Source: Methanoplanus limicola DSM 2279 (GTDB lineage: Archaea; Halobacteriota; Methanomicrobia; Methanomicrobiales; Methanomicrobiaceae). From it: 64,000 bases of DNA. Positions within the stretch are counted from its first letter, which is position 1. The number at the start of each line of letters is the position of its first letter. Positions 1 through 64,000 of this stretch are shown piece after piece. The translations under genes and the position numbers were made by a program. Under the pieces are notes generated by a model. That model saw only the letters and a program-made list of their open reading frames with translations. It was not told where the DNA came from and ran no database searches. The DNA lies in the NCBI RefSeq assembly GCF_000243255.1, contig NZ_CM001436.1, forward strand, positions 2,072,957-2,136,956, in the 5' to 3' direction.

Positions 1-177
1 TGCTTTTGCATAACTGACAATTCCACCCCTGTATGTCTTTGACTTTACTGAAGTTATCAGGCGGAATGGTATGCAGTAAATCCCTTTCAGGGCTAACTTA
101 TCATACAGGACTTTTGATACAAAAGTCTCTTCAGCCTGACCTTCACAGATAATTTTCAGCCGGATATAATCTGTCAT
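1..177 (-). CDS. DUF4276 family protein, N-terminal part (runs off the window edge)
   Basis: The 59 codons visible begin MTDYIRLKIICEGQAEETFV and stay open to the window edge. The EGQxEExFV segment near the N-terminus, followed by a helix and a strand, is the usual start of DUF4276 proteins, which are commonly encoded directly after AAA_21-type ATPases. The ATG (177-175) overlaps the TGA of the upstream ATPase gene as ATGA, so the two are probably translationally coupled. DUF4276 has been compared with TOPRIM-like folds, and ATPase/TOPRIM pairs include OLD and PARIS-type defence systems; a defence role here is inference. The C-terminal part, which should carry any catalytic acidic residues, is outside the window. 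Confidence 0.75.
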   Translation of the reverse strand, partial: MTDYIRLKIICEGQAEETFVSKVLYDKLALKGIYCIPFRLITSVKSKTYRGGIVSYAKA

Positions 178-1262
178 CCGGTTGGTCTCCCGCCAAGAAT
201 ATTCTTCTCCCACAATTCGCCTAATGTATAATCATCAAGCCAGTCTGTAAGTTCATCTTCATCAGGCCTGCTTATCCGGGTGTCTCCTTCTGCCCTGTCA
301 ACTACAAGCAGAACTTCAGGTTCAAACTGATTGACAAGAGTCACTGACTGGGTAGAGATAAGCAATTGTGTTCTCTTTGATGCACTCTTTATCATTGAAG
401 CGAGTACATTAATGGCATACGGATGCAGACCAAGTTCAGGCTCGTCAATTATAATCATCTCAGGCAGATTTGGCTGCTGAAGAAGAGCTGTAAGGCAGAT
501 AAACCTCAGAGTTCCGTCTGAGAAATCATTTGCACCGAAAGGAAAATCGCTCCCTTTTTCATGCCATTCAAGTTTAATTGTCTCCGTATTGTAATTATCC
601 GGGCGGAGAACAAAATCATCAAAGAACGGAGTTACAAGCCTGACCGTATCTCTTATTCTGTAATAATGTTCCGGATAAATATTCATCAGAAAATAAAGAA
701 ATGCAGCAAGATTAGCACCGTCTTTCCTGAAGTATAAGTTGTCACTTATCTTATTCGTGGATTTTATCGGGGAGGTATCACCTGTGTCATGAAAATGATA
801 TATCTTCCAGTTTTTCAGAGAATTAAGCACTATTTCTGATACTTTATGCTCCTTTGCATATGATGCGAGTTCACTCTCTTTATTCCCGGAAGCAGATAGA
901 TCAATATACGGAAAACTGTCTTTCCCATTTCCATAAAAAACGGATGATTCATGTTCAAATATGAGGGTATCTCCGGCAGCGGGGGACAGTTTCAGAAAAT
1001 ATCCATTCTGCCCAAATGTGAAGGATATCTCTATGGAATCTGTATGTTTTTTACCATAATGAAGAAATTTGTCAGCACCGCCACCTTTCGCCACAGTCAT
1101 CTGAAGGTTTCCGTTCAGGATCTCACCAATCAGACCAAATACTCCTATGAAATTGGATTTACCGGAACCGTTTGCACCGATAAGTATATTCAGTTCTCCA
1201 AATCGGATATTCTGATTTAAAATTGATTTATATCCGGAAATTGTTATTTCACTGAGCTGCAT
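174..1262 (-). CDS. AAA_21-type (RecF/OLD-like) ATPase, partner of DUF4276 protein
   Basis: A 362-residue SMC/RecF-like ATPase. It opens with a strand and the FGELNILIGANGSGKSNF Walker A segment (about residues 22-40). The C-terminal half has an ABC-like signature region (FSDGTLRF, about 247), a Walker B (EMIIIDEPELGLHPYAI, about 269-285) and a sensor/switch region (TQLLISTQS). This is the compact stand-alone layout without a long coiled coil. Proteins of this class are not transporters; they act as DNA- or effector-associated ATPases. Its stop codon overlaps the start of the DUF4276 gene downstream, which is the strongest clue to function. The start ATG at 1262 lies directly before the conserved first strand. 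Confidence is high for the ATPase, low for the role. Confidence 0.85.
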   Translation of the reverse strand: MQLSEITISGYKSILNQNIRFGELNILIGANGSGKSNFIGVFGLIGEILNGNLQMTVAKGGGADKFLHYGKKHTDSIEISFTFGQNGYFLKLSPAAGDTLIFEHESSVFYGNGKDSFPYIDLSASGNKESELASYAKEHKVSEIVLNSLKNWKIYHFHDTGDTSPIKSTNKISDNLYFRKDGANLAAFLYFLMNIYPEHYYRIRDTVRLVTPFFDDFVLRPDNYNTETIKLEWHEKGSDFPFGANDFSDGTLRFICLTALLQQPNLPEMIIIDEPELGLHPYAINVLASMIKSASKRTQLLISTQSVTLVNQFEPEVLLVVDRAEGDTRISRPDEDELTDWLDDYTLGELWEKNILGGRPTG

Positions 1263-1419
1263 AATTCCCTCTGCTCAAATGGCACAATATGACTTTAATT
1301 TATTAATATTAGTCTTTTTCCCAGACATAAGCGGCCCTCGGCATAACCCGCATCATACCATCCGGCACAATCCCGGCCAGGTCAGAATCATTATTTTCAG
1401 GCAGGGGAAATGTAAATAC

Positions 1420-2664
1420 ATGACTATTCGCAATTTCCGGATTCTCCTGATAATAACCCTTGCAGTTCTCACTGCGGTTCTCTCTGCCGGATGCACAGCA
1501 TCTGACACACAGCAGGACTCAAAAGAGACAATAATTAATAATTCAGATAATCTGCCGGTTTCTGACGATAAAGGAGAATATCATATCCATACAACTAAAT
1601 CTTCAGATCCAACCCTGGATGAGAAGATCGGCCAGATGCTCATGATTGGATTTCGCGGTTATACAGCAGACAATGATTCACAGATAGCAGATGATATAAG
1701 AAAGGGCAGAACCGGAGGTGTAATTCTCTTTGACCACGATGTTGCACTCGGCACAGATGAGAGAAATATCAGATCACCTGAGCAGGTGAGAACACTTAAT
1801 AATCAGCTTCAGGGTTATGCAGAAGATATACCCCTTTTCATTGCAGTGGATCAGGAGGGAGGTAAAATCTGCCGTCTTAAAGAAAAATACGGATTTCCGG
1901 CAACCGTCTCAGCAGAATATCTCGGTACTGAAAACAACGAAACGCTGACTAGAAATGCCGGGAGTAACCTCGCCGGGATGTTAAAGGAGAACGGATTCAA
2001 CATGAACTTTGCACCGGTTGTCGATCTCAATGTAAATCCGGATTCCCCTGCAATCGGAAAACTGAACAGAAGTTATTCAGCAGACCCGGATGTAGTCACA
2101 GATAACGCAGGCTGGATCATCGAAGAGCATAAAAATTTGGGCATAATTACGGCGATAAAACATTTCCCCGGACACGGCAGTGCAATGGCAGACTCACATG
2201 AAGGTTTTACCGATGTAACCGGGACATGGAGCGAAGAAGAGCTTATTCCCTATCAGAACCTGATCAAAGAAGATCTTCCGGATATGATAATGACCGCCCA
2301 TATTTACAACAAAAATCTGGACCCCGACTACCCTGCAACATTATCGGAAAAGACAGTGACCGGTATTTTAAGGGATAAACTTGCCTATGAAGGAGTGATA
2401 ATCACAGACGCCATGGACATGGGTGCAATTACCGACAGTTACGGCTTAAGAGACGCCTTAAAGCTCTCAATAAATGCCGGATGTGACATATTCCTCTTTG
2501 CCAACAATATAGTCTATGACGAAAATATTGCAGAAAAATCTGTCAGCATTGTAAAGGAACTGGTGAAGGAGGGTGAAATTCCGGAGGAGAGAATCAACGA
2601 ATCATATGAGAGAATAATCACCCTCAAGAAGAAATACCTCCCCGGAAATTACACAAAAGTATGA
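1420..2664 (+). CDS. Glycoside hydrolase family 3 lipoprotein, NagZ-like beta-N-acetylhexosaminidase
   Basis: The reading frame opens at 1279, but ATG 1420 is preferred: AGGGG lies about 12 bases upstream, and it starts a lipoprotein signal (MTIRNFRILLIITLAVLTAV, then lipobox LSAGC). The mature part is a GH3 TIM barrel: EKIGQMLMIGFRG, VDQEGG, and the loop KHFPGHGSAMADSH, whose His and Asp are the acid/base dyad typical of NagZ-type GH3 enzymes; ITDAMDMGA carries the likely nucleophile Asp. NagZ enzymes remove N-acetylglucosamine from peptidoglycan fragments, which methanogens of this group lack. The archaeal substrate is therefore more likely a surface glycan, or scavenged bacterial wall (inference). 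It is anchored outside the cell and transcribed alone, divergently from the ATPase pair. Confidence 0.85.
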   Translation: MTIRNFRILLIITLAVLTAVLSAGCTASDTQQDSKETIINNSDNLPVSDDKGEYHIHTTKSSDPTLDEKIGQMLMIGFRGYTADNDSQIADDIRKGRTGGVILFDHDVALGTDERNIRSPEQVRTLNNQLQGYAEDIPLFIAVDQEGGKICRLKEKYGFPATVSAEYLGTENNETLTRNAGSNLAGMLKENGFNMNFAPVVDLNVNPDSPAIGKLNRSYSADPDVVTDNAGWIIEEHKNLGIITAIKHFPGHGSAMADSHEGFTDVTGTWSEEELIPYQNLIKEDLPDMIMTAHIYNKNLDPDYPATLSEKTVTGILRDKLAYEGVIITDAMDMGAITDSYGLRDALKLSINAGCDIFLFANNIVYDENIAEKSVSIVKELVKEGEIPEERINESYERIITLKKKYLPGNYTKV

Positions 2665-2795
2665 CAGAAATAAAAATTTCCGGGTAAATTTCCGGGTAAA
2701 ATCTCTCCTATGAAAAACTTCTGTTTTTCATCCATCATCTGTGAACCATCGCTCATGGGTGACTGTTTTTATTTTTTGGAGTACAAACCGGATTT

Positions 2796-4733
2796 TCACA
2801 TACGTCTCCCGCCGGAAGGATAACTGCCTCTCTCCCACAGAAACGGCCCGTCCCAGTCAGTATAAGGCATACCCCTTTCAAGTTCAGCCGCCACAGATGA
2901 AAGTCCAAGTTCTGAAAGCCTCTCTCCTGTCGGAATTCCGGTTGCCAAATCACACCCATGCTCAGCATAATACCGGTCAAGCATCGCGTCATGCAGCCTT
3001 CTCTCCTCTTTTCCGGCATCAGAATCTCTCACCCACGGATGTTGTACAAGCCTGTCATCCTTTCTCTTAATTCCCCGCCTGTCATTGAATGCCATCTCAG
3101 TCAGGTAAACCCTCTCAAGGGCATCTGTGACTTCTCTCTCGGAGAAATTAATTCCGGTCGCAGCAGAAAGCAGTTCTGCTGAACCTTTAAAGAGCGGGGA
3201 TTTAAAGACAAGCGGCACTGCAAAAGCCCAGCTGTTCACCGAACCTTTGCATCTTCCCGTGCAGTCCGCAAAAGTGGCTGCCTTCTCTGCGACAGTCAGG
3301 GCACCCGCAGGGTCTTTTGGCATAAAGCCGTTATTCACAAGTTCTCTGAAAAATTCCGGCTCATTCTCATCAAGTGCCCAACTCCTGCCCCTGAGGTGAT
3401 CCGCACCCCTTGTGGATGTTGCATGGGCAAGGCTGAATACCCCAGGCGGATATACACCTCTGCAAAGCCCTTTTACATGATAACAGTAGTCCATCGAATT
3501 CCGGCCGATAATCTTCGCCATACCGTACATCCCTTCAGCAACAGTATTTCCAAACCCTTCCCTGAGGGCAGTCCTGTGTATCAGTTCAGTCTGTGAGCCG
3601 GAATCCTCCCATGAGAGGGAAATACCGGTATCTTCTTCAGATATAATCCCCCTGCTGAAGAGGTCCTTTGCAAAGGCGATTGCATTGCCAAGGCCCACCA
3701 CACACATGCCGTATTTGTCACAGAGGTTCTCCATCTCAAGGATCGCAACAGGATCAAATATCCCGCAGTTTGTCCCAAGACAGTAAACAGCCTCAAATTC
3801 CAGCCCCTCACCTCTCTCACCTGCATATTTCCCGGACGGGATTTCAAATATATTCTTGCAGCCCACTGTGCAGGTTTTGCATGCAGTACGCCCGGTCTCG
3901 TAATTTTTCAGTGCCACAGGACGGATACTCTCCGGCACTTCCTCAGGTGAGAGATAATAACTGCTGTTCCTGACTCCCGGATGCCAGTTTACAATACCGA
4001 AATGTGAGCCGTAAACCTTTACCTGCTCATTAAAAAACGAATTATTCCTGAAATATTCCTTATCCTCATCTGAGAGCTTCTGAAAGAGTAGAGGGTCCGC
4101 AACCGCAACTTTGCCTGTACCTGATACCGCCACCGCCATAAGGTTTTTTGAACCCATAACAGCACCGCTCCCCCTTGCGGCTGAGCTGTACCTGTCAATA
4201 ATGGTTGTTGCAAAACGGACGAGATTCTCGCCTGCCGGCCCAGTGCAGGCAACACTTGCCCCTTTACCCTCATTCTCCTGTATAATATCAGTCTTTTCCC
4301 AGGTCGAAAGACCTGTAAGGTTCCCTGCATCAGCTATCTCCACATCATCATCACTGATACGGATATATACCGGTTTTTCTGCCCTTCCGGTTATAACAAT
4401 CTGGTCATAACCGGCCGCTTTTACCTCTGATGCAAATGCACCGCCGCCGCTCCCGTCACCGAGAATCCCGGATAAAGGAGAGAGTGTGCTCACCGATATT
4501 CTGCCTGTAAGGCGGAGTTTTGTGCCGGTAAAAACTCCGGGTGAGAAGCAGATGACATTCTCCGGTCCTAAAGGGTCAGTGCCCGGTTTTATCTCATTGA
4601 AGAGAGTCCATGAATTAAGCCCCCTTCCGCCAAGAAAATTTTTAAGAACGCCCTCATCTGCCGGAATTATTGATATTTTATTCCGGGAGAGATCAACCCT
4701 CAGTATTCTGCCAGCCCATCCATACATTCTCAT
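2796..4733 (-). CDS. Tungsten-containing aldehyde:ferredoxin oxidoreductase
   Basis: About 645 residues, close to the usual AOR length of 600-650. The N-terminus MYGWAGRILRVDLS is the family's typical beginning. The frame extends to a TTG at 4739, but ATG 4733 or 4727 fits better. Cluster ligands are visible as CKTCTVGC (about residue 285) and a distal Cys in ADCTGRCKG (about 490), which together bind the [4Fe-4S] cluster next to the bis-pterin tungsten site; RGSGAVMGSKNLMA and STRGADHLRGR are pterin-contact regions. The enzyme oxidises aldehydes to acids with ferredoxin as acceptor in the cytoplasm. No pterin-synthesis or ferredoxin gene is adjacent. The specific aldehyde cannot be told from sequence. 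Confidence 0.9.
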   Translation of the reverse strand: MRMYGWAGRILRVDLSRNKISIIPADEGVLKNFLGGRGLNSWTLFNEIKPGTDPLGPENVICFSPGVFTGTKLRLTGRISVSTLSPLSGILGDGSGGGAFASEVKAAGYDQIVITGRAEKPVYIRISDDDVEIADAGNLTGLSTWEKTDIIQENEGKGASVACTGPAGENLVRFATTIIDRYSSAARGSGAVMGSKNLMAVAVSGTGKVAVADPLLFQKLSDEDKEYFRNNSFFNEQVKVYGSHFGIVNWHPGVRNSSYYLSPEEVPESIRPVALKNYETGRTACKTCTVGCKNIFEIPSGKYAGERGEGLEFEAVYCLGTNCGIFDPVAILEMENLCDKYGMCVVGLGNAIAFAKDLFSRGIISEEDTGISLSWEDSGSQTELIHRTALREGFGNTVAEGMYGMAKIIGRNSMDYCYHVKGLCRGVYPPGVFSLAHATSTRGADHLRGRSWALDENEPEFFRELVNNGFMPKDPAGALTVAEKAATFADCTGRCKGSVNSWAFAVPLVFKSPLFKGSAELLSAATGINFSEREVTDALERVYLTEMAFNDRRGIKRKDDRLVQHPWVRDSDAGKEERRLHDAMLDRYYAEHGCDLATGIPTGERLSELGLSSVAAELERGMPYTDWDGPFLWERGSYPSGGRRM

Positions 4734-4838
4734 AACCAATTATTTTATCTGAACATAATATAATTATTTGCCGGATAAATCCATATATCAATGACCTGTC
4801 AGACTTCAGCAGACAACCTCTCTGACCCACTTTGCAAC

Positions 4839-5124
4839 ATGGCACTCTCATACACCTTTAGAGTGCCATCTAATTAACCATAATAATCCCATTATATCTA
4901 TAAAGACACAAGATAAAGAGATTATATAATATGATGGCACTATTTTCGCGGGCATAGCATGAAATTTTATCCTTCCATTGCCGGATGACACGCTGTGCTC
5001 CCGGAGATGAGTGCCACCGGGAAAATCCCAGAAATTCTGAGGGCATTAAACGCCCTGTTTCTCCAGATAAATCCACATATTGATTTTTGCAGATGGCACT
5101 CATACCGTGTTCAGGGAGTGCCAT
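4839..5124. repeat. ATGGCACTC/GAGTGCCAT inverted-repeat cluster in a gene-free region
   Basis: The stretch 4740-5411 holds no convincing gene. It contains one word in both orientations: ATGGCACTCT (4839-4848) with AGAGTGCCAT (4860-4869), a perfect 10-bp inverted repeat with an 11-base loop; ATGGCAC at 4934; GAGTGCCAC at 5009-5017; and ATGGCACTC (5093-5101) with GAGTGCCAT (5116-5124), a perfect 9-bp inverted repeat with a 14-base loop. The two hairpins could bound a small non-autonomous element, act as operators, or form RNA stems. No transposase or target duplication was recognised. Confidence 0.6.
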
Positions 5125-5350
5125 GTTGCCATCACACGATGCAGCACGTACTGAAATATTCTGCAAAGAGTCAATAATCATCTGATTAATATCAACATAC
5201 AGCAGAGATAAACTTTGCTTAACCCCCAATCCTGCAATATTTCCGGGCAGGAAAATATCCTGCCATATCAGGCAGAACTGAATGTGTTTCATCCTGTCCG
5301 TTATTCCGGGACATGACCAATAGTATCTGCCAGAACTGCCTCTGTCAGGC

Positions 5351-5368
5351 AAAAAAAGATTTATATCT
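5351..5368 (+). promoter_or_regulatory. Archaeal promoter (BRE/TATA) of tRNA-Gly
   Basis: An A-rich BRE-like run followed by GATTTATATC lies about 45-55 bases before the tRNA. That spacing would place the transcription start about 25 bases further on, giving a short 5' leader. Assigned by pattern and position only. Confidence 0.5.
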
Positions 5369-5411
5369 TATTAAATCCAAATTACAGACAGGATATTACT
5401 GTTATATCCAT

Positions 5412-5482
5412 GCGATAATAGTCCAGCGGCAGGACAGTGGCTTCCCAAGCCTCTAACCCGGGTTCGATCCCCGGTTATCGCA
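5412..5482 (+). tRNA. tRNA-Gly (anticodon CCC)
   Basis: The sequence folds as a cloverleaf. The acceptor stem is GCGATAA (5412-5418) with TTATCGC (5475-5481) and discriminator A at 5482. The D stem is GTCC/GGAC, the anticodon loop TTCCCAA gives anticodon CCC, and the T arm is CCGGG TTCGATC CCCGG. The anticodon stem has one T-T mismatch at its second pair. CCA is not encoded, as is common in archaea. Confidence 0.95.
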
Positions 5483-5536
5483 CTTATTTTTCCGGGAAAA
5501 ATAAATTAGATCCTTATCCTGATTTCTAAAACCCAG

Positions 5537-8131
5537 TCATACACGATAGTTATTATGAGGTATAACTATCTCAAATCCTGCCCCTTTCCCGAACTCACCA
5601 TTTTCTACAATACTCATGCCGGTAATTGCCAGAATTTCCTTTGAGAGAAACAGCCCAAGCCCGGTATTGGCTCCAAAACCTTTCTCAAATATCTTCTCTT
5701 TGTTCTCATCCGGAATTCCCGTGCCGTCATCCTCAATAATTATCCTGCCAGAGCCACCCCTCTCCTCAAAGTACATCTTCACCAGAGTAACATGCCCCCC
5801 ATGCCTCACAGAATTGCTGAAGATATTGTAAAAGACCTTCCCAAGCATAATATCGGCATAAACATTCAGACTGCCGACATTAACAGATATATTAACCCCT
5901 GCACCATCAACCCTGGAAGCGGCAGATTCTGCCACAACCATTACCTGCTGCCATGCCGGCTCTTTTATGCCAAGCTCCTCATAATCCCTTGTGAACTCGA
6001 TCTGCCTCTTAATAGTATCTGTTATACCAGTAATTTTACCGGCAATCTCTTTAATCTCCAGAGAATCCCCTCCCTTCTCCATCAGCTTATAAGAGTAATA
6101 CATCATGGCCTGGATCTGATTTAAAATATCATGCCTTGTAATTCCGGAAAGGATATTCAGCTTCCTGTTTGTCTCTGTAATGGCATTCTGAAACCGCTTA
6201 ACCTCAGTAATATCCTGATTAATTCCGGCTACCCTTACCGGCTTATTCTGCCTGTCATACTCCACAACCTCTCCGGATGACATAATCCATATCCACTTAT
6301 TATCCTTTGATAAAATCCTGAATTCAACATTAAGGGCCGGAATTTTCCCTTCAATACATTCTCTTACCGCAAGATTTACTCTGTCAGTATCATCCGGATG
6401 AATGCCTCTTAGAATCTCACCATATTCCTCCCTTAAATCGCCCTCCTTATAACCAAGCATTCTGTACCAGATATCATTCAGTATCACCTTTCCGGATGTG
6501 ACATCCCAGTCCCAGGTACCAAGACCGGCAGCTTCAATTATAAGCCTGAGCCTCTCCTCATTCTCCCTTAATGCAAGATTGGTCAGTTTCTGTTCAGTAA
6601 TATCCTGTATTGATGCAATGCTCCTCTTCGTGCCCGGAATTATAGATACGTTAAGGGTTGTATAGACCTTTTTCCCGTCCCTTCTTTTAAATGTAGCCTC
6701 ATAATTATCAGGTACAGAACCGGGATCTCTCCTTCTCATAATATGATAGTTAACCATCCTGTCAATATCGGCAGAAGAGATAAACTCAGTCCATTTAAGC
6801 TTACCTTCAGCCTCTTCTTTTTTATACCCGGAAATATTCTCAATCTCGGAATTTGCAAGTAAAATCGTCAGGTCCTCATCAATAAGGAGCATGGCAGTAC
6901 CGGTATTTTCAAACATTGTACGGTAGAGCTCCTCAGAATATCTCAGGTCCTCTTCAAGTTTAAGCCTGTCCGATATATCCCTTGCAATTGACAGGACAGC
7001 AGGACTACCCATATAATCAATTATAGTCCCATGCACCTCTACAGGAATAATCACTCCGGATTTGGTCAGATGTCCGGTTTCAAAGATAACACTTCCATTA
7101 CTGAAAAGTTCCTCCATCCTTGCAGGCACATTATCTCTAAGAGAGGGGTCATCAATATCCGCTTTATTCATCCCAAGCAGTTCTTCCCTCGTATATCCCA
7201 GCCGCTCACATGCAACATGGTTTGCCTCAAGAAAACTGCTATCCATATCAAGAATAAATATTGCATCACTTGCAGATTCAAAGAGTGTCCTGTACTTCTC
7301 CTCAGACTGCCTGACTGCCTCTTCGTATATTATCCTCTCAGTTATGTCACGTACAACTGACAGTACAACACTTCTGCCACCCTCAGGAAACAGATTTGAG
7401 CTGACCTCCAGAGGGATTCTCCTGCCCCCCCTGCTAAGAAATGCACTCTCAAATTTTACATTAAAATCCCTGCTTAAATCAGCGATCACACCCGGAATTA
7501 TTGAATAGAGGTCCTCCGGCATAAGGTCAGTGACAGATAATTCAAGAAGCTCTTCTCTCTTATATCCAAGCATTTGGCATGCAGCATCGTTTACATCTAC
7601 AAATCTGCCCGGCATCCCGTCCTCATTGAGATAATGCACAAAAAAAGCATCATTTGCAGAATTAAAGAGATTCCTGTAATTTCTCTCACTTTTTTCAAGC
7701 GATTTTTTAGTATCTGCAAGCTCTGTGACGTCGATCATCACACCGACAATACCTGCCACACTGCCCGTTTCGTCATTAAAAGTAGCTTTGTTGAATATCA
7801 CACTGTGAACAGTTCCGTCACTGTACCTGACATCACCCTCATACCGCTGAGTGCCCGGACAGTCAAATAACTCCCTGTCCTTTCTGTGATAGACTTCTGC
7901 AAGCTCTTCTGGCGCTATCTCAAATACAGTCTTCCCGATTATCTCCTCCGGAACTTTGCCCAGAAATCTATAGAATTCACGATTGGCTCCGGTATATCTC
8001 CCATCAATATCCTTCATGAAGACAGGGTTAGGGATGAGATCTATCGCCTTACCAAAAAAATCTCCATAACTGCCCGGATCAGAGCCATAAAATAAAAAAC
8101 CGTCCTTATCCGGAAAATCTCCACCGTTCAT
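5537..8131 (-). CDS. Soluble five-PAS sensor histidine kinase
   Basis: An 864-residue protein with no membrane segment. Five PAS modules follow one another at about residues 25-140, 150-268, 275-390, 400-515 and 525-645, each ending in the DITE-type PAC boundary; the fifth is a PAS_3 fold (GTWDWDVTSGKV). The kinase core has the archaeal H-box SGITRHDILNQ (about 660; His phospho-acceptor) and a HATPase with N-box IFSNSVRH, G1 DDGTGIP and G2 ANTGLGLFLS. It presumably senses cytoplasmic ligands or redox state and phosphorylates itself; the receiver partner is not identified. A second multi-PAS kinase with the same core lies next upstream on the same strand, 94 bp away. Confidence 0.9.
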   Translation of the reverse strand: MNGGDFPDKDGFLFYGSDPGSYGDFFGKAIDLIPNPVFMKDIDGRYTGANREFYRFLGKVPEEIIGKTVFEIAPEELAEVYHRKDRELFDCPGTQRYEGDVRYSDGTVHSVIFNKATFNDETGSVAGIVGVMIDVTELADTKKSLEKSERNYRNLFNSANDAFFVHYLNEDGMPGRFVDVNDAACQMLGYKREELLELSVTDLMPEDLYSIIPGVIADLSRDFNVKFESAFLSRGGRRIPLEVSSNLFPEGGRSVVLSVVRDITERIIYEEAVRQSEEKYRTLFESASDAIFILDMDSSFLEANHVACERLGYTREELLGMNKADIDDPSLRDNVPARMEELFSNGSVIFETGHLTKSGVIIPVEVHGTIIDYMGSPAVLSIARDISDRLKLEEDLRYSEELYRTMFENTGTAMLLIDEDLTILLANSEIENISGYKKEEAEGKLKWTEFISSADIDRMVNYHIMRRRDPGSVPDNYEATFKRRDGKKVYTTLNVSIIPGTKRSIASIQDITEQKLTNLALRENEERLRLIIEAAGLGTWDWDVTSGKVILNDIWYRMLGYKEGDLREEYGEILRGIHPDDTDRVNLAVRECIEGKIPALNVEFRILSKDNKWIWIMSSGEVVEYDRQNKPVRVAGINQDITEVKRFQNAITETNRKLNILSGITRHDILNQIQAMMYYSYKLMEKGGDSLEIKEIAGKITGITDTIKRQIEFTRDYEELGIKEPAWQQVMVVAESAASRVDGAGVNISVNVGSLNVYADIMLGKVFYNIFSNSVRHGGHVTLVKMYFEERGGSGRIIIEDDGTGIPDENKEKIFEKGFGANTGLGLFLSKEILAITGMSIVENGEFGKGAGFEIVIPHNNYRV

Positions 8132-8225
8132 ATCTCCTCCACCCTAAACCATATTTAAGCTCTGTTTCACCCACAAATAAGATTCATCCGGAACTGACCG
8201 CATATAATCATCTAATCCGGAAAAA

Positions 8226-11200
8226 TCATGAATCAGCACTTCCCTTCTGCCATGATCTCTCAGGAACAGTGATCTCAAAAGATGCCCCTTCTCCGGGGAT
8301 GCCGTTCTCCCGGATTTCAATCCCTGTCAGTGAGAGGATCTCCCTTGAGAGAAAAAGTCCAAACCCTGTATTTTTTCCACAACTCCTCTTAAATATCGTC
8401 TCCTTTGACTCTTCCAAAACTCCCACACCATCATCCTTCCATGTGATAATAAGACTGTTGTCCGGATCAGAAACCCGGCATAATACCCTGACTCCGGTCG
8501 CCTTTTCACCATGACGCACTGTATTATCCATAAGGTTGTAAAAGACCTTCTCAAGCATCGGGTCTGCATATATGAGATACTCCCCGCATTCATAACTGAC
8601 CGAAAGTTTTCCCCGCCCTGTCTTTCTGATAATACCTGAGATACTGAGCCATGCAGGTCTGTCAACACCGAGTTTTTCATATTCACGGGTGAACTCAATC
8701 TGGTCCTGGATAGCTTTGGCTGAAAAATCAAGACTCTCAAGATATTCCTTAATTAAAGGATAATCGTCAAAATCACCGATAATATCAAGAAATCCCCTGA
8801 TTACAGTGATATTATTTAAAATATCATGCCGTGTTATTGCCGAGAGGATCTGAAGCTTCCGGTTTGCAAGATAAAGGGCATCCTCAGTCTGGCGGAGTTT
8901 TGTAATATCAGTGACAGAACCCTCACAATATAATAAATTTCCATCCCCGTCCCTCACCTTCCTTGCTGTTATTATTGCCTTAAAGAGACCTTTGTCCCTC
9001 TTAACATGGGTGACCTCATAATTCTCAATTATTCCGTTTTCTGAAATTACTGCCAGGACTCTCTCCCTCTCAGCCGGATTTGCATACATATCTGCTGCAT
9101 TTACATTCTCTTTCAGGAGTTTGGTTCTGGAACCATATCCATACATCCTGGCAAGAGAATCATTTGCATCGACAATTATCCCTTTTGGAGTTGTTCTGAA
9201 AAGACCTGTGACAGAGTTTTCAAAGATATCCCTGTACTTCTTCTCACTCTCAAAAAGTGCCTCTTCATTACGCTTCCGCTCAGTAATGTCGGTTACAAGA
9301 GCAAGAATACAATATTCTCCCCCTATACTGATTTTTGTTGCGTGAACTTCGGCAGGATATACAGAACCGTCTTTTCTGCGGTGCCGGACTTCAAATACTG
9401 CGTCACCGTATTCAGGCATATCATGCCACAGCCATCTGTTATCCGCCCTCTTATCTGAATCAGGATCAATATCCGCGACATTGAGAGAGAGAAGTTCATC
9501 ACGGGAGTATCCGGTTGTCTTTATGGCTTTCCGGTTAACATCAATGATATTTCCGTCCAGGTCATGTAAAAAGAGCATCTGCGAAGCTTTCTCAACAAGA
9601 GTTCTGAATTTATTCTCACTCTCGCGAAGGGCAATCTCAGCATTTTTCCGCTCAGTAATATCAGTATGTGTCCCGACCATCCTCACAGGATTTCCGTCTT
9701 CATCCCGGCTTACAACACTCCCTCTTGCGTAAATCCACCGGTAATCTCCAGCTTTCGCCCTCATCCTGAACTCAAGCTGATACCCATCCTTACCACTGCG
9801 GATAGTCTCATATATAAACTTCTCCGCAGGGCCGATGTCATCCGGATGGACAAGTCCTCTCCATGTATCATATGAAGCCGGCATCTCATCAGGCTCATAG
9901 CCAAGCATAGTGTACCAGCGGGGACTGAAGAATGCATTGCCAGTAGGGATATCCCAGTCCCAGATACCGTCATTTGTGGCATCAAGCGTCAGAGTCAGCC
10001 TCTCCTCGCTCTTAAGCAGGGCTTCCTCCGCCTTTTTATTAGCCGTAATATCACGTGCAGAGCCGACTGTCCCTATCATCTCTCCTTTCTCATTCAGGAA
10101 AGGAGCCTTGTGGACATCAAGAAAGATAAATTTCCCCTTAATATTGCCATACTCATCAAAATGCTGCGGAACTTTCACATCCATCGTAATCTGATCTGAA
10201 TCAGAGCAGATCTCACCAAATGTATGCCACTCAGGATCTTCAGGATGGCGTGCCCTTTCACGCTCTGCAAAATAGAGGTCAGTCTTACCGACAGGTTCGG
10301 CTGTATCTTCTGCACAGAGCAGATTCACACAGGCAGCCTTGTTCGCAAAGATGTAGCGTTTTTCAGTGTCCTTTGCCCAGATCATATCCGGGACGTTGTC
10401 ACACATCATCCTCATTATATTATAAAGATGTTCGTACTTCTCCTCACTTTCATGGAGTGCATCCTCTGTCCTCTTCTTCTCAGTAATATCACGGAGCTGC
10501 TCGATAATTCTGACAATATTTTCGTCTTCATCCAGTACAGGAATGCTCAGGCAGTCGAGATAAAGGCCCAGTTCGGGGACGTACTTCTCAATCCTCTGCA
10601 TCTTTTTTGTCTTTACGGCCTCCCTTGTTGCGCATTCCACGCATTCGGTATCACGCCCTATCAGATTATAGCATTTTTTATTCCTCACCTCATCCGGAGT
10701 CATACCAAGAAGCCTGTAGCCCGCTTCATTGTAGCATTCAATTGTATGATCGGCATACTGAATTGCCAGGACATCCGGAATTCCGTTTATAATCCCGGAA
10801 AGGAGGTTATTCTTATAATCCACAGCTATCCCGGAGGATTTCTTCTCCTCTGCAAGGGATAATGCCCTGCCGTAAAGTTCAGGTAACTGTAATATTGGCG
10901 GCATCTTTTTACGGAGATAAAAGTCAGCCCCGCCATTTAAAGCCTCAATTGCGTCATCCGCACTCCTGCTCTCTGTGAAGATGATAAAAGGAGTTCTGTC
11001 CCCCCTGCACCTAAGCGATCTCAGAAGTTTAATGCCGTCAATTTTGTCCGTCCGGTAATCTGAGATGATGACGTCATAAACATTTCCGGCTAACAGTTTT
11101 TCAGCCTCTTTCTGACCGCAGGCAGTACTAACATTAATACCGGCTGATTCTTCAAGAAATGTCTTTCCGGCACTCAGAAGTAAAGGGTTCTCATCAACAT

Positions 11201-11261
11201 GAAGTATATTATATCTCTTCGATGATTCCCCGGATAATGAATTATTTAAATTTTCTTCCAA
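8226..11261 (-). CDS. Hybrid receiver/multi-PAS histidine kinase
   Basis: A 1011-residue protein. It starts with a receiver domain (about 17-135) containing HVDEN, the phospho-acceptor Asp in VIISDYRTDKIDG and the conserved Lys in YLRKK. Five PAS domains follow (about 150-265, 280-405, 415-535, 545-660 and 665-780); the first contains a Cys pair motif (CVEC) that could bind metal or respond to redox. The H-box AITRHDILNN and a HATPase (MDNTVRHG, DDGVGV, NTGFGLFLS) close the protein. Having the receiver first means input from another kinase can modulate this one. No transmembrane segment is present, so it is cytoplasmic. The N-terminus MEENLNNSLSGES is unstructured-looking, so the exact start is not certain. 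Confidence 0.9.
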   Translation of the reverse strand: MEENLNNSLSGESSKRYNILHVDENPLLLSAGKTFLEESAGINVSTACGQKEAEKLLAGNVYDVIISDYRTDKIDGIKLLRSLRCRGDRTPFIIFTESRSADDAIEALNGGADFYLRKKMPPILQLPELYGRALSLAEEKKSSGIAVDYKNNLLSGIINGIPDVLAIQYADHTIECYNEAGYRLLGMTPDEVRNKKCYNLIGRDTECVECATREAVKTKKMQRIEKYVPELGLYLDCLSIPVLDEDENIVRIIEQLRDITEKKRTEDALHESEEKYEHLYNIMRMMCDNVPDMIWAKDTEKRYIFANKAACVNLLCAEDTAEPVGKTDLYFAERERARHPEDPEWHTFGEICSDSDQITMDVKVPQHFDEYGNIKGKFIFLDVHKAPFLNEKGEMIGTVGSARDITANKKAEEALLKSEERLTLTLDATNDGIWDWDIPTGNAFFSPRWYTMLGYEPDEMPASYDTWRGLVHPDDIGPAEKFIYETIRSGKDGYQLEFRMRAKAGDYRWIYARGSVVSRDEDGNPVRMVGTHTDITERKNAEIALRESENKFRTLVEKASQMLFLHDLDGNIIDVNRKAIKTTGYSRDELLSLNVADIDPDSDKRADNRWLWHDMPEYGDAVFEVRHRRKDGSVYPAEVHATKISIGGEYCILALVTDITERKRNEEALFESEKKYRDIFENSVTGLFRTTPKGIIVDANDSLARMYGYGSRTKLLKENVNAADMYANPAERERVLAVISENGIIENYEVTHVKRDKGLFKAIITARKVRDGDGNLLYCEGSVTDITKLRQTEDALYLANRKLQILSAITRHDILNNITVIRGFLDIIGDFDDYPLIKEYLESLDFSAKAIQDQIEFTREYEKLGVDRPAWLSISGIIRKTGRGKLSVSYECGEYLIYADPMLEKVFYNLMDNTVRHGEKATGVRVLCRVSDPDNSLIITWKDDGVGVLEESKETIFKRSCGKNTGFGLFLSREILSLTGIEIRENGIPGEGASFEITVPERSWQKGSADS

Positions 11262-11754
11262 GATATTCCCCCCAAAAATCCGGCAGGCGGAACATGCAGA
11301 AACTTATAATTAAGATCCTGCACAAGTGCCATATATATCTGTTTTTGTTATCCCGGCACCCTTTAATCCGGAAAAATCCCTTATGAAGAAGAAACTTTGA
11401 AAACAAACCTGCCAAAGATCTTCTTCATATGACCCTGAGGATGAAAGTGCAGAGCAGTCAGAAATGAAAAACTGTGCACAGGAAAAATTCAACCCCGTGG
11501 TACTCACAATAATTTCTATTACCACCATTATATATATACGTTTTTAAGTGATTCACTTCAGCACCTGCTATGATGATGAAGATGAAAGAGAGGTGTGTAT
11601 TTGTAACCGGTAATCAGGTATCCGCCGTCCTCAAAAATACATAATTAACATATGAGACATATGTCCTCACACCCAAGGCCGGCTCACAGCAATACTTATT
11701 CAGTACATATTGATACTAAAATCCGGACAAAACTGAACAAAATCCGGGTATAAA

Positions 11755-11888
11755 GGGATAAAGAGAGATGAAGGGATAAAGACAGATGAAGGGATAAAGA
11801 GAGATGAAGGGATAAAGAGAGATGAAGGGATAAAGAGAGATGAAGGGATAAAGAGAGATGAAGGGATAAAGAGAGATGAAGGGATAAA
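11755..11888. repeat. 18-bp tandem repeat, seven copies plus a partial
   Basis: GGGATAAAGAGAGATGAA is repeated head to tail from 11755 to 11880, followed by the partial GGGATAAA. Copy 2 has a single change (GAC for GAG); the others are identical. It lies in the 660-bp gap 11262-11924, between the 3' end of the HTH-PAS gene and the 5' side of the hybrid kinase gene. The rest of the gap shows AT-rich promoter-like sequence near 11528-11545 and no credible gene. Confidence 0.95.
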
Positions 11889-11924
11889 ATCCCAAATAAT
11901 AATTAAAGTTGAAAAATAAAAAGT

Positions 11925-13310
11925 TCAGATCTCCCTTGCAACTGAACAGAAGTACATCCTTTCAGAGTACTGAACAAAATTCCGGGAGACATCAACGTCA
12001 AAGATTTCTCCGTTCTGTTTTGCATGTATTGAAATTGTTCTCTCCTTCTTGCCCGGATGTGCTTCCTTCCACATATGCTGCCATTCTTCCTTGGAAATTG
12101 ACGGATTAATATCGAATACAGACCGGGATTTCATCTCAGCGTCCGAATAGCCGAGAAGTTCACCGGCCGTCTTATTGGCTTTGTAGACCTTTCCGTCCTC
12201 ATCAAAGAGAATTATTGAATCCGAGGCATGGTCAAATGCAAACTGAGTGAATAAAAGCTCCTGTTCAAGGTCTTCCTTCTCGGAGATTACACCAAGAAGC
12301 CTCCGGTTTGCCTCCTGAAGTTCATTTGTCCTCTCCTGTATGAGTTTTTCAAGGTTATCATAGTACTGCCTCAGTCTGCCTTCGCTCAGTTTAAGTTCGG
12401 TGATATTCCTGCCGATTGCGTGGTAACCGGAAATATCACCACTGTCCTTAAAGATCACCCTGAATGTCCAGTTCTCATATCCGATGCCCCCGTCCTTTCT
12501 CACTGATTTGACATCAAGGCTGCCGGAATTATTTTCCTGACTCAGCGAAGAGATGAGATTCTGCACCCTCTCCCTCTCATCTGCCTGAAACATCGGAATA
12601 AACCGAAGACCGGTTATTCTCTCAAAACTCCTGCCGATATGCCGGCAGTATGCCTCATTTACGAAAAGAATGGTCAGCTCATCGCTGATATGCACGATAA
12701 ATTCTGTCTGGTCGCTTGTGACTGCCTCATACTGTCTGCGGCATATTTTAAGTTTTTCAAGGTTTTCGATATTTTCTGTATTGTCATATATTACAACCGC
12801 ACAGCCATCCCGTCCGGTATCAAAGACTATGGGTATGAAATGCAGACGGAGGTGAAGCTTTTTACCAAGAATATGGGTCTCCCTCTCAATAATTTCAGAT
12901 CTGCCCTGAACTGCATTGTGGCAGAGTTCTTCAATTATGACCTCTTTGAAGAGTGAATACGGAAGGTTCTGAATCTTTTCGCCATATAAGACATCAAGCG
13001 GGCATTTCAGAAGATTAAGGGCTTCTTTGTTCACCATCGATATCTCCTTTTTTGAACTGAGAATTATTACCGGAAACGGAGTATATCTGATGAATGATGA
13101 GATTGGGATTCTCTGTACAAGATAATAATTCTTTGACGGGCCTGTCTGTTTTCTGTCAATATCACCTTTGAGTTTTAACATATCAAGATATTTTGCACTG
13201 GTATTTCTGTGCATATGCAGTGCACTTGATATCTCAGATATGTTCAGTCCCTTGGGATATTTCCTGAGAAGTTCTTTTATATCAATTGTTTCCTGAAATT
13301 CGCCTGCCAT
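11925..13310 (-). CDS. HTH-PAS transcriptional regulator, candidate controller of acs
   Basis: 461 residues. The first about 60 form a winged-helix-like HTH (LLRKYPKGLNISEISSALHM, then a recognition helix with RNTSAKYLDMLKLKG). Three PAS domains follow (about 70-185, 190-310 and 345-460). A coiled coil (LEKLIQERTNELQEANRRL, about 318-340) sits between the second and third PAS. There is no H-box or ATPase, so the protein probably senses through PAS and acts through DNA binding, not phosphotransfer. It is divergent from acs, and the 183 bp between them carry palindromes, one over this gene's own TATA-like box. Control of acs and of itself is inferred from that arrangement. The ligand is unknown. 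Confidence 0.85.
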   Translation of the reverse strand: MAGEFQETIDIKELLRKYPKGLNISEISSALHMHRNTSAKYLDMLKLKGDIDRKQTGPSKNYYLVQRIPISSFIRYTPFPVIILSSKKEISMVNKEALNLLKCPLDVLYGEKIQNLPYSLFKEVIIEELCHNAVQGRSEIIERETHILGKKLHLRLHFIPIVFDTGRDGCAVVIYDNTENIENLEKLKICRRQYEAVTSDQTEFIVHISDELTILFVNEAYCRHIGRSFERITGLRFIPMFQADERERVQNLISSLSQENNSGSLDVKSVRKDGGIGYENWTFRVIFKDSGDISGYHAIGRNITELKLSEGRLRQYYDNLEKLIQERTNELQEANRRLLGVISEKEDLEQELLFTQFAFDHASDSIILFDEDGKVYKANKTAGELLGYSDAEMKSRSVFDINPSISKEEWQHMWKEAHPGKKERTISIHAKQNGEIFDVDVSRNFVQYSERMYFCSVAREI

Positions 13311-13344
13311 TTAACCAAAACCTTCTGCCTGCCGGAATTTTTCT

Positions 13345-13419
13345 ATGCACTGCATATAAGTTGTGCTTAAGACATATTTATTTATTGTCAATGCATTGTA
13401 TGAGTATTGCGCACTGCAT
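13345..13419. promoter_or_regulatory. Divergent promoter region with repeated palindromic operator-like sites
   Basis: Three related sites lie between the regulator and acs: ATGCACTGCAT (13345-13355, perfect palindrome about a central base), CAATGCATTG (13389-13398, perfect 10-bp palindrome) and GCGCACTGCAT (13409-13419). The first overlaps a TATA-like element for the leftward gene (CTTATATG, minus strand, 13353-13360). A TATA-like ATATTTATTT (about 13373-13382) could serve acs, which would place the other two sites near its transcription start. GCACTGCAT also recurs at 16495-16503. Binding by the HTH-PAS protein is inference. Confidence 0.5.
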
Positions 13420-13505
13420 AGGTGCGTCAGACTCTTCTGCATAATAATACAATGCGGAGGGGTGAGCGAACAGACAAATCTACATGATTAATCATGCAGG
13501 TGGAA

Positions 13506-15401
13506 ATGATGAGTGATAATTTCGATGTGAAACTTGAAAAAAAGTCATACCTTCCGGAATACTCCTATCGCGACAATTCCTGGATTGGTGAGTATGAACC
13601 GGCCTACCAGAGATTCCTGGATGATCCTGAGCGCTTCTGGAGTGAAATTGCACATGAACTGGAATGGATGCAGCCATGGGATAATGTTATGGAGTGGGAG
13701 CACCCATATGCAAAATGGTTCACCAATGCAAAGCTCAATATCACCTGCAACTGTCTTGACAGGCATGTAAACGGTGATAAGAGAAATAAAGTTGCATTAA
13801 TGTGGCGTGGTGAGGACGAACTGCACGAGCGTGTCCTCACATACAGACAGCTTCATGCACAGGTGATGCGATTTGCAAATGCACTTAAGGGACTCGGAGT
13901 CAGGAAGGGGGATGCAGTCTGCCTATATATGCCGTTTGTTCCGGAGCATGTGGTTGCAATACTTGCCTGTGCACGAATCGGGGCTGTACACAGCATTGTT
14001 TACGGAGGGTTTGGTGCAGATGCACTTAACAGCCGGATACGTGATGCCAATGCAAAGGTTGTCATAACGGCAGATGTCAGCTATAGGCGTGGAAAGACGA
14101 TAATGTTAAAGTCAATCGTTGATGAGGCGGTCACCAACGCATCCTGTGTTGAAAAGGTAGTTGTCCTGAAGAGAACCAACCTTAATATCGAGCTTATGCC
14201 TGAAAAAGAGGTTGATTTCTACGAGATAATGGCTAATGCAGACCCGGTATGTGAACCGGAAGTCATGGATGCTGAAGATCCGCTCTTCATCCTCTACACA
14301 AGCGGAACAACGGGCAAGCCCAAAGGGATTGTGCATACCTGCGGCGGTTATATGGTCGGGACATATTATACGACAAAATATGTCTTTGATATGAAAGATT
14401 CCGATGTCCACTGGTGCACTGCCGATCCTGGCTGGATCACGGGGCACAGCTATATCGTGTACGGCCCGCTCTCCACCGGAGCAACAGTCCTTATCTCAGA
14501 GACTGTTCCGGACTATCCTGATCCCGGCATCTGGTGGAAGACGGTTGAGGATATCGGAGTTACCATATTCTACACCGCACCAACGTCCATCAGGATGTTT
14601 ATGAAGTATGGGGAGGAATGGCCGAAAAAATACAATCTCGATTCGCTGAGGATACTTGGTTCTGTCGGTGAACCCTTAAATCCGGAGGCTTTTGAGTGGT
14701 ATTACAGAAAGATTGGCAAGGCCAGATGCCCGATAATAGATACATGGTGGCAGACTGAAACCGGGATGCATATGCTTGCAACACTTGTCGGCGATAAGAT
14801 GAAGCCTGGATTTACAGGCAAACCGATTCCGGGTGTTATAGCAGATGTGGTAGATAAAGACGGCAATCCCTGTGCACCGGGAATAGGCGGACTTTTGGTT
14901 ATAAAGGCACCCTGGCCGTCTATGATGCGGACCATCCATAATGACGATGAGAGGTACAGGCAGTACTGGAATACGGTCGGAAATTACTATACTGCCGGAG
15001 ACCTTGCCGTTAAGGATGAGGATGGCTATATCATGGTCATAGGGCGATCCGATGATGTTATAATCGTTGCCGGCCATAATCTCGGTACGGCCGAGGTCGA
15101 GAGTGCACTTGTATCACAGGAGGCTGTTGCCGAAGCGGCAGTTATAGGAAAGCCTGATCCTGTTAAGGGCCAGTCGGTCAAAGCCTTTGTAACGCTCTGC
15201 GTAGGGTATAAACCGAGCGAGGCACTGAAAAATGACCTGATATACAATGTCAGGATGAGCCTTGGCCCGATTGCAATGCCTTCTGAGATTGAGTTTGTCG
15301 ATTCGCTGCCAAAGACCAGAAGCGGAAAGATAATGAGGCGGGTATTAAAGGCTAAGGATATGGGTCTCGATCCGGGTGACATCTCCACGCTGGAGGAGTA
15401 A
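13506..15401 (+). CDS. acs: Acetyl-CoA synthetase (AMP-forming)
   Basis: A full-length acetyl-CoA synthetase of about 631 residues. The frame opens at ATG 13494, but AGGTGG at 13498-13503 favours ATG 13506 or 13509. The ANL-family motifs are present: phosphate loop YTSGTTGKPKG, GSVGEPLNPEAFEWY, DTWWQTETG, hinge AGDLAVKDEDGYIMVIGRSDD and the catalytic C-terminal Lys in LPKTRSGKIMRR. Lys acetylation at that last motif inactivates bacterial Acs; whether that happens here is unknown, although a GNAT and an HDAC-family protein lie elsewhere in the window. It makes acetyl-CoA from acetate, ATP and CoA. satP follows 158 bp downstream on the same strand, giving a coherent acetate-assimilation unit. 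Confidence 0.97.
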   Translation: MMSDNFDVKLEKKSYLPEYSYRDNSWIGEYEPAYQRFLDDPERFWSEIAHELEWMQPWDNVMEWEHPYAKWFTNAKLNITCNCLDRHVNGDKRNKVALMWRGEDELHERVLTYRQLHAQVMRFANALKGLGVRKGDAVCLYMPFVPEHVVAILACARIGAVHSIVYGGFGADALNSRIRDANAKVVITADVSYRRGKTIMLKSIVDEAVTNASCVEKVVVLKRTNLNIELMPEKEVDFYEIMANADPVCEPEVMDAEDPLFILYTSGTTGKPKGIVHTCGGYMVGTYYTTKYVFDMKDSDVHWCTADPGWITGHSYIVYGPLSTGATVLISETVPDYPDPGIWWKTVEDIGVTIFYTAPTSIRMFMKYGEEWPKKYNLDSLRILGSVGEPLNPEAFEWYYRKIGKARCPIIDTWWQTETGMHMLATLVGDKMKPGFTGKPIPGVIADVVDKDGNPCAPGIGGLLVIKAPWPSMMRTIHNDDERYRQYWNTVGNYYTAGDLAVKDEDGYIMVIGRSDDVIIVAGHNLGTAEVESALVSQEAVAEAAVIGKPDPVKGQSVKAFVTLCVGYKPSEALKNDLIYNVRMSLGPIAMPSEIEFVDSLPKTRSGKIMRRVLKAKDMGLDPGDISTLEE

Positions 15402-15559
15402 ACCCGGCAAACCTGAATTTTTGCAGGCAGATTTAAGGGTATGTTCCGGGAGTCGGGTTATCTCTGCATATGCCGGAGACATCCGGAGTACCCGATAAAC
15501 CCTGCAAAAATTTCCGGGCGGAAAATACAGCAGGAGACAATTAAATAAAGGTGATCTAA

Positions 15560-16141
15560 ATGGAAAAAGAGAACAGAAACAGTTTCTTTCTGATGGACGG
15601 AACGGCCAACCCGGCACCACTTGGGCTTTTGGCTTTTGGTATGACAACTGTGCTATTAAATATTCACAATGCAGGGTATTTTGCACTTGGCAGTATGATT
15701 ATGGGGATGGGAATATTTTACGGAGGCCTTGCACAGGTTATAGCCGGAATAATGGAATGGAAGAAGAACAATACCTTTGGAACGACTGCATTCTGCTCGT
15801 ATGGTTTCTTCTGGATAAGCCTTGTAGCTCTGCTGATACTGCCGGGACTTGGCCTTGCAGCGGCACCGGAGAAAGTCGCAATGGGTTCATACCTCTTAAT
15901 GTGGGGAATATTCACCTCTGTGATGTTTGTAGCCACCCTTAAGATGAACCGGGCCATACAGTTTGTCTTCGGTTCACTTGCACTGCTCTTCTTCCTGCTT
16001 GCAGCCGGAGATTTTACAGGAAATGCTCTCATAACGACCATAGCCGGATATGAAGGGATAATCTGCGGATTTTCTGCCATATATGCAGGACTTGGCCAGG
16101 TACTCAATGAGGTATATCAGAAAGATCTGGTGCCCCTCTGA
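15560..16141 (+). CDS. satP: Acetate/succinate transporter, GPR1/FUN34/YaaH (SatP) family
   Basis: 193 residues, a typical length. The family signature [11 protein letters not shown] is near residue 17, followed by six hydrophobic helices (about 20-40, 50-70, 77-100, 105-125, 133-150 and 155-180). AAAGGTGATCTAAATG supplies a clear ribosome binding site. SatP-type proteins move acetate (and in bacteria succinate) across the membrane with protons. Its place just after acs links uptake with activation. A T-rich run soon after the stop (about 16167-16177) may terminate transcription. Confidence 0.93.
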
Positions 16142-16721
16142 TACAGGTCAGGGACAAAACTAATTCCTTTTTTTTTGCTGAATGATTTTATACGGCCTCA
16201 AAACCATAGTGGTTTAATCAGCAACAATACCACAGATATTCTTTCGGCCTGCATAAGCAAAATAGGTCTGTAACCGATTTTTTGCGGATTATATTGTTGC
16301 ATCTTCGTTACCGGGATTTTTAAATCTGCTGAATTAAAAAAGTCCCTCATGAACCAGCCGGTTCACAGATGATGAATGAAACAGTGTATTGTTTCATAGG
16401 AGGTATATATCTTTAATATTTTATCCTGCCCATCGACCATTTCCCTGCCGGTCTTTGTTTCTTCATTATACGAAAATGTTAGGGATATTATAGTGCACTG
16501 CATAATGTTTTGGGATAATCGGAGTGTAACGGAGATTATTCCAAATCATGCACTTATACCGCACTTCATAGTAATAAGCAAACTTTCCGGACCATTCCGG
16601 AAAGTTCTGCATTATACTATATATTGAACCGGTTTTCATTTAAATCAGATTCGAGCACCACATCATCTATAAATATCAAATTTCATAAATAACCGGTCAC
16701 ATACAAATTCTGCCAAAAAAA
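16142..16721. other. 580-bp gene-free region between convergent genes, with several hairpins
   Basis: No ORF here resembles a gene. The region contains ATGAAACA (16376-16383) with TGTTTCAT (16390-16397), an 8-bp inverted repeat, followed by an AGGAGG (16398-16404 region) that has no start codon in range. It also holds a GCACTGCAT site (16495-16503), an imperfect inverted repeat TTGGGATAATC/GATTATTCCAA (about 16509-16545) and a perfect 11-bp hairpin (16581-16606). A small RNA or a decayed gene is possible; nothing proves either. Confidence 0.5.
16581..16606. terminator. Perfect 11-bp stem-loop AACTTTCCGGA/TCCGGAAAGTT
   Basis: The arms 16581-16591 and 16596-16606 pair perfectly around a CCAT loop. 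It lies between the ends of satP and the leftward DUF4365 operon. A bidirectional terminator or RNA-processing signal fits the position, but there is no T-run, so an operator cannot be ruled out. Confidence 0.35.
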
Positions 16722-17873
16722 TTATTCCCTTTCAATCATTAAGTCTCCTGGATTTTTTAGGAAGTATGTACGGCCTTCACGAACCAAAGTGCCATAACAG
16801 GCAATTGTCTTTTCCTGATCATGTGCCTGTACAGCCAGGTGATATAGTTCATCAGGAAGCTCAAAACTGATTTTTCTGGGCTTTTCATCAATAAAAGCTA
16901 TTACTGTGATCTTTCCGGCTGATGAACCTTCGTTTCTTTCCAGTCTTATTACCGGCCCCCTGACTTCAAAATCATCACGGGGTGCTGACTCTCTGAAAAC
17001 ACGGGCTACTTCATCCAGGACGGGCATTATGTCCGCGGAAAGATAAACATTTTTTACCACATCAGCAATTGCCGGTCGGTTTCTGGATAATGAAAAACTG
17101 ACATACAGATCCTGATATTGATCATTGTATGAGCTGAGCCGGGCAACTGCTTCACAGAGATTGGCACTTACACCTTTTTCAATAGCATCTTCAAAATACT
17201 CAAAAGAACTCTTCACGGCCGCCCTTTCAGCAGCATATTTCATTTCAGCTAATGCAGTTGAAAGGTTAAGGATAACTTTCCTCTCGAAAGGATCTTCTGA
17301 ATTCTGTGCATTTAGTAATTTTGTCTGTTTAATATTTATCTCCGGAGACACAGGTGAGAGGACAGTTACAACATAGCTTCCCTGCTCGGTCTGCCCCAGA
17401 CGAACTTTTTTCATGTAATCAACGGCCTGATTTGGTTTTCTGGCCTGAAAAATAGGTCGTGGTTCTATTGTTGAACAGGCAGATGCCATCATCATGCCCC
17501 AGACATTATTGACAATTTCAACCCCTTTTTCTATTGGAATGCTTCCTCCGGATGAATTGGGAAGACTGAATTTTAATCTGATAATATCTGCTGAGGTTGT
17601 CTTAAGATCATTATATATTTCAGTCTGAGAACGATTTTCAGCGAGTTCAAGAGTATTTAGAAGTTCGCCTATACGGAGTGCGTAATCTATAACTGTTCTG
17701 TCAAGTGGCAGCGTAATCTCATATTCTTCATTGTTACCATCTCTGGTGATCCAGACAGAATACTTATCAGGCATGATAAATGATTCATTCCAGCCTCTGG
17801 ATTTAAGATATAATTCCAAATCCAAAGGCCCAAGAGCATTTAATACTTCAGTATCCCGGATATCAACATTCAT
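16722..17873 (-). CDS. Uncharacterised protein coupled to the DUF4365 gene
   Basis: 383 residues with no family I recognise and no signal peptide or membrane helix. It looks like an acidic, mixed alpha/beta cytoplasmic protein. The C-terminal about 90 residues are strand-rich (VRGPVIRLERNEG, KITVIAFIDEKPRKISFELP, YGTLVREGRTYFL), resembling a small beta-barrel or OB-like domain; the middle is helical and Ala-rich (TALAEMKYAAERAA). The start ATG overlaps the TGA of the DUF4365 gene as ATGA (17870-17873), so the two proteins are probably made in fixed ratio and may act together. Nothing shows a catalytic motif. It could be the sensor, inhibitor or specificity partner of a putative nuclease (inference). 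Confidence 0.8.
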   Translation of the reverse strand: MNVDIRDTEVLNALGPLDLELYLKSRGWNESFIMPDKYSVWITRDGNNEEYEITLPLDRTVIDYALRIGELLNTLELAENRSQTEIYNDLKTTSADIIRLKFSLPNSSGGSIPIEKGVEIVNNVWGMMMASACSTIEPRPIFQARKPNQAVDYMKKVRLGQTEQGSYVVTVLSPVSPEINIKQTKLLNAQNSEDPFERKVILNLSTALAEMKYAAERAAVKSSFEYFEDAIEKGVSANLCEAVARLSSYNDQYQDLYVSFSLSRNRPAIADVVKNVYLSADIMPVLDEVARVFRESAPRDDFEVRGPVIRLERNEGSSAGKITVIAFIDEKPRKISFELPDELYHLAVQAHDQEKTIACYGTLVREGRTYFLKNPGDLMIERE

Positions 17874-18370
17874 GGCAGGTCACCATATCCAACCCTTTCC
17901 ATAATTTTGCTTAATTCTTCTACTGTAAACTGCTGCGATTTTGGAATATTTACAGTGACATTTTTTTCATTTGAAGTATCAGGCAAACCTCTCAATGATT
18001 CCCAATAACCACAATGATACATTGAAAGTTTTTCCTCAGTTTGATCAATCCATCTTTCGATTTCATCCGGAACAACCAGTACTAAAAGAATTCTGGGAAC
18101 CTGAACATTTTCAGGGCGTAAATCATTGTAATTCTTTATAGGCAGAGAAAATCTGATCCCATCACCGGATATTAAATTCTGCGATGTACATTTTAGCTGT
18201 AAATCTATTCTGGGAGAACGAATAGAACCCCTCCCGCCCCTCTCTGCGATTGAGAGATCGATGCTGTCATCATCCACGGAGGGTTCAAATAATGAAAATC
18301 CTGCAACAGTAGCTACAGCTCTGACATATGCTCTGCTAAACTGTTCTTTTTGCTGATTAATATTCATCAT
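17870..18370 (-). CDS. DUF4365 domain protein (PD-(D/E)XK-like, possible nuclease)
   Basis: 166 residues that match the DUF4365 pattern: DDDSIDLSI, then RIDLQLKCTS, FSLPIKNYNDLR, VPRILLVLVVPDEIERW and YHCGYWESLRG. The Asp...Q-x-K arrangement (SIDLSI followed by DLQLK) is what a PD-(D/E)XK-like active site would look like, and DUF4365 is often met near defence genes; nuclease activity is therefore plausible but unproven. It is the first gene of a two-gene unit with the uncharacterised 383-residue protein. A degraded stretch of a second, closely similar copy lies at 20656-20822. ATG 18370 and the next ATG are both usable starts. Confidence 0.8.
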   Translation of the reverse strand: MMNINQQKEQFSRAYVRAVATVAGFSLFEPSVDDDSIDLSIAERGGRGSIRSPRIDLQLKCTSQNLISGDGIRFSLPIKNYNDLRPENVQVPRILLVLVVPDEIERWIDQTEEKLSMYHCGYWESLRGLPDTSNEKNVTVNIPKSQQFTVEELSKIMERVGYGDLP

Positions 18371-18619
18371 ATAACATCATAAATCCCGAACAGAGTAATC
18401 TTTAGTTATAATCTGCCTTAAACGTAATGCTTCATTAGAAAAAAAGGCAGAGTATGTCCTTTTATTTCATTTCTTACGACACCGGGAGGATGTCCGGCAA
18501 TATAGTTTTTCAAAAAAAACGAAGGTAATAAAGCAAAATATTGACTTTGAATCCGGAAAATACTGCATCTCAGCCGATTTAGTAAAAAATCTCAGGAGAA
18601 TCTCCGGAAAGAAAAAACC

Positions 18620-19096
18620 TCAGTCATACGCCAGTCGTGTTTTCTCGTCTGAGAGTGTCGGTGCAGTCAGCCTCTCCCACAACACCGAATCCCATGTCTT
18701 CAGGTTTTTGTGGGTCTGATAGTATTTCTCCGGAATCGGATGCGTCCCGACAACTACTTCAAGGCCGTATTTATCCTTTATGAACTCTGAGAAATACTTT
18801 ATCCTCGGACAGGGCGGATAACCGACAACCATTCCGGTTGCGAGATGAATAACATCCACCCCGTTCTTCTTCATCTCCTCCGGTGCGTACTCGATATTCC
18901 CCCCCGGGCAACCGCCGCAGGAGGTATAACCTGCAACCTCAACCTCTTTGCCCTCATATATGCTGAATGCTCCCTCACGGTTATGCAGGGATCTGAGGCA
19001 CTTACCTCCGGCACATGAACTGTAACGGTCACAGATTATAATCCCGATTTTTATCTTTTCTTTCATCATAACGTCAGTACTTGTCTTGTCTTCCAT
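18620..19096 (-). CDS. CGGC domain protein (cysteine-rich, putative metal binding)
   Basis: 158 residues with the CGGC-domain cysteines: CDRYSSCAGGKC near the N-terminus, TSCGGCPGGN in the middle and YPPCPRIKYF later. The domain is common in methanogens and other anaerobes and is thought to bind metal or an iron-sulfur centre through these cysteines; no reaction is established. ATG 19096 is the furthest start; the ATG pair about ten codons later, before KEKIKIGIIICD, is equally plausible. It lies 79 bp downstream of cofH on the same strand and may be co-transcribed. Confidence 0.85.
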   Translation of the reverse strand: MEDKTSTDVMMKEKIKIGIIICDRYSSCAGGKCLRSLHNREGAFSIYEGKEVEVAGYTSCGGCPGGNIEYAPEEMKKNGVDVIHLATGMVVGYPPCPRIKYFSEFIKDKYGLEVVVGTHPIPEKYYQTHKNLKTWDSVLWERLTAPTLSDEKTRLAYD

Positions 19097-19175
19097 AATT
19101 ACACCATTTTAGTCAATTGTAATAATACGCTCTTTCAGCAATACAATCAGCTCTCACAGAAATGCATTATTCTGT

Positions 19176-20300
19176 TTAAACAATCTCATACAAAGTATTC
19201 CTCTGCATAAGTTCCCTTCCGGCATCTTCGGCCATCCGTCTCATCTCAGCCGGATCAAGGTACTCGGTATCCACAGCCCCGGCCTCTTTTGAAATACTCT
19301 CCTCAAACATGGTTCCGCCCAGATCGTTTCCGCCGGCCATTAATAATAGCTGCGCCAGCTTTTTTCCGGATTTAACCCATGAAATCTGGATATTGTCAAA
19401 ATTATCAAGATATAGCCTCGAAACCGCAATCATCAGAATATCTTCCCTGCCTGTTGCACCGGCGGCAGCACTGCCTGTCAGGTAAAGCGGCGTATTGTTG
19501 TGGATAAATGAAAGAGGCACAAATTCAAGGAAGCCGCCGGTGTCGTCCTGAATATCCCTCAGAATCCTGAGGTGTTCAACCCGGTCCTTCAGGCTCTCGA
19601 TATGGCCGTACATTATAGTGGCGGTGGTCCTTATCCCAAGTCCGTGTGCCTCCCGGATAATTCTCTCCCATGTCGCCGTATCAATCTTCCCCGGACAGAT
19701 AACTTCCCTGACCTCATCCACCAAAATCTCCGCAGCCGTTCCGCACATAGAGCCAAGCCCTGCCCTCTTCATCTGTTCAAGCATCTCAAGAGTTGTTATT
19801 CCACTCTTTTCTGCACCATACCAGACTTCCATTGGATTATGGGCATGAATGTGTATATCAGGGGCTGTCTCATGAATTGCCGAGAGAATCCCGGAATATG
19901 TATCACCGTCAAAATCCGGGTGAAGGCCTCCTACACTGCATATCTCGGTGACTTCCCTCTCCTTTGCAATAAGAACCTTCTGCCTTATCTCATCATAATT
20001 ATGGCAGAAAATATCCTCATCGCCGGTTTTTCTGCAAAAACTACAGAACCCGCAGGAATTAATACAGTTATTCGTGAAATTCAGATTCTGGTTTCTGACA
20101 TAAGTGACATAATCTCCAGCCTTCTCTTTTCTTATCATGTCTGCCGCAGCTGCAACCACAAAGACATCCATACCCTTTGCATTCAGGAGCGTAAGTGCCT
20201 GTTCATCTGTAAGGCGGCGCCCGCAAAGTGCATCATCAAGGACTTCAATGATGTCCTTGCTGGTGCAAAAATACATTTTTTTATCCTGTAAAGGATTCAT
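19176..20300 (-). CDS. cofH: FO synthase subunit 2, radical SAM enzyme
   Basis: 374 residues. The radical-SAM cluster motif is NNCINSCGFCSFC (about residues 77-89; CxxxCxxC), followed by EICSVGGLHPD, an HAHNPMEVWYGA segment and TTATIMYGHIES, which together are characteristic of CofH. CofH transfers the hydroxybenzyl group of tyrosine onto a flavin precursor and works with CofG to build FO, the chromophore of coenzyme F420. CofG is not in this window. The start ATG at 20300 is preferred, with an alternative at Met-9. F420 dependence is one of the arguments for a methanogen. Confidence 0.93.
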   Translation of the reverse strand: MNPLQDKKMYFCTSKDIIEVLDDALCGRRLTDEQALTLLNAKGMDVFVVAAAADMIRKEKAGDYVTYVRNQNLNFTNNCINSCGFCSFCRKTGDEDIFCHNYDEIRQKVLIAKEREVTEICSVGGLHPDFDGDTYSGILSAIHETAPDIHIHAHNPMEVWYGAEKSGITTLEMLEQMKRAGLGSMCGTAAEILVDEVREVICPGKIDTATWERIIREAHGLGIRTTATIMYGHIESLKDRVEHLRILRDIQDDTGGFLEFVPLSFIHNNTPLYLTGSAAAGATGREDILMIAVSRLYLDNFDNIQISWVKSGKKLAQLLLMAGGNDLGGTMFEESISKEAGAVDTEYLDPAEMRRMAEDAGRELMQRNTLYEIV

Positions 20301-20655
20301 TAGTTAGAGTTATACTGATATCATAATAAGATAACCTTTCCGGAAGACAAACGCCCGAAAAAGCTACGGAACAACAATAACTCCGGAAAATGAAGATAAA
20401 TGCCCCATGTGCAGACTGGACAGCGGATTTTCCCCAAAGGCAGAACCAGGCAGGCGCAGGTGCAGATGACAGGAACAGATCAGAAATTGCGGTGCGCACA
20501 CAAAATAAAAAAACGTCTTTTACAGACATACCAGATCGCTACACACACCACATTTGGAAAAAGATCGCGGAGTTATGCGCATCGGAGAGACTTTTGTGGT
20601 TCACTCCCACTCAGAAACAGCCCTGGCACTTAAACTGAACCATCAATATAACCAT

Positions 20656-20822
20656 CTAAGATTTCCATAGAACCTCACTTTGATCAATCCATATATCAAT
20701 TTCATCCGGAACAAGCAGTACTAAAAGAATTCTGGGAACCTGAACATTTTCCGGACGCAAATCATTATAATTTTTTATGGGGAGAGAAAATCTGATCTCT
20801 TCACCGGATATTGAATTCTCCC
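20656..20822 (-). pseudogene. Decayed second DUF4365 fragment
   Basis: Read leftward, about 52 codons end at a TAG (20658-20656) and include FSLPIKNYNDLRPENVQVPR and ILLVLLVPDEIDIWIDQ, nearly the same as residues about 65-118 of the DUF4365 protein at 17870-18370. The DNA is also closely similar to about 18046-18182. No start and neither end of the gene is present, so it is a remnant of a duplicate or of a second import. The preceding 355 bp (20301-20655) after the 5' end of cofH hold no recognisable gene. Confidence 0.75.
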
Positions 20823-20831
20823 GCCATTTGT

Positions 20832-21580
20832 TTATTTCAGAATTTTCCAGTACCCACCTTTGTCATGCCCAATACGCAGCAATTCATTATTTTCCTGCAA
20901 TTTCTTAAGGTTTCTTTCAATAGTGCGGGTTGATACATTAAGTTCTTCAGAAAGTTCAGCTATCGTCATATACGAATTTTTTCCAAGAAGCACCAATATC
21001 TTATGGTATGTTTTCTCCGACATTTTCTCCGACATTTTCTCCGACATTTTCTCCGGAGAATCCAATTTCTGGTCATAAGAATCTTCACTGGAAGAAGGTC
21101 TCCGGAAGATTATAGTGAACCAGTTCTCATTGACATCAAATTCCGGGCCGGAAAAACCATAATCTGCCATCGCATTCTTCATCCTTGAAATTCCGGAGCC
21201 TACCTTTTCAATAAGATCCATCCTCTGCATAAGCCCTGTAATGAGAGTATTTCTTGAAAGGCTCTTTCTGCCGAGATCTTCCATAGTCAGGCCATTTACA
21301 GGACCACCCGGATTTGTGATTTCAACCCTGTCCTGAAATACTTCAACAAGGATATTTGCCCCGTAAACATAGTAATCCCGGTGTGCGAGTGCATTCAAAA
21401 GACCCTCTCTTAAAGCCTCTTCCGGCAGTTCAAGTTTCTCCTCGTGGTTCGAGTTTTTCTTCGTGGGATCCGCTTTTGATGATGTAATATGAGTTCAGCC
21501 TGGATAAAAGGTAATTAATATAGTATGTATATAATCCTGAATTTGTGTGTAGAAATATTGAAGTATAATTATGATCATAC
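20832..21580 (-). pseudogene. Broken Schlafen/AlbA_2-type ATP-binding regulator, 5' end lost
   Basis: The intact 3' part (20832-21398) encodes ALREGLLNALAHRDY, then VEITNPGGPVNG, LGRKSLSRNTLI and VGSGISRMKNAM, the HATPase_c_4-like region that normally follows an N-terminal AlbA_2 (Schlafen) domain in proteins of about 450-500 residues. A winged-helix end follows (TIAELSEELNVSTRTIERNL). The 188-codon frame begins at a TTG that is an internal Leu of the full protein. Just upstream, a 19-base duplication repeating the HEEKLE codons shifts the frame (about 21435-21475), and beyond about 21580 the coding signal ends. The AlbA_2 domain is missing. It lies beside the decayed DUF4365 fragment, in a region of gene loss. 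Confidence 0.75.
21010..21056 (-). repeat. 12-bp coding repeat encoding MSEK
   Basis: Four near-perfect tandem copies of CATTTTCTCCGA (plus strand) encode PEKMSEKMSEKMSEK, between the ATPase-like and winged-helix parts of the broken regulator. It would be a flexible charged linker of variable length. Confidence 0.85.
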
Positions 21581-21786
21581 TGTTAGTAATTAGGATAAGA
21601 GTTGATGTTAAGATGATGCGATTTGGAAAGGCTCTTGGTACATTAAATTGGAAAACCGATAATATTCCAGTCATGGGATCAGAAAAAGGCTGGATTACAG
21701 ATTCAATCCGCAAAGAGATGAGATCTGGAAATGGAATTTCAAAAAGAGATCAAAAAAAGAGATCTTAAACATCCAAACTCATAAAA

Positions 21787-22869
21787 TTAAATATAATTTA
21801 TAGTTAGATCAATTATAATTTTCAATGAATCCAGACTATTTTCATTAAATAATGCAATTATAAAAATTGCAACAATAACAAACAGCGACAAAATTATAGA
21901 AGCCATAAAATAAAATTTATGGGGGATATAATATCCATCCTTCACAAAAGAAGCATAAAAATAACAATATGCTAACAGTGAGATGAGATAACTTAAACCA
22001 GTAGAAATCCCTAAATTCGGAATTTTTGAATATAATATATAGTTATAAGATATTGACATTATAAAAAGGCCTACAATAAGCAAATAGAATAGCGGAATTA
22101 TTGAAATTCCCACAATTTTATTAGACATTTCTGCAATATAAGAGAAAATATAGGTGAAATGTTCATTATTTACTCCAGACTTACTTTTATCACTAACAAA
22201 ATCAGAAATTAAATAGTTATACTTTCTTTTCCCTTCTAAAACCGAAATAAATGGCATCTCCAATTTTAATTGTTCTGGTTTTTTATCCAAACTATCATAT
22301 TTTCTTATTAATACACATTGATTACCTTCCAGATTACTATTTAAAGAGAACAAATCAATTTTACCAATACGCCACCCTAATGGCATCGTTATATAAAATT
22401 CCGGCTGTATATTTCCCCGAATTGAAAAATTTCCTTCTTTTTTTTGCCTAAAAAAATTGAAGCATCTTGAAGATATTTTAGTTTCGTTTTGATCTTCAAT
22501 ATCAGGATTCATTAGGATATATTCAAATTCAATTTTGACGTGCCTTAAATCAATTCCATTATTTTCCGAAGTATAATTATCATCAGTTTTAGAAACAATT
22601 GGATAATTATCTAATGAACCAAGATTCACCAGAATTTTGAATTCAGAGCCACAATTATCTTCCAAATATGCCAGTTCTTTATTATTTAAATTTCTGGCAT
22701 ACACTCTAAAACCTAAGAATTTGAGTGAGTCTAATGAAATAGGAATAAATTGCTCATTTACATATATATCCATAACCTGACGTATTTTTCTCCCGATATG
22801 GGGGTGAAATATCTCTTCTACATGCCACCAGGTTTGTTTGATCTCAATTACCATATCACAAAACACCAC
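21787..22869 (-). CDS. AT-rich membrane protein of unknown function
   Basis: 360 residues. The first about 220 are hydrophilic and strand-rich, and the last about 130 hold three or four transmembrane helices (IIPLFYLLIVGLFIMSISY; GLSYLISLLAYCYFYASF; FYFMASIILSLFVIVAIFII; plus a weaker first segment). I recognise no family. The base composition is visibly more AT-rich than the flanking core genes, and Ile, Asn and Lys codons dominate, which suits recent import. Start choice is uncertain between Met-1 and Met-6. No operon partner is evident. Confidence 0.7.
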   Translation of the reverse strand: MVFCDMVIEIKQTWWHVEEIFHPHIGRKIRQVMDIYVNEQFIPISLDSLKFLGFRVYARNLNNKELAYLEDNCGSEFKILVNLGSLDNYPIVSKTDDNYTSENNGIDLRHVKIEFEYILMNPDIEDQNETKISSRCFNFFRQKKEGNFSIRGNIQPEFYITMPLGWRIGKIDLFSLNSNLEGNQCVLIRKYDSLDKKPEQLKLEMPFISVLEGKRKYNYLISDFVSDKSKSGVNNEHFTYIFSYIAEMSNKIVGISIIPLFYLLIVGLFIMSISYNYILYSKIPNLGISTGLSYLISLLAYCYFYASFVKDGYYIPHKFYFMASIILSLFVIVAIFIIALFNENSLDSLKIIIDLTINYI

Positions 22870-23633
22870 AACTCAAATAATTGTAATTACAGACATAACA
22901 AATTTATATATATACGTTCGTCAATATCAACCATATGCCTCACCACAAATATTATTCATTTAAGTTTCAACAAATTTTTTTCTGTTTCCAATACTTTAAT
23001 TTCCCCTGAAATCAATTTTGGCAAAATTTCATCCCTAAGTTCCTTAAAATTCAGAGAGTTAGTTTTATTTATTATTCATCAATATATTAACCATCATTTT
23101 GATTATAAATAATATTGTAATTTTAAGGATTTTTAGATGGAAAAAAGGAAAAAAACATACTTTAAACGCCCTTCTGACGGGAAGGTATTTGAAACATTAT
23201 ATGAGCCCTGTTGTCAGAACTGTGGAACTCCACTGGCAAAAGAAAACAAATATTGTGATAAATGTACTTACAATATAAAAAATAAAGAAAATCCCCCCTT
23301 AATGAATTTTGCATTCGGCAAATATCTTAAATACGGAGAATACAATAATGATCCACTGAGTAATGAGATACGCAAATTTAAAAGTGATCCATCCTTATGT
23401 AAGCCACTCAGTGAATGCCTAATCCATGCAATGGATAATATGTACCCGTCATTAAAGCATCTGGAATGTATTGTTCCGGTTATGAACAACCCCGGACATG
23501 GTTTCAATCGCTTAAAATTACTGGGAGAAATACTATCTGAAAGGTATGGAATGGTACTTGTTGACTGTTTATATCAGAAAGATAATTATCCACGAATACA
23601 TACAATACAAAACCCCATTGAAAAAAGAAAAGC

Positions 23634-23800
23634 CATCAGGGGAAAAATCAGCTCTGACATACTCCCACGGCTAAAGCACGTGGGGTTCTGACGTTGTTTG
23701 ACATTCTTCAAACATTGCGTCGTGGGGTATCAGTGCTCCCATCGTGTACATCTCTTTCTGTACACGATCAACCATGCTTTTTTGACGATTTGCTATGTTG
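23634..23800 (-). ncRNA. Putative omega (reRNA) guide RNA of TnpB copy 1
   Basis: In this family the RNA bound by TnpB covers the 3' end of tnpB and the right end, then continues into flanking DNA, which serves as guide. Here the last tnpB codons lie inside the right-end hairpin, and the guide would read AGCTGATTTTTCCCCTGATG (minus strand, 23653-23634). The 5' limit is not visible in sequence; 23800 is nominal. Existence is inferred from the family, not from a transcript. Confidence 0.35.
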
Positions 23801-24714
23801 AATGCAGCATTTACATCAGCATGATCAACGTGGCCACAATGTGGACACTTAAACTCTTTTCCGTTACGAATTCCTATTTTACCACAAATTGAACAGTTTT
23901 GAGATGTATATGCAGGATCTATATAATACACCGGAACGCCAAGCAGCTTAGCCTTATATTCTACAAATAACTGTAGTTGATAAAATGACCAACTGTTCAA
24001 GGCGTATTTAAACGATTTACTCTGTTTCCGGGAGTTACGAATCCCTTTTAAATCTTCAAATACAAGACCTGCATTTTGTTCTTTAGCAATATTAACAATC
24101 CTGCGACTTATTTTATGGTTTAAATCTTTGACAATTCGGGATTCTTTATCCTTTATCTTCTTCAATTGTCTGAATTTTCCCTGTCTTTGAAGTCGTTTAC
24201 GAATTGCAGAATATTTATTGTGGATATGAAGTGCTTTTTTACCAAGCTTTTCAATTTTTCCAGTATCTGGATTTGCCAATACAGCAATATGGCCCGTAGT
24301 GTTCCGATCAACCCCTATAAATGCAGAGGGTATCATCTCGGACTCTTCTTTGACGGTGCACGATATATAAGCAAACTCTTTATCAATTTCAATTTGATTT
24401 ATTTTCTCAAAATCAGGGAATTGATAATTCAATGTTAATTTTAATGGAACTATTTTGATAATCCGATTATCTTTATCGACTCTGATTGATTGATTTGGAA
24501 TAACTAAATTTACATTATGTACTCGTTTAATCTTTTTCTGGTTACCATATTTCCGCAATATTTGGTTAGATATTGCTGATTTTAATCCAATATCTTTAAC
24601 TGCTTTAGAAGACCTGCACTTTGGATTCCTGACTGCAAACTCCGCTACTTTAAAGGCTTTTTTTAGGTCTTCAGTGAAGTCCTGATTGTGACGGATTTTA
24701 TAGGTCAGAATCAT
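23671..24714 (-). CDS. tnpB: TnpB, RNA-guided endonuclease of the IS element (copy 1)
   Basis: 347 residues from ATG 24714 (MILTYKIRHNQDFTED); an upstream in-frame start at 24777 lies inside tnpA and is not needed. RuvC acidic residues are present in FIGVDRNTTG (Asp), GLVFEDLKGI (Glu) and HADVNAAFNI (Asp). The zinc ribbon CSICGKIGIRNGKEFKCPHC lies between the last two. It therefore looks catalytically intact. TnpB cleaves DNA next to the element's target motif under guide-RNA direction, favouring retention of the element. The stop TAG (23673-23671) falls inside the right-end hairpin. It differs from copy 2 by two residues (Glu/Lys and Lys/Thr). Confidence 0.93.
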   Translation of the reverse strand: MILTYKIRHNQDFTEDLKKAFKVAEFAVRNPKCRSSKAVKDIGLKSAISNQILRKYGNQKKIKRVHNVNLVIPNQSIRVDKDNRIIKIVPLKLTLNYQFPDFEKINQIEIDKEFAYISCTVKEESEMIPSAFIGVDRNTTGHIAVLANPDTGKIEKLGKKALHIHNKYSAIRKRLQRQGKFRQLKKIKDKESRIVKDLNHKISRRIVNIAKEQNAGLVFEDLKGIRNSRKQSKSFKYALNSWSFYQLQLFVEYKAKLLGVPVYYIDPAYTSQNCSICGKIGIRNGKEFKCPHCGHVDHADVNAAFNIANRQKSMVDRVQKEMYTMGALIPHDAMFEECQTTSEPHVL

Positions 24715-24716
24715 AA

Positions 24717-25121
24717 TTAGTTCTTTTTTTGATCTTCGATGTATTTTTTTACAATTTCGTCTGAAATATGACCACAACTCTCACAATAATAACTTCTGGT
24801 CCATAATGTTGGAAGACGGGTTCTCAATGTGCTAAACTCCTGTCTTAAAATTCTTGAAGTATAACCTTTAAATTGCTGAATAACCCAATGTGGGCTTGCA
24901 GTTGGTTTTGTTTTAACAAATAAATGTAGGTGGTCCGGCATGATTTCCATAACTTCAATTATCACATCAATATCAGATGCCTTTTCATGCAATAACTCTT
25001 TCAACCTTACTGCAACATCTGGTTGTAGGACATTTCGCCTATATTTAGGACACCAAATAATATGATACCCAATATTATATACGCAGGTATTCGCATGAGT
25101 CCAGCGTTCTTTTTTTGCCAA
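24717..25121 (-). CDS. tnpA: TnpA, Y1 HUH transposase of the IS element (copy 1)
   Basis: 134 residues, the normal size. The HUH motif is PDHLHLFV (about residues 61-68), and the catalytic Tyr is probably that in EIVKKYIEDQ near the C-terminus. The stop TAA lies two bases before the tnpB ATG, so the two are co-translated. The enzyme cuts and joins single-stranded ends at the subterminal hairpins, inserting 3' of TTAC. The sequence is identical to the copy at 42984-43388. Confidence 0.95.
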   Translation of the reverse strand: MAKKERWTHANTCVYNIGYHIIWCPKYRRNVLQPDVAVRLKELLHEKASDIDVIIEVMEIMPDHLHLFVKTKPTASPHWVIQQFKGYTSRILRQEFSTLRTRLPTLWTRSYYCESCGHISDEIVKKYIEDQKKN

Positions 25122-25392
25122 CGGTATAATTATCTAGGGGTAAGAATATATAGTTATTGTCGTGATATAGACGCATTCATCCCACGACTAAAGTCGTGGG
25201 CTTTCTGCTGCCATGATCGTAATGAAAAATTTTATGACGAAACTGTATTACTAATAGACGATGTCTACACATATGGTACAACTAAAGAAGAATGCACGAG
25301 GATATTAAAACTAAATGGTGTCACACAGGTATGTTCCCTTGTTCTTGGGATAACTGTTTCAAAAGTCAGACTCAACCGTATGAGGAAATCTT

Positions 25393-26499
25393 ATGAAAAA
25401 TAATTACTATCAAACGGCCTTTTTGTCATTTTTAAATGATATCCAGTCAGTAAAAAAGAAGGAATATCTGGAATATCTAAAAGATGAGAATAATTTCCAA
25501 AACTTCATAATATCTATTGAAAACAGAAATGAATTAACAGAATCGAGCTATCCAAAAGGTATTGAAAATTTATTCCGAACTGTTATAAAAAAATATAATG
25601 CTTCATTAACTGAAGGCATCCCTGACAAAAATTCCATAACTGACAACTATATTTCAGCAATTGAAGATTATCAGAATAATCAGATTCAGGTTATAAAATA
25701 TACTGATGATAATTATCCACAAAAACTTCTGAGAATAAAAAATCCACCTTATCACCTGTATTGCAAAGGAGACATAAGTTTACTCAATAAAAAACTGATT
25801 TCCATCATCGGAACCAGAAATATCTCAGAAAAAGGACGGAAAAAGACAATAGAAATAGTAGATTACCTTGTGAAATCCGGGTATTCAATTGTAAGCGGAC
25901 TTGCAAACGGAACAGACAGTGCCGCTCATAATGCGACACTTCTGGCAGGAGGAAAAACCATTGCCGTCTTACCCGGATCTGTCACAAAAATAGTACCACC
26001 GGGCAACAGAGGTCTCGCAGAAAAAATTACTCAGTCCGGCCTTATACTCAGCGAAATCACAGAAAAGGTAACAGTCCATAAAGGCAGATTTATTGAAAGA
26101 AACAGAATCACAAGCGGCCTTTCCGGAGGCGTAGTGGTCATTGAGTCAGGTGAAAAGGGAGGTTCAGTCAGACAGACAGAAATTGCAATTGAACAGGGCA
26201 TACCGGTTTTCGCTGTAAAACCGGATGAAGATAATAAAGATGCATATCCCGGTTATAAAAAACTCCTGTCTCTTGGTGCAGTAAGTGTTGAATCAGCTGA
26301 TCAGATTATAGAAGAACTTAAAAAATCTGAACACTCAGAAATTAATAAAGAGAATCAAATCCACAGTACCTCTGCTGTAGCAGATATAAACAATAAATAT
26401 GCAGAAATATTCAATAATTCATTAAATAAAGCTGAAAAATCAGAGAAAATCTCGTTGAATAAGAAAACAAAACAAATGATAATATCCGATTCTTTTTAA
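25393..26499 (+). CDS. dprA: DprA/Smf-like DNA-processing protein
   Basis: 368 residues. After a variable N-terminal 100 residues comes the DprA Rossmann core: YPQKLLRIKNPPYHLYCKGD, SIIGTRNISEKG, IVSGLANGTDSAAHNATLLA, IAVLPGS, then IERNRITSGLSGGVVVIESG and IEQGIPVFAVKPD. These match the lipid- and DNA-contact regions of DprA/Smf. Bacterial DprA loads RecA onto incoming single-stranded DNA; archaeal homologues are uncharacterised and may belong to defence modules. The gene overlaps the end of the disrupted comF by 11 bp (25393-25403), so expression may be affected by the insertion. The C-terminal winged helix seen in some DprA proteins is not evident. Confidence 0.9.
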   Translation: MKNNYYQTAFLSFLNDIQSVKKKEYLEYLKDENNFQNFIISIENRNELTESSYPKGIENLFRTVIKKYNASLTEGIPDKNSITDNYISAIEDYQNNQIQVIKYTDDNYPQKLLRIKNPPYHLYCKGDISLLNKKLISIIGTRNISEKGRKKTIEIVDYLVKSGYSIVSGLANGTDSAAHNATLLAGGKTIAVLPGSVTKIVPPGNRGLAEKITQSGLILSEITEKVTVHKGRFIERNRITSGLSGGVVVIESGEKGGSVRQTEIAIEQGIPVFAVKPDEDNKDAYPGYKKLLSLGAVSVESADQIIEELKKSEHSEINKENQIHSTSAVADINNKYAEIFNNSLNKAEKSEKISLNKKTKQMIISDSF

Positions 26500-26560
26500 C
26501 TATTTACATACACAATGCACAACAACCTATTTTTTATTTTTTAACTTCCGCATCAGATAT

Positions 26561-27685
26561 TCAGACAATTTCACTTACCGGCAGATTATCACTGAATTCA
26601 ACAAAAATCCATCTCAATACGGTAAGAATACGCACTGCATCTGCAACTGAATTAAGCTTCTCTTCATCAGCCCAGTAGTTTTTCCACTCAATCACACGAT
26701 CAAAGATCATCTCTTCGGATATTTTCCCAAAAGGTTTCCTCGATTTAAGCTCGCTATAGACGTAGAATACAGTTGTAACCTCACCTGCCTGTTCAGTACT
26801 CCTGATCCTTGAAAATAAATCCACCACTATCTCAATCTTATCATCACCAGCACGGATTTCTTCTTTAAACTGCTCTTTTACAGCCGGAAATTCAGACCCG
26901 GTTCTGATATTAATCATAGAACCGGTTTTCTTTTCAGTAATAAGATTACAGTTGGAAAATTCTTTGATTAGATCTTTGGCTCCATCAGAAAATGGCCCGT
27001 AAGTTCCCTGTTTAAATGAAATATTGAGATCAACACCGGTTTGTGTAAGCATGTAACAGATCTTCTGAAATATTGTCCTGCCGACCGGCGAGGCATATTT
27101 CATGTTCTCAAGCCGGAATAACACCTCAAGTAGCAGTATCTTCTCAGCAGTAATTTTATTATTCAGAATATTCCCGGTAATATTTTCATTATAATTCACC
27201 GGCTCTGAAAGATACTCACAGGCCATATGATCTTCAGGCGTTGAATAAGGAGCATAAATCCGGACAGGAATATCAATAGAAGACAGTTTTCTGTACATCA
27301 GAGGGCCAACATCCTCCCAGAGAAGACCGCCATTTCCACATCCAAGCGGCGGGAATGCTACCGAAGTTACATTCCATGATTTATAACAATTAATGAAAAT
27401 ATCAAGACCCCTGACAATATCCTCTATCCGTGATGCAGAACGCCAGTGATCCTTTGTTGGAAAATTAATTATTGAATTTCCAAAGATATCTTCATAATGG
27501 TAAGGGACACCGTGCTCAACCTCTCCTTTCCTGCAACGCAGTTTATAGTCCTCAAACATTGCCGGGTATCTTTTCTTAAATTCAAGTGCGATCCCCTTGC
27601 CCATAACACCAACACAGTTCACAGTATTTACAAGAGTCTGCGATTTATCATTAAGAATATCTCCAAGCACCACTTCAACTGTCAT
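26561..27685 (-). CDS. DarG-like macrodomain protein (DNA ADP-ribosyl glycohydrolase), no DarT nearby
   Basis: 374 residues. The N-terminal about 150 are a macrodomain of the DarG type: LVNTVNCVGVMGKGIALEFK, GVPYHYEDIFGNSIINFPTK and AFPPLGCGNGGLLWEDV, with the conserved Asn and the Gly-rich ADP-ribose loop. The C-terminal part (KICYMLTQTGVDLNISFKQG, YGPFSDGAKDLIKEF) resembles the helical domain of DarG and SocA/Panacea-like antitoxins. DarG removes ADP-ribose that the toxin DarT puts on thymidine in DNA. No DarT (DUF4433) reading frame was found on either side. It lies 19 bp downstream of the HDAC-family gene on the same strand and could share its transcript. Confidence 0.85.
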   Translation of the reverse strand: MTVEVVLGDILNDKSQTLVNTVNCVGVMGKGIALEFKKRYPAMFEDYKLRCRKGEVEHGVPYHYEDIFGNSIINFPTKDHWRSASRIEDIVRGLDIFINCYKSWNVTSVAFPPLGCGNGGLLWEDVGPLMYRKLSSIDIPVRIYAPYSTPEDHMACEYLSEPVNYNENITGNILNNKITAEKILLLEVLFRLENMKYASPVGRTIFQKICYMLTQTGVDLNISFKQGTYGPFSDGAKDLIKEFSNCNLITEKKTGSMINIRTGSEFPAVKEQFKEEIRAGDDKIEIVVDLFSRIRSTEQAGEVTTVFYVYSELKSRKPFGKISEEMIFDRVIEWKNYWADEEKLNSVADAVRILTVLRWIFVEFSDNLPVSEIV

Positions 27686-27704
27686 CTGTAATCTCCCAAA
27701 ACCT

Positions 27705-28781
27705 TCAGAAACAGTCCCACCACTTTGACTGGACCTTTTTAACCTTCTTCGCCATCTTCTCCGAGACCTTAAAAGCTATATCATTGAAAGAATCCCTATA
27801 CAAAGGATCATACAAAGCCGGCTCCCTCATCATCGAGAGATCAAACCCGGCAAGAGCAGCAATAATTGCAAGGTTCACATACGGAAGTGCACCCTCAACA
27901 CTGTAGCCGCCCTCCAGAACTGCTGCAATCCTGCCACCGCATAGCTTTTCAGCCAGATAAACAGCCTCAGACATAAGATCAGCATAACCCTTTGTATCAA
28001 GGGCAAGCCTTGTCTGCTGATCAGTAAAATGATTGTCCTGCCCTGCCGATACAGCAATAAATCCCGGTTTAAACTCCTCAGCCGCCGGCACAATTATCTC
28101 CTTCATCAGATACCTGTACACTCTGCCCGAACTTCCGGGAGCAACCGGCATATTGATCGTCCGGCCCCTGGCATCCCCTTCCCCTATATCCTTAATTCTG
28201 CCTGTACCAGGAAAGCAGTGCTCCTGGTGAATCGAGATATACAAAACGTCCGGATCGTCATAAAATATATCCTGCGTACCGTTCCCGTGATGAGCGTCCC
28301 AGTCAATAATCATCAGCCGTTTAACACCTAAATTCTGAAGAGACCGCGTCATAACCGCCACATTGTTAAGGTAGCAGAAACCCCCGGCAAAATCCCGGCC
28401 TGCATGATGCCCCGGAGGACGGATAAGTGCAAAGGCATTTCTCACCTCACCAGACATTACAGCCTCTCCGGCAGTTACCGCACCTCCGGCAGAGAGGAGA
28501 GTATTATTTAAAAATCCGGGTGGAGCATATGTATTTTCATCAAATTCAGCACCGGAAATATCAGCCTCCTTAAGTCTCCGGAGATAATCTCCGGTATGAA
28601 CTGCCAAAACCTCCTCATCAGTCGCCATCCGCGGATTAACCCTCAGAATCCTGGAATCGTCCCAGACCTCCTCCTCATCCAGCATATCAATGGTATATGC
28701 AATCCTCTCACGCCTCTCGGCATGTGTCGGAGTCTGCTCATGCAGGAGATAATCAGGATGATAAACAATTCCGGTTCTCAT
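27705..28781 (-). CDS. Histone-deacetylase-superfamily amidohydrolase (AcuC / acetylpolyamine deacetylase type)
   Basis: 358 residues with the arginase/HDAC fold. Active-site segments are LIRPPGHHAGRD (catalytic His pair), MIIDWDAHHGNGTQDIFY and VSAGQDNHFTD (zinc ligands), and VLEGGYSVEG (catalytic-loop region). It should deacetylate a lysine side chain or a small acetylated amine with zinc. In bacteria AcuC-like enzymes deacetylate and reactivate acetyl-CoA synthetase; acs is in this window but 12 kb away, so a link is only a suggestion. The ATG overlaps the TGA of the hydantoinase-family gene (ATGA, 28778-28781). Confidence 0.9.
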   Translation of the reverse strand: MRTGIVYHPDYLLHEQTPTHAERRERIAYTIDMLDEEEVWDDSRILRVNPRMATDEEVLAVHTGDYLRRLKEADISGAEFDENTYAPPGFLNNTLLSAGGAVTAGEAVMSGEVRNAFALIRPPGHHAGRDFAGGFCYLNNVAVMTRSLQNLGVKRLMIIDWDAHHGNGTQDIFYDDPDVLYISIHQEHCFPGTGRIKDIGEGDARGRTINMPVAPGSSGRVYRYLMKEIIVPAAEEFKPGFIAVSAGQDNHFTDQQTRLALDTKGYADLMSEAVYLAEKLCGGRIAAVLEGGYSVEGALPYVNLAIIAALAGFDLSMMREPALYDPLYRDSFNDIAFKVSEKMAKKVKKVQSKWWDCF

Positions 28782-30232
28782 AACGCCTCCGATGAAATCC
28801 CCGGCGGAATTGCAATACAGAGATCAACAATCCGGCCCGCCCTCTCCTTATTCCGGACAACATCATACGCCCTGAAATTCCGGATAACAACATCCTCACA
28901 GTCCTCCTTTGGTGAACCCATCTCCATTGCAGTCCTCTTCAGCTCAAGAGTGCACTCCTCAATGAGATCATCATCAGAGTACCTCCTCTCCGGACGCCTC
29001 ATCTCACCATTGACAATCATCCTCCCCTTCTCACTGTCATAACGGACATTAAGGGAGATACTCACCCTCGACACCGCAACACCAACCGCATTCGCCGAAC
29101 CGGCATGCTCCGGAATTAAAACTTCAATGCCGGTAACCCCGGCAATCTCCGGCATAAGCAGAGGTGCAAGATAACCCGCTCCAATTATAAGATCAGGTGA
29201 GAAGACCGAGATCGCATTTTCCACCTTCTCAAAATAATCAGAAACGACCATATCGGCAACGCTCCGGTTCACATACCCCGAGGATTTATAATCGCCAATC
29301 TCGTACCCGCAGACATTTAAGGCATCAGTCAGTGTAAATGACCGCCCGCCAAACGCACGCGGAGCACCTTTCCTGAAAGGAAGAAGACCTCCGTCAACCA
29401 GGGAATCACCGCCATAAGGCAGGGACAGCGACCTGATACCGCGGATACCTGTATGCCCTCCGCCGAAATCAAGTTCCTCCTCCTCAGGCATACCGCCTTT
29501 CATGGGCACAAAATCAGTGGTAGTCCCACCTATATCAATAACAAGTGCATCCTTAATTCCGGTCAGGTACCCAGTACCCAGCACAACCGCCGTCTGACTG
29601 GAATTATAAAGCACTGAAGGATTGTTATATACAATCTCCGGAGAGGAAAGACCGCCGTCACCCTTCATAAAATAGAATTCTCTGCCCAAAAAATGGGCAT
29701 TTACAATATCGCCCACTCCGAGCACAACTTCCCTCACCTGAGCATTAATCTTTGTAGTGGCAATCCTTGACGGAAATCCAATCTCCCCGATATAATAACT
29801 GAGTGCAATCCTCTTCTCATCAAAAAAACCGAGTGCGATCTCACGCACCCTCTCCTCCAGAGCAGGATTCCTGACAGAAAATTTCCCTGCAACTGCAAGA
29901 TAGTCTGCATCTGTCCCTTCAAAAATCTCTCTGACCTCATCCGGATCAATCTCTTCCGCAACATCACCCCTGATTGTTACAGCACCCCTGACAGCACCCG
30001 GACGGACAATTCCGGGCCCTGGAATTGTAATAGTGCACAGCTCCTCCGGAGAACTCATAATAAGCCGGTTTAAAGGCTGGGACGTGCTTATCGCAAGCCT
30101 TCCGCCAATACTGACCTTAGAGAGTGCCGAGGATATACCGGCATCATTGGCTACCTTAACAGTCTCAATATTATTATCCCTGATAACTGCAATGTCAGTA
30201 TTTGTCCCGCCGATATCAATTCCGGTAAACAT
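28778..30232 (-). CDS. Hydantoinase/oxoprolinase (HyuA)-family protein
   Basis: 484 residues, shorter than the classical about 690-residue HyuA subunits. It begins with the ASKHA phosphate-1 loop (GIDIGGTNTDIAVI) and has a second nucleotide loop (LVIDIGGTTTDFVPM, about residue 228). FGGGHTGIRGIRSLSLPYGG and GEIGFPSRIATTKINAQV match the Hydant_A_N/Hydantoinase_A order. The family uses ATP to open cyclic amides or to carboxylate substrates; the substrate here is unknown. No HyuB gene is adjacent, so it is a stand-alone form of the kind common in methanogens. It is translationally coupled to the deacetylase. Confidence 0.88.
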   Translation of the reverse strand: MFTGIDIGGTNTDIAVIRDNNIETVKVANDAGISSALSKVSIGGRLAISTSQPLNRLIMSSPEELCTITIPGPGIVRPGAVRGAVTIRGDVAEEIDPDEVREIFEGTDADYLAVAGKFSVRNPALEERVREIALGFFDEKRIALSYYIGEIGFPSRIATTKINAQVREVVLGVGDIVNAHFLGREFYFMKGDGGLSSPEIVYNNPSVLYNSSQTAVVLGTGYLTGIKDALVIDIGGTTTDFVPMKGGMPEEEELDFGGGHTGIRGIRSLSLPYGGDSLVDGGLLPFRKGAPRAFGGRSFTLTDALNVCGYEIGDYKSSGYVNRSVADMVVSDYFEKVENAISVFSPDLIIGAGYLAPLLMPEIAGVTGIEVLIPEHAGSANAVGVAVSRVSISLNVRYDSEKGRMIVNGEMRRPERRYSDDDLIEECTLELKRTAMEMGSPKEDCEDVVIRNFRAYDVVRNKERAGRIVDLCIAIPPGISSEAL

Positions 30233-30308
30233 TATCAGTCAAAATTATCAATAAATATCTTCAGAGGGGCACAGAGACATCTGCATATCTCCGGTTCAGA
30301 CAGTACCA

Positions 30309-30794
30309 TTAAATGTAATTTGTATGAGTCCTGAGCATAGGCACAACGCCGACACCGCCAAGATTGCCAACTGCCCACATATATCTCTCACGCACCCCTT
30401 CCGGCAGTTCCTTCTCTGAAATCTCATAAAATCCATACTGCCCGTAAAATTCAGTGAGGTGGCTTACTGCATACATATACAGGCCATCATTATGACATGC
30501 CTCAATAAGTGCATTCAAAACAAGACGGGCATAACCCCTTCCCCGGTAATCCTCCGGAGTATAAACCCCGTCAACCTCATATCCGTCCGAATGACGCCTG
30601 CACCTTGCAAGGGAAACAAGATCAGCACCGAGAAATGCCCCGAATATCCTGTCAGTCTTTGGGTCACCCGTAGTATTATGGTAATCCACCCAAACATCAT
30701 TTGCCTTTGAAAATTCAGAAGCCTTTAGCTCACGGACCACAGGCACTACACCTGTATAACCTGAACCTGCCCTTCTGCCTGTATCTCCTGTCAT
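30309..30794 (-). CDS. GNAT-family N-acetyltransferase
   Basis: About 161 residues from ATG 30794; a TTG at 30800 is also in frame. The acetyl-CoA-binding motif A is GVYTPEDYRGRGYARLVLNA (about residues 84-103; R-x-x-G-x-G/A), followed by LYMYAVSHLTEFYGQYGFYE, the usual motif B with a Tyr that may act as general acid. The acceptor cannot be told. It starts directly after the stop of the membrane sensor (30801), so the two are co-transcribed. Confidence 0.88.
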   Translation of the reverse strand: MTGDTGRRAGSGYTGVVPVVRELKASEFSKANDVWVDYHNTTGDPKTDRIFGAFLGADLVSLARCRRHSDGYEVDGVYTPEDYRGRGYARLVLNALIEACHNDGLYMYAVSHLTEFYGQYGFYEISEKELPEGVRERYMWAVGNLGGVGVVPMLRTHTNYI

Positions 30795-30800
30795 AACCAA

Positions 30801-32219
30801 TCACCTGATCCTGTAACCCTCAGGAGGCACCAGAATCTCAAACCTTGCACCTTTGCCGGGAATTCCGGTCTCAATAATATCAATTCCGGTAATAGATAAG
30901 ATCTCATGTGTAAGGAAAAGGCCCCTTCCGTAACCTTCCTCACTGCTCTGCTTAAACAGGCCCTTCTTATCCGGAACTGCGATACCGGGGCCGTTATCCT
31001 CCACAATTACAGCACACCCGCTCTCCCGGATCTGATATGTGACAACAATTTTCGTCACATCACCGGCAAGATTCAGTGAATTGTCAAAGAGATGGCTGAA
31101 TACAGAAGGCAGATACGGATCTGCAAAGATTTCAAGCCTCTCCGTCCATGCACGGTAATACACATCTCTGAAATCGAGCTTTACTGCCGCTTCACTGACG
31201 GCTGCCTGCACCATAACCCATGACGGAGGCTTTGTTCCAAGATCACGGAAGTCACGGGATATATTAATCTGCCTCTCAATCCCGCCTGCAGCATTCTTAA
31301 TATCATTTACAAAAGAGAGAACCTCAGGATCCCTGAACTTAATTGTGCCCATTCTCAGATAACCATAGAGAACTGTAAGTTTATTTGAGAGATCAGTCCT
31401 GATTATTCCTGTAAGGGTATTCAGTTTTTTTGTGGTATTTGAGAGTGCAGATTCTGTCATCAGCTTATCAGTCACATCCCTGACAGACTCAACCGCACCG
31501 GTTACATTCCCGTATGGATCTTTCAGTGCAGCAGCCGTAAAGCGAAGGTATGCTCCGCCTTCACCCCTGAAGTGCCTGATAAGAACATCAGATATTAATT
31601 TATTCTCAACTCTTATGAGATCAGGGTACCTCGCCTCAATATCAGGATCTCCTGTCAGGATGAGATCAACAAGCATAGGCCGCCTTTCTCCGTAAAAGGG
31701 AAGAGAATACTCATAATTGCCCCTGTTTAAAATGGCCGATTTTTTTACACCCGTAAGAACCTCAGTCGCCTTATTCCAGGCAATCACAACTCCGTCCTTA
31801 TTAACTGCAAAAGTGGCATCAGGAAGGAATTCGATGATATCATTCATTTCCTGCTCAGACTCACGCAGCCTGTATGAGAGAAGTGAGACAATCAGGCCCA
31901 CCAGTGTAAAGATGACAACCCTTGAAGCTGTTGCAGCTATAAGAGAAACATCCGGAGGATAATTGAAATATAATATAAATCCACAATATATTACAGCAAT
32001 TAACAGCAGAAACGGATAACAGCGCCTGGGATACCAGTATGCAGCAAGAATTACCGGAAAATAGAGCAGATGTGCAAGCACAGCGGTTATTCCAAGCAGT
32101 ATCCCTGCAAGATTTACACCAACCGTAACCGCAGTTACAGCCAGAACAATTAATATCCGCCTCTGCCTGACCGGATTGGCATCATCAAAGATTGCATCAA
32201 ATTTCATAATAGCGACCAT
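30801..32219 (-). CDS. Membrane PAS sensor kinase with a degenerate H-box
   Basis: 472 residues. Four hydrophobic segments lie at about 22-45, 46-66, 70-88 and 98-118. A PAS domain follows (about 130-260), then the dimerisation region and a HATPase (N-box LFDNSLN, G1 EDNGPGIAVP, G2 GYGRGLFLTH). Where the window's other intact kinases read ITRHDILN, this protein reads IIRTDLSNKL. The codon at 31398-31396 is ACT, so Thr replaces the phospho-accepting His. The ATPase half looks intact. It may therefore act as a pseudokinase, perhaps regulating or heterodimerising with the adjacent hybrid kinase (inference). A GNAT gene follows immediately. Confidence 0.88.
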   Translation of the reverse strand: MVAIMKFDAIFDDANPVRQRRILIVLAVTAVTVGVNLAGILLGITAVLAHLLYFPVILAAYWYPRRCYPFLLLIAVIYCGFILYFNYPPDVSLIAATASRVVIFTLVGLIVSLLSYRLRESEQEMNDIIEFLPDATFAVNKDGVVIAWNKATEVLTGVKKSAILNRGNYEYSLPFYGERRPMLVDLILTGDPDIEARYPDLIRVENKLISDVLIRHFRGEGGAYLRFTAAALKDPYGNVTGAVESVRDVTDKLMTESALSNTTKKLNTLTGIIRTDLSNKLTVLYGYLRMGTIKFRDPEVLSFVNDIKNAAGGIERQINISRDFRDLGTKPPSWVMVQAAVSEAAVKLDFRDVYYRAWTERLEIFADPYLPSVFSHLFDNSLNLAGDVTKIVVTYQIRESGCAVIVEDNGPGIAVPDKKGLFKQSSEEGYGRGLFLTHEILSITGIDIIETGIPGKGARFEILVPPEGYRIR

Positions 32220-32309
32220 TACCCACTACAACCATACTATTTCCCAAAAAGACTTCCACGCATGCCAGGAGATCCGGCATACACAAAAATCAGCTGTGAA
32301 TAAATCCCT

Positions 32310-33638
32310 TTATTCCTCACCAAAATTCCGGACAGCATCCTCAGGGCAGATCAGTTCAAACCTTGCACCTTCACCGCTCTTTCCGGTCTCACGGATCTTA
32401 ATGCCCGTAATTCCAAGGATCTCCCTTGAAAGAAACAGCCCAAACCCTGTGTTCATGCCATACTCATACGAGAAGATCTTCTCCTTGTCCCTCTCACGGA
32501 TTCCTACCCCGTCATCCTCACAGATGACCTTAAATTTATCGCCAAAACTTTCGGTTCTGAACCGGATATATGTAATCTTGTCACCGTAACGGACGGCATT
32601 CTCAATAAGGTTGCTGAATACCTTCTCTATCATGGAATCGGCGTAGATTTCAACCCCTTCCGGAATTATATTTTCAAATCTTATATTGCCGGTCTGGGTA
32701 TGCTTTAAGGAATTCATTACAAGGGTGTGCATATCCTGCCATATCGGAGTATGCATCCCAATCTCCTGGTAGTCGCCGGTAAATTCGATGGTATTCTTGG
32801 TTTTGTCAATCATACTGAAGGCTTTATCAATATTCTCCCAGGCGGAATCAGGTTCTTCATCCTTCAGAGTCATTGCAATCTCAATATACCCCTGCATTGC
32901 AGTTAACTGGTTGAGAATATCATGACGGGTGATGCTCGCCATAAGCTGAAGTTTCTTATTTGCCTCGGCAAGGGCATTCTCAACACGCTTCCGCTCGGTA
33001 TTCTCACTGATAAGCTCCTCATTGGCATCTTTAAGGTCAAAAACTGCCTCTTTTAACTGTTCATTTAAAGAATTAAGCCTCTCCTGAGCCTCTTCAAGCT
33101 CGGAATTTTTCCTGACAGCAACGCCGTATGTAGAGAGAAGGATATTTAATATCTGTGTCCTGCCGGCATTGATTAAATAGTCCTTATCAGAATGACGGAT
33201 TGAAAGGGCCTTCTGCTGGCCGTCCGGGTCAGGGTTATGCAGTGACGGGAGGATATTGGTTATCCATTTCTGAATATCGCTCTGCTCATAGGGCTTTATT
33301 ATGAAATTATCTGCACCCGATTCAAGACCTTTTATTACATCCGCAGGGTCATAAAGCTGGGTTACAAGAATTACAGGTATATCCTTTGTATTATCATCTG
33401 ACTTGATTCTCCGGCAGAGTTCATACCCGTCAATCTCCGGCATTACAATATCGGTCAGTACAATATCCGGTTTGTAAGAATTAATCTCACCGAGTGCCTC
33501 TCTGCCGTCTTCGGCAAGCATTACCCTGCATCCCTCCTCCTCAAGGATATAACGGAGGAATTCCGCCTGAGTACGGCTGTCTTCCACAACAAGGATTTTT
33601 ATGGACTTTTTTGTTCTCTCTTCAGTCATGATACTCAT
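32310..33638 (-). CDS. Receiver/histidine-kinase hybrid (REC-coiled coil-HisKA-like-HATPase)
   Basis: 442 residues. The receiver comes first (about 14-130: LVVEDSRTQ, IVLTDIVMPEIDG with the phospho-acceptor Asp, and IIKPYEQ with the conserved Lys). A coiled coil of about 60 residues follows (LEEAQERLNSLNEQLKEAVF), then the H-box SITRHDILNQ and a HATPase (LIENAVRYG, EDDGVGI, NTGFGLFLS). There is no PAS and no membrane segment, so input probably arrives by phosphotransfer to the receiver. The membrane pseudokinase starts 90 bp downstream on the same strand and is a plausible partner. The start may be Met-1 or Met-4. Confidence 0.9.
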   Translation of the reverse strand: MSIMTEERTKKSIKILVVEDSRTQAEFLRYILEEEGCRVMLAEDGREALGEINSYKPDIVLTDIVMPEIDGYELCRRIKSDDNTKDIPVILVTQLYDPADVIKGLESGADNFIIKPYEQSDIQKWITNILPSLHNPDPDGQQKALSIRHSDKDYLINAGRTQILNILLSTYGVAVRKNSELEEAQERLNSLNEQLKEAVFDLKDANEELISENTERKRVENALAEANKKLQLMASITRHDILNQLTAMQGYIEIAMTLKDEEPDSAWENIDKAFSMIDKTKNTIEFTGDYQEIGMHTPIWQDMHTLVMNSLKHTQTGNIRFENIIPEGVEIYADSMIEKVFSNLIENAVRYGDKITYIRFRTESFGDKFKVICEDDGVGIRERDKEKIFSYEYGMNTGFGLFLSREILGITGIKIRETGKSGEGARFELICPEDAVRNFGEE

Positions 33639-33805
33639 CTGCCGGTTTTTGTTATTTTGATCTCCCCTTTAAAAAATATATTCAAATCAGACACCATTAA
33701 TAAGTATTGTATAATCATAACTGATATTTATGCTTTAACAGTCGGATTTTTCCGGCACCGGATAATTCCGGAAAAATTGTAAATAGAACAGAGAACAGAG
33801 AAAAA

Positions 33806-33850
33806 TAAAATAAAATAAAATAAAATAAAATAAAATAAAATAAAATAAAA
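33806..33850. repeat. TAAAA tandem repeat, nine copies
   Basis: TAAAA is repeated nine times between the hydrolase 3' end (33863) and the 5' side of the hybrid kinase. In the leftward direction it reads as T-rich runs, so it might also help to end transcription coming from the other side. It is probably a slippage-prone microsatellite. Confidence 0.9.
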
Positions 33851-33862
33851 ATTCAAAAAAAG

Positions 33863-34723
33863 TTAAACCGGAGATTCATTCATCTCCAGGAATGTTGTTG
33901 TGATTCTTCCGTATTCTTCCGGAGCATAGGATGAGCCTGCATGCGGAATGCCCTTAAAACGGACAAGCCATGAGCCGCTTATCTGACCTGCAATATCAAC
34001 AGCAACCGACTGCGGCGTAAGCTCATCCTCTGTGCCGGTTATCAGCATCACATCATTTGCAATACCGGAGAGGTTGTCATAGCAGCCGTCCCACTCAAGG
34101 TTTGCCACAGCCTCCTTTCTGACACCGGAATCGACATCCTCACCCTCTGCATTCTCCAGAAGAAGAGCATGCAGCTTTTCTGTCTCCGGAATACCGGCAC
34201 TATACGTTGCAGATGACAAAACTGCCTTTCTGACCTTATCCGGGTGATTAATTAAAAGCTCCTGTGAAACAGACGAACCCATCGAGACACCATAGGTGTT
34301 CATGCTGTCATACCCAAGTGCTGTGATAAGCCCCGCCGCATCATCTGCAAGCTGTGCAACTGTAAACTGTGCATCAACATCAGTGCTCTCACCCATACCG
34401 CGGTGATCATATGCATATACATGATAGTTCTCAGATAGGATGCCAATAAATGTCTCATTCCAGCCATCCATTGTGCCGCCAAAACCCATAATCATGAGAA
34501 GCGGTTCAGTATTATCCGCACCGAATTCACGGTACCCAAGTGTAACGCCGTTTACCTCACTGTAATGAACCGGCGTATTTTCATATGAGATCTCCGGCAG
34601 AGTCTTATCAGCCGGAATTTTGTCCGGACTCCCGGAATCAGCCGGAGCAGCTGTGCATCCGGCTGCAAAGAGAAGACAGACTGTAAAGATGAGAGTTATT
34701 GCGATAATAATTGCTTTTTTCAT
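33863..34723 (-). CDS. Alpha/beta-hydrolase lipoprotein
   Basis: 286 residues with a lipoprotein signal: hydrophobic core IIAITLIFTVCLLFAAGC and the lipobox Cys at about residue 23, followed by a Ser/Pro/Asp-rich spacer. The hydrolase fold shows the oxyanion segment LLMIMGFGGTMDGW, the nucleophile elbow YGVSMGSS (Ser), an acid in ITGTEDELTP and the His in GIPHAGSS, so the triad is complete. It would act outside the membrane on a small ester, lactone or similar substrate; haloperoxidase-like and carboxylesterase-like members share this pattern. It is the last gene of the leftward chemosensory cluster, 97 bp after the CheA-like gene. Confidence 0.9.
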   Translation of the reverse strand: MKKAIIIAITLIFTVCLLFAAGCTAAPADSGSPDKIPADKTLPEISYENTPVHYSEVNGVTLGYREFGADNTEPLLMIMGFGGTMDGWNETFIGILSENYHVYAYDHRGMGESTDVDAQFTVAQLADDAAGLITALGYDSMNTYGVSMGSSVSQELLINHPDKVRKAVLSSATYSAGIPETEKLHALLLENAEGEDVDSGVRKEAVANLEWDGCYDNLSGIANDVMLITGTEDELTPQSVAVDIAGQISGSWLVRFKGIPHAGSSYAPEEYGRITTTFLEMNESPV

Positions 34724-34820
34724 AATATCCCTGCCATTTGTATATTATCTGAACTGAGCCGGATATATAATTAAGGATTTTATGCACAGAAATTCCGGTG
34801 CATAACCGCCGTACGCATGG

Positions 34821-37268
34821 TCATACCCGTCCTTTTAACAGATCACCAACGAGGCTTAAAAAGTTGCCCTCATTAAATCCTTTCTTTGTTATATACGCAC
34901 TGGCACCGCAGAATGCTCCCTGCTGCCTGTCCTCCGGAGTATCAAGTGAGGTTACAAGAATTATCGGTATTGAAGCAAACTGCTCCTCCGCACGGACCTT
35001 TTCAGTCAGTGTGAATCCGCTCATCCTCGGCATATCAACATCAGATATGACAATATCAGCACCCTTTTCTTTGAGCTTTAAGAGACCTTCAATTCCGTTT
35101 GTTGCCGTCTCAACCAGATAGCCGGAATTTTCAAGTATCTTTTTGATATAAAATCTTGAGGTCACTGAATCTTCCACAACAAGCACTCTCCCTGAGATCT
35201 CTTTAAATCCCGGTGCCCCCTTTCTGAGATAAGAGTCATTCAGTGCCTCTTCAATCAGTTCAAGCGGATCAATAACAAGGGCGATATCGCCATCACCAAG
35301 CACTGACGCACCTGAAACTTTTTTAATGTGCTTAAGCTGGCTGCCAAGATTCCGGACAACAATCTCCTGCACCCTGACGATCTCATCGACAATAAAGCCG
35401 ATCTGCCCGACTCCGTATGAGAGAATCACAACCGGAATTTTCCTGCCCTCCCTTACGGATTTATCATATTCATAGACTCCAAAGACATCTGATAACTTAA
35501 TAAGCCCTATGGAATCACCCCTGTACCTCACAGAATGGTGCATACCTTTTGAGGATATATCACCCGGATCAACGGCAATGACCTTCTTCACCTGCTGTTT
35601 CGGGAATATAAATGTCTGCCCGCAGGAGTTTACAATAACTCCCCTGAAGGTTGCAAGTCTGAGCGGGAGCCTGATTGTAATCTCCGTCCCCTTTCCCTTC
35701 TCAGACAATACCTCAATGTCGCCGTTTAGGTGTGTGATGGCATCAACAACTATTGCAAGGCCAAGACCCCTTCCGGAAAACTCGGTTATCATCGGACTTG
35801 TTGTAAGTCCTGACCTGAATATGAGGTTTTTTACCTCTTCATCGCTTAACTTTTCCTCTCTTCTGGTGCTGATAATCCCTTTATCCACGGCTGTCCGGCG
35901 GACTTTGCTGGTGTCAATACCCGCACCGTCATCAGATATTTTAATCCCTACCCGGCTGCCTGAGAGGGGGAATATCTTAATACTCACTACCCCTTTAGGT
36001 GGTTTGCCAAGTGCTGCCCTCTCTGCCGGCATTTCAATGCCATGGTCAAGACTGTTTCTTATAAGGTGCAAAATAGGGTCTGAGAGTGACTCAAGGATAC
36101 GCCTGTCCATCTCAATACTGCCGCCTTCTGTCACAAGTTCCGCAGCCTTGCCAAGATCTCTGGACAGTTCCCTGACGTGCTCTGAAAAAGGGTTTAATAT
36201 GGTTGAAAACGGGATGAGAACAGCATCATGGATGAGATCTGAGATCTCAGATGTGCTTGCTTCGAGAGATGAACGGTCAATCTCGGTAGCCCTGACATGC
36301 CTTTCAAGGTCATGACGAAGATTTGTGACAAAATCACGGTTGAATTCAAGAAATTTGAGTATATGTTCAAGACTCCGGATAAAATCAGGCGGCATATCAG
36401 AGATATCCTCAGACATAAGAGTCTTTCTGATATTATAAATATCATTAAAATTCTGGCTCTCATTCCACCTCCAGAGGTTAAAACCTGAGATCATATCCTC
36501 AAGTTCCCGCATCCTCTGGGTGATCAGAAGCCTTGTGGTGAGCAGGTCGTCAGAACCCTGAATAAGCCTGTCAAGCTTTTTAGCGGAAATTTTTACGGTA
36601 TCCCTGGCGGATTTACGGGCCTCAAAATCTTCATAGCCATATCCCGGACTTAATGATGAGATACTGTCGTAAACAACCTTCCCCACCGGAGTTATGCCGC
36701 CGGAATCGGGCTCTGTATTGTCCTTCCCGTCAGCGGTTCCCGGCCCCGGGTCCCCGTCTGTCTCCTGAAGTCCGCCACTTTCACTTATGTCCGGTCCTTT
36801 ATCAAATGAATTTTTTTTTTCGCCCGGAATTATATCAGTTCTCCGGGTATCAGCATCTGCCGTATCCGGCTGGTTCTCACGGCTAAGTTTTCTCAGACTC
36901 CGGATAATATTTATTGAAGTATCACCTGAGGATTTCTCTTCAGCTAAAAGGCCCCTGATAGTCTTTAATGTCCTGTGGAAGAGGTCAAATTCGGCCTCTT
37001 CAGGCACAAAAGCCCCTTTCTGCATCAGTGAAAATACGTTCTCCAGATTCTGGCAGACTGAGACAATCTCAGGGAAGTTCACAGCACGTGCTGCACCCTT
37101 TAAACTGTGTGTCTTTCTGTATATCCTCTCAGTTATATCCGGACTTCCGGCTGCACCTCTTTTTTCAAGGGTTAAAAGACCCTCAGCTATATCTGTCAGG
37201 TGCTCATCCGCCTCCCCTCGGAATGTCTCAATTAACTGTCTGCGGAATCTGTCGCCGGAATCTGTCAT
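34821..37268 (-). CDS. CheA-CheY hybrid histidine kinase (WspE/FrzE-like)
   Basis: 815 residues. The order is HPt (about 1-110; phospho-acceptor His in YRKTHSLKGAARA), a low-complexity acidic linker (about 125-200), a dimerisation helix pair (about 225-330), the CheA-type HATPase (LIRNSLDHGIEMP; DDGAGID; GRGLGLAIV), a CheW-like domain (about 535-670) and a C-terminal receiver (about 695-812; LVVEDSVTSR, VISDVDMPRMSG, TKKGF). The CheY-binding P2 domain is absent, which fits a fused receiver. This layout is that of WspE/FrzE kinases, which control outputs other than, or besides, swimming. It begins 8 bp after the MCP gene. Confidence 0.92.
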   Translation of the reverse strand: MTDSGDRFRRQLIETFRGEADEHLTDIAEGLLTLEKRGAAGSPDITERIYRKTHSLKGAARAVNFPEIVSVCQNLENVFSLMQKGAFVPEEAEFDLFHRTLKTIRGLLAEEKSSGDTSINIIRSLRKLSRENQPDTADADTRRTDIIPGEKKNSFDKGPDISESGGLQETDGDPGPGTADGKDNTEPDSGGITPVGKVVYDSISSLSPGYGYEDFEARKSARDTVKISAKKLDRLIQGSDDLLTTRLLITQRMRELEDMISGFNLWRWNESQNFNDIYNIRKTLMSEDISDMPPDFIRSLEHILKFLEFNRDFVTNLRHDLERHVRATEIDRSSLEASTSEISDLIHDAVLIPFSTILNPFSEHVRELSRDLGKAAELVTEGGSIEMDRRILESLSDPILHLIRNSLDHGIEMPAERAALGKPPKGVVSIKIFPLSGSRVGIKISDDGAGIDTSKVRRTAVDKGIISTRREEKLSDEEVKNLIFRSGLTTSPMITEFSGRGLGLAIVVDAITHLNGDIEVLSEKGKGTEITIRLPLRLATFRGVIVNSCGQTFIFPKQQVKKVIAVDPGDISSKGMHHSVRYRGDSIGLIKLSDVFGVYEYDKSVREGRKIPVVILSYGVGQIGFIVDEIVRVQEIVVRNLGSQLKHIKKVSGASVLGDGDIALVIDPLELIEEALNDSYLRKGAPGFKEISGRVLVVEDSVTSRFYIKKILENSGYLVETATNGIEGLLKLKEKGADIVISDVDMPRMSGFTLTEKVRAEEQFASIPIILVTSLDTPEDRQQGAFCGASAYITKKGFNEGNFLSLVGDLLKGRV

Positions 37269-37276
37269 GGATCTAA

Positions 37277-39658
37277 TCAGACGCGGTATTTCTCTGTGAT
37301 ATTCTTCAGGCGTATGCCAAGTTCGTGCAGGTCCTCTGCTGTCTTTTCAGCCTGCCTTGTAATTTCAAGGTTCTTCTGGGCGGCATCGCGGATATTGACC
37401 ATTGCAAGTGATATCTGGTCCATGCCGGCGACCTGCTCCTCGATTGACGATGCACTCTCAATTGACGCCTTTGAGGAGTCTGCAATTGAATTGGCTAAAA
37501 CTTCAATCGCCTCACTGGCCCGGCTCGTAAGAGATACTGCATCAGATATAGACTCATTGCCCTGCTCAGTCGATACGACAGTGGACGAGACACCACGCTG
37601 GATATCGGTCAGGATCATCCTGATCTTTGCCGTTGCCTGCTTTGACTGCTCGGCAAGCTCATGTATCTCATGCGCAACAACAGCAAATCCTCTTCCAAGT
37701 TCTCCCGCCTTTGCTGCCTCAATAGAGGCATTTACGGCAAGAAGATTCGATCTCTCAGAGATGTCAGTGACAGTTGCTATGATCTCACCTATTGCCTGGC
37801 TCTGCTCTGACAGTTTTATTACATTTGTCCCTATCAGGTTCATCTGTTTCTGGATCTGGTTCATTCCGTCAAGAATTTCCCGGACTGATTTCTGGCCGTC
37901 AGATGAGACCTGAATTGCCTTCATTGCCTTCTCAGATACCGACTGGGTCTTCCGGTTGACCAGATCGGTCTTCTTCCTGACAAGTTCAACTGTATCTGAG
38001 GTTGAATTGACCGTAGTTGCCGTATCCAGACTTGCGGATGAGAGCTGGGTAGTCACTGTGAGAATCTCACTTGATGCAGATGAGAGGACTGAAACACCCT
38101 CATAGATCTCTTCCGTAATGAGTTTCATTAAGCGTGACAGTTCAATACCTATTGTGTTTAAGGCATCACGGTAAGCGACAAATTCACCGGCCACAGGGAT
38201 TTTTTCGTCAAAACGGGCAGTAAAATCACCCTGTGCATAGTACCTGGCAAGACGCATCGCCTCATTTACCGGTTCGGTTATTGATTCAAGTGTTTTATTG
38301 AATCCGGCAATGATCATCCGGTATCCTCCATGGAATGCATCCTCATTACCCCTGACTGAGAGGTCACCGGCACGTGCTGCGTCTGTCATCTTGATTGTCT
38401 CATTATGCAGATGATCGAGCGACTGGAGCATAATCTTCAGCGCCGGACGGATCTCATCATGTTCATCAGTGACATTGAAATCCTGTACATACTCTCCTTT
38501 GGCAATTTTTTTGATATTTCCTACGATATTTACCTGAAGGTCCTCGGCAAACTCATCCATTGTCCTTGCCATTATACCGATCTCATCCTGGCGGCGGATA
38601 TTTAACCGGGCAGAGAGATGACCGTTTCTAAGCTCCTTTATCATAACAACCACCTGCTGGAGCGGTTCTGAAATAGACCGGCCGAATAATATTGCAATGG
38701 CGGCTCCGATACAGATAAAGGCAGTTACAATAACAAAGATGGTGTTTCTGATGGTGTCAGTCGGGCCTGAGAAATCAGAGAGTTCTGCTCTTGATACAAT
38801 AAACCAGTCAAGGGGTTCGTAATATGTATAGGCATCAAGCACATTCTGATCATTATTTTCATTGATGATCCCTTCCCTGTTATTAAGCATCTCCCGGAAG
38901 AACGCCTGATCGGCTATATTATCGCCTTCCATGGTAGGATGAATAAGCACATTGCCCTCACTGTCAACAACATACATATATCCATTTTCACCAACAACCG
39001 TATCCCTGATACTGTTTTTGACTACATCAAGCGTCTCCTCCTCCTCAGTTCCGACATAAAGGATGCCTATCGTTTTTCCGTCTGCGTCTTTGATCGGTTC
39101 ATAAGCAGTGACATAATTCACTCCGAAGAGGTCACGCTTACCGTAATATGTCTCACCATCCCTGACTGTTACATCAAATACATTGTCAGTCAGGCGCGTA
39201 CCGACAGCCCTCGAACCGTCTTTCTCCTCTACGTTTGTTGATACACGGATGGCGTAACTGTCATTGTACACCTGAAATATCGTCGCCGTTCCGCCCACAA
39301 GTTCACGGACGAGATCAACAACCTCAAAATTGTCATTAACTATGTATTTCTGTCCTTCACTATTGACAAGCATCATCTCGCCGTCAGCTATTGAAGGAGT
39401 CCCTTTCCTGTAAAAATTCTGCCTCAGAACATTTAAATCACTGTTAACCTTATTTCTGGTCAGTTTATAGACATCGTTCGTCCACCCTTTCATATCGTGA
39501 ACCTGTGTCTGAAGCAGAGTCTCACTCTCGTCATTAATTACTCCGCTTGAAACCGAGTTTGCAACAAGCCCTATTGACAGGGACGGCATTATTGCAAGAA
39601 AGAGACAGATCACAAGGATTTTTGTGCCTACCTTCATATTAGAGAAAAACTGAACCAT
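37277..39658 (-). CDS. Methyl-accepting chemotaxis-type receptor with Cache sensor
   Basis: 793 residues. TM1 is at about 13-35 ([20 protein letters not shown]) and TM2 at about 303-325 ([20 protein letters not shown]). Between them is a Cache-type extracellular domain ([37 protein letters not shown]). A HAMP follows, then a second HAMP-like/linker region (about 380-500) and the MCP signalling coiled coil, whose tip reads [21 protein letters not shown] clear RBS (AGAGGG) precedes ATG 39658. It should report an outside ligand to the CheW/CheA pair encoded beside it. No CheR or CheB is present in the cluster, so adaptation may be absent or supplied elsewhere. Confidence 0.93.
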
Positions 39659-39848
39659 TAAAACGCCCTCTTACCTGAAATTATCAGAATTTACAATATA
39701 TCTAATAAATTCAGACATTTAATAAGAGTTTCTATTATGCCGGAAATCTTACAGGCCAAAAGTCCGTTATAACAGAAATTTCCGGAGATAAAAATTAATG
39801 AAATCAAATTTCCGGAGATAAAAACCCAGAATTTGCCTGCCGGAATGA

Positions 39849-41144
39849 TTATTTCTCATCAATAATCATACCGGGATCTGAGAGCAGGACTTCAGCATTA
39901 AGAACAATGAGAGAATCTTTTGCAATCCCCCTGATATATTTTATATCAATAGGGGAAGTCTTCTCATCCGGAACTTTAAGCTGATTTACCGGAATCGAAC
40001 CGATGTCGGTTATATAGTCTGCAAGGATTCCAAATGTCAGTTCTTCATTGCTGAGAATAATTACACGGTTCAGATCGGTAATTCCTGCCTTTGGCAGCCG
40101 GAATAATACCCGAAGGTTAACAAGAGAGATGATTTCCCCCCTCAGTGCAAAAATTCCCATGATGAAATCCGGAATTCCGGGTATCGGGGTTATCTTCTCG
40201 TTGATTAAAACCTCCCGTATATATTTCATCTCAACCGCGTATTCGGTATACATCAGACGGAAGCGGAGAATTTCAATCTTTTCACTCTCTTCTGCCTCCC
40301 CTTCCGGCATTCCTATCTGCTCTCTTCTCTCTTTAAGTATCTCTTTAATCTTCTCAAAGTCAGGGTATTCATAGCCGTGATATATCGGGGAACCGGAAGT
40401 TATCCCAACCGTTGCGGTCTTCCGGGATATATTCTCCTCTTTTGAAAGATTAGAAATACTGTCAGAAAGAACAGATCTAACAGATACTTCAGAATCTTTT
40501 GATTCAGCCCTCTTCCTGATATAACCGGAGATATGCCTGTAACTGCCCTTTAAACCCTGGGCAATGAACTCATTTATATCTGAAATCACCAGAACTATCT
40601 TATCGGACGGATAACCGGATTTTATACCGGATTTTATCAATCCTTTGGTTTCCGAAATCTCTGCCTGCTCAGTCCCGGATATTTCGGTATAGATTTCCAG
40701 ACCGGGAAGTCCTGACAACAGTTTTTTAGCCGGAATTTCGGGACTGTCATCATTCCCGGATTTAACTTCAGAAGACAGGCCGTATTTATCTTCATTGCCT
40801 CCTGTGCCAAAGAGTTGATCAGCCCCGCATACCCGGTCAATACTCTCAACCCATAATGCACAGTTACCCGCAGCCGGATTTGCAATAATTAATTTGTCTG
40901 TAAGTTCCGGTTCCGGCAGACTTTCGCCAAAGAAGACGTCCGGAGAATATACTGTTACAGCATTTCCGTGAAAACTGAAACTTCCGGCAACTCCTCTCTC
41001 CATCTCAGTAAGAGAACTGTCATCCGTAATCTCAACCATTCTGATGACATTGTCTACATCAGTAACAGGAACTGCACAACGGAAATTTCCGGCACAGAAG
41101 AGGAGCATGCTGCCGGATACAATTCCGGAATTTTTGGGCTGCAT
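39849..41144 (-). CDS. cheW: Double CheW-domain coupling protein
   Basis: 431 residues, about three times a normal CheW. An N-terminal CheW-like domain (about 8-105: LLFCAGNFRCAVPVTDVDNV) and a C-terminal one (about 285-425: ILRFRLMYTEYAVEMKYIRE, then IPGIPDFIMGIFALRGEIIS and VNLRVLF) are joined by about 170 low-complexity residues rich in Ser, Glu and Lys. CheW couples MCP tips to CheA; two copies in one chain could bridge receptors in the array. It is 190 bp upstream of the MCP gene and 62 bp downstream of the disrupted lipoprotein gene, all in the same direction. Confidence 0.9.
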   Translation of the reverse strand: MQPKNSGIVSGSMLLFCAGNFRCAVPVTDVDNVIRMVEITDDSSLTEMERGVAGSFSFHGNAVTVYSPDVFFGESLPEPELTDKLIIANPAAGNCALWVESIDRVCGADQLFGTGGNEDKYGLSSEVKSGNDDSPEIPAKKLLSGLPGLEIYTEISGTEQAEISETKGLIKSGIKSGYPSDKIVLVISDINEFIAQGLKGSYRHISGYIRKRAESKDSEVSVRSVLSDSISNLSKEENISRKTATVGITSGSPIYHGYEYPDFEKIKEILKERREQIGMPEGEAEESEKIEILRFRLMYTEYAVEMKYIREVLINEKITPIPGIPDFIMGIFALRGEIISLVNLRVLFRLPKAGITDLNRVIILSNEELTFGILADYITDIGSIPVNQLKVPDEKTSPIDIKYIRGIAKDSLIVLNAEVLLSDPGMIIDEK

Positions 41145-41937
41145 ATCTAAGTAATGTGAATATTGTCTTTAAATATTAAAAGATTAAGGGTTTTGGGCCG
41201 CAGACACTAAATGATTACATGCTTCATGGTTTCAGCAGAATCAGGTGCAAGATAGCCTTTCATATTATGGTTTTCCTTGACCCTGATATAAATCCGGTTA
41301 CCGGTTCTTTTTATATAATTATATCCGGATTCTCTGCTCTTTACGCTCAGGTCGTCATAAAGAGTGGCATATCTCTCTTCAATTGAACTGAATCTGTCAT
41401 AATCCGAACCAAGCTCCATGAAGGAACTGTCCTTTAAGAGATAGGCATCACCCTCAGTGCTCTTTAATAACGGACGTGTGCCGTATTTTCCGGTGACGGT
41501 ATTGCATGCGGTAACTATCAGCAGATTTTCATCCCTGTCTGCTATAACCATGCCTGCACGATATTTTGGCGAATATCCCGGAGATGGATAAATTCCGGAC
41601 GGGTAATGCGAAGCTGAAATTCCGGAATAGAATTCTTCTGAAGATTCATCAGGTTCAGGAGGACTGCCGGGAGCTTTGTTCATATCAGGTATGTCAGATA
41701 TATCAGGTGTATCTGTCTTACCTAAAATATTGCCGGCAGGACCATCATCTGAATAATTATCAGAACTGTTTCCTGTAAAATTTCCGGAATAAAAAGCTTC
41801 ATCATTTAAAGATCCGTTTCCGGAGATATTCCCGGATATATTATCAGCAGAACTCTCTTTGGAAAGTTCAGCTCTCCCGGCCTCAGTTCTGCTCACCATC
41901 TGCATATACTCAGACGGGCTCTGACATACTCCCACGG

Positions 41938-42981
41938 CTAAAGCACGTGGGGTTCTGACGTTGTTTGACATTCTTCAAACATTGCGTCGTGGGGTATCAG
42001 TGCTCCCATCGTGTACATCTCTTTCTGTACACGATCAACCATGCTTTTTTGACGATTTGCTATGTTGAATGCAGCATTTACATCAGCATGATCAACGTGG
42101 CCACAATGTGGACACTTAAACTCTTTTCCGTTACGAATTCCTATTTTACCACAAATTGAACAGTTTTGAGATGTATATGCAGGATCTATATAATACACCG
42201 GAACGCCAAGCAGCTTAGCCTTATATTCTACAAATAACTGTAGTTGATAAAATGACCAACTGTTCAAGGCGTATTTAAACGATTTACTCTGTTTCCGGGA
42301 GTTACGAATCCCTTTTAAATCTTCAAATACAAGACCTGCATTTTGTTCTTTAGCAATATTAACAATCCTGCGACTTATTTTATGGTTTAAATCTTTGACA
42401 ATTCGGGATTCTTTATCCTTTATCTTCTTCAATTGTCTGAATTTTCCCTGTCTTTGAAGTCGTTTACGAATTGCAGAATATTTATTGTGGATATGAAGTG
42501 CTTTTTTACCAAGCTTTTCAATTTTTCCAGTATCTGGATTTGCCAATACAGCAATATGGCCCGTAGTGTTCCGATCAACCCCTATAAATGCAGAGGGTAT
42601 CATCTCGGACTCTTCTTTGACGGTGCACGATATATAAGCAAACTTTTTATCAATTTCAATTTGATTTATTTTCTCAAAATCAGGGAATTGATAATTCAAT
42701 GTTAATTTTAATGGAACTATTGTGATAATCCGATTATCTTTATCGACTCTGATTGATTGATTTGGAATAACTAAATTTACATTATGTACTCGTTTAATCT
42801 TTTTCTGGTTACCATATTTCCGCAATATTTGGTTAGATATTGCTGATTTTAATCCAATATCTTTAACTGCTTTAGAAGACCTGCACTTTGGATTCCTGAC
42901 TGCAAACTCCGCTACTTTAAAGGCTTTTTTTAGGTCTTCAGTGAAGTCCTGATTGTGACGGATTTTATAGGTCAGAATCAT
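41938..42981 (-). CDS. tnpB: TnpB, RNA-guided endonuclease of the IS element (copy 2)
   Basis: 347 residues from ATG 42981, with the RuvC residues and zinc ribbon described for copy 1. Two residues differ: Lys replaces Glu in IDKxFAY (42645), and Thr replaces Lys in NRIIxIV (42722). Both changes are in the N-terminal domain, away from the active site, so it is probably functional. Confidence 0.93.
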   Translation of the reverse strand: MILTYKIRHNQDFTEDLKKAFKVAEFAVRNPKCRSSKAVKDIGLKSAISNQILRKYGNQKKIKRVHNVNLVIPNQSIRVDKDNRIITIVPLKLTLNYQFPDFEKINQIEIDKKFAYISCTVKEESEMIPSAFIGVDRNTTGHIAVLANPDTGKIEKLGKKALHIHNKYSAIRKRLQRQGKFRQLKKIKDKESRIVKDLNHKISRRIVNIAKEQNAGLVFEDLKGIRNSRKQSKSFKYALNSWSFYQLQLFVEYKAKLLGVPVYYIDPAYTSQNCSICGKIGIRNGKEFKCPHCGHVDHADVNAAFNIANRQKSMVDRVQKEMYTMGALIPHDAMFEECQTTSEPHVL

Positions 42982-42983
42982 AA

Positions 42984-43388
42984 TTAGTTCTTTTTTTGAT
43001 CTTCGATGTATTTTTTTACAATTTCGTCTGAAATATGACCACAACTCTCACAATAATAACTTCTGGTCCATAATGTTGGAAGACGGGTTCTCAATGTGCT
43101 AAACTCCTGTCTTAAAATTCTTGAAGTATAACCTTTAAATTGCTGAATAACCCAATGTGGGCTTGCAGTTGGTTTTGTTTTAACAAATAAATGTAGGTGG
43201 TCCGGCATGATTTCCATAACTTCAATTATCACATCAATATCAGATGCCTTTTCATGCAATAACTCTTTCAACCTTACTGCAACATCTGGTTGTAGGACAT
43301 TTCGCCTATATTTAGGACACCAAATAATATGATACCCAATATTATATACGCAGGTATTCGCATGAGTCCAGCGTTCTTTTTTTGCCAA
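42984..43388 (-). CDS. tnpA: TnpA, Y1 HUH transposase of the IS element (copy 2)
   Basis: 134 residues, identical to copy 1 (HUH motif PDHLHLFV; Tyr in KKYIEDQ). The only nearby DNA difference is 43390, two bases before the start codon. Confidence 0.95.
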   Translation of the reverse strand: MAKKERWTHANTCVYNIGYHIIWCPKYRRNVLQPDVAVRLKELLHEKASDIDVIIEVMEIMPDHLHLFVKTKPTASPHWVIQQFKGYTSRILRQEFSTLRTRLPTLWTRSYYCESCGHISDEIVKKYIEDQKKN

Positions 43389-44010
43389 CAGTATAATTAT
43401 CTAGGGGTAAGAATATATAGTTATTGTCGTGATATAGACGCATTCATCCCACGACTAAAGTCGTGGGCTTTCTGCTGCCATGATCGTAAACTGAACTGAA
43501 GACCTGTGATTTAATCTCAGGTGAGCCGGAAGAACCGCCGGTTCCGATAAATTCGCCCTTAATATCAACAATTTCGCCGACTGAAACCGAACCGGAAGCA
43601 AAACTGAGGAGAACTGAGTATATATCTCCGGAATAGTCCCCGTTTTCCTGCTTATCCGTTGAAACAAGAATATTATAGCCGGTATTATCAGCTGAGATCT
43701 CAGTTATTTTTCCGGTGATGTGAATTATTTCACCGGAATAACGACCCGGATCTGAGACTAAAAGGCTGTACGGGAGATATTCCGGATGCAATAACCGTTC
43801 TTCAGCCAGGGCTGTACTGGCTTTGGACTCTTTTGCAGCGTCCTCCCCCATGCATCCTGAGAGAAGAACCATAAGCGAAATCAGAACGACAATCACTGCT
43901 GCCTTTGTGCAGGCCCCCATGCCGGAGAATAATCCGTCCTGTAATATACTGTTATGCCCGACATTTCCGGAATCCTTCAGATTACAGGAGATCAGAATAG
44001 CGGTCTGAAA

Positions 44011-44063
44011 CATAATTCAGGACAGACTCCATAATTCAGGACAGACTCCATAATTCAGGACAG
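44011..44063. repeat. 19-bp direct repeat, two full copies and a partial, in a divergent promoter region
   Basis: CATAATTCAGGACAGACTC occurs at 44011-44029 and 44030-44048, with CATAATTCAGGACAG at 44049-44063. It lies between the lipoprotein gene (leftward) and the MFS gene (rightward). The spacing suits a repeated operator, or a small tandem duplication of one binding site. Confidence 0.85.
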
Positions 44064-44112
44064 ATGATAAAGATAAGGTATTTATTTAAAAAAAGAAAGA
44101 AAATAATTAAAT

Positions 44113-45609
44113 ATGGAAAATTCTCCCGGAATTTCGGGAGGCAAAGGTTATGGCCTCCTGATTTTCTCCATATCCCTTGCAGCTTTTATGTCATCCCTTG
44201 ACGGGACCATAGTAAATATTGCACTCCCAACGATATCCAGCTCTTTTGGTATATCCTCAAGTTCTGTGAGCTGGGTTGCTACTGCATACCTCCTTGTAAT
44301 GGCAGGATGTGTACTGATATTTGGGAAAATATCAGATGTAATCGGCTTTAAAAGGGTTTTTTTATCCGGATTCATAATCTTTACAATAGGATCTTTTGCC
44401 TGCGCTCTTCTGCCTGATATTTTTGGCTCGTTTCTGACTCTCGTTGGTTCGAGGGTATTTCAGGCGATAGGGGGAGCCATGATAACCGCAATTGCACCTG
44501 CTATGATAACTGCCTACATACCGATGCAGCAGAAAGGAAAAGCGATGGGCATTATAATGACCATTGCAGCTCTCGGAACAGCTCTTGGCCCGACTGTCGG
44601 AGGTGTACTGACGCAGTACCTCTCATGGCACTGGATATTTCTGATCAATGTTCCGGTGGGGATTGCAGCAGTCATAATCGGAATAAAGGCAATACCGGCC
44701 CATGTCAGCAACGGTTCAACACTTGACAACTTTGACAGAGCCGGGGCGGCTCTCATATTCACCGGACTTGCAACCCTTCTCTTTGCAGTATCTGAAGGTC
44801 AGGATCTTGGCTGGACATCACTTCCAATACTGGTATCTCTCGCAATTGCAGTATTCTCCATTGCACTTTTTATACGTCATGAATTAAGTTCATCAGATCC
44901 TCTGCTTGAACTGAGACTCTTTAAGAAGAAGAACTTCCTCTTCTCAAACCTGATTATGTGCCTTGTATTCCTGAGTTTTGCCGGAATCAATTATCTCCTG
45001 CCGTTTTATCTCGAATATGTGCAGGGTTTTGACTCATCAACAGCAGGGCTTATAATTACATCACTCTCGTTTGCAATGATGTTTGCAGGAATTCTGGCAG
45101 GAATGCTTTACAATAAGACGGGAGGAAGATTACTCTGCATAGCCGCTTCACTTGCGATACTTGCAGGGTATTACCTGATGACAAAACTGCATGCAGATAC
45201 GTCAACGGGCTATGTCATTATCTGCCTCATACTGATAGGATTCGGACTTGGAATGATGGTGACTCCTGTATCAAGTATGATCTTAAATTCGGTCGGCAAA
45301 AAATACCAGGGGATGGTCTCAAGCTTAACAAGCCTTGAGAGATTTGCACCTATGACGATAGGTATAGCAATATTCAACCTGATATTCCTCCAGGGAATAT
45401 CGCTTGTTGCAGCCCGGCAGAATGTAACATCACAGGCTCCGGTAAATATAAAAATGGAGGTTTTGTCTTCCGGATTTGACCTCGCCTTCTTTGGGGCTTT
45501 TGTTCTTGCAATAATTATTGTTATATTCTCATTTATTGCAAAAGATGAGATCCATCCTGATTATCTGGAAGATGATGGTAACAATGAGATCGCCGGCGGG
45601 ATGATCTAA
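44113..45609 (+). CDS. MFS drug exporter, DHA2 (EmrB/QacA, 14-helix) family
   Basis: 498 residues with about 14 hydrophobic helices. Motif A appears as FGKISDVIGFKRVF (about 72-85) and a motif C-like segment as IAALGTALGPTVGGVLTQYL (about 151-170), the antiporter signature of DHA proteins. The N-terminal SLDGTIVNIALPTISSSFGI is typical of DHA2. It would export hydrophobic compounds in exchange for protons. An AT-rich TTTATTTAAA element about 20-25 bases upstream looks like the promoter, giving a short leader. The substrate cannot be predicted. Confidence 0.92.
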   Translation: MENSPGISGGKGYGLLIFSISLAAFMSSLDGTIVNIALPTISSSFGISSSSVSWVATAYLLVMAGCVLIFGKISDVIGFKRVFLSGFIIFTIGSFACALLPDIFGSFLTLVGSRVFQAIGGAMITAIAPAMITAYIPMQQKGKAMGIIMTIAALGTALGPTVGGVLTQYLSWHWIFLINVPVGIAAVIIGIKAIPAHVSNGSTLDNFDRAGAALIFTGLATLLFAVSEGQDLGWTSLPILVSLAIAVFSIALFIRHELSSSDPLLELRLFKKKNFLFSNLIMCLVFLSFAGINYLLPFYLEYVQGFDSSTAGLIITSLSFAMMFAGILAGMLYNKTGGRLLCIAASLAILAGYYLMTKLHADTSTGYVIICLILIGFGLGMMVTPVSSMILNSVGKKYQGMVSSLTSLERFAPMTIGIAIFNLIFLQGISLVAARQNVTSQAPVNIKMEVLSSGFDLAFFGAFVLAIIIVIFSFIAKDEIHPDYLEDDGNNEIAGGMI

Positions 45610-45812
45610 AAAAAGAACACTTTTTTTTAAATCATATATTTTATCTTCAGAATTCTGATTAACCGGAATCTAGATATACATTGACAATATATTCCTGATC
45701 ATCACAAATCAATATCACTGATGATAATTTATACCGGAAGGTATGCGGGATTATTTTTTTGGCTAAGCAGCCTGTAAATATCTCAGAAATTATTGATTAC
45801 GGGGTGATTACT

Positions 45813-48800
45813 GTGAAATCTGCCTGCCTTGCTATTTTAATTATACTCCTCTTCTGTGCTGCCGCATCGGGAACCCAGAGTGAAGAAGAGTATATCTCTC
45901 AGGAAATATCCGGGAATGTAACACTGAATAATTTATCCGGAAAAATACCTCCGCCTGCTGCCGTTCTTCCTGCGAATGCCAGTGAAAGAGGAGAGGAACC
46001 GGATGTATCAGCCAATACTTCAGCTCCTTTTAGGACGCCTCTTCCGGATCCGGCTGAAAAATATGAAAATGAGGGAGAGGAAGTGCCTCTGCATGAAGAA
46101 GCAATTCTCATCGTGAGCAGCAGCAATACAAAACCATCTCCGGATGATTCAGAAGGCCGCCCACTCTATGCTCCTGAGAGCATAATCGTCCGTTATGTCC
46201 CGGAAACTGCATCTGACATGGCAGTGATGGCAGATACTGCCAACAGCCTGAGTGCAGCTTACCATACAACCCTCAGTCACGACTTCTCAGAAGACGGAAT
46301 TTCCGGCATGCAGCTCATAAATCTCCCCGAAGATCTCACAGTTCAGGAGGCAGTGGTTGCATATGAAAGCAGCCCGTATGTCCTATATGCCGAACCGGAC
46401 TACTACTGCTATGAAGACAAACTGCCCAATGACCCTGATTTCTCACGTCTGTGGGGCCTGAAAAATACCGGCCAGACTGTCAACGGACAGGCAGGAACTT
46501 CCGGCGCTGACATCTCAGCTTCTGAAGCCTGGGATATAACAACAGGATCAAAGGACGTTATAATTGCCGTCATTGATTCCGGTGTTTACATGCACCACCT
46601 TGATCTCGTGGACAATATGTGGAGAAACCGGAATGAAACAGCGGACGGTAAGGATACTGACGGAAACGGCTATATTGACGATCTCTATGGCTGGGATTTT
46701 TATCAGAATGACAATGATCCCGATGACGTTGACGGGCACGGCACCCACTGTGCCGGAACAGTTGCCGGGGTGGGGAACAATGAACTCGGTGTTGCCGGGG
46801 TTATGTGGACAGCAGAGATAATGCCGCTGAGATTTATGGGACCTTATGGCACAGGGAAGACTTCAGACGCAATAAAAGCCATAAACTATGCGAAGAACAA
46901 CGGTGCCTGTATAATAAGCAACTCCTGGGGGTCGCCGTCATATTCGCAGGCATTAAAAGATGACATAGACTCTTTCGCCGGATCTGTGATATGCTCTGCG
47001 GGAAACAGTGCAGCAGACACCGATACTTCCCCGAATTATCCTGCCACTTACAACAGCACAAATATTATTGCCGTTGCATCAACCGACAACAGAAACAGCC
47101 TCTCATATTTCTCAAACTATGGCTCTGCAACTGTGGATGTTGCCGCACCCGGGACGGGGATTTACAGTACAGGAGTTTATTATGACAGAAAGGAGATCTT
47201 CAGTGACAATTTTACTGACTTCAGTAACTGGTATAATTACGGCGTGTGGAAACCAAATACTTCTGTTTATCTCACCTCACCATCCTCAGCATATGCCGGC
47301 CCTCCGGGAAATGACACGAAATCATGGCTCGCTATGGTAAATAACCTTACACTGTCGGATTATCAGCTCCCTGAACTTACATTCAGCTGCAATTATTCAA
47401 TAGTGAACGGAAACAACACCCTTAATGTTTACACATCCTGCCCGGACAAGAGTGCATTTAATTTTGCTTATCAGATACAGGGCACATCTGAAGGTGGCTG
47501 GAAGACGGTTACAATAAACAAGGACCAGATCTTTAGTTCATACCAGGCAAATGGTTATTCTGTCATTCCGGGAGAGATCCGCTTTGCTTTTATTTTTATA
47601 AGGGATAATACATCATCACCGGATTATGCCTTTGTTGACGATATCAAAGTGACCAATGTCGCAAAGATACTTCCGGATTACAAATCAATGAACGGCACCT
47701 CGATGGCAGCCCCTCATGTATCCGGGCTTGCCGGGCTTATCAAAGCATATAATTCCTCCCTTTCCACCTCACAGGTCAGGGAGATTATCACCTCAAACAC
47801 AGATCCCCTCACTTCGCTTTCAGGAAAATGTATGACAGGCGGAAGAATAAACGCCTCAAAGGCGCTTTTAGCTCTGCACCTTAAAGCCGGAATTGAGGCT
47901 AATGTTACATCCGGAGATGTGCCGCTCACAGTCGGTTTCACAGACAACTCAACCGGAATAAATTATACATCGCTCTGGTCGTTTGGCGACGAAAACATCT
48001 CCACAGAGATAAATCCGGTTTACACATACACGGCAAACGGCACATACACTGTCAATCTGACAATATCCAATAAATACGGGGGAAATATCTCATCCGAAAC
48101 CGGCCTGATTAAAGTCGGCTCAGGAACAGAACCAACTCCCACGCCGACTGCAACTCCGACTGTAACACCGACAGCAACGCCTACACCATCTCCAACCCCC
48201 ACGCCAAAACCGGGTGAATATCCGGCTGCAAACATTGTATATCTCGGAACAGATACAGCCTCTCTTCACTGGGAGAACAGCAGCCCGTTTAGGAATACTC
48301 CGGATTATGGAGGATATAATTTAGTACGTGGTGCAACAACCCTTGCAACCGGAACAGGACTGTCATTCACTGACAAAAATGTCCCCGGAGGGCCGGGTTC
48401 TGATTACAATTACTATACTTATGCACGAAACATCTCAGGAAAGCCGGTCCTGCTCTATGTAACTCCGGTAAGTTTTGGAGAACAGGTTTACGGAACTATG
48501 CAGACCGATGATACCTGGGATAAAGCCGGCGGGGAAGTGCAGCTTACAGCCAATCTGAATCCAAACGGGCACAGACTTGAGATAAAGAATACCCGTGTGT
48601 ATTCCCCGGAATTACACTCAAAAAGGATCCTCGGAGCTACCAGCCTCACCCTGGATAATGTTCAGTTCAGCTATGTATCTCTTGATTTAAGCCCGATTGA
48701 TGATGAACGGGCGCTGATAACCACCGGAAATGTCGTATCAGACAGTTCTATTGAGGTTGCTGACAGCAATCTGGGGATATCCAATATCACAACATCTTCC

Positions 48801-51590
48801 TCATTAGAACTAACAGGTGAGAACAATCAGGTGCATTCAGGCAAAGGCACGATTATTATCAGAGGAAATGACAGCCTGATAAATGAATGTGAAGGAGATC
48901 TCTTTGTCAACGGGGACCGTGCTTATGTCATCTCATTTTCCGGAATGGCTGATATAAAAGGAAACCAAACAGATGTAAAGGGGTGCACAGGTGAAGGAGC
49001 CGCAGCAATAACGGTTACAGGAAGAGATGCAGTCATTGAGGATAACATCCTTAGAAATATCGGCCACTCTCTATATGACGAAAGATACGGCATCTGGCTC
49101 AGGGAAGGATCAGGCGGAATAATCAGGAATAATACTATCATAAATGTAACCGCATGGGCAGGCTGGGGTGATGGTATCAGGATAGGGGAGGCAGACAAAT
49201 CTCCTCTTGAGAACATAACAGTATCCGGCAACCACATTGACGGAGTTGAAGGTGCCGGAATCGGCATCTTATCAGGCAGTGAACAACTCACTGTAAGCGG
49301 GAACTTAGTCCGGAATATTACTCTTTACGGCATTGACTTTGGCATGGGTTCATTGTATCCGGCAGACACCTCATTCTTTGAGATTAACAGAAATGAGATT
49401 CACAGTTCAAAAGATAATTCAGGGACATACGGTATGTATCTCTCCGGAAATAACGGCCATATCGAAGAGAATAACCTCTCAGGTTTCATCTGTGCACTTC
49501 GTCTTTCAGGTGACAGCTTTGAGGTTAAAAACAACAGCATCTCTGATATAAGAGGAGCAGGAGGTCTTTACGGTGCTGAAGCCGCTGTGGCTGTTTACGG
49601 CGATGAAAATGTAATCAGTGATAACAGGATCTCCGGATATACCGGTGTTGAGGACAGGGGGCTTCAGTACGGCATACGCCTTGACGGCAGTGACGGGAAT
49701 CTCTTAAACAATACTGTGAGCAATTACTTCTCCGGGCTTGATATAATCGGGAATAATCACAATGTCACCGGAAATACCTTAAACGGCATATCCGGAAGCA
49801 CCCTTAATCATCACGTGGTCAACTTTTCGGCTGAAAACTCGCTCTTTGAGGGCAATACAATCATAAACACAACCCAGAAGACCTGGGCAAGAGGAGTTGT
49901 TTATTCCACAAACTGCAGCGGGAACGTATTCTCGAAAAACCTGATTGATACGGGTGATAACGGGTTTTATATCACTAAGATCAAAAACGGGACAGTATTC
50001 AGTGAGAATATTTTAACAAACATCACTTCGTCAGGGATCTATGCAGGAGAAGTCTCAGGCGGGGACCCGGCTACATCTGCCGGCTATTCAGACATGCAGA
50101 TACTCAACAACACATTTGCAGGTATGAGTGCACAGGGTGGAAGCGGGGTCTATATCGACCGGATTTATGGCTCATCGATCGCCGGAAACAATATCACAGA
50201 CTGCTGTTACGGCATAGATATGTGGCCATATACAAAGGAGAGCATAATTTCGGATAACTTAATAATCAACGGTTCAGAGGGCATAAGGCTCAGGGGGACA
50301 GGTGATCTTGCCACCGGAAACACTATCCTGAATTATTCCGGAAAGGGGATTTACCTGTACAACCCGTCCAAAACCATCCTCAGGAACAATACAATTCTGC
50401 ATGGGATAGGCGGAAATCCGGCTGCAATATATGCTGAGACCTACACCGAAAATTCATACAGAATTGAGAGCAGCACAATCGGCGATATGGTGAACCTGAC
50501 AACCTTCTCTATTGAAGAGAGCAGCAACGGTCTTGTTATAAAGCCTGTCAAGGCTCCACCAGAGCCACCCAAATCACCGGAATATCCATACAGCCCTGTA
50601 TCTGTGGGCTGCCGGGCCGATATAAATACTTTTAACAGTTACAGGAGCAACCCTTTCAGCTTCAACCTTACCTTCCATTACGCCCCGGAATCATTAAAAG
50701 ACATTCCTGAGGAGAGTATTTCTGTCTGGAAATACAATGGCAGCCATTGGTACGGAGGCAATGAAACCCCTTCATGGAATGGTTCACGCTGGCTCAATAA
50801 AGCAGACCATGAGGTGGGCGTTACAGTAATCTCTCTTCCGGCTTATTCAGCAGAACCCGTAATATTTGCTCCTCTTGCTGAAACTCTAAAGGCCGACTTC
50901 TCCGCAGAACCAAGAGAAGGAACAGTGCCGGTGAGGGTTAGCTTTACGGACCTCTCAGCAGGCGACCCTGATAAATGGTCATGGTCGTTTGGTGACGGAG
51001 ATGTAAGCAGTGAGGAAGGTCCGGTTCATACATACACCATGGGAGGAGACTACACTGTAAGTCTTACAGTCTCAAAGGACGGCAGAAATAACACGGCAGT
51101 TAAGGAGAATTATATTACAGTTGAGAACCACCCTCCTGAACTCTCCGGAATAGCCCCGCTGTACGGTTACAGCAATGGGTCATTAATAAATGCCTTACTG
51201 AACGGGAGCGGGTTTATTGCAGGTGCTGAAGTAACCCTTACAAAGACCGGATTTCCGGATATGAAAGCCTCAAATGTAACTGTAATAACACCTTCAGTGA
51301 TAAACTGCACATTAGACCTTCATGGCGCTGAACCTGGTCAGTGGACTGTGAAGACTTCAAATTATGACGGAAAATCTGCATCATTAAAAGACGGATTTAT
51401 TGTCCGGCCACGTGGTGATTTCAACGGCAATGGATTTGTGGATATAGGTGATGTCTCAAAGGTTGCATATATGGTAGCAGGAAAAGAGCCTGAAGACCCT
51501 GAGGCTGACTTTTACGGGGACGGAAATGTCGATGTAGGCGATGCAGCAAGGATTGCATGGTACTTCACCGGAAAGTTGCCCGGTCTCTGA
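45813..51590 (+). CDS. Giant secreted subtilase with PKD, beta-helix and dockerin domains
   Basis: GTG 45813 is preferred to the TTG at 45759: GGGGTGAT lies just before it, and a clean signal peptide follows (SACLAILIILLFCAAASG). About 1,925 residues. A propeptide (YVPETASDMA...LYAEPDY) precedes a subtilisin domain with Asp (AVIDSG, codon 46575), His (GHGTHC, codon 46737) and Ser (GTSMAAPH, codon 47700). About 170 residues, strand-rich and beta-sandwich-like, are inserted just before the Ser region. Then come PKD 1, a Thr/Pro linker (48127-48220), about 750 residues of right-handed beta-helix (NosD-like), a shared archaeal surface module, PKD 2, an IPT-like domain and a C-terminal dockerin-like pair (DFNGNGFVDIGDV; DFYGDGNVDVGDA). 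Likely cell-surface or secreted protease. Confidence 0.92.
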   Translation: MKSACLAILIILLFCAAASGTQSEEEYISQEISGNVTLNNLSGKIPPPAAVLPANASERGEEPDVSANTSAPFRTPLPDPAEKYENEGEEVPLHEEAILIVSSSNTKPSPDDSEGRPLYAPESIIVRYVPETASDMAVMADTANSLSAAYHTTLSHDFSEDGISGMQLINLPEDLTVQEAVVAYESSPYVLYAEPDYYCYEDKLPNDPDFSRLWGLKNTGQTVNGQAGTSGADISASEAWDITTGSKDVIIAVIDSGVYMHHLDLVDNMWRNRNETADGKDTDGNGYIDDLYGWDFYQNDNDPDDVDGHGTHCAGTVAGVGNNELGVAGVMWTAEIMPLRFMGPYGTGKTSDAIKAINYAKNNGACIISNSWGSPSYSQALKDDIDSFAGSVICSAGNSAADTDTSPNYPATYNSTNIIAVASTDNRNSLSYFSNYGSATVDVAAPGTGIYSTGVYYDRKEIFSDNFTDFSNWYNYGVWKPNTSVYLTSPSSAYAGPPGNDTKSWLAMVNNLTLSDYQLPELTFSCNYSIVNGNNTLNVYTSCPDKSAFNFAYQIQGTSEGGWKTVTINKDQIFSSYQANGYSVIPGEIRFAFIFIRDNTSSPDYAFVDDIKVTNVAKILPDYKSMNGTSMAAPHVSGLAGLIKAYNSSLSTSQVREIITSNTDPLTSLSGKCMTGGRINASKALLALHLKAGIEANVTSGDVPLTVGFTDNSTGINYTSLWSFGDENISTEINPVYTYTANGTYTVNLTISNKYGGNISSETGLIKVGSGTEPTPTPTATPTVTPTATPTPSPTPTPKPGEYPAANIVYLGTDTASLHWENSSPFRNTPDYGGYNLVRGATTLATGTGLSFTDKNVPGGPGSDYNYYTYARNISGKPVLLYVTPVSFGEQVYGTMQTDDTWDKAGGEVQLTANLNPNGHRLEIKNTRVYSPELHSKRILGATSLTLDNVQFSYVSLDLSPIDDERALITTGNVVSDSSIEVADSNLGISNITTSSSLELTGENNQVHSGKGTIIIRGNDSLINECEGDLFVNGDRAYVISFSGMADIKGNQTDVKGCTGEGAAAITVTGRDAVIEDNILRNIGHSLYDERYGIWLREGSGGIIRNNTIINVTAWAGWGDGIRIGEADKSPLENITVSGNHIDGVEGAGIGILSGSEQLTVSGNLVRNITLYGIDFGMGSLYPADTSFFEINRNEIHSSKDNSGTYGMYLSGNNGHIEENNLSGFICALRLSGDSFEVKNNSISDIRGAGGLYGAEAAVAVYGDENVISDNRISGYTGVEDRGLQYGIRLDGSDGNLLNNTVSNYFSGLDIIGNNHNVTGNTLNGISGSTLNHHVVNFSAENSLFEGNTIINTTQKTWARGVVYSTNCSGNVFSKNLIDTGDNGFYITKIKNGTVFSENILTNITSSGIYAGEVSGGDPATSAGYSDMQILNNTFAGMSAQGGSGVYIDRIYGSSIAGNNITDCCYGIDMWPYTKESIISDNLIINGSEGIRLRGTGDLATGNTILNYSGKGIYLYNPSKTILRNNTILHGIGGNPAAIYAETYTENSYRIESSTIGDMVNLTTFSIEESSNGLVIKPVKAPPEPPKSPEYPYSPVSVGCRADINTFNSYRSNPFSFNLTFHYAPESLKDIPEESISVWKYNGSHWYGGNETPSWNGSRWLNKADHEVGVTVISLPAYSAEPVIFAPLAETLKADFSAEPREGTVPVRVSFTDLSAGDPDKWSWSFGDGDVSSEEGPVHTYTMGGDYTVSLTVSKDGRNNTAVKENYITVENHPPELSGIAPLYGYSNGSLINALLNGSGFIAGAEVTLTKTGFPDMKASNVTVITPSVINCTLDLHGAEPGQWTVKTSNYDGKSASLKDGFIVRPRGDFNGNGFVDIGDVSKVAYMVAGKEPEDPEADFYGDGNVDVGDAARIAWYFTGKLPGL

Positions 51591-51684
51591 TTCAGCCGGA
51601 GAAAAACCCATATTTATATCCTTATGAGCTGTCTAAGCCGGATAAAATCTCTGTGCCGGAATAAATGTCCGGGTAAGAAAAGAA

Positions 51685-52434
51685 TTATATTTTTGTTTTC
51701 CGGAAGAGGAATGCTCCGAGAATTATCATTGCACCTGAGAATCCGAGCAGGACAGCAAGGCATACAAACGGATTTATCTGCGACACACCGTTAAGGCCAA
51801 ACCTTATCCCCTCAACACCGTATGTAAGCGGATCAAAGAGCGTCAGTGTCTTAAACGCCGGAGGAAGGCTGTCTATCGGAAACATTGCCCCTGAAAGTCC
51901 GAATATTGGAAAGATTATAAAGCTCATGATGAGCTGAAAACCGTTCATATCCTCCATCCTTGATGCAATCGCAATCCCAAGGGATGTAAAGCCAATTCCG
52001 ACCAGGGCCATAAATCCGAATGCGATAAACAGCCCGGCAATATTCGGTATTTCAAGCCCGATAAAGAGCGAGAGCACAAGAATAATTGTACCCTGTATAA
52101 TCGCCGTTGTTGCCCCGCCAAATGTCTGCCCCAGCATAATCTCCGTCCTTGAAATCGGAGCAACGAGAGTCTCTTTTAAAAATCCAAACTGCTTGTCCCA
52201 GATAATCTGGATTCCGGAGAATATTGATGTAAAGAGAACACTCATGGCCACAATTCCGGGGACGAGGAAGTCCACATAGTTCCCGCCGACACCCGAGATG
52301 TTCACAACCGAATTCAGCCCGAATCCAAGGATAATCAGGAAGAAGAGCGGCATCCCAAGGCTGCCTACAATCCTGCTCTTTGACCTCAGGTACCTTTTGA
52401 GGTTTCTGAGCCAGATAGTATAGATGACATCCAT
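51685..52434 (-). CDS. ABC-2-type transporter permease
   Basis: 249 residues with six hydrophobic helices. It contains the ABC-2 family segment LKETLVAPISRTEIMLGQTF and the late motif SGAMFPIDSLPPAFKTLTLF-DPLTY, as in DrrB/NodJ-like permeases. It is the membrane half of an exporter whose ATPase is encoded just upstream, with only two bases between the genes. Together with the PadR gene this forms a three-gene leftward operon. Confidence 0.92.
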   Translation of the reverse strand: MDVIYTIWLRNLKRYLRSKSRIVGSLGMPLFFLIILGFGLNSVVNISGVGGNYVDFLVPGIVAMSVLFTSIFSGIQIIWDKQFGFLKETLVAPISRTEIMLGQTFGGATTAIIQGTIILVLSLFIGLEIPNIAGLFIAFGFMALVGIGFTSLGIAIASRMEDMNGFQLIMSFIIFPIFGLSGAMFPIDSLPPAFKTLTLFDPLTYGVEGIRFGLNGVSQINPFVCLAVLLGFSGAMIILGAFLFRKTKI

Positions 52435-52436
52435 AA

Positions 52437-53420
52437 TCAGTGCCTCCCTGCCTTAAATGCCATCCGCATATGGTCCTTTGACCCTGCCTCCTCCTCGCGG
52501 ATAGACCTGCCGGTATAATGAAGAAATACATCCTCAAGTGTGGGTTTATGCACGGAAACCGAGGTAATCTTTATCTTTCTCTCAATCAGGATTTCGATCA
52601 TCTCTGAGAGGTGTTCTTCTGCGTCATGGACAGCTACAGAGAAAAAGCCGTCATAAAAATCTGTCTTCTCTATCCAGAGCCTCTCAATTCCGGACATTTT
52701 CCCGTTATAATCCGGCGATTTTACAGTTATAACATCCCCGCCTATCCTCTTTTTAAGGTTCTCCGGTGTATCAAGTGCAACAATTTTCCCTCTGTCGATT
52801 ATTCCGATTCTCCCGCAGAGCCTGTCAGCCTCATCCATGTAATGGGTGGTGATGATGACAGTTATCCTCATCTCCCGGCTCATTTTTTCGATATACTCCC
52901 AGAGATAGTTCCTTGTCTGTGGGTCAAGGCCAAGTGTCGGTTCATCGAGGAAGAGCACTTTCGGCCGGTGCAGAAGGCCCCTTGCAATCTCAAGCCGGCG
53001 CCTCATCCCGCCCGAAAAAGTCTTTACAATGTCATCTTTTCTCTCCCACAGGCCCACAAGCTCCAGCAGCTCTTTTATTCTTTCAAGCCGGATTTTTTTC
53101 TCAATCCTGTAAAGGCGCCCGTGAAAGTCCATGTTCTCCCATGCAGTAAGCTCTTCGTCAAGGCTCTGGTCCTGGAAAACAATCCCTATTGACTTTCTGA
53201 CACCGTCCTCATTCTTTTGGATGTCATAGCCGGCAATCTCCGCCTTTCCGGAAGTCGGGTTAAGCATTGTTGCAAGCATTGAGATTGTAGTTGTCTTGCC
53301 TGCACCGTTCGGCCCTAAAAGCCCGAAGATCTCACCTTCCTCTATATCAAAAGAGATACCGTCAACTGCTGTGAAATCGCCGAATTTTTTTGTGAGATTC
53401 TCAACATTCACTGCTGTCAT
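52437..53420 (-). CDS. ABC transporter ATP-binding protein, DrrA-like
   Basis: About 327 residues from ATG 53420 (MTAVNVENLTKKFGDFTAVD), which fits better than the upstream in-frame ATG at 53429. Walker A is LLGPNGAGKTTT, the signature FSGGMRRRLEIARGL, Walker B VLFLDEPTLGLDP and the switch His is in VIITTHYMDEADRL. The C-terminal extension (about 225-310, IERKIKITSVSVHKPTLEDV) is the DrrA-type regulatory domain of multidrug and antibiotic exporters. It overlaps the 3' end of the PadR gene by 20 bp. Confidence 0.95.
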   Translation of the reverse strand: MTAVNVENLTKKFGDFTAVDGISFDIEEGEIFGLLGPNGAGKTTTISMLATMLNPTSGKAEIAGYDIQKNEDGVRKSIGIVFQDQSLDEELTAWENMDFHGRLYRIEKKIRLERIKELLELVGLWERKDDIVKTFSGGMRRRLEIARGLLHRPKVLFLDEPTLGLDPQTRNYLWEYIEKMSREMRITVIITTHYMDEADRLCGRIGIIDRGKIVALDTPENLKKRIGGDVITVKSPDYNGKMSGIERLWIEKTDFYDGFFSVAVHDAEEHLSEMIEILIERKIKITSVSVHKPTLEDVFLHYTGRSIREEEAGSKDHMRMAFKAGRH

Positions 53421-53907
53421 CAGGTACAATCCTCCTTAATTCATCAAGGCATTTTTTTATCAGGAGGGCTGCCTCATCCTGTTTCTCATCCGGAATTTTA
53501 TCTGCCAGAAAATGCAGCTCATGCATATCTGCCATATAAGGGACATTTCCTTCACCAAATATCTCAAAGAGGAGGTCCCTGAAGACATACATCTTCTTCC
53601 TCTCCTCACGTTTCCGGTTCACAATATCCTCAAGCATCCTCACGCCTTCAGGAGTCAGCCGGTAGATATTTTTACCACGCTGTCCGGTCTCAGAAAGTTC
53701 AGTGAGGCCCTCATCCTCCATTTTTTTAAGCATTGGATATAATGTGCCCTTGCTTGGCACCCATGCCCCTTTTGTCTTTGCAGATATCTCCTTTAACAGT
53801 TCATAGCCGGATTTTGGCTCACTGTTGAGTGAATGCAGGATGTAAAGCTGGATCAAACCCCTGCCTCTGCCATTTTTTTTCCCGGTAAATTTCAGCGGTC
53901 CGCTCAT
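53401..53907 (-). CDS. PadR-family transcriptional repressor of the ABC exporter
   Basis: About 168 residues from ATG 53907. The PadR winged helix reads LIQLYILHSLNSEPKSGYEL, then GAWVPSKGTLYPMLKKMEDE and GLTELSETGQRGKNIYRLTP. A C-terminal helical dimerisation region follows. In-frame ATGs at 53958 and 53943 exist, but would add a non-conserved leader. PadR proteins repress exporter genes and release DNA when they bind a drug-like ligand. Here the regulator is the first gene of the operon it probably controls. Confidence 0.9.
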   Translation of the reverse strand: MSGPLKFTGKKNGRGRGLIQLYILHSLNSEPKSGYELLKEISAKTKGAWVPSKGTLYPMLKKMEDEGLTELSETGQRGKNIYRLTPEGVRMLEDIVNRKREERKKMYVFRDLLFEIFGEGNVPYMADMHELHFLADKIPDEKQDEAALLIKKCLDELRRIVPDDSSEC

Positions 53908-53952
53908 ATTATCGCCATCGAATGTATTCCTGATAAGAACCATACTATAGAA

Positions 53953-54022
53953 AACCATTCAGATTAAAACAGTTCTTAGTAGTACCATTGGGAGATATAA
54001 TATTTAAATCTGAACCATTCAG
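53953..54022 (-). promoter_or_regulatory. PadR-operon promoter with repeated GAATGGTT sites
   Basis: AACCATTCAG occurs at 53953-53962 and 54013-54022 (CTGAATGGTT on the coding strand), with further ACCAT words at about 53939 and 53992. A TATA-like TTTAAATATTATA (minus strand, about 53995-54008) lies between the two main sites. Autoregulation by PadR is inferred from the position. Confidence 0.4.
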
Positions 54023-54160
54023 CAGAAAAGCAGGAGTAATAATCAGAGATCGAAACTAAGGCTGAAGTCCGGATGTATATCAGCAGAGAGATATGCCGGT
54101 CTGAAATTGAGCAGAGAAAATCCGGAGATGTCTGCAGATGTTCACCGCGGAGAGGGAGAG

Positions 54161-54331
54161 ATTAGAGAGATTAGAGAGATTAGAGAGATTAGAGAGATTA
54201 GAGAGATTAGAGAGATTAGAGAGATTAGAGAGATTAGAGAGATTAGAGAGATTAGAGAGATTAGAGAGATTAGAGAGATTAGAGAGATTAGAGAGATTAG
54301 AGAGATTAGAGAGATTAGAGAGATTAGAGAG
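54161..54331. repeat. 9-bp tandem repeat ATTAGAGAG, nineteen perfect copies
   Basis: The array is 171 bp with no visible sequence variation, ending in a single-base variant (ATCAGATAAG). Two frames read through it as IRE or LER repeats, but these lack a credible start and context and are judged artefacts. It lies between the PadR operon promoter and the end of the response-regulator gene; the rest of the 460-bp gap (53959-54421) holds no gene. Confidence 0.97.
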
Positions 54332-54421
54332 ATCAGATAAGTTGGAGAGACAGAAGAAAAAAAAGAGGATATAAAAAAATCCAGAACCCTGATCTCTAAG
54401 ACCCGATTTATTAATATTCTT

Positions 54422-55042
54422 TTAATCTCTAAGGCCTAAGGAACTCTCCAAAACCCGGGCATTATATTTCTTATCAGCGATAATATCTCTGATCTGCTCA
54501 GTTTTTTCTCTGAACTCCCTGTTTTCGGCAATCTTCTCCACCCCGTATGTATCTTCAAGAATAAAGAGAAGCTCCTCCCATACCCGAATCTGCTGATTTA
54601 AAGTCTCATATTCACTTATATCTCCGGCAGAGAAATTAGATTTTGCAGAGCCTGAGATCATATCGTCTCTCCTCTCCCTCTCAGATATTATCATGATAAG
54701 ATAATCCCTGAGGAGATCTATATGCACCGGCTTCATAAGGAAGCCCTGAATCATATCGCCGTAAATTAAAACCTCATCGGGATGAAGTGCCTTTGCAGTC
54801 AGAATAATTATCTCTGCCTCATCAGAGTCTTTAAATTTCCTGATTGATCTTAAAATTTCCCAGCCGTTCATCGGCTCCATCATAATATCAAGCAGTATTA
54901 TCCCAAAATTCCGGTCCCTGAGAATATCGAGAGCATCATCACCAGATTCAGCAACAGACACAGAATATCCTTCCTTCCGGAGAATTTCCGAGTAAATGTC
55001 AAGCAAAACAGGATTGTCATCGACAATCAGAATATTATTCAT
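54422..55042 (-). CDS. Response regulator, receiver domain with helical C-terminus
   Basis: 206 residues. The receiver (about 3-120) shows LIVDDNP, GIILLDIMMEPMNG (phospho-acceptor Asp), IIILTAKA and FLMKPVH (Lys). The C-terminal about 80 residues are helical and acidic (NQQIRVWEELLFILEDTYGV) with no DNA-binding or enzyme motif, so output is probably by protein contact. The ATG overlaps the stop of the PAS sensor gene by 8 bp (55035-55042), which identifies the likely partner. Confidence 0.92.
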   Translation of the reverse strand: MNNILIVDDNPVLLDIYSEILRKEGYSVSVAESGDDALDILRDRNFGIILLDIMMEPMNGWEILRSIRKFKDSDEAEIIILTAKALHPDEVLIYGDMIQGFLMKPVHIDLLRDYLIMIISERERRDDMISGSAKSNFSAGDISEYETLNQQIRVWEELLFILEDTYGVEKIAENREFREKTEQIRDIIADKKYNARVLESSLGLRD

Positions 55043-57383
55043 CTTTCTCCCCCATACTCTTACCTTCAGGCTTATTCATGCCATGATATTTCCTGAGATA
55101 ATTCCAGATCTTTTCAGATTCAAGCCACCCCATATCAAGTTTCCTGATAATATCATCAATACTCTCAATCTGATCATTTAAAATATCTCTGTTCCCTAAA
55201 TTATCCTCCATATCAGTAACCGCACGAATCACTGCAAGCGGGTTTCTGATAGAGTCATTGAGCGTTGCAAGCTGCATAATATTATGCTGAATCTGATCCA
55301 TAGCTGCCAGTTCACGTTTCTTTGCCTCTTTCTCTTCAGTAATATCCCTGACAAAACTTACCCAGCCGGTATGAATTCCGGATTCATCAAAGAGAGGAGA
55401 CATAAAATGTTCTGTCGGGAAAACTTCTCCACTCTTCCTTCTCATCTTAAATTCAAATTCGGGGATTTTCTTATCTTTAGTCAGATGAGAGTATACATAC
55501 TCCCTGAAATTCTCAAATGATTCATCATCTGCATGAAGAAAATCGGTGGTCTTTCCGATCAGTTCATCCTCCAGATATCCAAAAATTTCCATTGCCGCTT
55601 TATTTGCAAGAATGATTGTGACAGGGTCTATCCCAAGCACAAAAGCCGCATCTGTCAGTGACTCAAATGTACTCCTGAAAAGCTCTTTTTCAGCACGCAA
55701 CTGCTTTTCAGCCTTCTTTTCCTGGGTTACATTTATAGAGAGCATAATAACACGCCTGATCTCCCCGTCCGGATCTTGAAGCGGAGTTATCCTTACAAGA
55801 AATGCCTGACCGTCATGCTCTTCTTCAATTGTGATTGTAATCCCCTCACTGACAGCACGTCGTACTGAATCGGCAATTTTTTGGCCGGATTCATAACCAT
55901 GGCATTCATAGACCGTTTTTCCATTAAAAAAGTCCTCTGAAAGCCCCATTCTGTTAAGTTCCTCACCGGCACACAGTATATAACGCATCTCACTGTCAAT
56001 TATACTGACCAGACCACGCGGCAGGTGCTCAAGTATTGTCTGAAGATTTTCTTTTGATTCCCTCAGTTCATTCTCAGTCTTTTTAAGTTCAGTGATGTCA
56101 CGCCCTTCAGCTATCAGGAATATGACCTTTCCGGATTCATCAAAGACAGGTTTTAGGGAAAAATCAATGTCAAAGAGTATTCCTTCCCCCGACACATGGG
56201 TTGTCTCGTAGCGAACCGTATCTCCGGAAGATGCCCTTGCTATAACTTCACGCAGTTTGGCCTGCTCTGCTTCTGAATGAGTCCACCACGGGGTATTTGG
56301 GAAAGATAAACCTTCAACATCTTCATGACTCTTTCCAATAAGAGAAAGGGCTGTCTCATTGACCTGCTCCAGTATTCCGTCAGGGCTGAGCACGCCGAGG
56401 TAATCAAAAGAATAGTCAAAAACACCCCTGAAAAGCCTCATATTTTCATTAAGCTTCTGCTCTGCAATTTTCCTTCCGGTTATGTCAAGATTTGTCCCGA
56501 CCACCCTGACCGGTTTATTATTTGCATCACGTTCAATCACCCTGCCCTTTGTAAGAACCCACACATATCTCCCGTTCCTGCCCCTGAGCCTTAATTCAGC
56601 CTCATAAATCGGAGTTTCACCAGCCAGATGTGCATTCAGCACACCCAGGACTCTGTCAGTGTCATCAGGATGAATAAGATTTAGCCATGAATCATATGAC
56701 CCTTTGAAATCACGGGGATTATAGTCAAGCATCTCAAACCAGCGATCATTAAAGACCGCATCTCCGGTTGCGACATCCCATTCCCATGTCCCAAGTTCAC
56801 CACCATCTATTGCCATCCTGAGGTGTTCTAAAAATTCAGACTCTTTTTTACTCTTTACTTCTGCATGCTCCTTTTCTTTCAGAACAACCGGATCTTTTAC
56901 AATAACACAGAGATAATCCCTCTCTCCGGGAATTTTAAAGAGAGATATGCCAACAGTTACATGCTTATCATTTCCAGAGACATAAGCGGTTAAAATAGCG
57001 GTTTTATCCTTTACTGCCGCACCTGTGATTTCACCGGAAGAAGCAGGAAACACCTCATAATATTCAGAACCAAAAATATCCCTGAAGTTGAGATCATATA
57101 AATTTTGTGGGGAAATTCCAGTGAACTCTGCAAAAATATTGTTTGAGAATAATATTTTCCCGTTACTGTCCATAACAAAGGCTCCATCCGGAATTTTTCC
57201 GATGAAAAAATGACAGAGTGCCTCAAAGTTGCTGCCCGAAAGAATATTTCCTCCTTCTTCTGCCGGTTTACCGGATATTGATGCATCGTTTCTGCCTCCT
57301 GATTCCGGAATATGACCATTAAGATCTCTTCCGCTCTTCTCTTCTTCCGGGAAATCGTAATTATTCTTCTTTGAGGCGTTCAT
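55035..57383 (-). CDS. Five-PAS sensor protein without a HATPase domain
   Basis: About 782 residues from ATG 57383, preferred because GGTG precedes it; ATG 57407 is also in frame. Five PAS domains span about 60-690 (the second is PAS_3: GTWEWDVATGDAVFNDRWF). The C-terminus carries a helical segment, QIQHNIMQLATLNDSIRNPL, which resembles an H-box region, and ends with LDMGWLESEKIWNYLRKYH. There is no N-box, G1 or G2 ATP-binding motif. I recall the same ending in other Methanomicrobiales PAS proteins; its function is unknown. It is translationally coupled to the response regulator, so signalling may be phosphate-free or use another kinase. Confidence 0.88.
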   Translation of the reverse strand: MNASKKNNYDFPEEEKSGRDLNGHIPESGGRNDASISGKPAEEGGNILSGSNFEALCHFFIGKIPDGAFVMDSNGKILFSNNIFAEFTGISPQNLYDLNFRDIFGSEYYEVFPASSGEITGAAVKDKTAILTAYVSGNDKHVTVGISLFKIPGERDYLCVIVKDPVVLKEKEHAEVKSKKESEFLEHLRMAIDGGELGTWEWDVATGDAVFNDRWFEMLDYNPRDFKGSYDSWLNLIHPDDTDRVLGVLNAHLAGETPIYEAELRLRGRNGRYVWVLTKGRVIERDANNKPVRVVGTNLDITGRKIAEQKLNENMRLFRGVFDYSFDYLGVLSPDGILEQVNETALSLIGKSHEDVEGLSFPNTPWWTHSEAEQAKLREVIARASSGDTVRYETTHVSGEGILFDIDFSLKPVFDESGKVIFLIAEGRDITELKKTENELRESKENLQTILEHLPRGLVSIIDSEMRYILCAGEELNRMGLSEDFFNGKTVYECHGYESGQKIADSVRRAVSEGITITIEEEHDGQAFLVRITPLQDPDGEIRRVIMLSINVTQEKKAEKQLRAEKELFRSTFESLTDAAFVLGIDPVTIILANKAAMEIFGYLEDELIGKTTDFLHADDESFENFREYVYSHLTKDKKIPEFEFKMRRKSGEVFPTEHFMSPLFDESGIHTGWVSFVRDITEEKEAKKRELAAMDQIQHNIMQLATLNDSIRNPLAVIRAVTDMEDNLGNRDILNDQIESIDDIIRKLDMGWLESEKIWNYLRKYHGMNKPEGKSMGEKDE

Positions 57384-57418
57384 TTTTTTTGCACCGGTTG
57401 TAATCATTTTATCCGGAC

Positions 57419-57740
57419 GGTTATCTTCAGTCAGTTATCTTCAGGCAGTTATCTTCAGTCAGTTATCTTCAGGCAGTTATCTTCAGTCAGTTGTCTTCAG
57501 GCAGTTGTCTTCAGTCAGTTATCTTCAGTCAGTTATCTTCAGTCAGTTATCTTCAGTCAGTTATCTTCAGTCAGTTGTCTTCAGTCAGTTATCTTCAGGC
57601 AGTTATCTTCAGTCAGTTATCTTCAGTCAGTTATCTTCAGTCAGTTATCTTCAGTCAGTTATCTTCAGTCAGTTATCTTCAGTCAGTTATCTTCAGTCAG
57701 TTATCTTCAGTCAGTTGTCTTCAGTCAGTTATCTTCAGGC
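57419..57740. repeat. 14-bp tandem repeat, twenty-three copies
   Basis: The unit AGTTATCTTCAGTC recurs 23 times with limited variants (TTG for TTA, GGC for GTC). It lies 12-36 bp upstream of the possible starts of the PAS sensor gene, in its promoter/leader region. Frames through it give SQLSSVSYLQ-like repeats, judged artefacts. The rest of the gap 57741-58064 is AT-rich, with no gene. Confidence 0.97.
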
Positions 57741-58064
57741 ATGCAGATTGTTTTAATCCGGAATTCACAGGAGATATGACAATAGTATTGCAGATAAATA
57801 ATCTCGTGAATGATAATTATTCAGGAGAGACAGACATTTGCATGCTCTGGAATAATCAGTTTATTTTAATAATCACTATATTTTTTAGACGAACTGCGGA
57901 CATAAATAATTAATCACTTCAATACATTTATAATTACACAACATAACATCCATAATTATACAACACAATATTTACAATTATACAATCAGAATAGATTGAA
58001 ACAGGTCACAGAAAAAGAGAAAAAAATTAAATCATAAACTATTCAAATAAAAAGAAAAATTTAG

Positions 58065-58138
58065 CGGGCCCGAGGGGATTTGAACCCCCGACCACCTGAT
58101 TAAAAGTCAGGCGCTCTGCCTAACTGAGCTACAGGCCC
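58065..58138 (-). tRNA. tRNA-Lys (anticodon TTT)
   Basis: A 74-base cloverleaf on the minus strand. The acceptor is GGGCCTG (58138-58132) with CGGGCCC (58072-58066) and discriminator G (58065). The D stem is GCTC/GAGC, the anticodon arm CCTGA CTTTTAA TCAGG gives anticodon TTT, and the T arm is GGGGG TTCAAAT CCCCT. CCA is not encoded. Confidence 0.95.
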
Positions 58139-58295
58139 AATTTATAGAACAAATACTTCTGAGAAAGTTTTTCCCGGGCGTAAACAGAGTTAATTTACTG
58201 CCTTACAGCTGAAGTAAACCTTCCCATTAACATTATCACTTATATGAGATAATAATTTTGATTTGAGCCTGAATATTGACACTTATTATTCACCC

Positions 58296-59732
58296 TTAAT
58301 TTACTGAATCATTCCCGGTAATATCCGTATCCTCCACCTTCCATTCCGGTTTTCTTACAGAATATATCAGGAGCGGAACTGAGATTATAACAATCATGCC
58401 AGAGAACATTGAAGCGGCATAGATCAATTCATATCCGGAGGAAATATTCTCCGGATTAAAGAAGGTTACAGTCTCCATGAACAGTATTGTAATTATTCCA
58501 AGTATCACTGCAATACCAAAGAGGACTTTCTTTGCCCTTGTGTGGTAATTGTTTGCCTCAAACAATCGTTTTCTGCTCATAATTGCCGAGGCCATCAGTA
58601 TAAGATAAGCTGCCAGGTAAATGTGTGTCAGAAGGGAGAGCATAACCCAGTATGCTGAGTTCACACCCGGAATCAGGGCAAATATAAGGCAGAATACTGT
58701 AACTATAACTGCCTGAACTATTAATGTGTGTGCCGGAATTTCGTTATCATTTATGTACTGCATAAATGGAGGAAGTGTCCCTCTCCTTGCAGTGAGTGTC
58801 AGCCCTCTTGCAGGGGCTAAAATCCACGAATTTATCTCACCAATGGTCCCAAACATTATCAAAAGAATTACAACAAGGAGTATCCATCCTGCATTCATCT
58901 CATTAAAGAGCATCTCCAGAGCCTGCAACAGTCCGTTTACAAAACTTATATTCCCGGCCGGAATTACGGTTGCAATGGAGAGAGAACAGAGAATGTTAAT
59001 CAGAACACAGAATAAACCGCCGATTACAAGGGTTGGAAGATAATTTTTAGCTGCATTTTTTAGATCACCCAGATGGGCTGCTGAGGCTTCTATGCCAAAG
59101 AACGGGTTTACAAACGCTGCAATCATTGAAAGGGCTGCAAGGGATGAGAGATCAGGAACAATGTTGTCATACGTGAATGAGAGATCAGTCTGGGGCAGAT
59201 GTCCGGTTGCGAGATGTAAAACCGCCATTGAAATTATCACCAGTGCAGGTATGAATACCCCGGATATGACACAGAATGTGCTTATCTTTGCAGAAACCTT
59301 CAGCCCTCTCATGCTGATTAAAGTCGCAGACCAGAAGAAAATGAGGGAAACTGCAAGAATATAGAGCTTGTTCTCCGATAATTCGGGTGAGAAGAGATAG
59401 GCTATTGCTCCGGATATGAAACTTAAGAGGAGAACAGATACAATAATCAGGTGCATCCACTGGATAAATATCGCAGTAAATCCCCATCTCTCACCAAATG
59501 ACTCCTTCACCCAGGCATAAAGTCCTCCTTCAACCGGAAAAGCACAGCCAAACATCTTCAGGACAAGGGTCATTGGCAGGAGAAATCCGGCTGTGGTGAT
59601 CGCAAAATAAAAGAGTATATTCATGCCCGTTACTGCCTGTGAAGGCAGACTTCTGAGACTGATCATTATTGAGGCTGTGATCATTGCAAAAGTAAAAAAA
59701 CCAAGCCTGTATTTATTGGAAGATTCCGGCAC
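58296..59732 (-). CDS. APC-superfamily amino acid permease
   Basis: 478 residues with about 12 transmembrane helices. The N-terminal segment FFTFAMITASIMISLRSLPS and the region MFGCAFPVEGGLYAWVKESF match the amino-acid/GABA-type antiporter branch of the APC family. It lacks a soluble domain. It would import amino acids or polyamines, or exchange them. It stands alone between tRNA-Lys and the beta-helix protein gene, which is transcribed away from it. Confidence 0.88.
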   Translation of the reverse strand: MPESSNKYRLGFFTFAMITASIMISLRSLPSQAVTGMNILFYFAITTAGFLLPMTLVLKMFGCAFPVEGGLYAWVKESFGERWGFTAIFIQWMHLIIVSVLLLSFISGAIAYLFSPELSENKLYILAVSLIFFWSATLISMRGLKVSAKISTFCVISGVFIPALVIISMAVLHLATGHLPQTDLSFTYDNIVPDLSSLAALSMIAAFVNPFFGIEASAAHLGDLKNAAKNYLPTLVIGGLFCVLINILCSLSIATVIPAGNISFVNGLLQALEMLFNEMNAGWILLVVILLIMFGTIGEINSWILAPARGLTLTARRGTLPPFMQYINDNEIPAHTLIVQAVIVTVFCLIFALIPGVNSAYWVMLSLLTHIYLAAYLILMASAIMSRKRLFEANNYHTRAKKVLFGIAVILGIITILFMETVTFFNPENISSGYELIYAASMFSGMIVIISVPLLIYSVRKPEWKVEDTDITGNDSVN

Positions 59733-59991
59733 TTAACTGAGGTATAAGCACTATTGCAGATAAATCATTTGTTTTTAACCGAAAAATTCGGCTATATAAT
59801 AATCACCGGAATAAACAATAAAAAATCACCGGACTGTCCCCCCTCTCAGAAATAATCAGAAGTAATTAATTTATATTATGATGTTCAATTACAGATCTAA
59901 AACGCCTGATATTTTGGGGATGTACGAATAGGTAATCTTTTTTTGAACTCATATTTTTCAGCCCCCAACAGGCTTAAATCTGGTGAAGGTT

Positions 59992-62900
59992 ATGAGAATT
60001 GGGGTATATTTAATTGTAATTTTATTATTTACAGCAGCATTTGCAGGAGCAGCATCCGCAATAGGTGTCATTTATGTCGGCTATGACAAGGCCGATATTT
60101 CATGGTCACAGTATGTTGGCGATGACTTTGGAAAATACAGGATTTATGCCGACTCATCGCCTGTTGCTACCATATATGAGCAGTCTGAGACAACCTGCCG
60201 TGCAGAAGGCCTGACAACGGACTGGGTGTACACTTTTGAGGTTGAGTCATATGATGACAAAGATAACCTGAAAAGTACTGATTCAAAAGATATTCACACA
60301 GGACAGGTGCAGGGAACTCTAAGACTTGGAGATGATAACTGGGACGGCATAGATGTCAATTTGACGGGCGACATTGATCTGTATGGCCACGAACTATATA
60401 TAAGAAATTCAAAGGTTTTTTCAGGGCCTACCGGAAATTCCATTTATTATCCGGAGATTATCAAGGGCCAGGGCGATCTGACAGTTATGGATTCTTCATT
60501 TACAAACGTCACATTTGATGTCACTCTGAATGACAGCTTCCTTTCCGGAATGTCAGCAAACCAGGATATAAAATTCCGCTGCAGTGAGAAGACATTTACA
60601 AATATCACATCAGAAGGGACATATAACAACAAACCGGTTTCACTCTGGGTAATCGGGGATTCAAACACATTCCATGACTGTGGAGGGTTCATAAAAGTCG
60701 AAGGTGACAACAACCGCCTGGAGGATAACAACTGTAAGATAATTCAGGTGAGCGGTGAATCTCCGGTTATAACCGGAAATACAGTCAGCAACTCAGATTA
60801 TGACGATTATTCAGGAATTTATACCGGAAATGGCAACAATTCTGTAATTACAAAGAATACCATCTCCGGAATAAAAGGAACCGGTATTGAGCTTTACACT
60901 GACAAAAATCCTCTGATAGTGGATAATGTGATAAGTGACTGCAGGGATCGCGGAATATATATCAGTTCACCTTACCTGGAAGAGATCATTAATCTAACCC
61001 TGATAAACAACACTGTCAGCCGGACAGGATTACAGGGTTTCTGGGGATGGGACCCCATAATGGGCGGAGAATTATCACACAACTCGTTCCTGAACACCGG
61101 AAATGTCGGCATTCAGGCAGACGGAATTGGACTTTTGGTTAATGAAAACCGTTTTTTTAACTGTAGTTATGCCGGTATGACTATTAATGCTGTCAGTTCG
61201 GAATTCAACGGAAATTATGCCGACGATTCAACAATGGGGATCTATGATAACGGCTGGTGGGGAACTGCCGGATATAACACAGTCAAAGATAATATAATCA
61301 CAAACGGTCCGGAGGGATATACCGCTCTTGATCTGGTATCAGACAACAGTACTGTCATTAATAATACAGTATCCTGGTGCGATTACGGTGCAGAGTGTGA
61401 GGGGTATAATATAACTGTCACTGATAATACTTTCATAAATAATGAAGTATACGGTCTGTCTCTCGACAGACTGAATATGAGCAATGTCTCTAAAAATGAG
61501 TTCATAAATAATTCCCGGAAGAACCCTGACGCATCAGTGCATCATACATACTGCAGCAATGTCACATTCTCTGACAACACAATTGACAAAGGGTACAGAG
61601 GAATTTATGTTGAATATTCCGGTAACGGAAACATAATTGAGAGAAATACAATCCTAAACACCACCGGTATTGCTGTAAGCAAATCCAAAGAAGGAGAATA
61701 TCCATTATACCGTGGACTGTCTGATCTTGTAATCCGGGATAATGACATTAAAGGGACTTTGGAAGCTGACAGAACAGGGATGAGTGTTGGTCTGGTTGAC
61801 GGGGTTACGGTCACTGATAATCAGATCAGCAGTATAGGGAAAGGAATTACTCTGCAAAACGTAAACAAAACCACAATCAGAAATAACAATATCACAAAAG
61901 CAACCGTATCCGGAATTCAGTTTAATTACCACTACTCTGAAGATTATGGAGGATGTTATCTCAATGAAATCTCCGGCAACTCGATTGAATCAAAGAATAC
62001 CGGAATTGAAATTTTTGCAAAGAATACAACCGTCACGTCCAATACTGTAACAGGATATACCCAGAGAGGAATATCACTCACAATGGGCGTGGGGACAAAC
62101 ATCAGCAGTAACATACTGAAGAAGAATACATCCTACAACCCATGGGACTTATACATCGAAACTGAAGAAGGTCTGTTCCAGGGCACCCTGACACTTGACT
62201 CCAATACCATAGGCGTTTCAAACCCGACAAACCTCACATTCTCCAATATCTCTGACAGGTTTGCGGTTATGAGCGTTGAAGATCCTCCCGAACCGCCCAA
62301 ACCTCCGGAATACAACACAACCAGGACCTCAATCGGAAAGTGGGCACAGGTGTACAACCTGAGCACTGAACTTGAACTTGACATAGAATTTCACTATACA
62401 GATGAGGATATTGAAGGCTATAACGAGAGTTCACTGTGGGTCTGGAAGCACAACGGAACAGTCTGGGATGAGGGGGCCACCGATGACTGGGAGAGCTGGG
62501 ACAAAAATCACTGGCTGGACACTGACAGGAATATTGTCGGGGTGAGCATATACCACTGCTGTATATTTGCACCGCTGACCGGAAAACCGGTGCACAACCC
62601 ACGTCTGGAGGCAGATTATATGACAATAAAAGAAGCCCTTGATGACTTTGACTTTAAAGACGGCGACACCATAACCGTCGATTCATCATATACCGGCACA
62701 AAGGAGAATATCAATATTTACAAAGAGGTAAAACTGAAGTCTTCATCCGGAAAAGCAGCCTCGGCAACCATTACAGCCGAAGACCCATATGAACCGGCAG
62801 TAAAGGTATATTCAGACAATGTTGAAATTGACGGTTTTGTTATCTCAGGGGCATCATCATCATACGGGTTAAGGATTGAAGGTTGTGAACTCGTTAAGGT

Positions 62901-64000
62901 CTCCAACTGTAAAATAACCGGAAACTCTGTCGGAGCCTCCCTGGCCAAATCAGAAATAGGAACCCCTGAAAAGTCTGAGTTCTGCACAATATCATACTCC
63001 GAATTCTCCGGAAATACAAACTGTGGTGTATATATCAACGATTCGGACGAGAACAATCTCTTAGACTGTGAGATTAAAGATCCCGTCGGCGTTGCTATTG
63101 AAAACAGTATATCAAGCCTGGTTTCCGACTGTACCTTCTCCGGAAATTCAGAATATGGTATTGTTGTTCAGCATGGCGGTTCTGTAAACGAAATTATGTC
63201 GTGTGAGTTCACAGACCAGGAGAACGGCATCTATATCGCCGGCACTGATCAGAACACCTTTACAGGATTAACCTTCAAAAACACGGCAGACACAGTAATT
63301 GCTGCCGATGATTCGGACAGGAATACATTTTCAGAGATATCTTCAGATTCATTTGCCCGGGGATTATATCTTAAGGATTCAAACCTGAACAGTTTTACAG
63401 ACTGTGAATTCAAAGGAAATTATGACGGTTTTGTCACAGGGTACGAAATCTATGCATCAGAGAGCAACAAAATAGAAGACTGTAATATTCATGATATTGC
63501 GTCCGTAGGATATTCCATTGACGGTATTAAGATCTACGGTGATTCAGACAGTAATTTAATATCAAACACAAGTATTTCCGGTTTTGAATCCTCAAAATGT
63601 ACAGGCATAACACTTACATCAGGAAGTGGCAATACAATAGAAAATGTAACTGTATCCGGTCTGAGTGCTGCATATGACGGTGCATACGGACTGAAGCTCA
63701 CATCCGGACCAAATACTGTTAAAAATTCCGGATTTTCAGGCATTTATGCCACAAACAATTCATATGGCTGGATACTGGGAGGGGACTATGGCAATACCCT
63801 GAAAAATTCATACCTCAACGGTGTAACGTCTCCGAATAGCTCGGCCGGAATTTCGGCTGAGAACTTCGGTTACACAAACAGCCTCTCAGGGATTACATTT
63901 GCCGGAGATAATGCCACAACATTTTCAATGAAAGGAAAGGGCAATATGACATTCGGGTGGGTACTGACCCCGCCGCCTGACGGTGATGACCTGATAAATA
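59992..64000 (+). CDS. Giant beta-helix surface protein, N-terminal 1,336 residues (runs off the edge)
   Basis: The frame is open from ATG 59992 to the window end. GGTGAAGG lies just before the ATG. A signal peptide (RIGVYLIVILLFTAAFAGAA) precedes a short strand-rich module, then a long right-handed beta-helix region of NosD/PbH1 repeats with N-rich turns (about residues 140-750). A cassette like that of the subtilase protein (HYTDEDIEGYNESSLWVWKH, about 800-850) follows, then a second beta-helix (about 870 onward). It has no protease domain in the visible part. Most likely it is anchored at, or exported to, the cell surface, possibly for polysaccharide or cell contact (inference). C-terminal anchor not visible. 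Confidence 0.9.
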   Translation, partial: MRIGVYLIVILLFTAAFAGAASAIGVIYVGYDKADISWSQYVGDDFGKYRIYADSSPVATIYEQSETTCRAEGLTTDWVYTFEVESYDDKDNLKSTDSKDIHTGQVQGTLRLGDDNWDGIDVNLTGDIDLYGHELYIRNSKVFSGPTGNSIYYPEIIKGQGDLTVMDSSFTNVTFDVTLNDSFLSGMSANQDIKFRCSEKTFTNITSEGTYNNKPVSLWVIGDSNTFHDCGGFIKVEGDNNRLEDNNCKIIQVSGESPVITGNTVSNSDYDDYSGIYTGNGNNSVITKNTISGIKGTGIELYTDKNPLIVDNVISDCRDRGIYISSPYLEEIINLTLINNTVSRTGLQGFWGWDPIMGGELSHNSFLNTGNVGIQADGIGLLVNENRFFNCSYAGMTINAVSSEFNGNYADDSTMGIYDNGWWGTAGYNTVKDNIITNGPEGYTALDLVSDNSTVINNTVSWCDYGAECEGYNITVTDNTFINNEVYGLSLDRLNMSNVSKNEFINNSRKNPDASVHHTYCSNVTFSDNTIDKGYRGIYVEYSGNGNIIERNTILNTTGIAVSKSKEGEYPLYRGLSDLVIRDNDIKGTLEADRTGMSVGLVDGVTVTDNQISSIGKGITLQNVNKTTIRNNNITKATVSGIQFNYHYSEDYGGCYLNEISGNSIESKNTGIEIFAKNTTVTSNTVTGYTQRGISLTMGVGTNISSNILKKNTSYNPWDLYIETEEGLFQGTLTLDSNTIGVSNPTNLTFSNISDRFAVMSVEDPPEPPKPPEYNTTRTSIGKWAQVYNLSTELELDIEFHYTDEDIEGYNESSLWVWKHNGTVWDEGATDDWESWDKNHWLDTDRNIVGVSIYHCCIFAPLTGKPVHNPRLEADYMTIKEALDDFDFKDGDTITVDSSYTGTKENINIYKEVKLKSSSGKAASATITAEDPYEPAVKVYSDNVEIDGFVISGASSSYGLRIEGCELVKVSNCKITGNSVGASLAKSEIGTPEKSEFCTISYSEFSGNTNCGVYINDSDENNLLDCEIKDPVGVAIENSISSLVSDCTFSGNSEYGIVVQHGGSVNEIMSCEFTDQENGIYIAGTDQNTFTGLTFKNTADTVIAADDSDRNTFSEISSDSFARGLYLKDSNLNSFTDCEFKGNYDGFVTGYEIYASESNKIEDCNIHDIASVGYSIDGIKIYGDSDSNLISNTSISGFESSKCTGITLTSGSGNTIENVTVSGLSAAYDGAYGLKLTSGPNTVKNSGFSGIYATNNSYGWILGGDYGNTLKNSYLNGVTSPNSSAGISAENFGYTNSLSGITFAGDNATTFSMKGKGNMTFGWVLTPPPDGDDLIN

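Follow-up and report, generated by a model that had tools for sequence, protein, structure and literature searches.

A subtilase of Methanoplanus limicola as a probable surface-docked client of a non-cellulosomal cohesin-dockerin assembly

Docking through dockerins is best known from plant-digesting bacteria. What, then, would a dockerin do at the end of a protease from a methanogen? Such a protein is encoded in the window analysed here, that is, the whole 64,000-nt stretch of Methanoplanus limicola DSM 2279 (GCF_000243255.1, NZ_CM001436.1; genome G000 below). The host is a methanogen, as an earlier note on this DNA had it: McrA is encoded in the genome. Archaea are known to have cohesins and dockerins that belong to no cellulosome, and the relevant passages of two papers assign them no clear job (PMC9012536, PMC5244752). 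The protease lies in a single uninterrupted ORF at 45759-51590 on the plus strand (ORF listing). Read from the TTG at 45759, this frame has 1943 residues; the likely start codon is the GTG at 45813, which gives a product of 1925 residues beginning with MKSACLAILIILLFCAAASG. All residue numbers refer to the TTG frame, not to the GTG frame. The earlier note had read the ORF as a subtilase with a beta-helix, two PKD domains and a dockerin, and Pfam matches and motif positions confirm this. The domain order is prodomain, S8 domain with an insert, PKD, beta-helix, PKD, weak TIG and dockerin (Pfam and alignment). The features of the window are as follows.

45813-51590, plus strand: full-length coding region for the subtilase with the dockerin, 1925 aa when read from the GTG, with the frame open from TTG 45759
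45813-45872, plus strand: signal-peptide-like N-terminus MKSACLAILIILLFCAAASG, judged from the sequence without a signal-peptide program
46143-46400, plus strand: prodomain, Fervidolysin_NPro-like, residues 129-214 (Pfam, E = 3.6e-5)
46551-47180, plus strand: first part of the S8 domain with Asp273, His327 and Asn416 (Pfam and motif positions)
47181-47684, plus strand: probable MAM-like beta-sandwich insert ahead of the catalytic Ser (homologue alignment, profile comparisons)
47685-47879, plus strand: last part of the S8 domain with catalytic Ser648, codon 47700-47702 (Pfam and motif)
47880-48128, plus strand: first PKD, approximate limits (Pfam)
48135-48236, plus strand: Thr/Pro-rich linker (sequence)
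48783-50558, plus strand: right-handed beta-helix, approximate limits (Beta_helix and NosD in Pfam; TIGR03804)
50559-50858, plus strand: post-helix module without a Pfam match, also present in related beta-helix proteins
50871-51122, plus strand: second PKD, residues 1705-1788 (Pfam)
51135-51377, plus strand: IPT/TIG-like domain, weak (E = 0.029, under the Pfam cut-off), conserved among homologues
51411-51587, plus strand: C-terminal dockerin, Pfam residues 1886-1933, loop 2 Tyr codon at 51513-51515
59983-64000, plus strand: second dockerin protein (beta-helix); PKD and dockerin lie past the window end, the dockerin at G000:C1:2137442-2137618

Across the whole chain, Pfam matches were obtained to Peptidase_S8 (E = 1.3e-50), PKD_4 (3e-29, in two stretches, agreeing with the two PKD domains reported before), Beta_helix (2.7e-27, in four stretches), NosD (3.5e-17), the Fervidolysin-type prodomain (3.6e-5) and Dockerin_1 (0.0015). 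The beta-helix had been put at about 750 residues; the helix itself holds, but not this length, since the Pfam-supported stretches cover residues ~1009-1574, or ~570-600 residues. The TIG-like domain, which a Pfam scan of the C-terminal piece places after the second PKD and ahead of the dockerin, is absent from the earlier note.

The S8 domain begins at residue 265 and its triad is complete, as the note had claimed: D273, H327 and S648, which we take to be the catalytic residues from knowledge of subtilisins, fall within the PF00082 match (1.3e-50) and are accompanied by Asn416. Judged from its sequence, the protein is a putatively secreted, prodomain-bearing (zymogen-type) subtilisin-like protease with predicted activity. 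The domain said to be inserted before the catalytic Ser was located at residues ~475-642 (~165 residues), and homologues occupy the same site in six other aligned proteins, from G001, G022 (two proteins), G029, G007 and G011; in the alignment it is missing from the 754-aa dockerin subtilase of G000 and from the G001 counterpart of the latter. By itself, the insert of the window protein has no family-profile match in Pfam. Two of the six homologous inserts match PF20773 (best 1e-6), and the insert of a further homologue, in G106, reaches 6.2e-4 with the same family, under the cut-off. Moreover, a profile of the six inserts (A4) matches the immune inhibitor A structure 4yu5 with E = 0.0064, in a stretch that is presumably the MAM region of InhA. 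From the 4yu5 match and the PF20773 matches in homologues, we assign the insert a probable beta-sandwich fold like that of the MAM domain of immune inhibitor A. AF2 models from the window sequence alone had pLDDT values of 34 (catalytic domain with insert) and 28 (TIG-dockerin), and both were discarded.

The dockerin consists of two F-hand repeats with a family profile match (PF00404); on the C-terminal piece alone, Dockerin_1 gives E = 7.7e-5 and 23.2 bits, versus a cut-off of 22.9. Loop 1 (DFNGNGFVDIGD) is complete, and all five of its ligand positions are filled in 16/16 aligned dockerins of G000. Loop 2 (DFYGDGNVDVGD) has Tyr (codon TAC) at ligand position 3, where the 15 other aligned dockerins have Asn. 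The only other deviation among the 16 is found in dockerin 1565382, with Glu replacing Asp at position 9 of loop 2. Thus, the pair of Asp/Asn calcium loops that had been proposed stands for loop 1, but loop 2 has lost one ligand. The G001 orthologue keeps Asn at this position, and loop 2 is further degenerated in both G022 homologues of the window protein. Erosion of loop 2 would suit a free secreted scavenging protease, whose dockerin-like tail is just a terminal piece stabilised by calcium, or was left behind by domain shuffling. We regard this as unlikely: the 16 aligned dockerins have a mean identity per column of 74%, at the ends of otherwise unrelated proteins.

A profile built from these 16 dockerins (A1) finds solved dockerins, cellulosomal 2y3n among them. 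When G000 was searched with A1, 18 dockerins were recovered with E <= 1.7e-28, 16 of which are seeds of the profile; the next matches are a half copy (4.7e-4) and the dockerin of the scaffold described below (0.227). The 18 class members are what remains of 20 dockerin matches listed for the genome after removal of the scaffold's own dockerin and of match 2030905, which was rejected as a chance match (E = 0.95, in an ATPase-like frame). Within the window, the subtilase ORF is the sole match to A1, at 108.7 bits, versus a maximum of 1.2 bits in shuffled proteins (n = 534). In the same shuffle control, the listed dockerin, cohesin, S8 and TED matches were all <= 5.4 bits; with these four profiles, no sequence of the window other than the subtilase itself exceeded 5 bits. 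Repeats 1 and 2 agree at 11 of 23 positions in a class dockerin, versus 5 of 23 in the scaffold's dockerin. Given what is generally known of cellulosomal dockerins, this pattern would fit a type I-like dockerin that binds symmetrically, and a scaffold with a specificity of its own, the binding being predicted by analogy.

Which proteins carry this class of dockerin? Of the 18 dockerins, 14 close uninterrupted frames and three are orphan fragments of 56-60 aa (G000:C1:1123852, 2196629 and 2650457); the remaining one is preceded by a 100-N gap. The orphan fragments (3/18) are apparently remnants of lost client genes, and they count in favour of the free protease. They were left out of the client count of 14, as was the gap-adjoining dockerin; client frame 2000836, which appears short at its start in comparison with its paralogue 594584, was still counted. 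G000 has two S8 genes at E <= 1e-10, both dockerin-bearing. Other clients are a papain-like C1 protease with a lectin-like domain, a chain with three DUF4430 repeats, an NHL propeller, a DUF3344/CARDB protein and the beta-helix protein beginning at window position 59983. The latter combines a beta-helix, a PKD and a dockerin and ends at G000:C1:2137621; its dockerin was invisible to the earlier note because it sits just beyond the window end. Two more clients are GH18-like by eye only, Pfam having matched solely their dockerin. Neither cellulases nor a cellulose-binding module were matched in the dockerin and cohesin proteins scanned with Pfam. A 72-kb stretch (G000:C1:2124367-2196629) contains six of the 18 class dockerins, a density reached by 12 of 20000 random placements; duplicates may explain this clustering.

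The reading of a docked protease was to be checked by a genome search for cohesins, and a genome without them, along with loops devoid of ligands, was named as the contrary outcome. Cohesins were found: Pfam gives three matches in G000 and a lineage cohesin profile (A3) gives 15, four of which are its own seeds; loop 1 of the dockerin is intact, as described above. The best match of A3 to a solved structure is 2xdh (E = 4.6e-18), presumably an Archaeoglobus fulgidus cohesin. The main cohesin locus lies on the minus strand at G000:C1 ~215.3-223.9 kb and encodes four proteins of interest.

G000:C1:223081-223923, minus strand: 280-aa anchor candidate with signal peptide, cohesin, linker and hydrophobic tail; no dockerin
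Main locus, minus strand, adjoining the 280-aa protein: 920-aa scaffold with several cohesins, CARDB and a divergent dockerin
G000:C1:216073-219873 (L037 4074-7874), minus strand: 1267-aa protein with cohesin, TED and dockerin
Main locus, minus strand: 248-aa protein with a hydrophobic tail

The cohesin genes show signal-peptide-like starts and hydrophobic C-terminal tails (sequence). The tail of the 280-aa protein scores 15.1 bits against PGF-CTERM, below the cut-off of 24.5, and G000 has two archaeosortase A genes. Two further cohesins are found in a 3701-aa PEGA/PKD protein with a hydrophobic C-terminal stretch; the cohesin of this protein was missed by the whole-chain Pfam scan and matched when the piece was scanned alone. 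The 1267-aa protein matches PF07678 (TED) with E = 1.1e-6, over the cut-off, and has the thioester motif GCVEQ. The window subtilase itself is outside any cohesin operon, the anchor gene lying ~1.9 Mb along the contig, or ~1.3 Mb away by the shorter route if the contig is circular.

Cohesins also stand directly ahead of the dockerin in eight aligned proteins (seven from G000, one from G001), this domain (A2) matching A3 with an hhalign probability of 98.7 and E = 3.7e-16. Chains of clients are thus possible. Dockerin proteins could also join head to tail through their pre-dockerin cohesins, or a dockerin could fold onto its own chain, with no need for a separate anchor. For the window protein this is quite improbable: anchored cohesins without a dockerin exist, and a TIG-like domain, not a cohesin, stands before its dockerin, so that it cannot cap itself through a pre-dockerin cohesin. 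Elsewhere in the genome (L050, G000:C1 ~406.5-408.5 kb), 100 N separate a protein with two cohesin-like domains from a dockerin end; near-identical repeats flank this run on both sides, and it represents a gap in the assembly of the single contig.

Related genomes link proteases to cohesins more directly. Across the order (150 genomes), a TED-cohesin protein was detected in 23; with G001, which was added separately and in which TED is fused to the scaffold, this makes 24 TED-cohesin loci. Three weaker relatives of the TED protein are found beyond the order (G277, G342 and G354). S8 is encoded in 21/24 loci versus 0.37 expected if the 47 S8 genes of the 24 genomes were placed randomly, the loci being homologous and thus not independent trials. 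Fifteen loci contain an S8-cohesin-dockerin fusion incorporating the scaffold's end (the last ~440 residues are 48-57% identical to the 920-aa scaffold of G000 in the three compared), five encode an S8 protein with a dockerin of the window class (G020, G022, G047, G091 and G106) and one (G085) another S8-dockerin protein; the loci without S8 are those of G000, G001 and G050. The window protein has a homologue in G106, encoded by the sole S8 gene of that genome. The two share prodomain, insert, PKD and class of dockerin, with 41% identity across 724 aa of prodomain, S8 domain and insert and 61% in the dockerin; immediately downstream of the G106 gene come an anchored cohesin and then a cohesin-CARDB-TED-dockerin scaffold. 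Genomic evidence of three sorts ties a protease to cohesins: fusion in relatives, gene neighbourhood and a dockerin class tracking one anchor type (see below). This linkage of S8 to cohesin loci argues against a free protease.

The company of the TED protein raises the prospect of a conflict or defence device, in which the docked subtilase would activate or feed the cohesin-borne thioester trap. This proposal is compatible with surface docking, and several observations speak for it: GC.EQ is present in 7/7 TED proteins of the seven loci examined, S8 is in 21/24 TED loci, and passages of PMC8416519 describe TED with CxEQ in archaea, including Methanomicrobia, with endoproteases in some of the neighbourhoods. 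The word "cohesin" is absent from that paper, whereas the TED chain of G000 itself bears a cohesin and a dockerin. However, bait region and target are not known, the protease genes of G000 lie outside the TED locus and nutrition fits equally well, which leaves a defence role doubtful.

Relatives of the 280-aa anchor (E <= 1.6e-14) are present in 8/24 loci (G000, G001, G020, G022, G047, G050, G091 and G106); weaker matches (E at least 5.9e-5), in G069, G074, G084 and a second small protein each in G000 and G091, were treated as other anchors. Dockerins with at least 70 bits to A1 were assigned to the window class (class W), and the search covered the whole genome in G000, and loci plus sampled places in the other genomes. 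Class W is found inside the TED-cohesin loci of six of the eight anchor genomes, outside the locus in G000, and is present in G001 (sequence). No dockerin in the other 16 loci exceeds 18 bits to A1, and 26 further dockerin places in 13 of the 16 anchor-less genomes reach at most 45.3 bits; in G005, G069 and G109 coverage was that of the locus. Of seven further places from anchor genomes, G022 and G047 supply the four that belong to class W, and G050 and G106 the three of other classes; the sample also took in seven places from genomes outside the 24. As sampled, class W is present in exactly the eight anchor genomes and in 0/16 others (Fisher p = 1.4e-6, descent ignored), a co-occurrence that again counts against the free protease. 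Co-inheritance is a partial explanation, because six of the eight genomes hold dockerin and anchor in one locus. G000 retains both despite the distance between them, and genus g12 is split into three genomes with anchor and class W and four with neither.

In the order as a whole (150 genomes), Pfam finds cohesin in 39 and dockerin in 75 genomes: 34 have both, five cohesin only, 41 dockerin only and 70 neither (Fisher p = 6e-8). These counts are lower bounds, G000 having scored 8 dockerins versus 18 by A1. All genomes with at least five dockerin matches also have cohesin (17/17). The general rule that a dockerin always comes with a cohesin in the same genome was rejected, since 41/75 dockerin genomes are without a Pfam-detectable one. 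Indeed, a related dockerin-like class with 37-49 bits to A1 is found in G040, G093, G099 and G135, in which cohesin was not detected. A tail of dockerin type is therefore no proof of docking, and such tails are a point for the free protease. In these genomes (L199-L202, L205) the C-terminus RGDLNGDG.VDW.DV is carried by ~730-915-aa proteins. G075 and G118, from family f5 of the same order, have 32 and 29 dockerin matches and only two and one Pfam cohesins, respectively; the single place examined in each showed another class of dockerin.

How does this set compare with known systems? For ANME archaea, Chadwick et al. (2022; PMC9012536) describe proteins resembling scaffolds, in which a dockerin is combined with several cohesins, as in G000, and the Archaeoglobus fulgidus and ANME systems, as far as outlined there, likewise have secreted cohesin and dockerin proteins without cellulases. 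ABC-transporter binding proteins are given there as common among ANME dockerin proteins, whereas those of G000 include proteases and beta-helix proteins. A cohesin locus that encodes S8 or has it fused in, and that includes a thioester protein, sets the present system apart from those of A. fulgidus and ANME. By analogy, the set would resemble a bacterial cellulosome in its many near-identical enzyme dockerins, its multi-cohesin scaffold with a divergent dockerin and its small anchored cohesin, but the tail of the G000 anchor is C-terminal, hydrophobic and putatively of sorting type, not SLH. The 2008 serine-protease survey (PMC2605481) lists, in the part concerned, Subt-(Dockerin_1)2 in Halobacterium and Sub_N-Subt-PA-Dockerin, together with a Subt-NosD architecture; a cohesin partner, a MAM-like insert or locus linkage are not described in that part. 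A literature search, with subscription papers outside its reach, found no paper reporting an archaeal subtilase docked to cohesin, nor one on a cohesin-borne alpha-2-macroglobulin.

In our view, the protease is probably a surface-docked client of a non-cellulosomal cohesin-dockerin assembly, with the binding predicted from sequence. The cohesins of G000, the tailed 280-aa cohesin and the protease-cohesin locus shared by relatives support the surface cohesin partner envisaged in the earlier note. Since the genome encodes matching, putatively surface-anchored cohesins, the protease is probably mounted on an outer scaffold with other enzymes. The subtilase would be exported and then lose its prodomain, and its C-terminal dockerin would hold it outside the cell by binding a cohesin, most likely that of the 280-aa anchor or those of the neighbouring 920-aa scaffold. 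The divergent dockerin of the scaffold may have another cohesin as its partner, so that the assembly would be built in layers, and the beta-helix, PKD, TIG and MAM-like modules may serve as spacers or as substrate- or surface-binding parts. Most related genomes with the locus have the subtilase fused to the scaffold. In the window's genus, the scaffold is without a protease and both S8 genes of G000 are dockerin-bearing, suggesting that docking replaces fusion there. The alpha-2-macroglobulin-type thioester protein, with its cohesin and dockerin, is part of the same locus. A more tentative extension is a plug-in, complement-like device, in which subtilase and thioester protein are joined by cohesin-dockerin pairs on a membrane-anchored cohesin, the protease being fused in most relatives and docked in the window's genus through the anchor-matched dockerin class; we consider it possible, with the balance somewhat against it.

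These results give such archaeal assemblies a candidate role in methanogens, namely, surface proteolysis. A named dockerin-anchor pair is now available for bench testing, and the locus shared with the thioester protein makes a possible archaeal complement-like system testable.
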